Below are positions 1 to 39,048 of a DNA stretch of 39,048 nucleotides, one piece after another. The translations under genes were made by a program, and so were the position numbers. Source of the DNA: a virus; IMG/VR virus record IMGVR_UViG_3300030389_001381, positions 10,952 to 49,999 of that record; one strand, written 5' to 3'. A model generated the notes under the pieces. It saw only the letters and a list, made by a program, of their open reading frames with translations. It did no database searches and was not told where the DNA came from. Position 1 is the stretch's first letter. Each line of letters opens with the position of its first letter.

Positions 1-3000
1 CTTTTTAACTTGAGGATCTTCTTCTGCTGCTATTCTTCTATTTATAGTAGTATCAGGATCATTTAGCATTTCTAAAGTAATTCCTCTATCACCTAGTGGT
101 AAAGTACCAATAGTAATAGGATCACCGTTTACATCTACAAAACCAAATATAGGATCACTTAATAATTCTATTAATTCTTCTTGATTTTGTTCAAACTTCA
201 TTTTTTGCTCACCTGCATTTGATTCATCTATTTCACTAGTAGTTCTTTCATCTATCTCACCAGTAAATTTTTCAGTAGTAATACCAGGTTTTTTTAAAGC
301 CTCTTTTATCTTATTATTTAACTGAGCATTTATCCATGCATTTAAATCGGTGTTCTCTGTTATTGTTTTACCTTTTGCATTTGTATAACCTTTTTTATCT
401 TGAGCTGCAACTCTTTTAGATATTTCAGCTTGACTCATACCTTTTGCAGCTAAACCATCTTTAAATTTTTCTCTTAATGATAAAAATTCTTTGTTAAAAT
501 TTCTTATATGTTTTAATAATTCTATTTGAGTTTCAGCTATTAAATCTTCTATTAAAATATTAGGTAAATTAGCATACTGAGATTGTATTTTATAACTTAT
601 AATATCAGTGTAATCTTGTAATATATCATATACAACACTATCTATACCTGTTTGAGTAGAAAATACTTCTGGACTATAATAATCGTTTATATTATCTTTA
701 AATTCATCAGGATTTAATCTTTTTGTAACTTTTAAAGAAAATTTATCATCTATTTGATCTGCAAGTTCACTTTCTTCTTTTTCAACTGTAGCTGCTGAAG
801 CTGCAGCTCTAACCGCTGCTCTACGTTTTGCTCTAGCTTGGTTTCTTTTTACTATAGTGTCTATTAATTCTTTTTGTCTTTCTGCTTTTAATTTTCTTCT
901 TTCAGTTTTTCTTTTAAGTTTTTCTTTAGTAGTTGTTTCAAACTCTTGTTCTTCTTCTTGTAAGCCTTGTTTTTCTTCTTTTGTTAAACCTTCTTTTTGT
1001 CCTAATTTTTTAAAAGCTCTATTATATTTTAACATACCTGATTTAACACTTTTGTTATAATCACGAAGCATATTAAAAACATCTTTACCACTACCTAACG
1101 TTATATCTCTAGCACCAACAAATTGCATTGCTCTTCTCCAAGAACTTCTAATTTTTTCTATTGCATTTTCGTCAAAATCTAAATTTATATCAGGATCACC
1201 AATTGCTTCTGAGTATAAGTTAAGAGCTTCTTCCCAACTATTACTTAATGCTTGAGCTAACTGTCTATCACCTTCTTCTTTAGTTATAACTTTATTTTTA
1301 ACAGCTCTTTGAACTCTTTTCTTAATATCTTCATATCTTTGCATGTAGCCTAATAATCTTCTTTTAAAATCAACAGGCATAATACTTTGATCTAAATCAT
1401 CATCTAATTGTAAATCTAATTTTGATAATTCATTAAATAAGGCTTTACCAAGTAGTCTTCCTGCTTCAGGATCATTGCTAACTACTTCGTTTATTAATGC
1501 ATGAAAAAACTCATGTTGAGCAGTTTGTGTTTTACGTCTACCAGTTGCATCAGGTTTACCAGCATTGTATTTAAATTCAAGAGCGTATTTAGTACCATCT
1601 TGAATAAACATAGCGCCAAATGACTCACCTTTAAGAAATCTATTTTTTAAATATCTTTCAAATTCTTGGTTAGTCATATCTCTATCTTTGTCTTTGTCGA
1701 ATCTACTGACTGTATTTTTTAAATATTCTAAAGCTTCATCTTCATTTTCAAAAGCTTTATATATAGTATTACCTGCTACACCTGCTCTAGCAGCAGCCAT
1801 TATACCTTTTCTTTGAGCTTTAGTTAATTCATCAAAATAAGTATTGTTTATTCTATCTTTTAATTGTTGAATTTCATCATCAAAACCAGTAAAACCTTTA
1901 GGTGCTTTTTTCTTATCGTTTTCTAACTTATTTAATCTTTGTATATCAGATAATATAGTTGAAGCTGCTCCAGCAGACATATTTGGTGGAACATGATTAA
2001 TAGTGTTTTTATATTGATCAACTTCGCCTAATAAGTTATCTACTTCTTGTTGTGTATATAAACCTTCATCTACTTGTTTAGCTAGTAACGCTTTTAAATC
2101 ACTTTGATTATAAGCCATATATGCTAAAGAATTAAATCTATCTACAGCATCCCAACCCATAAATTCTCTTAGTTGTTGGTTAGCAGAAGAAGTTACTGTT
2201 CCAGCGCCAGGCATAAATGATCCTGCTGTAAATGATAAAATAGAAGTATGTATGAAGTCTTGTAAATTGTAATCTTCTTTAACTATTGGTAAACCTGCTT
2301 GTCTATTTATATTAGCTCCAATTTCAACTGTTTCTCCAAATTGTTGTATGTTTTCTTGAACTAATTCTTTCCAACCTTCTCTCTGCATTAAATCTCCAGT
2401 TCTTAAAACACCTTTTCCTACTTCTTTTAAACCTTCTTTAGTTCCAAATCTTTGGCCTTGTGTTTTCCAAAAATCAGTCCAACCTTTCCATCCGCCTTTC
2501 ATATATCTTTGAACTGCTACTTCAATATTCTCTTTAACAGGTTTGCCAAACAATAAATTTTGAGCTTTTGTTTGAGGACTTATAGGAGCTGTTAATGCAA
2601 ACCAAACACCTGTTTGCATTGATCCGCTAGATGCAAGCTCTCTAACTTCATCTTCAGGTAAACCAGCAGCTCTAGCAGCAGCCATTGTATCTTCATATCC
2701 TCTTACAAAACCTATAGTTGATTGAGCTATGATAGCATCAGCAACTTGAGATTTAACTGGTATTGACTTTAAAAATCTTTTTGTTGGACCTAAGACGCCC
2801 ATGCCTTTAGTATAAGCTCCTACAGCTGATTTAACTCTACCAACACCTCTTGTTAAAAGTATTTGAGCCATTAAATCTCCAATTACTCTAGCTGATTCAA
2901 AAGCTAAACCATAACCTGACGCACTGCTACCAGTCTCACCATCTTTTCTAACTCTTTTTACTATTTGATCTCTTTGTTGTGGTGTAAGTAAACCTGTTGC

Positions 3001-4632
3001 TTCAATTTTATTAGTAGTATCGTATATTCTATTATCATCACTTACCAAATATTCAACACCATAATCTTCTAAAAATAATTTTTTACCTTTTTTATAACCA
3101 TATCTTAACTGATCACCTCTTTCAAAATTATTAATTAAAGTGTTTCTTCTCCAGTTTTCTGCAACTTCATCAGTATATTCGCCAGGTAACATTTCCATTC
3201 CCGAAATGAACATTGGTTTAGCAGCGTCATGCCAAAAACCTATCCAAGCATTGCTACCTATTTTATTTAAAAATTCACCAGTACTAACATTACCATCTGT
3301 TTTTAAAAGATCTTGATATTCTTGTTCTAGTTTTATTTGATTTTGCTCTAGGTGATTATAAACATATGGTGTTTCTGTTTTCATCCAGGTTTTTACAAAA
3401 GATGGATTAAAGTTTCCTGGTGATATATTAAACTCTATTCCTTCAGTGTCTGCATCTCTACCTGGGTTATTCATTTCCCAAAGTAATTTTTGTTGTTTTA
3501 AATCTCTAGTTATTTGTTCATTTAAATATAGATTTAATCCTTGAAGTTTTAATAACTCTCTAGCTTTTGTTGCATTTTCACTAGTATCTCCTTCAATTTT
3601 TTGAAGAGCATTTTGTAAATATTTTTTATGCTGTCTATTAACTAAAAAACCATTAAAATCTTTTATATTAAAATTAGGATCTAGTTTTAAAGATTCAACT
3701 CCAAAAAATTCTTCAACAAAACCATCTTCTTCTGCAAACTCTTCATATATATAAGGTTCATCAAGTTTTGTTAGATCAATAACTGAAGCTATTTGATCAG
3801 GACTTCTTAGTACAAACCTATCAACTTTTCTTCTAGCTTCTCTTTTTAATCTTTCTGTATCATTATAAAAAGGCATATCATACTGCCATAACAACTCATA
3901 AACTTCAGCGTTAGATAATTCTCTTCCTTCATCAGTCATAATACCTGACATACCTTCTATATCCTGACTCATACGTGTAGGCCAACTAGTAAAACCTGGG
4001 TACATACCTAAAGATAAATCTTGTTTAGTTATAAGTCCCATTTCTAATGCTTTTTGAATACTTGGTTGATTTAAAAACAATTTTGCATCTTGTTGTTGAT
4101 ATACTGCATCTCCAGGATAATCAGCATCTGTACCTGCACCTATACTTTCCATACCAGCAATTGAAAAATTACTTGCTTCAGGATCTAATTTATTTTTATT
4201 AATGTTATAAGCTTGTAAAACAATATTTTTAGTTTCTTCATCAAGATCAGGTATTGTCATACCGCTAAAAGCGGCTTCTTGTTTTTTAGCACCTCCTGCA
4301 TAAAGAAAAGTATTAGGAAGCTCTCCTACTTGTCTATCAAAAGCTTGTACTTCTTGAGAAAATAAATTATTAGTTAATGCAGTTAAATCAAAATCTTCAT
4401 AAGGAATACTTAACCCAGGTGGCTGTGGCCCCATAGTTACTGATTCTTCAACAATAGGAATACCTGAAAATATACTAGTGTCTGGTTTAAAATTAGCTAA
4501 TTCTTCTTGTGAAGGTTCACTAATTTTTGCACCTGGATTTGAAGCTAACCATAAGAATTTAGTGTCTTCTGGCCACCTAGATATGTCTACCCTATCTCCA
4601 TCTGGTAATTGGTAGATTTCTAATTCTTCCAT
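1..4632 (-). CDS. Giant virion/ejection protein with zincin-like HEFFH motif (3' end outside window)
   Basis: The reading frame is open from an ATG at 4632 to the left edge, giving 1544 residues without a stop; the C-terminus is missing. It lies 3 bp downstream of another internal-virion candidate and is the last gene seen in the late operon. That is where short-tailed phages put their largest ejected protein (compare T7 gp16 and the crAss-like cargo proteins). An HEFFH motif (H1040, E1041, H1044) followed by ALINE looks like a gluzincin zinc-binding helix. Residues about 565-700 are relatively hydrophobic and Gly/Ala-rich. Residues about 1210-1280 are a highly charged Lys/Arg/Glu helical stretch ending in Ala-rich sequence. 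The layout resembles 'polyvalent' proteins injected with phage DNA. The ejection role comes from position and size; the peptidase role from one motif. Confidence 0.8.
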   Translation of the reverse strand, partial: MEELEIYQLPDGDRVDISRWPEDTKFLWLASNPGAKISEPSQEELANFKPDTSIFSGIPIVEESVTMGPQPPGLSIPYEDFDLTALTNNLFSQEVQAFDRQVGELPNTFLYAGGAKKQEAAFSGMTIPDLDEETKNIVLQAYNINKNKLDPEASNFSIAGMESIGAGTDADYPGDAVYQQQDAKLFLNQPSIQKALEMGLITKQDLSLGMYPGFTSWPTRMSQDIEGMSGIMTDEGRELSNAEVYELLWQYDMPFYNDTERLKREARRKVDRFVLRSPDQIASVIDLTKLDEPYIYEEFAEEDGFVEEFFGVESLKLDPNFNIKDFNGFLVNRQHKKYLQNALQKIEGDTSENATKARELLKLQGLNLYLNEQITRDLKQQKLLWEMNNPGRDADTEGIEFNISPGNFNPSFVKTWMKTETPYVYNHLEQNQIKLEQEYQDLLKTDGNVSTGEFLNKIGSNAWIGFWHDAAKPMFISGMEMLPGEYTDEVAENWRRNTLINNFERGDQLRYGYKKGKKLFLEDYGVEYLVSDDNRIYDTTNKIEATGLLTPQQRDQIVKRVRKDGETGSSASGYGLAFESARVIGDLMAQILLTRGVGRVKSAVGAYTKGMGVLGPTKRFLKSIPVKSQVADAIIAQSTIGFVRGYEDTMAAARAAGLPEDEVRELASSGSMQTGVWFALTAPISPQTKAQNLLFGKPVKENIEVAVQRYMKGGWKGWTDFWKTQGQRFGTKEGLKEVGKGVLRTGDLMQREGWKELVQENIQQFGETVEIGANINRQAGLPIVKEDYNLQDFIHTSILSFTAGSFMPGAGTVTSSANQQLREFMGWDAVDRFNSLAYMAYNQSDLKALLAKQVDEGLYTQQEVDNLLGEVDQYKNTINHVPPNMSAGAASTILSDIQRLNKLENDKKKAPKGFTGFDDEIQQLKDRINNTYFDELTKAQRKGIMAAARAGVAGNTIYKAFENEDEALEYLKNTVSRFDKDKDRDMTNQEFERYLKNRFLKGESFGAMFIQDGTKYALEFKYNAGKPDATGRRKTQTAQHEFFHALINEVVSNDPEAGRLLGKALFNELSKLDLQLDDDLDQSIMPVDFKRRLLGYMQRYEDIKKRVQRAVKNKVITKEEGDRQLAQALSNSWEEALNLYSEAIGDPDINLDFDENAIEKIRSSWRRAMQFVGARDITLGSGKDVFNMLRDYNKSVKSGMLKYNRAFKKLGQKEGLTKEEKQGLQEEEQEFETTTKEKLKRKTERRKLKAERQKELIDTIVKRNQARAKRRAAVRAAASAATVEKEESELADQIDDKFSLKVTKRLNPDEFKDNINDYYSPEVFSTQTGIDSVVYDILQDYTDIISYKIQSQYANLPNILIEDLIAETQIELLKHIRNFNKEFLSLREKFKDGLAAKGMSQAEISKRVAAQDKKGYTNAKGKTITENTDLNAWINAQLNNKIKEALKKPGITTEKFTGEIDERTTSEIDESNAGEQKMKFEQNQEELIELLSDPIFGFVDVNGDPITIGTLPLGDRGITLEMLNDPDTTINRRIAAEEDPQVKK

Positions 4633-4635
4633 GTT

Positions 4636-6432
4636 TTAATCGTAATTTCTTTTATGTATTCTTTTATATTCTTTCTTCATTCTAGCAATATAATCATCTA
4701 GTGATTCATCTGCTTTTTTAGGATTACCTGCTCTCCAATCTGATGCCCATGCTAATTTTCTTACTTTGCTTTGATTATTTATTAATTTTCTTTCAGCAGA
4801 ACTTAACGTATTTAATACATAGTTAAATCTATCTTCTGCGCTATTAAAATTATAATCACCTACTGAAGTAACTCTACCATTTTTAACTTCAAATAAACTA
4901 CCTCCTTTTACCATTTGATTAAATGCTGTTCTTGGATCAGGAGTATCGTCTAGCTCGTAATAATCTTTGTTTGTAGGCGCATTTGTTTTTAAACTATCAG
5001 ATGGTTTAGAGTTTAACCAAACATCATATACTTCGTCTGCTGTATAAAGATCTCTATTAGACATCTTTTTAACTGTAGCTTTAACAATATCTAAAGGATC
5101 TCTACCATTTAAAACTACTACATCTTGTATTGTTTCTACTCTATAATCTTCTGGCTTTGGTGTTGGTGTACCTCGTGATGGTTTAGTAATAGATCTATTT
5201 GTCTGCATAGTTATATTACCATTTTCATCAGTATTAATACCATCATAGTCTGTTAAACTTTTTAATACACTTTGAAATAAAGCTTCTTCCATAGTAGCAT
5301 TATCTGGCAAAAGATTTTGATAAGAGTTTTCAAAACCTTTATTTAAATTCTTTAAATCAATATTCCAAAAGTTAGCTAATTGTTGTGGACCAGTAGCAAC
5401 TACACCACCAATTTTTTGTTTTAATAAACCCATCATATCTTTTCTTAATAGATCAATGTTTAAATTTTTAACAACAGCTGTAGAAACATAACCATCATTT
5501 AACTTAGTAGTCGATACAGATTCACCGCTCCAATATTTATCAGCTAATACACCTTTATCATTTAATATACCTAGACCATCACCTTCTGGTGTTTTAGTGC
5601 TAGGATATAATTTTTTAATAGTTTCATTTACAACTTGAGGAACGTTAGAAACAAAACCAAAATCTTTACCTTCACCAGTTCTTTGGTTAAATGCTCTTGC
5701 GCTCATTATTTTTTCTCTATAAGCTCCTTGAGTCATTTTACCATCTACTAATTCATGTTCATAACCTGACACTTTTATTAATATATCATTAGTAGCTTGA
5801 TCATACATCATTTCAAATTGAGCATCGTCATAAACTCCACCTAATGCATTTACAAAATACTGGTTATTAGCTATTTCATTTTCATCATTACCTATAATAG
5901 TTATAGCTGAACCAATTGTAGGAGCTTTATCTTTCCAATATGAACCTAAAGCACCAAAATTAGTAACAGTAGTTTTAGTTAATGTTAATAAATCATAATA
6001 ATCGTTAATAGCTTTTTGCGCAGATTTTCTTTTTTCTTTATCTCCAAATTGTGTTTTTAAATAAACCTGAGCTTGAGTAGCAATATCTAGTCTTTTTGAC
6101 AAAGTATTTTGTAATTGATCTTGAATCGCTGAGGTCTGAGGCATAGTAGTCAGATTGCTCATTTGCTCTAAGTTCCACAAATCAGCATTTGTTTGAACTT
6201 GCTGCATTCTATCTATAATCTGCTGCTCTTCTCTAGCTTTTCTTGCTTCTTCTTGTTTTCTAAGTTCTTCTTGTCTTTGAGCTAAAGCTTGTCCACCTTG
6301 TAATACATCTACCATAGCTGATGCTGGAGTTGTAGATTCACCTCTTCTAGGTTGTGAATATGCACCGTAATTTACACTAGGTAAACTAACTCCAGGTAAA
6401 GGGTAACTTGATGATTGTCTTTTTGTCGCCAT
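4636..6432 (-). CDS. Putative internal virion (ejection/cargo) protein, 598 aa
   Basis: This soluble 598-residue protein has no signal peptide or clear membrane segment. Residues about 45-85 are a Gln/Glu/Arg-rich coiled coil (QRQEELRKQEEARKAREEQQ), and the C-terminus is basic. I recognise no enzymatic motif. It sits between a 223-aa protein with a glycine-rich hydrophobic N-terminus and a giant protein. This small-medium-giant series matches the ejection-protein trio of T7-like and crAss-like podoviruses (T7 gp14-gp15-gp16). The ATG at 6432 lies 10 bp after the preceding stop. The internal-virion role is inferred from order and size, not from recognised homology. Confidence 0.75.
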   Translation of the reverse strand: MATKRQSSSYPLPGVSLPSVNYGAYSQPRRGESTTPASAMVDVLQGGQALAQRQEELRKQEEARKAREEQQIIDRMQQVQTNADLWNLEQMSNLTTMPQTSAIQDQLQNTLSKRLDIATQAQVYLKTQFGDKEKRKSAQKAINDYYDLLTLTKTTVTNFGALGSYWKDKAPTIGSAITIIGNDENEIANNQYFVNALGGVYDDAQFEMMYDQATNDILIKVSGYEHELVDGKMTQGAYREKIMSARAFNQRTGEGKDFGFVSNVPQVVNETIKKLYPSTKTPEGDGLGILNDKGVLADKYWSGESVSTTKLNDGYVSTAVVKNLNIDLLRKDMMGLLKQKIGGVVATGPQQLANFWNIDLKNLNKGFENSYQNLLPDNATMEEALFQSVLKSLTDYDGINTDENGNITMQTNRSITKPSRGTPTPKPEDYRVETIQDVVVLNGRDPLDIVKATVKKMSNRDLYTADEVYDVWLNSKPSDSLKTNAPTNKDYYELDDTPDPRTAFNQMVKGGSLFEVKNGRVTSVGDYNFNSAEDRFNYVLNTLSSAERKLINNQSKVRKLAWASDWRAGNPKKADESLDDYIARMKKEYKRIHKRNYD

Positions 6433-6442
6433 AATTTATTTT

Positions 6443-7114
6443 TTAACCTCCTATTAAACTTCCTATACCTCCTACCACTTGACCTAGAGAATTATACATA
6501 TTAGCTTCAGCTTTTGCTTCTGCAGCTCTTGTATTTCTTAAATCTTGCTGAGCATTATCTAGCATACCTGCTACTCTATTAAGCTTAGCAACTTCTCTTT
6601 GTTCTTGTGCACCAAACATAAATTGTTTACCCATAACATCAGCTGATTGCAATCTTTGTTCTTCTTGCATTTTCATTTGATTTAATCTTTCTTCTCCTTG
6701 AGCATATAGTTTTTGGTTTTGAGCTTCTTGTAGTTGTATACTGGCTGATACTTGTTTTTTACTTTGTAATGCTGCTTGAGCTAAAGCAGTTGCACCACCA
6801 GCACTTGCGCCTGTAGCTCTTAAAGTATCTAGTGTATTTGCTAAAGATATATCAGCTTGTTCTGCTTGAAATTGTGCTGCTTCAGTTGCTACACCTAAAT
6901 TAGCATATGTATTAGCTAGATTACCACTAGTATCAGTTACGTTTTCGTAGGGATTTATGATAGGTTGTCTTGAGTTTTCTAATGTGTTTAACTCACCCTT
7001 TAAACGATTAGCTTCTTGTTCAGCTCGTTTTCTATCTTCTCTCGCTCTTCTTTGTGCGGCCCCTGCTCCAAGTAAACCAACTGCTCCGCTGATCACTCCT
7101 GATGCTGCTCCCAT
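6443..7114 (-). CDS. Putative internal virion protein, T7 gp14-like position, 223 aa
   Basis: The 223-residue protein begins with a Gly/Ala-rich hydrophobic segment (MGAASGVISGAVGLLGAGAA) and ends with a second glycine-rich hydrophobic patch (LGQVVGGIGSLIGG). A long Gln/Ala/Glu-rich helical body lies between, including a coiled coil at about 20-50. This is typical of the small ejected proteins of podoviruses that enter the outer membrane, such as T7 gp14. It starts 2 bp after the acetyltransferase-like gene and is followed by the 598-aa protein. Composition and position support the call; no enzymatic motif is seen. Confidence 0.75.
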   Translation of the reverse strand: MGAASGVISGAVGLLGAGAAQRRAREDRKRAEQEANRLKGELNTLENSRQPIINPYENVTDTSGNLANTYANLGVATEAAQFQAEQADISLANTLDTLRATGASAGGATALAQAALQSKKQVSASIQLQEAQNQKLYAQGEERLNQMKMQEEQRLQSADVMGKQFMFGAQEQREVAKLNRVAGMLDNAQQDLRNTRAAEAKAEANMYNSLGQVVGGIGSLIGG

Positions 7115-7116
7115 AT

Positions 7117-7506
7117 TTATGAATATTTATATATTATATTGTGTTTTTTATCTAACACTTTGTATTTTAGTTTTTTTACTTTATCTACTATGTTTTTATT
7201 AGATGTTGTTGCCCATACAAATTTACAACCTTTTTTTAAAGCTTTATTAACCATGTGATCAATAAGTGTTGTAATTAAGTCATTTCTATTGTTTTCTCTA
7301 TAATTAATATTAGATATAACAAAATCAACATATGCTATTTTAGCATTAGTATAATACAAATAACCTGCTGCTACCTTTATGTTGTTATAAATTACAACAT
7401 AACCTTTTTTAGGCAGACACTCTATATCTGGAGTTTTTAAACCCCAGTCTTTCCACCAATTAATAATTTCATTATCATTGATAGTTTTAAATTTTTTTAT
7501 TACCAT
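7117..7506 (-). CDS. GNAT-like N-acetyltransferase family protein, 129 aa
   Basis: The 129-residue protein has the alternating strand-helix pattern of a compact GNAT fold. An N-terminal helix with paired tryptophans (INWWKDWGL) is followed by strands around GYVVIYNN and AAGYLYYTNAKIAYVDFVI. A loop with ENNRNDLITTLIDHMV takes the place of the acetyl-CoA pyrophosphate-binding turn, and KKGCKFVWATTSNKN resembles the later strand-helix motif. The classical Q/RxxGxG/A signature is not evident, so catalysis is uncertain. It lies between the tail nozzle and the ejection proteins, inside the structural operon. A role in modifying a virion or host protein would be a guess. Confidence 0.6.
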   Translation of the reverse strand: MVIKKFKTINDNEIINWWKDWGLKTPDIECLPKKGYVVIYNNIKVAAGYLYYTNAKIAYVDFVISNINYRENNRNDLITTLIDHMVNKALKKGCKFVWATTSNKNIVDKVKKLKYKVLDKKHNIIYKYS

Positions 7507-7511
7507 TTAAT

Positions 7512-8849
7512 TTAATATGATGATTGCACGTACTCTGTAGATACTGCAAATAATTCTCTGTTATTTTCTGATCCATCATTTTCAGTAGTAAATGTTACTA
7601 CACCATAGAAACCTTTAAGCCCTGAAATTGAGCCACCAAAGATAACTTCACCTTCTTGTGGAAGACTAGTATTTATTAGATCAGCAAAATATTTATTTTC
7701 TTTTGCTTTAAATTTATTTTGTAAAAGCTCAGCTTCCATATCTGCTAGTGTTGCAGGAGGACCTGCATAAGGTGCTATAGCATTTGCAGTGTCACTAGAG
7801 TTGTTTAAATAGGTTAAAAAAGATTCTACAGCCCAACCTGAATCACCTTCATAATTAATAGTTTTAAAAATCTTACTCATTGAAGGTTGAGCGTTAAAAA
7901 TACTTATAACTGAACTATTATTGTTAGATCCATAGAAATTAGCTCTATTAACACCAGTTGAATAATGTTGCCATAAATCTCCACCAAGATTAAAAGAATA
8001 ATATCTATTATCTAAACTAAACATATAAGCTGGAATATAGCTATAAAAACTAACCCAACCTCTTACTTTTTCATCAAATGATAATGTTACTGCTTGACTA
8101 CCATCTGATTTACCAACAACAGGTTGTATAGATAATACATATTGTCTATTATGAATATCATACCCTCCTGTTAATCTACCATTTACACCTAATCTACTTA
8201 AGCTTAATCTATCTCTAAAATAATCAAACATACCATAACTAGATATTTCTGTTAAACCATCTTGAGATAATCTCATCACTGCGCCTTTATTTGCATCAGT
8301 AAAATATTTTCTATATCCATAAACTGCAAAAGATTCTGGATTAGTAGCAATACCATATTCACCTGCGTATGATTGTACTTGACCAATAACTAAATTAGAA
8401 CTAGTTGTTAATGGCTGACCTTCTGCTGTATAAATAGCATCTTTATCAATTAAAGCTCTGTTTACTTTATATTCTTGAAATATAATTAGATTTGTATCTT
8501 CTGCATATAACAACTGTATAGTTCCTTTCGCCGGATCAACAGTTCTTGTAATATCATTAGCAACTGAAAACTGATTTGTTTCATTTACATCTGTTCTTGA
8601 ATTAAATATTCCAGAATATATAATACTATTACCAAATGTTTGTTGGTTTTTGTTTTCTGTAGCTAAATAAGCTCTTGGTGCAATACCTGCAAACTTACCA
8701 TTAAAATCACCTTTAATACGAGATTCTTCAACATACCAATCATATTGAGCATTTGTTCTATCTATTTCACCTGTAGCTGAGTTCCAGCTTTCATTTATTT
8801 TCTTTAAAATATAGGTGTTATAGTATTGTATTTGTAATGTAGTTGCCAT
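7512..8849 (-). CDS. Tail nozzle (muzzle/stabilization) protein, C-terminal part, 445 aa
   Basis: This is a beta-rich structural protein. The region 170-215 (NPESFAVYGYRKYF, then AVMRLSQDGLTEISSYGMFDYFRD) resembles the distal part of crAss-like tail nozzle/stabilization proteins, where it usually continues the same chain as the N-terminal nozzle domain. Further features are YDIHNRQYVLSI, TLSFDEKVRGWVSF and aromatic-rich beta strands towards the C-terminus. It starts 32 bp after the stop of the 1612-aa nozzle protein, with its own ATG and stops in between, so the nozzle seems to be made as two chains here. It would act at the tail tip or tube. The family call rests on remembered sequence patterns and gene order. 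Confidence 0.72.
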   Translation of the reverse strand: MATTLQIQYYNTYILKKINESWNSATGEIDRTNAQYDWYVEESRIKGDFNGKFAGIAPRAYLATENKNQQTFGNSIIYSGIFNSRTDVNETNQFSVANDITRTVDPAKGTIQLLYAEDTNLIIFQEYKVNRALIDKDAIYTAEGQPLTTSSNLVIGQVQSYAGEYGIATNPESFAVYGYRKYFTDANKGAVMRLSQDGLTEISSYGMFDYFRDRLSLSRLGVNGRLTGGYDIHNRQYVLSIQPVVGKSDGSQAVTLSFDEKVRGWVSFYSYIPAYMFSLDNRYYSFNLGGDLWQHYSTGVNRANFYGSNNNSSVISIFNAQPSMSKIFKTINYEGDSGWAVESFLTYLNNSSDTANAIAPYAGPPATLADMEAELLQNKFKAKENKYFADLINTSLPQEGEVIFGGSISGLKGFYGVVTFTTENDGSENNRELFAVSTEYVQSSY

Positions 8850-8881
8850 GTATTATAATCACTTATTTATTTAATATTTTA

Positions 8882-11800
8882 CTATCCTGGCCAGTTAGAC
8901 GTTTTAAACCATTCATCTGCATGGAATGGAGGCGCTCCACTTGCTGCAGAAACATTTTGAGGGTTTACTGGTGGTTGAGGAGGTACTCCGTTTGTATTTT
9001 CTACCCACATAACACTAGTAGTAGCTCCAACGCTACAAGAAGCAAGAGTAATCCATTCATGTTTAGCGTTTATTAAACTACAACCACTATAATCAAAAGC
9101 TACACCACCAATAGTACCAGCATCACCAGGTGTAACACCTGCGTTTAGTTGTTGATTTGTTGCATTAAATGCATCTAATCCAGTAATTATATAGTATTCA
9201 GCGCCACTAGTATCGTAAGGTGTAGATACAGGACCACTAAAAGCTCGGTTACCTGTACCATCAGCTGGTGCTTTAAAAGTTGTATTAGGATTAGATGGAT
9301 TCCATGGACCTACTCCGTCTTGAACATTATAACCACCAAATCTAGAATCCATCTGGAAAGCAGAACCATTAGTACTAGATATTTTAACGTAAATCCAAAC
9401 CGGATAATTATTCCAATTAGCAATTTCACCAACCCATATAGGTAAAATAGGTGTAGAACTTGAAGTTGCACATCCTGGTAACATACCTACTGGTCCGTTA
9501 GCTTGTTGATTAGAGGCAACATAATCAGTTTGAGTAGAGTCTGTAGACTGAGCATCATATGTATTATAAACTACTCCAGTATAAGTTTGAACTTGTGGTG
9601 TAAATTGAACTATTTGATTAATTGATTCACCTGTTCCATTGTCATCTGTAAGCGTCATAACTATTTCATGTAAAAATCCTGAAAAGAAATCACCTGAAAG
9701 TGTATCAAATGGACCACTTACATTCATTCGTCTTTCTACCCAAACTCCATAAAAGTTTTCTGGTGTTACATCACCACATGTTGCTTGATTTTCTTGACCT
9801 TGACCTCTTATGTAATAATAAGTATCTATATCAGTTACACCTGCTGAATTACCAGTATTAGTACCTGATATTGTATTATACCATATACCTTGAGAGTTCT
9901 GCCATCTTACACTTGTTATTGACCAAACTAAATCTCTAGTTCTATCACATTTGTCACAACCACCATTATATCCTTTAAGTAATCCTATACCATTAAAAGC
10001 ACTACCACTTGGTTTAATAATAGTTGATTGACCTGGACTTGGGTTAGGATTAACCGCTAAATCAGATATAGGTGGATCATTTGATAATGATCTTACAAAG
10101 CTTTGGTTTGATATAGTTCCGTCTGCTTGAGTAAATTGTATTGTTATCTGGTATTTTTCTAAATAACCAAAATTAGTTAATGCTGTATGTGGTATAACGT
10201 TTTGTAATTGCCAAGCACCACCACCCGCAGAGTTAATTGAAAATTCTGCTGCTCTGTTAACACTTGGATCTACTTGATCATTACTATCAAAAGAATAAAC
10301 TGTTGATAGTGCAGCTGTTGCTGTAACATCTATACCTTGGGGTGTTAATGCAAAAAATGGTGTAGTTATATTTGAATTAGCACAATCACCTTCATTATGC
10401 AACCAAACAAAACTACTTAATCCTGTAATCGATGTACCAGAACTTACTATAGCTGTATTAACATCTGATATTAAACCTGAAGTAGAAGTTTCATAAAATA
10501 ATTCTAAATTAGAAATAACAGGTGAAGTTTCGTAAACAGTTAAAGCCATACTATCTGGATAATCTTCTCCAGCCGGTGGTGTAACATAAACATTTTCTTG
10601 AACACCTATTGGTTTTCCTGTACTAACTTTAGCAATAAAAGGTTTAGATTCAAGATCAAAAATTGAAAAACCATTTATAACACCAGGTGAATCTTGTGGA
10701 GCAGCTGCAGTAGGAGGATTATAAACATAGTCTGGAAAAATATCTCTTGTAGACCCAATTAATTCTACTGAATCAGGAGTTGTAAGAGGATTATATTGTT
10801 CGTTAAAACCAGCACCTGAAGCAGTGTTATTTGTAACTCTACCAAACATGGTAACATCACTATTAAACTGAACGTCTTGATTACTTATTTCATTTAATTG
10901 TCTAGGTATTTTATTTATATTGTCATGTATAAGAGTTATAAAAGCTGTTGAATCTAATTCTCTAGTATCACCTTCTATAGGATAACCTTGTGTAATACCT
11001 GGTAAGTAAGCATTATAATATTCTTGTTGTTGTTGTTTTACTACTACTCTATAAGAATAAAAACCAGTAGGATTTATAGTAAATGTATAATTATTTACTG
11101 CTAAATCTGTAAGAGGTTCAGTTCTAGTAGTTGGATTAGTAGAAGGATCAGTATCACCTTGAAACATATAATCATCTGCTATTTCTTCAAGTGTGTAAAT
11201 ATAAAAAGAATCAGTACCAACCAAGCCATTAAAAATTTGTACAAAATCTTTTATTTCAGTGTAATCACAGTATTTTCCTCTTAGCTGTCTACCTACACCA
11301 AATAATGCTTCTGTATTTACAATGCTAGTAGCTGGATCAACATCTAATCCAAGATTTTCTATTTCATATCTATAATATTGTTCAGCATTAAATAAGTATT
11401 CTCCTTTTAATTTTAGTCCAGCAGGTAATGAAGCACCTCCATCAAAACATATTCTAAACGTAGCTAATACGTTTTGAACAGTAAAAGCTAAAGCAACTTC
11501 AGTCCAACCAGTTCCATCATTTTGCCATAATGTAAATGTGTTTGGCGCGCCAACTAATCCAACTGGTAAATTAGGAAAATCATAACAAACTTGTAATGCT
11601 ACACTATCAAGCTCTTCTGTACTCCAATTTAAAAATGCAGGAAACGGATTACTATATGGTGGTTGTACTGAGTAAATATCTGGCTGAGCATATAAAGCTT
11701 CAGCGTTTCCGTTTACATTTATAACACTATCAAATGTTACAGTTAAATTATCTCCTTTCCAAGCTTTTACTTCGTTAGCATTTTCAGCCGCTCTATATTC

Positions 11801-13720
11801 TGTATAATAGTTAGATCCTTCTGTTGGTTCTCCACCTGCAACTAATACATTGTCTTTTGATGAAAGAATAACATCTGTTTGTCTACCCCATTTATCCGCT
11901 AATATTATACCTACTTGATAATTTCTATTTTGTTTAACAGAGTGATTAGGATATTCTTCAAATAACTGTACATTTTTTTCAGCTACATCTACAGCATAAT
12001 CAAGACCTAGCGGTGCATCATATCCTTGAACAAAATTAGCATACATAACTCTATTACCTGATATAGCTTGAGCTAAAGCTCTTACTGGAACTTTATCATA
12101 AACTCTAGTTGTTTCGTCTGTAGGTAAAAGTTTAAAAGGAATTGTAGACTGATAAGTGTATTGATATATATTAGTGTTATTTAGATTAGTTATAAATAAC
12201 GGGTTTACTTCAATAGTTTGTAAAATATTAAAAGCTAAAGAATCAGATTCTTTATATATAATATCTATATCACTTACTTGATAGTCATCAATAATATTTA
12301 AAGATGGTAATTCTATATTTAAAACAATATTATTTATATTATTTTGCATAAAATTAACAATAGTAGATCTCATGGCTTCATCTTCATCGTCATTTAAAAA
12401 TCTACCTTCTTGCTCTGGTATAAAACACTCTTGTGAAAATGGAGCTATTAAAGAATATTCACCATCTGCATATTTAAATCTATAACTAAATCTTACAAAT
12501 TTATCTCTAATAAATTCAGGATCACCTTGCCAACCTTTAAAACCTGCGTTTTTAAGAACACGTACTGCATAACCTGCAATAGTACCTAATGTGTTTACCT
12601 CTACAGTAGCAGGTGTTACAGGGTTTTGTATATCTTGTATATATAAATATTTATCTACATCAGCACACCATATTTTTGCTTCTGAATCTAATAATTCAAA
12701 ATCAACTGGTGTGACAGAATCTGCTGTTCTTTGACCTGAAGGTTTTGCATTAAAACCACTAGAGTTATTATCTGCATCAGCAGTATTAGTCCAATAATTG
12801 ACCGACTTAATGTTAGCTGGATTACCTGTAGCTGTTTCAACTAATAATGCATTAAAGTCAGATTCTTCTGCTATGGTATAACCAAATGGTGCTAAGTTTC
12901 TTACATCTTCTACAGCCCATCTATTATATAACTTACCGTATATAACTCCATTGTCTAATAAGTTTTCATAATAACACCAACAACCTACCTCGTTTGTATC
13001 ATATGTTTCCCAATCAACTAAAGAAACAGCTTCTGGTATTAAATCACCATTTCTATATCTAGTCACACTTAAGTTTTCTGTAGCCCACTCTTGAGTACCA
13101 ATTCTAATTGTTGGTAGGTTTTCAGCATTAGACATTGTGCTAGGTTTTAATGCACTAATACTTCTAAGATCTATTAAATTAGGAGCTAGATAAGGAGCAA
13201 ACTTACAAACTGTTATGCTTGTCTCATCTGTGTAATATGTAGGATTTTGTATTGCTGTAACTACATTTATAACTCTAGGTTGATTTCTATTATCTGTAAA
13301 AAATAATAAATTTTCTAATAAGTTTATACCTTCTACTCTATTTAAAGTAGAAAAGTTTAAAAAATTACCTTCTACTAAAACATCTGGCGTAGAAGTATTT
13401 GAACTTGGTTGCCATCTTAATATTTTACATACAGCGGTTGACGTTGATGGTATTCTTTCTTGATTTTGCCAATTAGTCATAAACCAATAAATATATCCAG
13501 AAGCTTCGTCAGTATAAACCCCAATACATACAACACCGTTACCAGTTTCGTCTATAACTTTTTCATTGCCTAATATAGCTTCCAAAGCACCTACGTCTTG
13601 ACTTTCTGATCTAGAAACAGCTATATTCCTACCGTCTCTGTATTCATTATTTGGTACTAGTCTATCATCTAAGTCTTTATTCATTTTAGACTTAATGAAA
13701 CTATTTTTATTTTCTGCCAT
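8882..13720 (-). CDS. Tail nozzle (muzzle/stabilization) protein with inserted FISUMP domain, 1612 aa
   Basis: Residues 1-150 match the pattern of crAss-like tail nozzle/stabilization proteins: SFIKSKMNKDLDDRLVPNNE, YRDGRNIAVSRSESQDVGAL, and FFTDNRNQPRVINV. These are functional relatives of P22 gp10 and T7 gp12. About residues 203-390 form a FISUMP-type domain (TIRIGTQEWATENL, YGKLYNRWAV, LAPFGYTIAEESDFNALL). The nozzle fold then resumes at EFIRDKFVRFSYRFKYADGEYS. The C-terminal half is a long series of beta-rich, Ig-like stretches ending near PPFHADEWF. The gene ends with TAG. It follows two connector genes and precedes the apparent C-terminal nozzle chain. The nozzle call is good; the receptor-binding role of the insert is inferred. 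Confidence 0.82.
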   Translation of the reverse strand: MAENKNSFIKSKMNKDLDDRLVPNNEYRDGRNIAVSRSESQDVGALEAILGNEKVIDETGNGVVCIGVYTDEASGYIYWFMTNWQNQERIPSTSTAVCKILRWQPSSNTSTPDVLVEGNFLNFSTLNRVEGINLLENLLFFTDNRNQPRVINVVTAIQNPTYYTDETSITVCKFAPYLAPNLIDLRSISALKPSTMSNAENLPTIRIGTQEWATENLSVTRYRNGDLIPEAVSLVDWETYDTNEVGCWCYYENLLDNGVIYGKLYNRWAVEDVRNLAPFGYTIAEESDFNALLVETATGNPANIKSVNYWTNTADADNNSSGFNAKPSGQRTADSVTPVDFELLDSEAKIWCADVDKYLYIQDIQNPVTPATVEVNTLGTIAGYAVRVLKNAGFKGWQGDPEFIRDKFVRFSYRFKYADGEYSLIAPFSQECFIPEQEGRFLNDDEDEAMRSTIVNFMQNNINNIVLNIELPSLNIIDDYQVSDIDIIYKESDSLAFNILQTIEVNPLFITNLNNTNIYQYTYQSTIPFKLLPTDETTRVYDKVPVRALAQAISGNRVMYANFVQGYDAPLGLDYAVDVAEKNVQLFEEYPNHSVKQNRNYQVGIILADKWGRQTDVILSSKDNVLVAGGEPTEGSNYYTEYRAAENANEVKAWKGDNLTVTFDSVINVNGNAEALYAQPDIYSVQPPYSNPFPAFLNWSTEELDSVALQVCYDFPNLPVGLVGAPNTFTLWQNDGTGWTEVALAFTVQNVLATFRICFDGGASLPAGLKLKGEYLFNAEQYYRYEIENLGLDVDPATSIVNTEALFGVGRQLRGKYCDYTEIKDFVQIFNGLVGTDSFYIYTLEEIADDYMFQGDTDPSTNPTTRTEPLTDLAVNNYTFTINPTGFYSYRVVVKQQQQEYYNAYLPGITQGYPIEGDTRELDSTAFITLIHDNINKIPRQLNEISNQDVQFNSDVTMFGRVTNNTASGAGFNEQYNPLTTPDSVELIGSTRDIFPDYVYNPPTAAAPQDSPGVINGFSIFDLESKPFIAKVSTGKPIGVQENVYVTPPAGEDYPDSMALTVYETSPVISNLELFYETSTSGLISDVNTAIVSSGTSITGLSSFVWLHNEGDCANSNITTPFFALTPQGIDVTATAALSTVYSFDSNDQVDPSVNRAAEFSINSAGGGAWQLQNVIPHTALTNFGYLEKYQITIQFTQADGTISNQSFVRSLSNDPPISDLAVNPNPSPGQSTIIKPSGSAFNGIGLLKGYNGGCDKCDRTRDLVWSITSVRWQNSQGIWYNTISGTNTGNSAGVTDIDTYYYIRGQGQENQATCGDVTPENFYGVWVERRMNVSGPFDTLSGDFFSGFLHEIVMTLTDDNGTGESINQIVQFTPQVQTYTGVVYNTYDAQSTDSTQTDYVASNQQANGPVGMLPGCATSSSTPILPIWVGEIANWNNYPVWIYVKISSTNGSAFQMDSRFGGYNVQDGVGPWNPSNPNTTFKAPADGTGNRAFSGPVSTPYDTSGAEYYIITGLDAFNATNQQLNAGVTPGDAGTIGGVAFDYSGCSLINAKHEWITLASCSVGATTSVMWVENTNGVPPQPPVNPQNVSAASGAPPFHADEWFKTSNWPG

Positions 13721-13722
13721 AT

Positions 13723-14991
13723 TTAATGTTTAATCCACTTAGATTTATTGCGCATTACTTGCACTATTTCATCTAACTTAATATTAGATAATCTAATTTT
13801 AGCATTTCTTAGTTTTGCTGATTTTTCTTTTTTCAACCTCATAACTATGTACTCTGGTTGATTTATTCTTGTAGATATTATAGAGTAAATTATATACGCA
13901 TACATTGCGTCTTCTGCCATTTTAGGAACTCTAGTATCAAGATCATAAGCAAGTCCATCAGATATATACTCAAAAACCACCATGTTGCCATTTAAGTTGC
14001 TAGAAAAAGATAGTTTGTTTTCTCTTTCATTTATATTAAACCAACCATTCATGTTAGCAGCCGATGGTTCTAAGCCATACCTTTGGCCCCAACCATAACC
14101 AGTTCCTAAACCCCAACCATATCCATAACCATACCAGTCAGGATCTATTCCGTTATTAACGTCGTTAGGAGTTAATTGACCATTTACTAAATTATCATTT
14201 GCTTTATGCCATCTTTCTTGTGTTACAGATGTACCTTCAACATCATTACCAAAATTATCTTGAGTAGGTATACCAGCATCATCTTGTATTTGAGTATAAT
14301 AAGGACTTATTGTTATATTGTCAGCAGGATATATAATATGTTTTACACCTAAATCATCTATCCATGAACATCTTACATAGTTAACATAGTCTTGAGGTAA
14401 AACTAATGTTAAGTTTGGTGGTATAGTTAGTTCTGCAGATTTAATACTTTTTAAAGTATCATAACTAAATTCTTGCATGGCTCTTTTTGCATGAAATATA
14501 ACATCTGTTCTTTTAACATCAGGTATTAATTTATCTTTACCAACATATCCTACTAAAAAATTATTAACAATATCATTTAGTTTAATGTACTGATAACTAC
14601 CGTAGTTGTTTTCTACAATTTCACCATATGCTTTTTCTGCTTGGTTGTTGCCATATTTACCACCTGTTAAAGTTTTTAATTGAACAACTATAAATAAATT
14701 ATTAGCAGGTGCACCTTGTGTAAAATCTATTGTGTTACCCCTTACAGCATATTCTGTTACAAACTCTGACCAACTACCAGGAGTACCAGTTACACTAGTA
14801 TAAATTTTAAAATTATTTAAAGCATAATCTGTACTTGTAGGATCCCAATTACCATAATACAAATCAGTATCAAAAGTAGTAGTAAACGTAGCTGTATTAC
14901 CATCACCTCTAAACTCTTGTGAGCCTGCATAGTATTGTTGCGCTGTTTCATTTATTGAACCATTGTTAGGAGGTTGTATTATACTTGCCAT
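13723..14991 (-). CDS. Connector/ring (tail tubular-like) protein, 422 aa
   Basis: The N-terminal ~120 residues form a beta module (EFRGDGNTATFTTTFDTDLY to NNLFIVVQLKT). A helical and beta body follows, with KLNDIVNNFLVGYVGKDKLI, RTDVIFHAKRAMQEFSYDTL and LPQDYVNYVRCSWIDDLGVK, a pattern I associate with the ring/head-tail connector proteins of crAss-like phages. A Gly/Tyr/Trp-rich loop (YGYGYGWGLGTGYGWGQRYG) lies near residues 285-305. The C-terminus is basic and helical. It starts 6 bp after a 304-aa connector gene and precedes the nozzle gene by 2 bp, so it probably forms part of the ring stack between portal and nozzle. Confidence 0.72.
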   Translation of the reverse strand: MASIIQPPNNGSINETAQQYYAGSQEFRGDGNTATFTTTFDTDLYYGNWDPTSTDYALNNFKIYTSVTGTPGSWSEFVTEYAVRGNTIDFTQGAPANNLFIVVQLKTLTGGKYGNNQAEKAYGEIVENNYGSYQYIKLNDIVNNFLVGYVGKDKLIPDVKRTDVIFHAKRAMQEFSYDTLKSIKSAELTIPPNLTLVLPQDYVNYVRCSWIDDLGVKHIIYPADNITISPYYTQIQDDAGIPTQDNFGNDVEGTSVTQERWHKANDNLVNGQLTPNDVNNGIDPDWYGYGYGWGLGTGYGWGQRYGLEPSAANMNGWFNINERENKLSFSSNLNGNMVVFEYISDGLAYDLDTRVPKMAEDAMYAYIIYSIISTRINQPEYIVMRLKKEKSAKLRNAKIRLSNIKLDEIVQVMRNKSKWIKH

Positions 14992-14997
14992 AACTTA

Positions 14998-15912
14998 TTA
15001 TTGTTTTTCATTTATTTCATTAGCCGCTAATTCTTGAGATGCAGCTTGTACTATCATCGGATCTTTTATTGTTACCCCAGCATATTTTAATATTTCTAAT
15101 ATAACAGTACTTTGTTCTGTTACATCTAGTTCAAAGTTTACTGAAGAAGATGGATCCCAAACATAATAGTTATTATTTGTAAAATTCCATGCAACATCTG
15201 CAGGTTTACGTAAATAAGTTACTGATATGTTTGACATTATATTTTGAGGATATACTATTATTTTTTCACCTTCATAAACATAAACTGGAAAATACTCAGA
15301 AGGTTTAGTTAAAGTAGACATGTTCATTTGAGCTAATTCATTTCTTTGAACTGCTTGAACTTCTTTGTCATCTTTATATAACACAGTTCCTAATTTATAA
15401 AAATCATTAGGATACAACACTATAAGCAGAGTAGATCCAGCTGCAATAGAACCAGCTGTAAGGTTAAATACACCTCCTATAATATTATAATCAGTGTAAG
15501 CTAAACCATCAAGTGTTACTACAACATTACTGTTTTCTACTTGAGCTTGTGTAATTGTGGTTAATGTATAAGCGGTTTGATTATTTACTGTAGCAAAAGT
15601 TTGCGAGCCGCTTGCAACTCCTGAAGAATTTGGAGTTGTAAAGTAATTAGGAGTACCAGGTGTAAACGTAGCGTCACCAATAACTCTAAATATTTCTAGT
15701 TTTTCTTGAACTGTTTTATATCGATCACCATATTCACTTTCGTTTTGTGGTAAACGCATTTGTTGATTTAAAGTTTCAAAATAACTTTCAAATATTTCTA
15801 GTTGAACTTGAGTAGCTATTTTGTTAAACTCATTTGGAGTTAAATAACCTCTTTGTTCTTTATTTATTATTAATAAGACTGTTTTGTAAACCAGATCTAC
15901 GTTTATAGCCAT
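14998..15912 (-). CDS. Connector/ring protein, 304 aa
   Basis: The N-terminal helices (VDLVYKTVLLIINKEQRGYL, PNEFNKIATQVQLEIFESYF) are typical of head-tail adaptor proteins of podoviruses. A beta insertion at about 100-170 (QTFATVNNQTAYTLTTITQA, VVVTLDGLAYTDYNI, STLLIVLYP) resembles the N-terminal module of the next gene. The chain then continues with IIVYPQNIMSNISVTYLRKP and a helical C-terminus. It is the first of two successive connector candidates upstream of the nozzle. There is no catalytic signature. I infer a head-tail connector ring role from position and domain pattern. Confidence 0.68.
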   Translation of the reverse strand: MAINVDLVYKTVLLIINKEQRGYLTPNEFNKIATQVQLEIFESYFETLNQQMRLPQNESEYGDRYKTVQEKLEIFRVIGDATFTPGTPNYFTTPNSSGVASGSQTFATVNNQTAYTLTTITQAQVENSNVVVTLDGLAYTDYNIIGGVFNLTAGSIAAGSTLLIVLYPNDFYKLGTVLYKDDKEVQAVQRNELAQMNMSTLTKPSEYFPVYVYEGEKIIVYPQNIMSNISVTYLRKPADVAWNFTNNNYYVWDPSSSVNFELDVTEQSTVILEILKYAGVTIKDPMIVQAASQELAANEINEKQ

Positions 15913-15941
15913 TTTTTAATTTTTTTTTATTATAATACAGA

Positions 15942-15957
15942 GGCAGCTAATGCTGCC
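15942..15957 (-). promoter_or_regulatory. Short GC-rich hairpin after the 272-aa gene
   Basis: GGCAGC pairs perfectly with GCTGCC around a 4-nt TAAT loop, in an otherwise very AT-rich gap between two late genes. No T-run follows it in the direction of transcription, so it is not a canonical terminator. An mRNA processing, pausing or 3'-end protection element is more likely. Confidence 0.5.
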
Positions 15958-15983
15958 CCTATATCAATTATAATTACAGGTAT

Positions 15984-16802
15984 TTATAGTTTTTTATCTA
16001 TAGATCTATAGATTTCCATACCTTCATCTGTTTTGAAAAATGCTGCCATAGCTGAGTATGGATTTTCATCAAAAGGTACATTCATTAGTTTTCTATTGTT
16101 AGAACCCCATGAAAAAGATCTTTGATCTTGTGATAATTTAATTATACCTAGTTCAGTTGCTTTAATTGCTACGTTTCTTAATTGAACGTTTTCATCTCTA
16201 ACTAAATCTAAAAACAACATTGGTTTAGATCTAGCAAAAATAAGTAAATCTCTTCTTACTTCTTTTGAAGATAATCCATTTACTTTTGATCCAATTTCAA
16301 CACGTAGTATTGCTTCTGCCATATCTACATCTATTTCTCTTGCAACATTTAACGCGTCTACCTGTAAGCTTAACAATGATAATTCATCAGTAGCTTCTAC
16401 AACCGCATCAAATTCTGAGTAAATGTTTTTACGAGATGGGTGGTATAACGATAATAATTTTTGTAAGTTTTGCTTTTCTTTAGGAACCATTAAAACACCA
16501 TCTCTAAATATAATGTGTCCTAATGTAGCTTCACCTTTTTGTTCATCTACAAATGGAGAATCTTGATTTGTTGCATATCTAATTTCTCTTTGTTTACCTG
16601 TGCTACTATCAAAATATAATAAAGGATGTTTTGTAGTATGCTTAGAAGGTATTGTAAATGTTAAAGGAGATTTATTGCCTTTTAAAAAGTATCTTCTATC
16701 TTTTATTTCCCACTCAGGTTTTTTAACCTTTGGTGGTTCTTGTTTTGGAGGAGCAACAACAACTTCTTGTTCTACTACCTCTTCTTTTTTCTTTTTTGTC
16801 AT
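15984..16802 (-). CDS. Structural protein following the major capsid gene, 272 aa
   Basis: The first ~30 residues are charged and disordered (KKKKEEVVEQEVVVAPPKQE, then PPKVKKP). An ordered body follows with a conserved-looking stretch TLGHIIFRDGVLMVPKEKQN and PSRKN, then helices with DVDMAEAILRVEIGSKVNGLSS. It lies directly after the major capsid gene and before the connector genes, where head-completion or accessory head proteins usually map. The start is followed upstream by an AT-rich leader identical over 19 bp to that of the scaffold gene. I cannot assign a family; a head-associated structural role is inferred. Confidence 0.7.
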   Translation of the reverse strand: MTKKKKEEVVEQEVVVAPPKQEPPKVKKPEWEIKDRRYFLKGNKSPLTFTIPSKHTTKHPLLYFDSSTGKQREIRYATNQDSPFVDEQKGEATLGHIIFRDGVLMVPKEKQNLQKLLSLYHPSRKNIYSEFDAVVEATDELSLLSLQVDALNVAREIDVDMAEAILRVEIGSKVNGLSSKEVRRDLLIFARSKPMLFLDLVRDENVQLRNVAIKATELGIIKLSQDQRSFSWGSNNRKLMNVPFDENPYSAMAAFFKTDEGMEIYRSIDKKL

Positions 16803-16803
16803 G

Positions 16804-16822
16804 ATATAATATAATTAAATAA
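16804..16822 (-). repeat. 19-bp AT-rich leader, copy 1
   Basis: The plus-strand sequence atataatataattaaataa lies immediately upstream of the ATG of the 272-aa gene. An identical 19-bp copy precedes the scaffold gene at 19543-19561. It is close enough to the start codon to act in translation initiation, or it could hold a TATA-like secondary promoter. Confidence 0.6.
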
Positions 16823-16826
16823 GTTA

Positions 16827-16858
16827 AAGGTATATGGGCGCCGAAGCGCCCTTACCTT
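16827..16858 (-). promoter_or_regulatory. Strong tetraloop hairpin after the major capsid gene
   Basis: On the transcribed strand GGGCGC-TTCG-GCGCCC forms a 6-bp GC stem capped by an exceptionally stable UUCG loop. A flanking AAGGTA/TACCTT pairing extends it. It sits 11 bp past the capsid stop codon and is not followed by a T-run. It is probably a 3'-end stabiliser or attenuator that boosts capsid mRNA relative to downstream genes. Confidence 0.65.
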
Positions 16859-16868
16859 ATAAAATCAA

Positions 16869-18338
16869 CTACACACCTTTGAATAATACAAAGTTGTTAG
16901 CTGCTTGAGTTACTAGACATCTTTCTGATAAGAAGTTAACTTCCATAGCATCAAGAGTAGAAGTAAATGCACCGCCAACAGAACCTGTTAACCATGATTT
17001 CATTCTTCTATCATCAGCTTGAGAAGCTCTATATCTTACATGTAAGAAAGGTCTTCTGATGTTTGTACCAAGAATTTGATCATAAACAGTTGAAGTTCCA
17101 GCAGGTATTAAAACACCTTCGATTGAACTTACACCGCTCATAGCACCTCTTGTAGAAGCATCATTTAAGTATTTCCAGTCAGTTTTATAGAAGTCATAAG
17201 AACCTCTTCTGAAACCAGAGAAACCTAAATTTAACGCCATTTCCTCAGAATTTTCAAATAAACCAAATGCAGTACCACCAGCATAACCACCTGAGATTTG
17301 CGCTAGCATATCATCAAAGTCAAGAGCTGTTTGTCTTTGTAAGAAAAGCATGTTTTCTTCAATTGCACCCTGTGTATCTAAATTCTTAAGAATAGCATCG
17401 AAAGCATCTATACCAGCTGAAGCTGTGAAACCAACGTTTACGTTACCTCTATCTTCGATAGCAGCAAACATACCTTGAGTACCTTTAGTAATGTTTTTTA
17501 AGCCAGCAGGTCCGTTTACACTTAATTCACCTTCTACCATAGCCATTTCTAAATAATCCTCAAATCTAAGTCTTGTTTCAGACTCAGCTTTTAGATACCA
17601 TAAATATCCGCTTGTTCCATCTTCAGTAGCAACTTCTACCCAACCGATCTGAGCTGTGTCAGAACCAGAAACAACATATTTGCTTCTAATAATGATTGGT
17701 GAATTGTGATACTGTTGGAAAGCAGGATCTACACTAATGTACTCATCACCAGTTACTGCGCCTAATGCGTCAGGAGCGTTCGTTACTGATTGACCTTTTT
17801 GTACGTCAGATCCATAAACGAAAATCTTAGCTGTAGCAGCGATTGATTGTAAATCTGCAGCTGTGTAAGGTAATACGTTTAATACACCTGTGTTAGTGTT
17901 ACTATCAACTACATAAGCTTTAATCTCAGCACCTAAGTCATCCATAATAACAATAGTACTCTTAGGAGAAACTACGTTTTTAATTTCAGCATTAGCGTTA
18001 CCAAGACCTGAACCGATTGTTGGAATAGTTACGGTATTTACACCAGCACCATTACCAATAGCACAATCGTCATAAGCGATATGTAATCTGTTTTGCTCAG
18101 ACCAAATGACCTGATCGGACGTCATAGGCATTTCTGCACCTACCATTCTCAAGAAACCTGATAACGTTCTGTTTCCATAACGCTCTACTTCTTGTTCATA
18201 GATTTCCGGTAGATATTGCTGTGCAAAGTCAGCAAAATCGGCTGCAGAATTCTTATCTGTCCACTGTAAATAGTTACTGTTAAGTAACTCTTGTTTTTGC
18301 GATGGGATAATAGACCCAAATTGTGGAGTTAAACTCAT
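16869..18338 (-). CDS. Major capsid protein (HK97-fold), 489 aa
   Basis: At 489 residues it has the size and position (after portal and scaffold) of a crAss-like major capsid protein. The N-terminus (SLTPQFGSIIPSQKQELLNS, then NYLQWTDKN, FAQQYLPEIYEQEVERYGNR) and internal segments (QVIWSEQNRLHIAYDD, MAMVEGELSVNGP) fit that family as I remember it. No protease or delta-domain processing site is obvious. Its codons are less biased to AT-rich choices than the accessory genes, as expected for a highly expressed gene. It ends with TAG and is followed by a strong hairpin. It is the shell protein of the head. Confidence 0.82.
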   Translation of the reverse strand: MSLTPQFGSIIPSQKQELLNSNYLQWTDKNSAADFADFAQQYLPEIYEQEVERYGNRTLSGFLRMVGAEMPMTSDQVIWSEQNRLHIAYDDCAIGNGAGVNTVTIPTIGSGLGNANAEIKNVVSPKSTIVIMDDLGAEIKAYVVDSNTNTGVLNVLPYTAADLQSIAATAKIFVYGSDVQKGQSVTNAPDALGAVTGDEYISVDPAFQQYHNSPIIIRSKYVVSGSDTAQIGWVEVATEDGTSGYLWYLKAESETRLRFEDYLEMAMVEGELSVNGPAGLKNITKGTQGMFAAIEDRGNVNVGFTASAGIDAFDAILKNLDTQGAIEENMLFLQRQTALDFDDMLAQISGGYAGGTAFGLFENSEEMALNLGFSGFRRGSYDFYKTDWKYLNDASTRGAMSGVSSIEGVLIPAGTSTVYDQILGTNIRRPFLHVRYRASQADDRRMKSWLTGSVGGAFTSTLDAMEVNFLSERCLVTQAANNFVLFKGV

Positions 18339-18350
18339 TTTAAATTAGTT

Positions 18351-19541
18351 TTAATTGTTAAATTTCCTTGTTTTTATTCTAAGTTTTGAAGTATCAGCAC
18401 CACTTATGGCTTTAACTTTAATACCTTTAACAAAAATATCTCCTGAGGTTTCTTTTCTAGGCTCATTACTTAAATTTTTAGTTTTAGCAACTAAATCTTT
18501 TGTAGCATCAGCCTTTCCTTGCTCATAAAAATGTTTTGCAATAGTATCAGAATTTCTAGCAGCATATATGGCCTTGTGGTATCCTTGTGGATCAACTAGC
18601 ATACCTTTATCGTCTAAGAACGTCTTGACAAAATCAGTAATGTCTGTCTGTTTTTCCACTATTTCGTTAGGATTTTTTACTCCGTACCTAAATTTTTTAT
18701 CACCTACTTTAAAATCAAAACCTTTGAATTCATCAGTAAAAGTATCTTTAGTTACTTTTTGAAAAACCTGTCTTTGTTTAGATAGTGTTTTCTGATCTTC
18801 GTTGTAACGGTTGAAAAAATCAATAGCTTTTTGTTGATCGGGATTTACATTAGATCTCAACTTGATTTCATCATAGTATTTACCTTTCAACTCGTTTAAA
18901 TAGCTTTTAGCTTTTCCAACTTCTTCTTTGAACGCTAAGTTTTTCTTTTTAACTTCACGCTCGTCGTCAACATTTTCATCTATTTTAAAATTATCTTCCA
19001 TTAAGAAATTAACTTCATCATAGCTAAGATGTGGACGAGTATTTTTATAATATTCTCTTAATAACGTATCGTTATCAATGTTTTCATAATCAGCATTTAA
19101 CCTTACATAATCTTCTACTGTTCCATTTGTTTCCTGCATGAACTTTACAAGCTTTTCAATATTCTCTGGTAATACTGGTTGCTCTTGTGTAATAGTTTGT
19201 TTTGTTTCAACTACAGGCTCTTCAGTAACCTCTTTTAAAGGTGCATCTTCTTCTACTTTTTGCTCGGTGTCCCGTATTTCTTCAACCACTGTTTCGCTGT
19301 CTTTACTGTCTTCGGGTTTTTCGACAATAACATTGCTATCATCTGTCTCTTGTGTTTGAACGGCATCTTTGTTTTCTGTTTTGGTTAAATCTACTTTAAT
19401 TGGTTCTTCAGCTTTTTTTACAGCTGCTAAATCAATTTTAACTGTTTCTTCTGGCACTGTTAATTTTTTTGGTACTCTTTTCTTTTTAACTTTAAAGTCA
19501 CCTTCTTGTTTAACAGGTTCATTTGTTTTAGTTTCTGACAT
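18351..19541 (-). CDS. Scaffolding protein candidate, 396 aa
   Basis: The N-terminal ~130 residues are highly acidic and low-complexity, rich in Glu, Lys, Val and Thr. Charged helical segments follow (FKEEVGKAKSYLNELKGKYY). A basic C-terminus contains DPQGYHKAIYAARNSDTIAK and HFYEQGKADATKDLV, a helix-rich pattern common at the capsid-binding end of phage scaffolds. It lies between portal and capsid genes, the standard scaffold position. A role in guiding procapsid assembly is inferred from composition and synteny. A 19-bp AT-rich leader shared with the 272-aa gene precedes its ATG. Confidence 0.75.
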   Translation of the reverse strand: MSETKTNEPVKQEGDFKVKKKRVPKKLTVPEETVKIDLAAVKKAEEPIKVDLTKTENKDAVQTQETDDSNVIVEKPEDSKDSETVVEEIRDTEQKVEEDAPLKEVTEEPVVETKQTITQEQPVLPENIEKLVKFMQETNGTVEDYVRLNADYENIDNDTLLREYYKNTRPHLSYDEVNFLMEDNFKIDENVDDEREVKKKNLAFKEEVGKAKSYLNELKGKYYDEIKLRSNVNPDQQKAIDFFNRYNEDQKTLSKQRQVFQKVTKDTFTDEFKGFDFKVGDKKFRYGVKNPNEIVEKQTDITDFVKTFLDDKGMLVDPQGYHKAIYAARNSDTIAKHFYEQGKADATKDLVAKTKNLSNEPRKETSGDIFVKGIKVKAISGADTSKLRIKTRKFNN

Positions 19542-19542
19542 A

Positions 19543-19561
19543 ATATAATATAATTAAATAA
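19543..19561 (-). repeat. 19-bp AT-rich leader, copy 2
   Basis: This is identical to 16804-16822 (atataatataattaaataa) and begins one base upstream of the scaffold ATG, as copy 1 does for the 272-aa gene. Two identical leaders in the same operon suggest selected translation or promoter function, or recent copying. Confidence 0.6.
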
Positions 19562-19573
19562 TTAATAAATAGT

Positions 19574-21988
19574 TTATCTAGGTTCAAATTGCTCTAGATC
19601 AAAACCTCCTAAAGAATCAAAACCAGCAGATTCAAAATCTGTAGGTAACGCATTATTCTGTCTTTGTTGTATTAGTTGAGACTCTTGCGTACCCTGCATT
19701 TTAATTCTTTTATCTTTTCTATTTTCTATTTCTTGTTCTTTTCTTCCTTCTGCGTCAGCTTTAATTCTAGCTAATTGCATATTATAGCTAAACTCTTCAG
19801 CCATTAGTTCTTTTTTAATGGTTGCTTCTGTTTGCATGCGTTGAATTTCCATTTGAGATTTAGCTTGTTCTATTTGAACTTCTGTTTCAGCTAAAGCTTG
19901 TTGTTTTTGCATTTCTGCTAAAGTAGCTTGCTCAGCTGCTTGAGCATTAGCAGCGGCTTGTGCTTGTATATTAGCTCGTTGTGCTGCTTGATCTTTTTCT
20001 AATTTCTTTTTACGTTTTTGTTTTAAAAGTTGATTAGCTAGTTTTAGATTTTTAACTTGTCTAATATCAATAGCATCGTCTAAATCAATACCACCAGATG
20101 CTAGTGCAACTTGTATGTTTTGTTCTAATTGAGCCTTTTGTTCTTCATCTGGTTCTAATTCTAAAAATATACCAAAATCTGCTAAATTTTTATCTTGTAA
20201 TTCTTCTAATGTTCCAGTATTATAAGCAGATATAGAATCTATTAAAGCAGCTCTAGTTAATGGATATTGTAAAACATCAGCTATTCTTAAAGCAACATTT
20301 TCACAAACTCTAAGAGTTAAATATAAACTAGCTTTCATTAAATGTCTCAATGCGGTGTTAGAATTTGCTGCAGCTATTTTTTGTAATCCAACTAAAGCTT
20401 TTACATCTGGAGTACTAGCATCAGTAGCTTCATTTAATCCCGTCACATCTCTTATCATTTGTAAATAGTATTGATATGTTTGAATTAAACTTTGTATCTT
20501 AGCTCCTCCATTACTTGTTTGAAGTTCTTGAATAGGAACTTTACCTCTATTTATATCACCTTCTTGAGTCATTGATCTACCTACAATACTACCAGTTTGG
20601 AAATACATGTTTAATGCTTCTGCTGGATTATAATTAGTACCATTACCTAAATCAACTTCTGCTAATCCATCAACATCAACAAAAACTCCATCAGGTACCA
20701 TTCTTGATAATACTTGTTGTAATTTTAAATGTGTTAATTGTATCATATCAGCAAAACCAGTTATACGACTTACTGTGGACTCAATCATACCTTTATATAA
20801 TTTAGGAGCACAAATACAATAATTCATATTAACTTTACTAACATTAGAATTAGGTCTAGTCATGTTTTCAGCTAACTTCCACTCTAACATCATTTCATGT
20901 CCTAGTATTTTAGCTCCACTATATAATACCTCAATAGCTCTACCTACTCTTTCAAAGTTGTCGTTTGCAGGAGGATTAAATGAGTCTGGTTTTTCTAAAG
21001 CTTTTTCTAAACCTTGTTCTGTTTGTTTTATTTTAAATACTTGATTACTGTATGTTTTGTATTCAAAATATAAAACTTGCACTTGATTATAAGAATCTTG
21101 TTGAGCATAAAAATTTCTAGTATAATTAGCGTCTCCTGGATATTTTTGTATTACTTCTAATTCTTGATCTGTTAACCAAGGAAACTGTTTTTTAACTTCA
21201 ACTAAACTCATTGATTTAACTTCTCCAACATAATATATATCTTCAAAATTAGGATCATCAGTGTAAGAATAAACTAAATTAGCAGGGTCTACATAATCTA
21301 TATCTATACCATTTGCTAAATTAAATGTAGTTTTTGTAGCTCCTATTCCAATAACAGTTAAGTCTTCAATAACTCTTCTTTTAACAAGTTCATATTTATT
21401 AGCTTGTAAAACATTATCTATAGCTTCTTCTTCTGCTATTTCAATAGATTGTTTATAACTTAACTGCATGTGAAGATCTAAATCTTCTTGTGTTTCTGGA
21501 ATATTATTTGGATCTGCAGAATTAAAAAAATCTAAACCTGTAGCTTCTTTAGTAGCTTGTATCATTTCTTTAGCATACATATCACGCATTATAGCGTCTG
21601 CATACTTTGTTCTTTGCTTTAAAGATTCAGGATCTTGAGCAAAAGCTTTTATATCAAAAACTCTTTGAGACATACCATTTACTATTATATCTACAAATTT
21701 AGGTATAATAGGCACTGGTTTCCAGTCTAAATTTAAATAAGATAAATCACCGTTAACTGCTAATTCATCTTTATATTTTTGCACTGGCTGCTCACCTCTA
21801 GCGTACAATCTAAGTCTATGAAAATTCAACCAACTATTTTGGTATCTATTTCCCATGCCTCCTCTATCTCCAGAGAACCATTCACCTTCAATAGCTCTAC
21901 CGACAGCATAACCATATTCCATTGTTTGCTTTTCCGCGTCTGGTACCACCTGACTAGGAAACGAGCCTGCGTAATTGTATGTTATCAT
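19574..21988 (-). CDS. Portal protein, 804 aa
   Basis: The N-terminal part (SWLNFHRLRLYARGEQPVQK, LNLDWKPVPIIPKFVDIIVN, GMSQRVFDI) is typical of crAss-like portal proteins. The middle contains wing and stem-like segments (ELQTSNGGAKIQSLIQTYQY, MIRDVTGLNEATDAS). The C-terminal ~150 residues form a long Ala/Gln/Glu/Lys coiled coil followed by an acidic tail ending in FEPR; this could be the barrel or the scaffold-contact region. The gene begins immediately after the terminase stop, with zero spacing, so coupled translation is likely. It forms the dodecameric DNA channel at one capsid vertex. Confidence 0.88.
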   Translation of the reverse strand: MITYNYAGSFPSQVVPDAEKQTMEYGYAVGRAIEGEWFSGDRGGMGNRYQNSWLNFHRLRLYARGEQPVQKYKDELAVNGDLSYLNLDWKPVPIIPKFVDIIVNGMSQRVFDIKAFAQDPESLKQRTKYADAIMRDMYAKEMIQATKEATGLDFFNSADPNNIPETQEDLDLHMQLSYKQSIEIAEEEAIDNVLQANKYELVKRRVIEDLTVIGIGATKTTFNLANGIDIDYVDPANLVYSYTDDPNFEDIYYVGEVKSMSLVEVKKQFPWLTDQELEVIQKYPGDANYTRNFYAQQDSYNQVQVLYFEYKTYSNQVFKIKQTEQGLEKALEKPDSFNPPANDNFERVGRAIEVLYSGAKILGHEMMLEWKLAENMTRPNSNVSKVNMNYCICAPKLYKGMIESTVSRITGFADMIQLTHLKLQQVLSRMVPDGVFVDVDGLAEVDLGNGTNYNPAEALNMYFQTGSIVGRSMTQEGDINRGKVPIQELQTSNGGAKIQSLIQTYQYYLQMIRDVTGLNEATDASTPDVKALVGLQKIAAANSNTALRHLMKASLYLTLRVCENVALRIADVLQYPLTRAALIDSISAYNTGTLEELQDKNLADFGIFLELEPDEEQKAQLEQNIQVALASGGIDLDDAIDIRQVKNLKLANQLLKQKRKKKLEKDQAAQRANIQAQAAANAQAAEQATLAEMQKQQALAETEVQIEQAKSQMEIQRMQTEATIKKELMAEEFSYNMQLARIKADAEGRKEQEIENRKDKRIKMQGTQESQLIQQRQNNALPTDFESAGFDSLGGFDLEQFEPR

Positions 21989-24199
21989 TTATTTTATTAT
22001 TTTTGAAATATATCCTTTGTTATTGAATTTTTTAAACCCTAAAGGTTTAGGAGTAACTTCTTTTTGAAATATAGGTTTGTACATATTTTTATTACAACCC
22101 ATAATTGCTAAACCTGAACTAATAGAAGCATCATGCTTTGTTCTATTATTAATATCAAATTTAGCCCAGTCTTCTAATGTTTGTTGAAAATATATATCCC
22201 CATATTTTCCACCTAAGTTACCAACGTAAGTTTCTATATATGATTCAATAGCAGCTGCATGAGCTTGTTTTATATCTTCACTAGAATTAGGTATTCCACC
22301 TATTTCTCTTTCTGTAACAGATAATTTCATAAAAAGTTTATCTGGTCTATTCATTGAAAAACCTCTATATCCTCTTCTTTTAAAATGATATAGTAATCTA
22401 GGTTTATTATTTTCTGCTAATATTGGCATACCATAAAAAACACAAGCCATTAAAACATCTTCAAAAAATATTTCAGCAGTTTGTGGTCTTGATATGTATT
22501 CTAAAAAAAACATATTTGGTGGTACGTTTTCCATAGAAAATTTTGTAAGTCCGTGTAAAGATCCATTTGAACCTCTTGAATCTACTGTTCCTGATATGTC
22601 GTATGGATCACATCCAAAACATCCTGTATGCTCATTTCCAGGATACCTTACACCATTTTTCATTACAACATTATTTTGTAAGTTTATAGGTGGTACCCAT
22701 GTTATATTAAATCTACCACTTTCGTTTGGTTTAAATATAACTCTTGTATCTTTTATTCCATGTTCCCATTGAAAAGAACCTTTAGTAACCATTTTATAAC
22801 TACTACAATCTTCATTAAAATCTATTTGTTCATATATTTTAACCAAGTTAAAAAGTGAAGCTTTTGATTCATCTCTAAAAGCATGTTGAGTAGTTCTTGG
22901 AAATTGTCTATAAAATTCGTTTAATCCGTTTTGATCTTGTTTTAATCCTTCAACTTCGTTTTCCCAGTATTCAATAACTCCAAGTTCAATTTTATCGCCT
23001 CTTGGTCCAACAATCGGTCGCTTAGGTGTGTCGAACACAGGTAATCCATAAGAATCAATGTATCCTTCGTAATTCCATTCCATAGGTATGAACAAACTAT
23101 AGAGTCCCGAACGAGTCTGTCCGTTGGCGTTTCGTTGTGTAACATCTGAATCATCATATAATTTTTTAAAGTTATCGCCTCCTTTGTCTAATGAGTTGCT
23201 TGTTGAACCCATCATACATTTACCAATTATTCTACTACCTAATCTTAATGTTGTTTTTGTAACTCTCCAATTATTTAAAATATTATTAGGTCTTTCCCAT
23301 TTACCACTTTCATCATGTACTAATAGTTTTAATTTTTCACCATCATAACTATTATCACCTGTATTTTTCCAATCAATAGTTGTATCAAGACCTTGTAAGT
23401 CTTCAACTGTTTCGTTGTTTTCAAGTTTACGTCTAGTGAATTTACTAGCAGGAACTCTATAAGCTAACTCTGTTTTAGGTCGATCCATACCATCTTGAAT
23501 CGGTTTAAAAAAGAAAGGATAATTAACTGATATAGGTACAACTTTATCCGTAAACATTTTTTTAGCATCAGGACCAGTTTTAGATAGTATACCATAACGT
23601 GAGTCACTTGATATTGTTGCTAAATTTACAACTTCTCCGGATGCCATAAAAGAGAATCCAGAACGACGGTTTTTGAGGTAGCACATTCCGTAGCATCTTT
23701 TATCTGCTTTGCAAGCTTCCCAGAATAAGAAGAATAATCTATTGGCTTCTCTATAGTCTGGTGCCCCAACGTCAATCTTACTCCACTGCAAGTACATATA
23801 ATGAGTGCCAGTGATGTAAGTAGGAATATCTTTATTATAAAACCAAAAACCTTCTTCTCTACGTGTAAATTCTGTATCAATGTAATCATACCATTTTTCT
23901 TTAAAATCTTCTGGATATTCTTTCCAATCAAAAACAGTTTTTATTTTACTTAATGCTTTAGGATATTCAGCTTTTGACCATTTGTTATTATCAAATTTAT
24001 ATACGTTTTCTTTTAAAGGTAAAGCTATTTTAAGTCCTTGTATCTCATATATGTCACCTATTTTACCACTTTTACTTATAACAACAATATCATGTTCTTT
24101 GTTATAACCATACTCCCACTTTTTATTTTTATTATTTCTTTTTAATATATGTGGTTTTATGTGATTTTTTAAAATCTTATATAAGTTCTGATCGTACAT
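21989..24199 (-). CDS. terL: Terminase large subunit, 736 aa
   Basis: This ATPase-nuclease packages DNA into the head. A Walker A-like loop reads CYLKNRRSGFSF (about 173-184), a degenerate arginine-rich P-loop. Walker B is KLKLLVHDE (289-297, D296/E297), and the coupling motif is likely GKCMMGSTSN (326-335). The nuclease domain starts at FGCDPYD (D531), with a second acidic region at AENN (E596) and a third at TKHDAS (D690). An N-terminal extension of about 130 residues precedes the ATPase. It overlaps the upstream 91-aa gene by one base (TAATG) and directly abuts the portal gene, the usual packaging order. Confidence 0.92.
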   Translation of the reverse strand: MYDQNLYKILKNHIKPHILKRNNKNKKWEYGYNKEHDIVVISKSGKIGDIYEIQGLKIALPLKENVYKFDNNKWSKAEYPKALSKIKTVFDWKEYPEDFKEKWYDYIDTEFTRREEGFWFYNKDIPTYITGTHYMYLQWSKIDVGAPDYREANRLFFLFWEACKADKRCYGMCYLKNRRSGFSFMASGEVVNLATISSDSRYGILSKTGPDAKKMFTDKVVPISVNYPFFFKPIQDGMDRPKTELAYRVPASKFTRRKLENNETVEDLQGLDTTIDWKNTGDNSYDGEKLKLLVHDESGKWERPNNILNNWRVTKTTLRLGSRIIGKCMMGSTSNSLDKGGDNFKKLYDDSDVTQRNANGQTRSGLYSLFIPMEWNYEGYIDSYGLPVFDTPKRPIVGPRGDKIELGVIEYWENEVEGLKQDQNGLNEFYRQFPRTTQHAFRDESKASLFNLVKIYEQIDFNEDCSSYKMVTKGSFQWEHGIKDTRVIFKPNESGRFNITWVPPINLQNNVVMKNGVRYPGNEHTGCFGCDPYDISGTVDSRGSNGSLHGLTKFSMENVPPNMFFLEYISRPQTAEIFFEDVLMACVFYGMPILAENNKPRLLYHFKRRGYRGFSMNRPDKLFMKLSVTEREIGGIPNSSEDIKQAHAAAIESYIETYVGNLGGKYGDIYFQQTLEDWAKFDINNRTKHDASISSGLAIMGCNKNMYKPIFQKEVTPKPLGFKKFNNKGYISKIIK

Positions 24200-24474
24200 T
24201 ACTTAGATCTTCCTTCAGCAAAACCTTTAAAAGTTTTTTCTTTTTTAACTTCTTTAGGTTTTTCATTTAACATATCTTCTTCTTCTTGTATACGCTTAAG
24301 TATTTCAAACGCATCAAATATAGCTAGTTTTTTTGTAGCTGCTGCATTTTTTAATCTATCAGCACTTATATCATCTTCTGAATCAACAATAGGTTCTTTA
24401 GCAACTTTAATTAATTCATCTACTGCTACTTGCCCAGCTTGGATTATATTCTTCTTGGTTTCCTTTATTTTCAT
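24199..24474 (-). CDS. Small terminase-like protein, 91 aa
   Basis: The 91-residue protein is helical and charged: AGQVAVDELIKVAKEP, then DISADRLKNAAATKKLAIFD and AFEILKRIQEEED, with a basic disordered tail. Position directly upstream of the large terminase with a TAATG overlap suggests the small terminase subunit or a functional substitute. It overlaps the preceding GroES-like gene by 59 bp in another frame. There is no clear helix-turn-helix, so the DNA-recognition role is unproven. Confidence 0.6.
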   Translation of the reverse strand: MKIKETKKNIIQAGQVAVDELIKVAKEPIVDSEDDISADRLKNAAATKKLAIFDAFEILKRIQEEEDMLNEKPKEVKKEKTFKGFAEGRSK

Positions 24475-25024
24475 ATTTAATTACAATATCATTAGATTTC
24501 ATACAGTATAACCTTTCACCGTCTACTATAAATTCCCATTCACCATATGGTGTATAACCAACAATGTCACCAGGATTAATTTCTTTATCTTCTAAAGAAC
24601 TATTACCATATTTTAATACTCCTATAAGTTTTTGTTCTTTATCGTTTGTTAGAGATGAATTATTCTTTAATGGTTTTATAAAACATCTATCGTTAAAAGT
24701 AAACCAAGTATTATTGTTTTTATATAAATATATTTGATCAGGTTGACAAAAGTATAAATTATCTTTAAACCAAGATCTACTTTTTTTTTGCTTACCTTTA
24801 GTGTCATAAAAAACTCTAAAAACATTTTGATGCAAAACAACTATATCTCCTACGCTTATACCTGTATAATAAGCTAATGGACAAGCTTTAACTATAGCTT
24901 GTCTATTAACAAATTTCCAAGTTTCAACTTTATTGTTAAGTATTAACTTTTTATCTTCTACTTTAATCTCATTGTTATATGTTTCACCTAATGGTTCTAC
25001 GATAAAATCATATAAACTTTTCAT
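24416..25024 (-). CDS. Tandem GroES-like (Cpn10-fold) protein, 202 aa
   Basis: Two halves each resemble a co-chaperonin barrel. The first (about 1-105) starts KSLYDFIVEPLGE and has ISVGDIVVLHQNVFRV and CQPDQIYLYK. The second (about 110-185) has NDRCFIKPL, then NPGDIVGYTPYGEWEFIVDG and LYCMKSNDIVIKYE, closely matching the GroES pattern VGDIV...G....DGE.....S.IL...E. A recognisable mobile loop is not obvious in either half. The gene is about 9 kb from the groEL-groES pair, just upstream of the terminase genes, and ends in TGA. It could assist capsid folding with a chaperonin or be a structural protein built from the same fold. Confidence 0.62.
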   Translation of the reverse strand: MKSLYDFIVEPLGETYNNEIKVEDKKLILNNKVETWKFVNRQAIVKACPLAYYTGISVGDIVVLHQNVFRVFYDTKGKQKKSRSWFKDNLYFCQPDQIYLYKNNNTWFTFNDRCFIKPLKNNSSLTNDKEQKLIGVLKYGNSSLEDKEINPGDIVGYTPYGEWEFIVDGERLYCMKSNDIVIKYENKGNQEEYNPSWASSSR

Positions 25025-25251
25025 TAATACTCTAAATCATATTCAACAGATATTGCCATGTTAGAGTTGAACTTTTTCCACGGTAATACCTCATTGTTTT
25101 TCTTTATATATATATTATAAGAGTTATCTTGTTCATCTAGTATTATGTAAGCTATTTCATGCCCTCCATATACTTGTTGACCAACAGCATAATGCATTGC
25201 ATCGTTTTTATAATCAGATCCAATGCTTATTTTTCTTATATTACTTTCCAT
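25024..25251 (-). CDS. Small conserved-looking phage protein, 75 aa
   Basis: I choose the ATG at 25251 (MESNIRKISIG) over an upstream TTG-type start, because it gives a short overlap with the previous gene and a better N-terminus. The protein has DYKNDAMHYAVGQQVYGGHE and a beta-rich C-terminus (NSYNIYIKKNNEVLPWKKF). It overlaps the GroES-like gene by one base (TAATG). I know similar short proteins from marine phage late regions but no function. It lies between a coiled-coil protein and the tandem GroES-like gene. Confidence 0.6.
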   Translation of the reverse strand: MESNIRKISIGSDYKNDAMHYAVGQQVYGGHEIAYIILDEQDNSYNIYIKKNNEVLPWKKFNSNMAISVEYDLEY

Positions 25252-25492
25252 CTTCCTCAACAACTTCATTTTCTACAAAAGAACCATCTTTTAAATCAAT
25301 TGAAATACTACCGTATTTTTCATTTAATTTATTTTTTTGTTCTTGTATAAGAGTATCATTTTCTTTGAAGCTTTGCAATAAACTCATTTTTTGTGCTTCT
25401 AAAGATCCTACATGCATTGCTAGTTGATTAGCTTTAGTTGTTAGTTCTGTAATATTATCGAACTCTTCTTTCGTTAATTTATTATTTTTCAT
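25241..25492 (-). CDS. Coiled-coil small protein, 83 aa
   Basis: Residues about 5-58 form one long amphipathic helix (LTKEEFDNITELTTKANQLA and the following LEAQKMSLLQSFKENDTLIQ). A short end segment follows with KYGSISIDLKDGSFV. This helix-plus-KYG-DL pattern is common in small phage proteins encoded near structural genes. The function is unknown. It starts just downstream of a four-unit ATTTA repeat and overlaps the next gene by 11 bp. Confidence 0.62.
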   Translation of the reverse strand: MKNNKLTKEEFDNITELTTKANQLAMHVGSLEAQKMSLLQSFKENDTLIQEQKNKLNEKYGSISIDLKDGSFVENEVVEEDGK

Positions 25493-25493
25493 G

Positions 25494-25516
25494 ATTTAAT
25501 TTAATTTAATTTAATT
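25494..25516 (-). repeat. ATTTA tandem repeat leader
   Basis: Four perfect ATTTA units (plus strand) plus a partial unit occupy the leader of the 83-aa coiled-coil gene, beginning one base past its ATG. A similar three-unit array precedes groEL. The unit number could vary by slippage and alter expression. Confidence 0.65.
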
Positions 25517-25530
25517 ATTATTTAAAATAT

Positions 25531-26571
25531 TTACACTATTCTTTCAAAGTTTACTTCAATTGGTCTATTACCAGCGGCCGAAGGAAACGGCGTTACTCCT
25601 GGTGTAGATGAGTTTTGGAAAGTAACAAATACTTGCAGTGTATCATTTGCGCTAAATTCTTGGTACAACTCTCCATAATATATTTTATCTCCAGCACCAT
25701 CATTTGATCTTTCATCGCAAACTTGAATACCTACTCCATTTATAACAAATTCTATAATTACTTCAATAAAATTATTTTGATCAAACCAGTGATTTGCTGT
25801 ACTTACTCTCCATACACCTGCACCATTAGCACCTAATGTAAATGTTGCTATTTGACCAGCGTCACCTCCGTTAGCATTAGTACATGTCCAAGCATAATTT
25901 GCAGCCTGCCCAGCTTGGTATGTACCTACTTGAATTAATGGTGTAGGGTCAAAAGGTAAACCACTTGTTGTTGGTAATGTTCCTGGTGCTGGTGGAAAAT
26001 TAACATAAGCAACTGGATTATTATTTGTCCACACAAATGATTGAAGTGATTTGTAACCTATATATTGATTTTCAAATGGATTTTTCCATAAAACACCTGA
26101 GCCAGCTCCTCCATCTGAAACTAACATAAAGTCAACGCTACCAGCTGAACCATTTTTGCCTACAATGTCATTGTTAACTATTAATGTAGAATTAAAAGTT
26201 ATCATACCCATACCTGAGTCATCTATTATAATATCATCACTTGGACCAATTCTCATATCCGTACCAAGTTCATGATATAAAAATTGTTGACCTTGAGATT
26301 GTATTTCTGCTACATCACCATTTGCAGCACTAGTTGCTAAAAACAGATTTACGCTATTTGCAGTTCCATCACCAATGTATAAATCACCTGTTAAAGGATT
26401 TCCGTTTCCAGCAGCTATAGGTAGATAAGGACCACCTGCTAATGTTATTAAACTTGAAGCTAGATCTGCTGGTGAAATTCTATTGTTGTTTGCTCCTGCG
26501 TATCCTACTATACCATCAAAATTATTTATATCTGCTTCTGCAGTAAATTGTGAAAATTTTATATTTGCCAT
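25531..26571 (-). CDS. Tail fibre/receptor-binding candidate, 346 aa
   Basis: The N-terminus (MANIKFSQFTAEADINNFDG, IVGYAGANNNRISPADLASS) resembles the attachment module of two other fibre-like proteins at 35967-37106 and 37108-37587. The middle has collagen-free, beta-rich repeats typical of fibres (GNPLTGDLYIGDGTANSVNL, DIIIDDSGMGMITFNSTLIV). The C-terminal ~170 residues form a beta-sandwich-like tip with QVGTYQAGQAANYAWTC and NDTLQVFVTFQNSSTPG. A tip role in host-surface recognition is inferred from this layout. It is transcribed just before the coiled-coil/GroES-like/terminase genes. Confidence 0.68.
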   Translation of the reverse strand: MANIKFSQFTAEADINNFDGIVGYAGANNNRISPADLASSLITLAGGPYLPIAAGNGNPLTGDLYIGDGTANSVNLFLATSAANGDVAEIQSQGQQFLYHELGTDMRIGPSDDIIIDDSGMGMITFNSTLIVNNDIVGKNGSAGSVDFMLVSDGGAGSGVLWKNPFENQYIGYKSLQSFVWTNNNPVAYVNFPPAPGTLPTTSGLPFDPTPLIQVGTYQAGQAANYAWTCTNANGGDAGQIATFTLGANGAGVWRVSTANHWFDQNNFIEVIIEFVINGVGIQVCDERSNDGAGDKIYYGELYQEFSANDTLQVFVTFQNSSTPGVTPFPSAAGNRPIEVNFERIV

Positions 26572-26580
26572 TTTATTATT

Positions 26581-26742
26581 TTATTCTCTGATCATTAAAT
26601 CAGCATTGTTTTCTGTTAACATTTGATCTACTCCATTTTCTAATATAATGAAGTTAGTTATGGGGCCAGATCCGCCACTACCTTGTGTTATTGGTATTGC
26701 GTCAACTGCTAGTGCGAGTGCTAGTGATAAAGGTGATCCCAT
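26581..26742 (-). CDS. Short hydrophobic-start phage protein, 53 aa
   Basis: This 53-residue frame starts at an ATG at 26742, one base past the preceding stop, and ends in TAA. The N-terminus is Leu/Ala-rich (MGSPLSLALALAVDAIPITQ), followed by a Gly/Ser linker and ENGVDQMLTENNADLMIRE. The ...TEN...ADLMI.E ending recalls short repeat-like sequences in phage fibre proteins. It fits the gap between two genes exactly, which supports it as a real gene. The function is unknown; the segment could equally be a fibre-associated peptide. Confidence 0.6.
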   Translation of the reverse strand: MGSPLSLALALAVDAIPITQGSGGSGPITNFIILENGVDQMLTENNADLMIRE

Positions 26743-26743
26743 T

Positions 26744-27268
26744 TTATTTTAATGCTAATATATCTGAAGCTGAAGTTCCTGTTGCAAAAACTCTTATTAC
26801 CTGTAAAGGTACATATGAATTATTACCTACATTTTTTAAATCTACAGGTTCTTCACTAGAAGCTGGTATAACTCTTAAATCACCTGCAGTTCCTACAAAC
26901 AAACTAAAACCTTCATTACCAGATTTTAAATTTGCTGCTCCTCCATTACCTCTATATATATCAAAAGCAGCTCCACCACCTACACCTGGTGCAGATAAAG
27001 TCAACGCATCTTCGCTAACTATTGCTATTACTTGAGCTATGGTACCAGTACTTGGTTCATATACTACGTCACCTAAAGCTACTTTGTTAGAATACCCTGT
27101 TCCAGCAGGATTTGATTCACCGCTTAAAAACTTACCTGTTCCTGCGTTTACTGTTAAATTTACACCGGCACCAGTGTTGCTACCGCTTTTATAAACACCA
27201 GGATCTGGTATGTTTATATCATCATTAGGTACAACTATTACCGCTTCTGTTGGTTGATTACTTGCCAT
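26744..27268 (-). CDS. Beta-rich virion-surface protein candidate, 174 aa
   Basis: The Gly/Ala/Val/Asn-rich sequence reads as all-beta: GVYKSGSNTGAGVNLTVNAG, KVALGDVVYEPSTGTIAQVI, and DALTLSAPGVGGGAAFDIYR. There is no signal peptide or catalytic motif. This is typical of head decoration or fibre-associated phage proteins. It is encoded between the holin and the fibre gene, with spacings of 5 bp and 1 bp. The structural role is inferred from composition and position only. Confidence 0.6.
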   Translation of the reverse strand: MASNQPTEAVIVVPNDDINIPDPGVYKSGSNTGAGVNLTVNAGTGKFLSGESNPAGTGYSNKVALGDVVYEPSTGTIAQVIAIVSEDALTLSAPGVGGGAAFDIYRGNGGAANLKSGNEGFSLFVGTAGDLRVIPASSEEPVDLKNVGNNSYVPLQVIRVFATGTSASDILALK

Positions 27269-27273
27269 TTTTA

Positions 27274-27732
27274 TTATTTTTGTTTAAATATATTACTCGC
27301 TTTTTCTGTTGTTCGTCCTCCGAAATAGGCTAAAATTACCGCCATCATAACTTTCTCAAACGTATCGTTCCATGTTTCATGTATATTAAAAGGTATGGTT
27401 TCTATGCTATCTAATATACCAGCAAACGAAAACACAACAATACACCATACTAAAACTAGTGGGCGTACGTTTTTTGACATCCATGAATCAGACATAGAAT
27501 CTGCCTGCCATCTTGACGTGATAGCTTCTATCTCTTTATTTTGTTGTTCAAATATTATTTGTTGTAGTTTAACTTTATCTTCTGCAGGAGCATCAGATTT
27601 AGTAATAGCTTCAATAGCTTCTTTTGGAGATGTAACACCTTGTAATACGTTACCTAATGTAGGGTTTATTACAGATGCTGCACCAAACAATAGTTGACCA
27701 ACAGTTGTATCTTTAAATTTTTTTTTACTCAT
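27274..27732 (-). CDS. Holin (3TM-type family), 152 aa
   Basis: The sequence shows SWMSKNVRPLVLVWCIVVFS with a hydrophobic helix at about 91-107, then WNDTFEKVMMAVILAYFGGR with a second at about 127-138, followed by a basic tail. This strongly resembles the GTA-type 3TM holin family, whose members carry W.+.RP before the first helix and end in a Gly-Gly-Arg turn. The N-terminal segment VGQLLFGAASVINPTLGNVL is a weak amphipathic or third membrane-associated helix. It would form inner-membrane holes at lysis. No endolysin is obvious beside it; the nearest hydrolase candidate is the HELIH protein three genes upstream. Confidence 0.78.
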   Translation of the reverse strand: MSKKKFKDTTVGQLLFGAASVINPTLGNVLQGVTSPKEAIEAITKSDAPAEDKVKLQQIIFEQQNKEIEAITSRWQADSMSDSWMSKNVRPLVLVWCIVVFSFAGILDSIETIPFNIHETWNDTFEKVMMAVILAYFGGRTTEKASNIFKQK

Positions 27733-27761
27733 CTTTTATAATCACTTGATTTACAGTGTTT

Positions 27762-29078
27762 TTACTTTTTCTTTTTAGTTGCATTTATTACTATAGGTTC
27801 AGGACCTGATCCTATGCCTCCACCCGCATCATGTATACCATAAAACTCTTGCATAAACTCTATATCTTCTTCTGGTATATAATCTTGATATTTATCTGGT
27901 GTAAAAAAGAATTGATCATATGTTTTAAAGCCACCTTTAGCACCTTGATCACGTGAAGCTCTACTTAAAAGCTGAGCCTGCATAAAACCTCTTTTTGCTT
28001 GATCTCTTTCTTCTTCAGTAGCATTTGGATTATTTTCTTCCCATTTAGCTAACCAACCACCACTACCAAGTGTTTGATAATCATTAGCATCCCAAACACT
28101 CATATATGGTAAATTATTTTCAGTACTTACACCAGCTCTCATACCGCCCATATCAGCACCTAAATAACCTCTACCTAAATTAACATTTTCTTCTCCTGTA
28201 CCATAAAAGGTTTTACCTTTGTATAAATCTTTAAAGTTTTCTTCCATAGATTTATTAGGATCATAACCAGTTTGTTTTAAATTTCCATCATCATCATAAG
28301 CTTCAGTACGACGCATAACGTCAGCTAACGCGTATGGAAAATTTTCTCTATATGTTCTTCTATCAAATTGATTAGGATTTTCATCTAAAGCCGCGTCTTG
28401 TACTAAACCATCTCTACCATATAACTCATAATTACTAGTGGTATCTAAAGCATCTATACCTTTGTCAAATTCATCACCTTTAAGACTATAAGTTTTCATC
28501 CAACCATAATCATCTGATTTAGGTTTATTAGTTTGTACTTTAAATAAATCTTCAGAAGATAAAAATTGATCAGCTAATGTTGGACCACCTTCTGATTTCC
28601 AACCAACTTGATCTAAACCTGTATAATTTTCACCACCTTTAATACCCTCTATTAATTCATCTAAAGTTATTCCCCCTCCTTTACCACCAGATTTAGCCAT
28701 CATAAATTTAGTACCACGTTTATATGCTTCATTGAGTAAAGGATAATAACTAGCAACTTTACCTATCATAGGATTATCATATAAAAACTTAACACCTCTA
28801 TCCAGTAAACTAGGATTAGACAGTTCTATATTAGGTTGCATAGATATACTAGCATCATATTCTTCCGGAGTTCTAGGATCATTAATTCTTTTTAAATCTT
28901 CAAATGTTAAATTATCACCCATTGCAACAGCGTCTTTATAATCTAATGCTGGATTTCTAGCATCATTGTCATCATGATTCTCTCTAACTGGCGAAATAAT
29001 TCTACCATCACGTCCTAAAGTTCTTTGACTATTAGTTGTTTGTTTGTGTAGAAAAGGATTTTTTATTTTAAAAGCCAT
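27762..29078 (-). CDS. MAFK-tagged protein of unknown function, 438 aa
   Basis: The protein begins MAFKIKNPFLHKQ, close to its two upstream neighbours (MSFKLKNPLKTP, MAFKMKGAP). A helical, charged body follows. Near the end come a Gly-rich, tyrosine-containing segment (GRGYLGADMGGMRAGVSTEN, NLPYMSVWDANDYQ) and KTYDQFFFTPDKYQDYI. It ends with IVINATKKKK. No zinc motif or membrane helix is visible. It overlaps the upstream 345-aa gene by one base (TAATG), so the three tagged genes are translationally coupled. A virion cargo or host-directed effector role is possible but unproven. Confidence 0.6.
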   Translation of the reverse strand: MAFKIKNPFLHKQTTNSQRTLGRDGRIISPVRENHDDNDARNPALDYKDAVAMGDNLTFEDLKRINDPRTPEEYDASISMQPNIELSNPSLLDRGVKFLYDNPMIGKVASYYPLLNEAYKRGTKFMMAKSGGKGGGITLDELIEGIKGGENYTGLDQVGWKSEGGPTLADQFLSSEDLFKVQTNKPKSDDYGWMKTYSLKGDEFDKGIDALDTTSNYELYGRDGLVQDAALDENPNQFDRRTYRENFPYALADVMRRTEAYDDDGNLKQTGYDPNKSMEENFKDLYKGKTFYGTGEENVNLGRGYLGADMGGMRAGVSTENNLPYMSVWDANDYQTLGSGGWLAKWEENNPNATEEERDQAKRGFMQAQLLSRASRDQGAKGGFKTYDQFFFTPDKYQDYIPEEDIEFMQEFYGIHDAGGGIGSGPEPIVINATKKKK

Positions 29079-30115
29079 TATGAATACATTTGTTTATTTT
29101 GTTCTATATCAGTTAACATTTCTTTAGCTGATAATTGATTCCATTTAGTAATACCAGGTGATTTTTGTTCATTAGAAGCAATAGTATTTAAAGCTTTTAA
29201 TAATTTTTCTCTTTCTTCTGGAGTGTCGTATATAGATAAAATTTCATCTTCACCTCTTTGAAGACCAGGACTTGACCAGTTTACTCCTTTTGCTTGTTTT
29301 AATCTTTCTTCCAATGCTTCAACACTTTCTATTTGCTCATTAGGTTTTAAATTTATTCTTTCTCTTAATTCATAAAAATTAGCAGCAAGTTCACTAGGTG
29401 TATTTAAATATGGAAGCCAACCTCGGCTTTGAGCATAAGGGTTGTTTTGTCCTGCGTCTACTGGACTGCCTAATATTTCTCTAAGAGCTGGTTCTTGTAG
29501 ATGAGCTAAAGCTACATGAGCTAATTCTTCAAATTGATTATAAACATCTCTCCCAGCTTTATTAGGTCTATATCTAATTTTACCACCTCCAATAATTGTA
29601 GGATTATCGTAATTAGTGTATGTAGCATCTGCATCTTTCTTTCCTACATCTTCAGTTTCTATCATAGGTACGTTTAATGTTGCGCTTAGCATGTTATCAA
29701 TATCTGCATCAGTAACTGCTTCACCTGTTCCAAAAATACCTTGTTCTTTTAATTTTTTTCTAACTTCAGGATCAGTGTATCTTTCATAAAACCTTCTTTG
29801 AGCTTCATTTAAATTAGCAACATCAATTGGTTTACGTGCATCTGGAAAACCAGAAAACTCTCTGTGTTCGTATCTGCTTTCTCTTGGTTGATTAGTTGTA
29901 CTACTTCTATTAAATCTTATAATTCTTTTTCCATCTACATTACCTTTACTATAACCTTCATCATCAAATTTAGGAAATACTGTACTATATTGTGGTGCAG
30001 GTGGTGCTAATAAATCTCTTGGATCAAGATTATTTGGTAATTGAGGACCAAACTGTTCTTGTGGATGATTTTGTTTTAATGGAGTTTTTAAAGGGTTTTT
30101 TAATTTAAAAGACAT
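29078..30115 (-). CDS. MSFK-tagged zincin-like protein with altered HExxH, 345 aa
   Basis: The 345-residue protein starts MSFKLKNPLK. At residues 192-206 it reads YNQFEELAHVALAHL. This looks like a zincin helix in which the first histidine of HExxH is replaced by glutamate (E196-E197-L-A-H200), with another histidine at 205. A downstream SELAANFYELRE (241-252) occupies the place of a usual glutamate zinc ligand. This could be a degenerate or inactivated peptidase, or an unrelated helix. The remaining sequence is low in recognisable motifs. It overlaps both neighbours by one base (TAATG). Confidence 0.58.
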   Translation of the reverse strand: MSFKLKNPLKTPLKQNHPQEQFGPQLPNNLDPRDLLAPPAPQYSTVFPKFDDEGYSKGNVDGKRIIRFNRSSTTNQPRESRYEHREFSGFPDARKPIDVANLNEAQRRFYERYTDPEVRKKLKEQGIFGTGEAVTDADIDNMLSATLNVPMIETEDVGKKDADATYTNYDNPTIIGGGKIRYRPNKAGRDVYNQFEELAHVALAHLQEPALREILGSPVDAGQNNPYAQSRGWLPYLNTPSELAANFYELRERINLKPNEQIESVEALEERLKQAKGVNWSSPGLQRGEDEILSIYDTPEEREKLLKALNTIASNEQKSPGITKWNQLSAKEMLTDIEQNKQMYS

Positions 30116-30477
30116 TATGAATTTCTATAGGCTTTTTGTTCCCATTTAAATCCTGGCCAACCTTCAGGTCTCCACTTACCTTCGTATTTTATTTTACCAT
30201 CTTTACGAGGATATGATACTCCGTCAAATATTAATTCATCTTCGTTATAATCTAGACCTTTTTTTCCTCCTGAAGTTCTATAATCTTTTATATCTTGTAA
30301 ATGAATTAATTCATGGTTTATAGTACCTTGTTGTTCAGCAGGTGACATTTTCCTGTCTACAAGTATACTACCGTTTTTTGTAGCAACACCTAACGTGCCT
30401 TTCTCCATATCAATATTGTATATAGGTGTATTCATACTACAAGTGCAATAAGGTGCACCTTTCATTTTAAATGCCAT
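30115..30477 (-). CDS. Small HExxH metallopeptidase-like protein, 120 aa
   Basis: The 120-residue protein starts MAFKMKGAPY. It has a canonical zinc-binding helix INHELIHLQD (H55, E56, H59). The C-terminal KWEQKAY (E113) fits a third glutamate ligand, a spacing seen in small phage and plasmid zincins (pattern HE.vH ... W..kay). Three cysteine-like residues near the start (YCTCSM) could affect folding. It is the first of three translationally coupled FK-tagged genes, downstream of a hairpin. The substrate could be a virion protein, cell wall or host protein; none is shown by sequence. Confidence 0.68.
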   Translation of the reverse strand: MAFKMKGAPYCTCSMNTPIYNIDMEKGTLGVATKNGSILVDRKMSPAEQQGTINHELIHLQDIKDYRTSGGKKGLDYNEDELIFDGVSYPRKDGKIKYEGKWRPEGWPGFKWEQKAYRNS

Positions 30478-30494
30478 AATATTTTTGTATAATA

Positions 30495-30514
30495 GCCCCG
30501 GTAAAAACCGGAGC
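30495..30514 (-). promoter_or_regulatory. GC-rich hairpin before the FK-tagged cluster
   Basis: On the transcribed strand GCTCCGG and CCGGGGC pair with one G-U around a 6-nt T-rich loop, between the 231-aa gene and the HELIH gene. No T-run follows in the transcribed direction. It probably modulates expression of the three tagged genes rather than ending transcription. Confidence 0.5.
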
Positions 30515-30532
30515 TTATTATTTTAAAGAATC

Positions 30533-31228
30533 TTACTTGTGTCCTGGACTGCAGTGTCTAAGTATTGCTGGTCTTCCAGCTTTTTCCATAGCAGGTCCGT
30601 GAGGTTTTCCATGCTCTTTAGCAGGATGTGATACGTTACCTTTTAAGTAATCTCTATGTGTTGCTGATTGATCACCATGAGAAGAACCACTATGTCCGTG
30701 ATAACCTTTATCTGTACCTTTGTAGTTTGCGTAATCTACATGAGTAGCTGATTGGTCACCTTTCATAGCACCATATTTTTTAACTGGATCGTCTATCATT
30801 TTATTTGGCATGTCGTATTCTCTAACAGCTTTATCTAGCATTCTATTTGGCATATCACCTTCAGCTTTACCTTTTTCAATATCTGGTATAGGCATAGCTT
30901 TAAGCTCTTCGCTTTCTCTTACCGCGAAATCTTTATTTCCTACTGTAAAGCTCTTATCGCCACGCTCTTTAGCTGCGTTTAAAGAAGCATAAAAAGCATT
31001 TCGTTCAACTGGCATGTCCATACCATGACCGTCTTTTACTGGATAATCCATTTCTTTTACTGCATAATCCATTTCTTTAGCTGGATGATGAGTTTCATCA
31101 TTTTCTAAATAATGTAGTCTTGCAGAGGCCGTCAGGTTTTTATCATGTGCCATATCAGCATCATAACGCTCTTCTTGTCTTTTTGAAAAACGTGGGTGAT
31201 TTCCTGAGTATTGTCTATAATGTCCCAT
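30533..31228 (-). CDS. Repeat-rich His/Met/Lys protein, 231 aa
   Basis: The hydrophilic 231-residue protein has internal repeats. HPAKEMDYAVKEMDYPVKDG (48-67) echoes HPAKEHGKPHG (201-211). GDMPNRMLDKAVREY (124-138) echoes YDMPNKMIDDPVKKY (138-152). GDQSATHVDY (157-166) echoes GDQSATHRDY (185-194). The segment NAFYASLNAAKERGDKSFTV recalls short phage proteins I associate with marine late regions. Histidines cluster at both ends. The repeats suggest an extended, disordered or metal-binding protein, perhaps virion-associated. The function is unknown. It ends 19 bp before the hairpin that precedes the FK-tagged genes. Confidence 0.6.
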   Translation of the reverse strand: MGHYRQYSGNHPRFSKRQEERYDADMAHDKNLTASARLHYLENDETHHPAKEMDYAVKEMDYPVKDGHGMDMPVERNAFYASLNAAKERGDKSFTVGNKDFAVRESEELKAMPIPDIEKGKAEGDMPNRMLDKAVREYDMPNKMIDDPVKKYGAMKGDQSATHVDYANYKGTDKGYHGHSGSSHGDQSATHRDYLKGNVSHPAKEHGKPHGPAMEKAGRPAILRHCSPGHK

Positions 31229-31243
31229 TGTTTTAGTTTTAAT

Positions 31244-31269
31244 AAAACCCTGCTAGATAACTAACAGGG
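31244..31269 (-). terminator. Candidate Rho-independent terminator (partial readthrough likely)
   Basis: On the transcribed strand a 9-bp stem with one G-U pair (CCCTGTTAG / CTAGCAGGG) and a TTAT loop is followed at once by TTTTATT. It lies just after the 101-aa gene. Late genes continue downstream on the same strand, so it probably reduces rather than stops transcription. Confidence 0.6.
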
Positions 31270-31287
31270 AATTATGATTAATAATAT

Positions 31288-31593
31288 TTATGCTAGAGTT
31301 ACTGAAGTAATTTCTAAATCACCTAACTGTACAATTGATAATACTCCGCCTGGGTTTGCAGTTAATGCATTGTTTACTGCAGTTGCAATATCAACACCCT
31401 TAGCTGATAGTCCTAATTCCATAGATGTGCTTCCGCCACCTGCGAAATAAATAGTAGCTGCATCAGAGTTACCTACCTGTGCAACTGTACCTTTTACTAC
31501 TGCTGCAACTGTGTCAGCACCAACTACAACGTCTGCAGTTATGTTTGTTGCAGAGTCAAAGTTTTCTTTTTTAATCTTAATAAATTTTGCCAT
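31288..31593 (-). CDS. Beta-rich small phage protein, 101 aa
   Basis: MAKFIKIKKENFDSATNITA opens a compact Ala/Val/Thr-rich sequence with ADTVAAVVKGTVAQVGNSDA and a Gly-rich turn (YFAGGGSTSMELGLSAKGVD). It resembles small beta-rich phage structural or head-associated proteins. Its leader carries five GTTAAT repeats, and a terminator-like hairpin follows the stop. These flanking elements suggest its level is set separately from neighbours, as might suit a high-copy virion protein. No function is assigned. Confidence 0.6.
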   Translation of the reverse strand: MAKFIKIKKENFDSATNITADVVVGADTVAAVVKGTVAQVGNSDAATIYFAGGGSTSMELGLSAKGVDIATAVNNALTANPGGVLSIVQLGDLEITSVTLA

Positions 31594-31597
31594 TTTT

Positions 31598-31627
31598 GTT
31601 AATGTTAATGTTAATGTTAATGTTAAT
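31598..31627 (-). repeat. GTTAAT tandem repeat leader (5 units)
   Basis: Five perfect GTTAAT units on the plus strand (ATTAAC on the transcribed strand) form the leader of the 101-aa gene, ending 4 bp before its start codon. With the ATTTA arrays before groEL and the 83-aa gene, this is one of several short tandem repeats placed in translation leaders. Confidence 0.7.
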
Positions 31628-31651
31628 GAGTTTTATACAGTTCTCTACTGT

Positions 31652-31801
31652 TTATTTTTTCATTCTAGCTTTTTGAGCAGCAGTTGGTCCTGAGCCAGCG
31701 CCTTTTAATTTAGCGTTAGCTATAGATCCAGCAATCTTCATAGCTGATGATCTTGACTTACCTTCTCTTACTAGTTTTTCTACTAAACTTTCAAAACTCA
31801 T
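31652..31801 (-). CDS. Small basic helical protein, 49 aa
   Basis: A 49-residue frame (ATG at 31801, TAA at 31652) fits the gap left between neighbouring genes. It reads MSFESLVEKLVREGKSRSSA followed by AMKIAGSIANAKLKGAGSGP and a basic tail ending ARMKK. This helix-plus-GAGSGPTAAQKAR pattern is one I associate with tiny marine phage proteins near late genes. It is basic and could bind nucleic acid. It was too short for a general ORF list but has strong codon and position support. Confidence 0.65.
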   Translation of the reverse strand: MSFESLVEKLVREGKSRSSAMKIAGSIANAKLKGAGSGPTAAQKARMKK

Positions 31802-31804
31802 GAC

Positions 31805-32017
31805 TTATCCTTTTGCTAGTTGAGTTATAGGTCCAGCTTTGTATGTGCATGGAGCTTTTAATACTTGTTTGCCATATATACCATTACTTGCACCTGGTGC
31901 ATGTAGTCTACCTCTTTGATCTAGTGGCCCATCCCATATATGAGATTCACCTACTATACCAACTTTACTACCTGGCTTTAATCTTTCCATTGCTGGATCA
32001 TATTTCTTGTGATTCAT
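31805..32017 (-). CDS. Uncharacterised small protein, 70 aa
   Basis: MNHKKYDPAMERLKPGSKVG is followed by IVGESHIWDGPLDQRGRLHA and a C-terminus with a single cysteine (KAPCTYKAGPITQLAKG). There are no membrane segments. I do not recognise a family. It lies 3 bp upstream of the 49-aa gene and 9 bp downstream of the 195-aa gene, so it belongs to the same tightly packed late transcript of small accessory proteins. Confidence 0.55.
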   Translation of the reverse strand: MNHKKYDPAMERLKPGSKVGIVGESHIWDGPLDQRGRLHAPGASNGIYGKQVLKAPCTYKAGPITQLAKG

Positions 32018-32026
32018 AACTTGTTT

Positions 32027-32614
32027 TTAACTTGGTTTGTATAATTCTTCTAATTTATTTTGAGGTTCCATTTTGTTCATAACCTCATTTATAACTTCAT
32101 TTTTAAATTCTGATTTTTCAGCAGGATCTATTTCTGAAGAAAAAGTATTTACTGATTCTTTTTCAGTAGTATTTTCTGCTACATTTTGTACAATAGGAAC
32201 ACCAGCATTTATTGCGTTTTGCATTTGTAACCTACTAGCTCTACCTGATTTAGTATTAGCATTTGGGTTATTTAGTGGTACTAAGTTTCTACCTTCAAAT
32301 TGTGAGCTTGCTACGCTATTGTTATTAATATAAGTAGGTATAAATGTATCAGGTTGAAAGTTTTTAAAATCTATATAACGTGAGTTAGGACCTACGCCAT
32401 ATACTGTTGGACTGCCTTGAACTTGAGAACCAGCAGTAGTTCTATCCATATTACCAGCAATAGTAGGAGTTTGATATTGCTGAAAATTAGTCATACCTGT
32501 ATATCCTTCATGAGCAAAACCTTGATTAGCGTTCATACCTAGGTTCATAGATCCTCCGATGTTTAACATCCTAGTTGGTGGTAGTTTATAAGATCTTTTT
32601 TTTCTTCTTGCCAT
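32027..32614 (-). CDS. Uncharacterised Asn/Gln-rich protein, 195 aa
   Basis: A basic start (MARRKKRSYKLPPTRMLNIG) leads into a Gly/Asn/Met-rich, probably disordered middle (GSMNLGMNANQGFAHEGYTG, MTNFQQYQTPT). An acidic helical C-terminus follows (SEFKNEVINEVMNKMEPQNK). There is no catalytic motif. It overlaps the 232-aa gene by one base (TAATG) and so is probably translationally coupled to it. Composition suits a virion-associated or assembly protein, but this is a guess. Confidence 0.55.
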   Translation of the reverse strand: MARRKKRSYKLPPTRMLNIGGSMNLGMNANQGFAHEGYTGMTNFQQYQTPTIAGNMDRTTAGSQVQGSPTVYGVGPNSRYIDFKNFQPDTFIPTYINNNSVASSQFEGRNLVPLNNPNANTKSGRASRLQMQNAINAGVPIVQNVAENTTEKESVNTFSSEIDPAEKSEFKNEVINEVMNKMEPQNKLEELYKPS

Positions 32615-33312
32615 TATAACCAGTTTTTAGGATTAATTTTATCTAATAAACCTCCTTCTGCTCTTGCTTTTTGATTATCTTGAAAATTTTTCAGTTTCTT
32701 TTTTAATCTTGCCTCTTTAGCTTTTTTACCTTTAGCTGCAGCATCTTTTATTCTTGCGTTTAGAGATTCTTCATTTCTTTTCCAAAAACCAAATTTATTT
32801 CTATGTTCTCCCATATCTTTATTTAGATTTTCATCTTCCATAAATGAATATGCTGGAGTTGTAGTAGAATTATCATTAGCGTTAGAATTTGTTGTGTTTT
32901 GAGGATTAGTATAACTTCCAGAGCCAAAACTACCATAATTCATATTACCTACGCCTGGTAAATTTTTTGACATATCAAAACCAGGTATCATTGGAGGTTG
33001 TTGAGTAATTGCACCAATTGGTTGGTTTGTATTACCACGATAGTTTCCTGATAAATTTAAAGCATCTAAAGCATTAAACACACTTGTATCATGACCTTGT
33101 TTAACTGGATGTGTAGTTCTCATTTTTTCAGCTTTTTTATAACTAGCGTCGTTACCTACCGTACCAGGACTATTCATTTGCCTCATTTTATTCCAACCTT
33201 CTGAATGCATCATATCTGAACCACAATGTAATAATGGATGAGGCATTTGTCTTTCATGCTCTTCACCATACATTTTTTGCATTGCTATTATGTCTTTGTT
33301 TTTAAAAGCCAT
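32614..33312 (-). CDS. MAFK-start uncharacterised protein, 232 aa
   Basis: The protein begins MAFKNKDIIAMQKMYGEEHE, sharing the M-A-F-K start of three downstream genes but lacking their N/G-P/A continuation. The middle is Gly/Asn/Met/Thr-rich and low-complexity. The C-terminal third is strongly basic and helical (RIKDAAAKGKKAKEARLKKK, ending NPKNWL). No family is recognised. It follows the winged-helix gene by 11 bp. The basic C-terminus could bind nucleic acid or a capsid interior. Confidence 0.55.
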   Translation of the reverse strand: MAFKNKDIIAMQKMYGEEHERQMPHPLLHCGSDMMHSEGWNKMRQMNSPGTVGNDASYKKAEKMRTTHPVKQGHDTSVFNALDALNLSGNYRGNTNQPIGAITQQPPMIPGFDMSKNLPGVGNMNYGSFGSGSYTNPQNTTNSNANDNSTTTPAYSFMEDENLNKDMGEHRNKFGFWKRNEESLNARIKDAAAKGKKAKEARLKKKLKNFQDNQKARAEGGLLDKINPKNWL

Positions 33313-33323
33313 TGTGTTAGTTT

Positions 33324-33770
33324 TTATCTGTTTATATCGTTGTTTACGTTGTATATAGAAGTTCTTAAAACCTTATTAGTGTAAGTATCTTTTCTCATTA
33401 TAATGTTTCTTCTTTCACTTGTAGGTATGTCTTCATATCCTAAAATAATTTTATATATTTTATTTATAAGTTGTTTGCATTTAAATGAAACTTTATATAT
33501 ATTGTATTTTTGTGTAGTTCTATTTCTTTTACGCCACACTGTTATCCAATTGTTTTTAAGTAATTTGTTCCATCTTTTATTATCCCAACTATAAGAATAA
33601 GAACCCATTTCAAAATCATGTTTAGTAAACATATCAATACAGTCTAAATATATTAATAGTTCTAAATCAGCATCATTTAAATCGTTGTTTTTGCAAGCCC
33701 ACTTACGGATTATTCGATAATGTTTAAACAGATTAAGATCTTTAAGATCTCCTGCGTCTAGCCTTCTCAT
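33324..33770 (-). CDS. Winged-helix (MarR-like) DNA-binding candidate, 148 aa
   Basis: The 148-residue basic protein has helices HYRIIRKWACKNNDLNDADL and ELLIYLDCIDMFTKHDFEMG, followed by WDNKRWNKLLKNNWITVWRK and a beta-wing-like turn RNRTTQKYNIYKVS. This order (helices, recognition helix, wing with aromatic residues) matches phage winged-helix proteins found next to structural genes. It probably binds DNA and could regulate late transcription. It overlaps groES by 4 bp (ATGA), placing it in the chaperonin transcription unit. Confidence 0.6.
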   Translation of the reverse strand: MRRLDAGDLKDLNLFKHYRIIRKWACKNNDLNDADLELLIYLDCIDMFTKHDFEMGSYSYSWDNKRWNKLLKNNWITVWRKRNRTTQKYNIYKVSFKCKQLINKIYKIILGYEDIPTSERRNIIMRKDTYTNKVLRTSIYNVNNDINR

Positions 33771-34027
33771 AAAACAACGACAACATCTTGTGATTTTATA
33801 ACATGATATGTATTATTTTCAACTTCTATTTTATGACCAGCATGTCTATCAAAATATATAATATCTTTTTCATTTAATCCTTTTATTTCATCTCCTACTG
33901 ATAAAATTTCTGCTTGAGTATATCTAATATCTTGCTGATCTTTTTCACCTAACAACAAACCACCTTTAGTTTTAGTTGTTCCTTGTTGGGCTTTTTTTAT
34001 TATTAAATTTCTACCTATTGCTTTCAT
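33767..34027 (-). CDS. groES: Co-chaperonin GroES (Cpn10), 86 aa
   Basis: I choose the ATG at 34027 (MKAIGRNLIIKK), three bases inside an alternative TTG. The chain shows the GroES framework. A mobile loop at about 15-33 contains GGLLLGEKD, the hydrophobic tripeptide that contacts GroEL (usually I-V/I-L). Then come EILSVGDEI, KDIIYFDRHAGHKIEVENNT and a C-terminal strand VIKSQDVVVVL. At 86 residues it is slightly shorter than bacterial GroES (about 95-97). It lies downstream of and overlaps groEL by 17 bp, the reverse of the usual groES-groEL order. It would cap the phage or host chaperonin ring. Confidence 0.88.
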   Translation of the reverse strand: MKAIGRNLIIKKAQQGTTKTKGGLLLGEKDQQDIRYTQAEILSVGDEIKGLNEKDIIYFDRHAGHKIEVENNTYHVIKSQDVVVVL

Positions 34028-35567
34028 CAACTCTTAAATTATTAATTACACAATCTGTAGATAAGATGGTTGAAGCTACTGAAGCAGCGTTTTTTAAAGC
34101 ACTTTTTGTAACTAACAAAGGATCTATTATACCTTTTTTTACCATATCTACTGTTTCACCGTCTATTACGTTTACGCCGTAACCATCTTCTGCAGGTATC
34201 GTTATTGTTTCAAATCCTGCGTTTTCTAGTATTTTTCTGTAAGGAGATAATATAGATGCTGTTAATATCTTCTCACCTTTGTTTTTTTCTTTTATTTGTA
34301 ATGCCGCATTAAGTAATGCAACACCACCGCCTGGAACTATACCTTCTTTTATTGCAGCTTTAGTAGCACATATTGCATCTTCAGCTCTGTCTAGCTTTTC
34401 TTTGAGTTCAACCTCTGAATTAGCCCCTATTTTTACAACTGCAATTTTAGCAGAAAGTCTAGCTAATCTTTTTTCTAATGCTACTGTTTTATCAGGTATT
34501 TTGCAAATTTTTAATTCTTCTTGAATAGAATCTATTATAGATAATATTTCTGGTTTTAAATGATCTATTTGTATTATTGTTTCATTTAAACTTGTTACAC
34601 TCTTTAAACAAGTACCTAAACAATCAAGATCTATCATATTCATATCATCTCCTATATCTTCATTTATTACTGTAGCATTTGTTAATAAAGCTATATCATC
34701 TAGTATTTCTTTTCTATTAACACCTAATACTGGAGCATCAATTACATTTATTTTTATATTACCCTTTGTTTTATTCATAGCTAAAGCCGATAAAACATCT
34801 GGTTCTAAATCACCTATTATTAATAAAGGTTTTTTATTTTTTATTACATGCTCAAGAATTTTTTGTATTTGTCTTATACTATTTACTTGAGAATCTATTA
34901 TCATTACAGCTGGATTATCTAACTCAGCTATTTTTTTCTCTTTGTTTGTTATAAAATGAGGAGATGTAATTCCTTTATTATATTGTGCTCCATCTATAAC
35001 TTCTACTTCTGTTTCACCATTTGGTGCAACTTCCATCATTACAACACCTGTTTTATCTACTTTTCTAAAAGCATCAGCTATTATTTTTCCTAAAACAATA
35101 TCATTGTTAGTTGATATAGTAGCCACATTATCTAGCATTTTATCTTCTACAGGTATAGATATTTTATCTAAATAACTTACTACTTGTTCAACAGCACTGT
35201 TTATGCCTTCTTTTATTTCTCTCACGTTTTTCTTATCTAAAACGTTATAAGCATTTTTTAATATAGAATGAGCTAAGACTGTAGCAGTAGTTGTACCATC
35301 TCCAGCTTCTTGTACTGTTTTTTTAGCAGCTTGTTTTAATAGTGTAGCACCTATGTTTTGCACAGGATCTCTTAATATTATGTTTTCTGCTACGGTTACA
35401 CCATCTTTAGTTATTATAGGGTTTCCGTTAGAATCTTCTAGTATCACACATTTACCGCTAGCTCCTAAAGTGGAGCTAACAGCATTTGTGAGTTTTTCGA
35501 TACCTTCAAATATTTGATCTCTTGCTTCGTTGCCGAAGTTGAGATTTTTAACTATCATATTTGACAT
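34011..35567 (-). CDS. groEL: Chaperonin GroEL (Cpn60), 518 aa
   Basis: This full-length chaperonin folds proteins in an ATP-driven double ring. ATP-site residues are kept: TKDGVTVA (D55), GDGTTTAT (89-96), LDRAEDA (D397, the position of E. coli D398) and VPGGG (411-415). The apical domain (about 190-375) is divergent; for example PVLGVNRK replaces the host-like PGFGDRRK. The chain ends after DESNR without the usual GGM tail. An ATTTA repeat leader precedes it, and groES follows in overlap. It probably folds phage capsid or tail proteins; the divergence argues against recent capture from a host. Confidence 0.93.
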   Translation of the reverse strand: MSNMIVKNLNFGNEARDQIFEGIEKLTNAVSSTLGASGKCVILEDSNGNPIITKDGVTVAENIILRDPVQNIGATLLKQAAKKTVQEAGDGTTTATVLAHSILKNAYNVLDKKNVREIKEGINSAVEQVVSYLDKISIPVEDKMLDNVATISTNNDIVLGKIIADAFRKVDKTGVVMMEVAPNGETEVEVIDGAQYNKGITSPHFITNKEKKIAELDNPAVMIIDSQVNSIRQIQKILEHVIKNKKPLLIIGDLEPDVLSALAMNKTKGNIKINVIDAPVLGVNRKEILDDIALLTNATVINEDIGDDMNMIDLDCLGTCLKSVTSLNETIIQIDHLKPEILSIIDSIQEELKICKIPDKTVALEKRLARLSAKIAVVKIGANSEVELKEKLDRAEDAICATKAAIKEGIVPGGGVALLNAALQIKEKNKGEKILTASILSPYRKILENAGFETITIPAEDGYGVNVIDGETVDMVKKGIIDPLLVTKSALKNAASVASTILSTDCVINNLRVDESNR

Positions 35568-35572
35568 ATTGA

Positions 35573-35590
35573 ATTTAATTTAATTTAATT
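35573..35590 (-). repeat. ATTTA tandem repeat leader of groEL
   Basis: Three perfect ATTTA units plus a partial unit on the plus strand occupy the 24-bp gap between the upstream stop and the groEL ATG. The same unit is used before the 83-aa gene at 25494-25516. No Shine-Dalgarno sequence is present. Confidence 0.65.
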
Positions 35591-35591
35591 G

Positions 35592-35879
35592 TTATTTAAA
35601 GGTTTTAACGACTTTAGGACCTTTTAAGAACTCTACTTTTTTAGCATAGTGTTCTACTGAACCATCAATAGCTTGTTCTGCGCCTTCAATAGTTTCACGT
35701 CTCGTAACGTCGTGCCAAGTATCTTCATCTGGATCTTGGTATTCAGTTTGATAAAAACCGTTAGGTAATTGGGTTATCCTCCAGTTTTTCTTTTCTGCGA
35801 GGTGTTTCCAAAGGTTAATGGTTTCTTCTGAAATTTGTGGTTGACTATTCCACGTTCTAGTCGAATAATAAAACGTCAT
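35592..35879 (-). CDS. Uncharacterised small protein, 95 aa
   Basis: I take the ATG at 35879 (MTFYYSTRTWNSQPQ), because the upstream in-frame start at 35918 adds 13 residues with no supporting pattern. The sequence mixes aromatics and acids (INLWKHLAEKKNWRITQLPN, then YQDPDEDTWHDVTRRETI) and ends in a basic tail. It resembles a compact alpha-beta protein. No function is recognised. It sits directly upstream of groEL and downstream of a fibre-like gene. Confidence 0.55.
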   Translation of the reverse strand: MTFYYSTRTWNSQPQISEETINLWKHLAEKKNWRITQLPNGFYQTEYQDPDEDTWHDVTRRETIEGAEQAIDGSVEHYAKKVEFLKGPKVVKTFK

Positions 35880-35966
35880 AATTTTTGGTTTTAAGGTTAA
35901 TATTTGGTTGCCATACATCCTGGCCGGGTATATTTTATATATTACTTGTTTTTAGTAATTTTTACA

Positions 35967-37106
35967 CTATTGCTTGATCATAACTATACCAGCAACATTT
36001 AAAGGGGCTGGGGCTGTACCATCTGTTTGGTATAATTTATCTTTTGGTAATCCTGCTGCTCCAGCTGCAGCGTCATCTGCATAAGCATCTAAACCTCCTA
36101 ATAATATTCCACCATTACCAGTTCGGTTTAAATTTATATCACCATCGGCTTCTAATTCTATTTCTGGTCCACCAGTTGCTCCTCGTGATATTACATACTT
36201 TGATCCTGCTCCAGCACCATTATAGTACATGTTTACTACACCTGATGCTCCACCTGCTGGGTGAGTAAATCTTAATCCTTGGTTTTGGTTAGTTGGCTCT
36301 ACTAACTCTAATCTATTTTGAAATTGAGCTATACCATCAATATTTAAACTACCACCCACGTCAAGTTGATATTGTGCTGTATTTTTAGCAATTGCTATTT
36401 GTTGAAATGCATCAATAAACAAACCAGTTGCTAAATTACCATTATCATCTGCTGTTTGAAGTACAAGATCTTGACCTCTAGGATTTATATTGCTATCACG
36501 TGTAAATATTTTTGCTCCATCTAGTTGAGCACCTAAATCATCAATACCTCTAAATATTAAACTTTTACTACCAGTGCTTGGTCCAGCACCATTAACATCT
36601 AGTTGTAAATCACAAAATGATATATTTAAAGGTGATGGATCTGTTAATAGTTCAAATTGAGGATATAATACACCTGAACCAAATTTAAAACCTTTTCCAG
36701 CCCAGTTGTATAAAAACCCAAAACCACCACCGTCATCATCCCAACCAAATGATGTTTTGTTTACACCGTTTTGTGTAATAGCATATTCTGGATCACCAAG
36801 AGTTGTAGCAGCATCTCTATCTACTACAAATCTATAACCATCTGTTAATATAAATTGTTTTAAACCAGCACCACCATCAAATGTAAAAGCTGGTGAATCA
36901 CCAATCTGTCTATTAGGTGCGTCAACCCATTGAGTAACATAGTTGTTCGTACCAGTACCTTTTACAATATCATTAGTTACTATAACATGTGTTGATAGTT
37001 TGTCTATTGTTAAGCTTTTAGTATTTGCTGCGCTTACATCACTTACTATTAATAAATCACTATTAGTAGGATTTTCTAATGGAGGGTATGATATTATTCT
37101 AGCCAT
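35967..37106 (-). CDS. Tail fibre/spike-like protein, 379 aa
   Basis: The N-terminus MARIISYPPLENPTNSDLLI, VSDVSAANTKSLTIDKLSTH resembles an attachment module shared with the next gene upstream (MANITAYPVGTPKGTDLVVG). The body has fibre-like beta repeats (GGSLNIDGIAQFQNRLELVE, EIELEADGDINLNRTGNGGI). The C-terminus ends LLGGLDAYADDAAAGAAGLP and KDKLYQTDG, a termination pattern frequent in phage fibre and structural proteins. It would trimerise as a tail or head fibre. Function and receptor are inferred. It is separated from the 95-aa gene by 87 bp. Confidence 0.66.
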   Translation of the reverse strand: MARIISYPPLENPTNSDLLIVSDVSAANTKSLTIDKLSTHVIVTNDIVKGTGTNNYVTQWVDAPNRQIGDSPAFTFDGGAGLKQFILTDGYRFVVDRDAATTLGDPEYAITQNGVNKTSFGWDDDGGGFGFLYNWAGKGFKFGSGVLYPQFELLTDPSPLNISFCDLQLDVNGAGPSTGSKSLIFRGIDDLGAQLDGAKIFTRDSNINPRGQDLVLQTADDNGNLATGLFIDAFQQIAIAKNTAQYQLDVGGSLNIDGIAQFQNRLELVEPTNQNQGLRFTHPAGGASGVVNMYYNGAGAGSKYVISRGATGGPEIELEADGDINLNRTGNGGILLGGLDAYADDAAAGAAGLPKDKLYQTDGTAPAPLNVAGIVMIKQ

Positions 37107-37107
37107 G

Positions 37108-37587
37108 TTAGTTGTATATTCTTATTTCAAAAGCTCCACTAGTTAAAATACCGTCCTCTAATACACCTGTTTCGTCTTGTGTAGTTACTGTTATTATAGT
37201 GTCTGATGTTATACTCCACTTAGGTGGTAGTCCATCAGAGCTTGGATTACCATAATTTACAAACACTATTGTTTTACCTCCTGTAAAGTTTAAATTTACA
37301 CTAGAAGTAGCTGTGTAAGTTCCTGGACCTGTTCTAAACCATGTAAATATACTACTGGTATTGTTGTATATTTCAGTAGCTGTTGGATTATTCGCACCAT
37401 TTTGTGATACTAATGCTGTATATGACGTGTAAGCTGATGGAATATTAGCAAACTCTGCTATTTGCTTTACTGTGAAGTTCCTTGTTTTGTTAGTATCTCC
37501 GTCTGTATTGGGATCTGCTACTTGAGTTCCAACAACTAGGTCAGTTCCTTTTGGAGTTCCTACTGGATATGCAGTTATATTTGCCAT
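37108..37587 (-). CDS. Short fibre-related protein, 159 aa
   Basis: The N-terminal ~50 residues (MANITAYPVGTPKGTDLVVG, TQVADPNTDGDTNKTRNFTV) match the layout of the attachment module of the downstream 379-aa protein. The C-terminal ~100 residues form a beta domain (TYTATSSVNLNFTGGKTIVF, KWSITSDTIITVTTQDETGV) without catalytic motifs. The module is therefore reused with a different C-terminal domain. It starts 18 bp after the 80-aa basic protein and ends one base before the next gene. Confidence 0.62.
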   Translation of the reverse strand: MANITAYPVGTPKGTDLVVGTQVADPNTDGDTNKTRNFTVKQIAEFANIPSAYTSYTALVSQNGANNPTATEIYNNTSSIFTWFRTGPGTYTATSSVNLNFTGGKTIVFVNYGNPSSDGLPPKWSITSDTIITVTTQDETGVLEDGILTSGAFEIRIYN

Positions 37588-37605
37588 TTTTTGTGTTTTT
37601 TATGT

Positions 37606-37848
37606 TTATTTGCTTGCGGGTTTCGTACCTTTACCGTAATTTCCTCTATTTTGCGACACTTTTACAAATCTTTTCTTAGTATGATCATAATCTTTGTCCA
37701 ATAACCAGTTTATACCGTGTTTTTTAGCTGCTTTTCGTCTTTCTCGCTGATTTTCAGCCTTTTTTTTCCTTCTATCCGGCGTTTTTGCTGCTGCAAGGTC
37801 TCTTTTTGCTTTAGCTTTTTTAGCTTTAGGACTTAGTTTTTGTGGCAT
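37606..37848 (-). CDS. Very basic small protein, 80 aa
   Basis: About a third of the residues are Lys or Arg. The sequence reads LSPKAKKAKAKRDLAAAKTP, then DRRKKKAENQRERRKAAKKH, with a short ordered segment INWLLDKDYDHTKKRFVKVS and a Gly/Lys tail. It could neutralise DNA in the capsid or bind RNA. No family is recognised. It is the second gene of the late operon, 5 bp after the first. Confidence 0.6.
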   Translation of the reverse strand: MPQKLSPKAKKAKAKRDLAAAKTPDRRKKKAENQRERRKAAKKHGINWLLDKDYDHTKKRFVKVSQNRGNYGKGTKPASK

Positions 37849-37853
37849 TTTTA

Positions 37854-38204
37854 CTATAAATTAGAATAACCAGCTCCTTTTGCAAACATTTTCATGAAAT
37901 TATTAACTCTATCTTTCAATGTAGGCTTTTGTACTGGTTTTGGCAATACAGGTGGTGTACCTGTTGAGTCATTTACAACCGGTGGCTTAGGTCTAGTAGC
38001 ATCGTGTTTCTGTCTTTCTTTTAAATCAGCTAATGCTGAGTCTTTTTCCTTCTTGTGCTTTAAAAATGTTTCATTATAAGCTTTAGTTGCTAATGAATCT
38101 ATGTCTAGTTGCTTGTCTGGATGTCCTTTACCGCCATCTGCTTTATGAGCAAACGCTGCTTTTTGCACACTGCGTTTAGCGTTTTTTAATTTTCCTGTTC
38201 CCAT
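37854..38204 (-). CDS. First late-operon gene, basic protein of unknown function, 116 aa
   Basis: MGTGKLKNAKRSVQKAAFAH starts a basic helical N-terminus. A helical middle follows (DIDSLATKAYNETFLKHKKE), then a Pro/Val-rich linker (TRPKPPVVNDSTGTPPVLPK) and a short C-terminal helix. It opens the leftward operon, so the 5' end of the late transcript should lie upstream of 38204. No function is recognised. Confidence 0.58.
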   Translation of the reverse strand: MGTGKLKNAKRSVQKAAFAHKADGGKGHPDKQLDIDSLATKAYNETFLKHKKEKDSALADLKERQKHDATRPKPPVVNDSTGTPPVLPKPVQKPTLKDRVNNFMKMFAKGAGYSNL

Positions 38205-38295
38205 GATTATTGTTTTAAGTGTCTATATATATTCTTACACGTTTCTCGATAAATTTACATTGTGACACAGCCTGTTACTAATTATACTATATATA

Positions 38296-38318
38296 GATAT
38301 TATACTTAGTATAATATC
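38296..38318. promoter_or_regulatory. Perfect 10-bp inverted repeat, probable operator
   Basis: GATATTATAC and GTATAATATC are exact reverse complements around a 3-nt spacer (TTA). It lies about 90 bp upstream of the late operon, between the two divergent gene sets, where a dimeric regulator could control either direction. Confidence 0.62.
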
Positions 38319-38502
38319 ATAAGGGGGGATTAGTTATAGAGATATATGGGGTTACTACCTATTTTTTAGTTTAGCTTTTTTTTAGGAAAGTCGTTTTGTT
38401 TTTGCCGGGTTGCCCTTGTTTTTAGAGATTTGCAATAACGTTTTTACCTTTACCTTGTAATACCGTCTAGGTTTTTAGCTTTTTTTTTGATGCTATGCGA
38501 GT

Positions 38503-38513
38503 CACGGACTTGT
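38503..38513 (+). repeat. CACGGACTTGT element, copy 1
   Basis: This is the first of three 11-12 bp copies. It is not followed by the AAGATAATA element that follows the other two. A GTGAG/CTCAC inverted repeat (38512-38527) overlaps its end, so it may be a regulator-binding site upstream of the first early promoter. Confidence 0.6.
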
Positions 38514-38538
38514 GAGTGAATGCTCACGATGGAAACTA

Positions 38539-38576
38539 CACGGACTTGTATCTATTTTAGTAAGATAATATATTTG
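38539..38576 (+). promoter_or_regulatory. Early promoter P1 (CACGGACTTGTA ... TATATTTG)
   Basis: CACGGACTTGTA (38539-38550) supplies a TTG at 38546-38548, in the -33 position relative to a perfect TAnnTTTG-type box TATATTTG at 38569-38576, with 20 bp between. AAGATAATA (38562-38570) lies 13 bp after the TTG. The start codon of the 86-aa gene is 38 bp further on. Confidence 0.7.
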
Positions 38577-38614
38577 TTCTTTGAAATTATTATTAATAAC
38601 TTAAATTTAAAATT

Positions 38615-38875
38615 ATGAAAAACACTAAGAAAAAAGTAAACACAGTAAACACATTGCAAACTAAAAGGTTTGTAATACGTAAGTCATTAATCGGTAAGAA
38701 TACTGTAATCGTATTCACTAATCACAAAGGTGATAAATGCGAATACAATCACGATGTAGTCTACAACCAGTTAAAAGATAAGTTCGATTCAATGCCATGC
38801 TTTGCTAAGTATTCCAGTTATACCAATAGCAAGAATCTACCAAAGTTTGTCCGTGATCTAAAAGTGATTATGTAG
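38615..38875 (+). CDS. Small basic early protein, 86 aa
   Basis: The first rightward gene encodes an 86-residue protein with a Lys/Asn-rich start (MKNTKKKVNTVNTLQTKRFV), then strands and helices (IRKSLIGKNTVIVFTNHKGD, NHDVVYNQLKDKFDSMPCFA) and a basic end LPKFVRDLKVIM. It has no signal peptide or known motif. Strand, position and its own strong promoter and terminator suggest a highly expressed early gene, possibly involved in host takeover. The function is unknown. Confidence 0.72.
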   Translation: MKNTKKKVNTVNTLQTKRFVIRKSLIGKNTVIVFTNHKGDKCEYNHDVVYNQLKDKFDSMPCFAKYSSYTNSKNLPKFVRDLKVIM

Positions 38876-38882
38876 TGTAAGC

Positions 38883-38913
38883 AAAGAGGTAACTTCGGTT
38901 GCCTCTTTCTTTT
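38883..38913 (+). terminator. Rho-independent terminator after the 86-aa gene
   Basis: An 11-bp stem (AAAGAGGTAAC / GTTGCCTCTTT, one G-U pair) is capped by a TTCG tetraloop and followed by CTTTT. It begins 7 bp after the stop codon. This is a canonical intrinsic terminator and makes the upstream gene a separate transcription unit. Confidence 0.85.
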
Positions 38914-38931
38914 ACATCATTTTAGTTTCTT

Positions 38932-38966
38932 CACGGACTTGTAAGTTTATAGTCAAGATAATATTG
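38932..38966 (+). promoter_or_regulatory. Early promoter P2 (CACGGACTTGTA ... TAATATTG)
   Basis: CACGGACTTGTA (38932-38943) is followed, at exactly the same 13-bp distance as in P1, by AAGATAATA (38955-38963) and TAATATTG (38959-38966), one mismatch from TAnnTTTG. It lies after the terminator and 12 bp before the next ATG, implying a very short or absent 5' leader. Confidence 0.65.
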
Positions 38967-38978
38967 TAAACACTAAAT

Positions 38979-39048
38979 ATGAAAACAATTAAATTTCTTA
39001 AAAACAAAATCAAACTTAATAACTTAACATTAACAAAACACTCATCAC
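38979..39048 (+). CDS. Second early gene, start only (runs off the window)
   Basis: An ATG at 38979 opens a frame (MKTIKFLKNKIKLNNLTLTK...) that stays open for 23 codons to the window end. It is Lys/Asn/Leu-rich. It directly follows P2, which supports it as a true start. The product cannot be predicted from this fragment. Confidence 0.6.
   Translation, partial: MKTIKFLKNKIKLNNLTLTKHSS

Follow-up and report, generated by a model that had tools for sequence, protein, structure and literature searches.

The viral DNA analyzed here encodes a full group I chaperonin together with its own lid, and we consider it likely that the two form a private machine that folds virion proteins. The genes, their conserved order, their residues, the clade to which they belong and the selection acting on them were observed directly; the clients, the folding cycle and the oligomeric state of the machine are what we infer. 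The window, by which we mean the whole stretch of DNA that was analyzed, comprises 39,048 nucleotides, positions 10,952 to 49,999 of IMG/VR virus record IMGVR_UViG_3300030389_001381. The record has 49,999 bases, is probably a fragment and carries no assigned host.

Every large gene from approximately 38.2 kb down to position 1 of the window is carried by the minus strand. PHROG matches identified a large terminase, a portal protein and virion proteins among these genes, in agreement with a first-pass annotation of the sequence that had described the chaperonin genes as phage-encoded. Its placement of the pair in a late operon was borne out as well, since groEL and groES share their strand with the terminase-portal-virion block and lie upstream of it. 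The features used in the analysis are listed below in window coordinates.

16869..18338, minus strand: virion structural protein, likely the major capsid protein as judged by its position; a possible client
19574..21988, minus strand: portal protein, given for context
21989..24199, minus strand: large terminase of the packaging module, adjoining the tandem Cpn10
24416..25024, minus strand: tandem Cpn10, a second co-chaperonin candidate; 202 aa in two GroES-fold halves
33324..33770, minus strand: conserved 148-aa gene with a 4-bp overlap with the groES stop; predicted MarR-like winged helix
33767..34027, minus strand: groES, the co-chaperonin; 86 aa, ATG at 34027, with a GGLLL mobile loop and a shortened roof region
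34011..34027, minus strand: groEL/groES overlap of 17 bp
34011..35567, minus strand: groEL, the group I chaperonin; 518 aa, ATG start, no GGM tail, altered ring-ring contact sites
35592..35879, minus strand: conserved 95-aa gene just upstream of groEL, of no known family

Among the terminase relatives, every cultured phage has a host in the Flavobacteriaceae (Flavobacterium, Cellulophaga, Tenacibaculum or Maribacter), and a flavobacterial host is therefore likely for the window virus. The closest terminase record is an uncultured podovirus-like genome (63%). A tRNA scan of the window found none, and a sigma-70 promoter scan around the groEL-groES operon gave 39 hits where 36.8 were expected, which is no excess over chance.

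The groEL-groES pair and its neighbors

Both gene products scored above the Pfam gathering cut-offs for their families. The GroEL matched Cpn60_TCP1 (PF00118) over residues 26-509 (4e-60; 204 bits, cut-off 34.3) and the PHROG family 'chaperonin groEL' at 1e-135, and the GroES matched Cpn10 (PF00166) at 3e-12 (46.8 bits, cut-off 21.1). The full chaperonin and co-chaperonin that the first-pass annotation had read from the letters, with groEL first, are thus both present. The groES gene could alternatively start at an in-frame TTG, located at 34030. Values of pN/pS between 0.17 and 0.56 for the two genes indicate purifying selection on both.

The canonical bacterial groESL order, groES and then groEL, is reversed in the window. 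The general rule that bacteria have groES first was found to hold in 77 of the 80 bacterial loci. One planctomycete, Thalassoglobus neptunius, has a Cpn10 gene after GroEL (after 4722), the sole phage-like order among the bacterial loci compared. Pattern scans of IMG/VR returned 63 GroEL and 80 GroES relatives, and groEL came first in 102 of the 103 distinct gene pairs. Two overlap lengths accounted for 101 of the 102 groEL-first pairs: 17 bp, as was noted at first sight for the window (34011-34027), in 64 of them and 4 bp in 37.

The groEL-first arrangement is common in this marine phage lineage and was already known for the group. GroEL in marine Bacteroidetes phages has been reported before (Nishimura et al. 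2017, PMC5332604, with 36 environmental genomes), and with 102 distinct groEL-first pairs now counted, the earlier remark that few phages carry both proteins proved too strong for the lineage. The literature acknowledges phages with homologues of both GroEL and GroES (PMC7185714), Maribacter phage Panino being one that has both (PMC11590407), and elemovirus isolates show the same gene order with GroEL and GroES already annotated. Among phage records as a whole, 287 of 50,697 (approximately 0.6%) have a GroEL match.

Two small conserved genes flank the pair. The 148-aa gene comes next after groES, with a 4-bp overlap, in 92 groEL-first pairs. A Pfam search with its product gave scattered weak hits only; the structure model (pLDDT 87.5) found its best PDB matches among MarR-like proteins, at the indecisive values of Foldseek E 0.019 and VIA Z 7.7. 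From the model, the product is predicted to be a MarR-like winged-helix protein, and any regulatory role for it is a guess. In the family, the 95-aa gene that precedes groEL starts at ATG 35879, and the listed ORF starts at 35918. It shares 91-93% identity with relatives in which GroEL identity is just 66-69%, and its synonymous divergence is likewise low; either recombination or unusual constraint could account for such unusual conservation.

Residues of the ring and the lid

Residues of the GroEL family were compared in E. coli numbering across 24 non-redundant members. The ATP-site residues were described as intact in the first reading, and 20 of the 23 listed E. coli positions of the ATP/Mg pocket are identical in the window, the exceptions being P33A, A480V and A481I. 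No variation occurs, in the window or among the 24 family members, at D52, D87, D398 and D495 or in the DGTTT motif and GGG. Identity varies by domain, spanning 33-61%. The apical domain, which had been singled out as diverged, is indeed the most diverged in comparison with bacteria, at 33-35% against 44-48% for the N-terminal equatorial part. Within the apical groove that binds client and GroES, L234Q and V264M are fixed (24/24), whereas Y203H and V263A are each present in 23 of the 24 members. The hinge glycines 374-375 are replaced by A and K.

The missing GGM tail, also pointed out in the first pass, was confirmed across the family: GGM is absent from the last 30 residues in 90 of 90 members and present in 74 of 80 bacterial GroELs. 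All eight other phage GroELs inspected are likewise without it, so its absence is a general phage trait among the GroELs compared and no special mark of the window family.

The surface through which two rings would meet is altered. Positions A109 and E434 fall within deletions in all 24 family GroELs, S463 and V464 are substituted in most, and R452 is changed to K or E in 20 of the 24. R452 and E461 were aligned as retained in the window GroEL, but in a gappy, poorly alignable stretch; their retention would leave room for a double ring. In E. coli GroEL, the changes R452E/E461A/S463A/V464A produce the single ring SR1 (PMC12696368). Since deletions or substitutions affect the main contact positions between rings in most or all of the family, the comparison of sequences suggests that the family GroEL is a single ring or has a rebuilt ring interface. 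For the same reason, a double heptameric GroEL14-GroES7 assembly appears doubtful.

The lid carries changes of its own. The mobile loop has its hydrophobic tripeptide, in the form TKTKGGLLL in the window and GGL(L/I)(L/I) across the family, and the viral GroES has two extra residues directly after the loop. In the sequence alignment the roof region is shorter by approximately 9 residues than that of E. coli and by approximately 4 than that of Flavobacteria. A precedent is gp31 of T4, which is without roof loops and, together with host GroEL, folds the large capsid protein gp23; the missing loops are believed to help this large client (PMC6318259). By analogy with gp31, the shortened roof suggests a cage adapted to large virion proteins.

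A tandem Cpn10 beside the terminase

The first-pass annotation had overlooked two genes, the predicted winged-helix gene coupled to the pair and a second co-chaperonin candidate. The second co-chaperonin candidate, at 24416-25024, is located just upstream of a 91-aa ORF that is followed by the terminase. This ORF (24199-24474, minus strand), between the two genes, is a small terminase candidate by position. The tandem protein matched the PHROG family 'co-chaperonin GroES' 13932 at 5e-23. Its Pfam score of 13.8 bits is under the Cpn10 cut-off of 21.1; homologues in phages phi19:3 (31.7 bits) and phi38:1 (28.2 bits) score above it. The structure model (mean pLDDT 74) found its best match in Chlamydomonas Cpn20 (7ekq_R; Foldseek E 3.8e-5, and VIA Z 9.9 over 159 residues with an rmsd of 5.3), and single Cpn10 chains align with the C-terminal half. 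In the window clade the N-terminal half has a long loop with a LIL motif at the mobile-loop position, and the C-terminal half is without most of the mobile loop. In 80 of 80 contigs the gene has its place just ahead of the terminase, and elemovirus, Pervagoviridae and Pachyviridae relatives have it as well. A search of the open literature found no description of a tandem Cpn10 from a phage; database annotation as Cpn10/GroES exists.

Cellulophaga phage phi19:3 encodes the tandem Cpn10 and a single-domain GroES and has no GroEL; the tandem protein is therefore independent of phage GroEL. For the use of co-chaperonins with host GroEL, this phage serves as a natural control. The tandem protein may serve host GroEL or have a role in packaging. 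A strong contender, which we place somewhat below an even chance, is that it is a structural or packaging adaptor in which the GroES fold has been re-used, and no co-chaperonin. Its unvarying place next to the terminase and the reduced loop of its C-terminal half are what an adaptor would predict. The Cpn20 match across two domains, the LIL motif retained in the N-terminal half and the gathering scores passed by the phi19:3 and phi38:1 homologues argue against this reading. A more ambitious scheme, put forward tentatively and at a rather low probability, would combine all three proteins into one machine: a GroEL that acts as one ring or by way of a new ring interface, a GroES of the phage's own with a short roof, and a tandem protein of Cpn20 type dedicated to portal or terminase assembly. 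If this were true, the tandem protein would be, to our knowledge, the first to be demonstrated as a working tandem co-chaperonin anywhere but in plastid-type organelles.

Function, origin and comparison with known systems

The functional alternative that fares best for the pair itself, although we consider it unlikely, is a general host-support chaperonin that provides more folding capacity for host and phage enzymes while the infection runs, with no special virion link. The pair sits among replication genes in several relatives (phi40:1, immuto), and in elemoviruses it is on the strand opposite the late genes, as would be expected of such a chaperonin. In the window lineage, however, it occupies the late-gene strand near the structural genes, and the fixed divergence of the apical groove suggests specialized clients or a private lid. 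For phi38:1, mass spectrometry detected the phage GroEL in free virions as well as in infected cells (PMC13288928), which means that such phage groEL genes are expressed; its presence in free virions also speaks against a purely host-supporting role.

Less probable still is a division of labor in which the phage GroES mainly serves host GroEL and the phage GroEL works without a lid. The chaperonins of phages EL, OBP and AR9 require no co-chaperonin (PMC9598537), and phi19:3 has the tandem Cpn10 and one single GroES but lacks a GroEL; both observations are in keeping with this division. It is harder to reconcile with one overlapping groEL-groES unit in approximately 100 distinct pairs, and with a sequence much nearer to GroEL (33-61% by domain) than to the giant-phage chaperonins (approximately 21-29%).

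The tree set the GroEL family apart by a branch of 100% support, with none of the 34 bacterial sequences inside; the elemovirus and Manatee Spring phage GroELs join the family weakly, on long branches. Identity to the best bacterial match is approximately 44%, and the closest cellular sequences are those of Flavobacteriia. The phylogeny proposed in the first-pass annotation as a check has thus returned, for GroEL, a viral clade, not a host clade with a bacterial flank. The chaperonin genes are an old viral lineage and no recent host gene. That the genes were captured recently from a bacterial groESL operon, or that a bacterial segment was misbinned, can be rejected as extremely improbable even though the closest cellular sequences come from plausible hosts, given the tree, the low identity, the inverted gene order and the recurrence of the unit in many independent viral contigs.

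The preferred reading remains a private machine that folds virion proteins, and its operation can be outlined as follows. The groEL-groES unit would be passed down within a lineage of marine phages, and the cultured relatives of that lineage by terminase infect Flavobacteriaceae. Translation of the two proteins is probably coupled, because the reading frames overlap and the order is fixed. The GroEL ring would bind unfolded phage proteins and then take up ATP, and the phage GroES would cap the ring through its GGLLL mobile loop. The client would fold inside the cage, with ATP hydrolysis and then release. Given the loss or alteration of contacts between rings and the shortened roof of the lid, the machine is probably a single ring or uses a new ring interface, with a roomier or more open cage that would suit large virion proteins. 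The tandem Cpn10 probably caps the phage or the host chaperonin, or helps the packaging or portal machinery to assemble.

Phage GroEL-GroES pairs are known and little studied, and the phage chaperonins that have been studied biochemically (EL, OBP and AR9) do not require a lid. The GroEL of the window lineage is still recognizably bacterial, yet appears to have rebuilt ring-ring contacts and a changed lid, and the lineage could show whether viruses repeatedly make GroEL into a form with a single ring or a larger cage for clients of capsid size. The tandem Cpn10 next to the terminase gives a testable hint that packaging or portal assembly may include a chaperone step. We regard the altered ring interface, combined with the Cpn20-like tandem protein beside the terminase, as the most interesting lead.

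Known systems share parts of this arrangement. The elemoviruses (Flavobacterium phages vB_FspP_elemo) come with the same groEL-groES order, no GGM, a deleted E434 loop and a tandem Cpn10 by the terminase; they differ in that their GroEL is only 39% identical, A109 is not deleted, the pair is on the strand opposite the late genes and the overlap is 1 bp. In the Pervagoviridae (Cellulophaga phi38:1/phi40:1), GroEL, a small Cpn10 and a tandem Cpn10 are all present, but Cpn10 precedes GroEL with one gene between them, near the DNA polymerase. Bacterial GroEL and GroES (E. coli, Flavobacteriia) have in common with the window proteins the group I chaperonin type, the ATP pocket and the GroES mobile loop, and differ in gene order, GGM tail, ring-ring contacts, apical groove and roof region. 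T4 gp31 and RB49 CocO are also phage lids, with a roof that is reduced in gp31 and thought to favor the large capsid client; they work with host GroEL, whereas the window phage encodes a GroEL too. The EL, OBP and AR9 chaperonins are phage-encoded and have known single-ring states, but they are distant in sequence (approximately 21-29% identity to the window GroEL for the giant-phage chaperonins) and need no co-chaperonin, whereas the window has a GroES. Chloroplast Cpn20 (PDB 7ekq chain R) resembles the tandem protein of the window in having two GroES-fold domains in one chain; the two are only 12-15% identical, and the C-terminal half of the phage protein is without most of the mobile loop.
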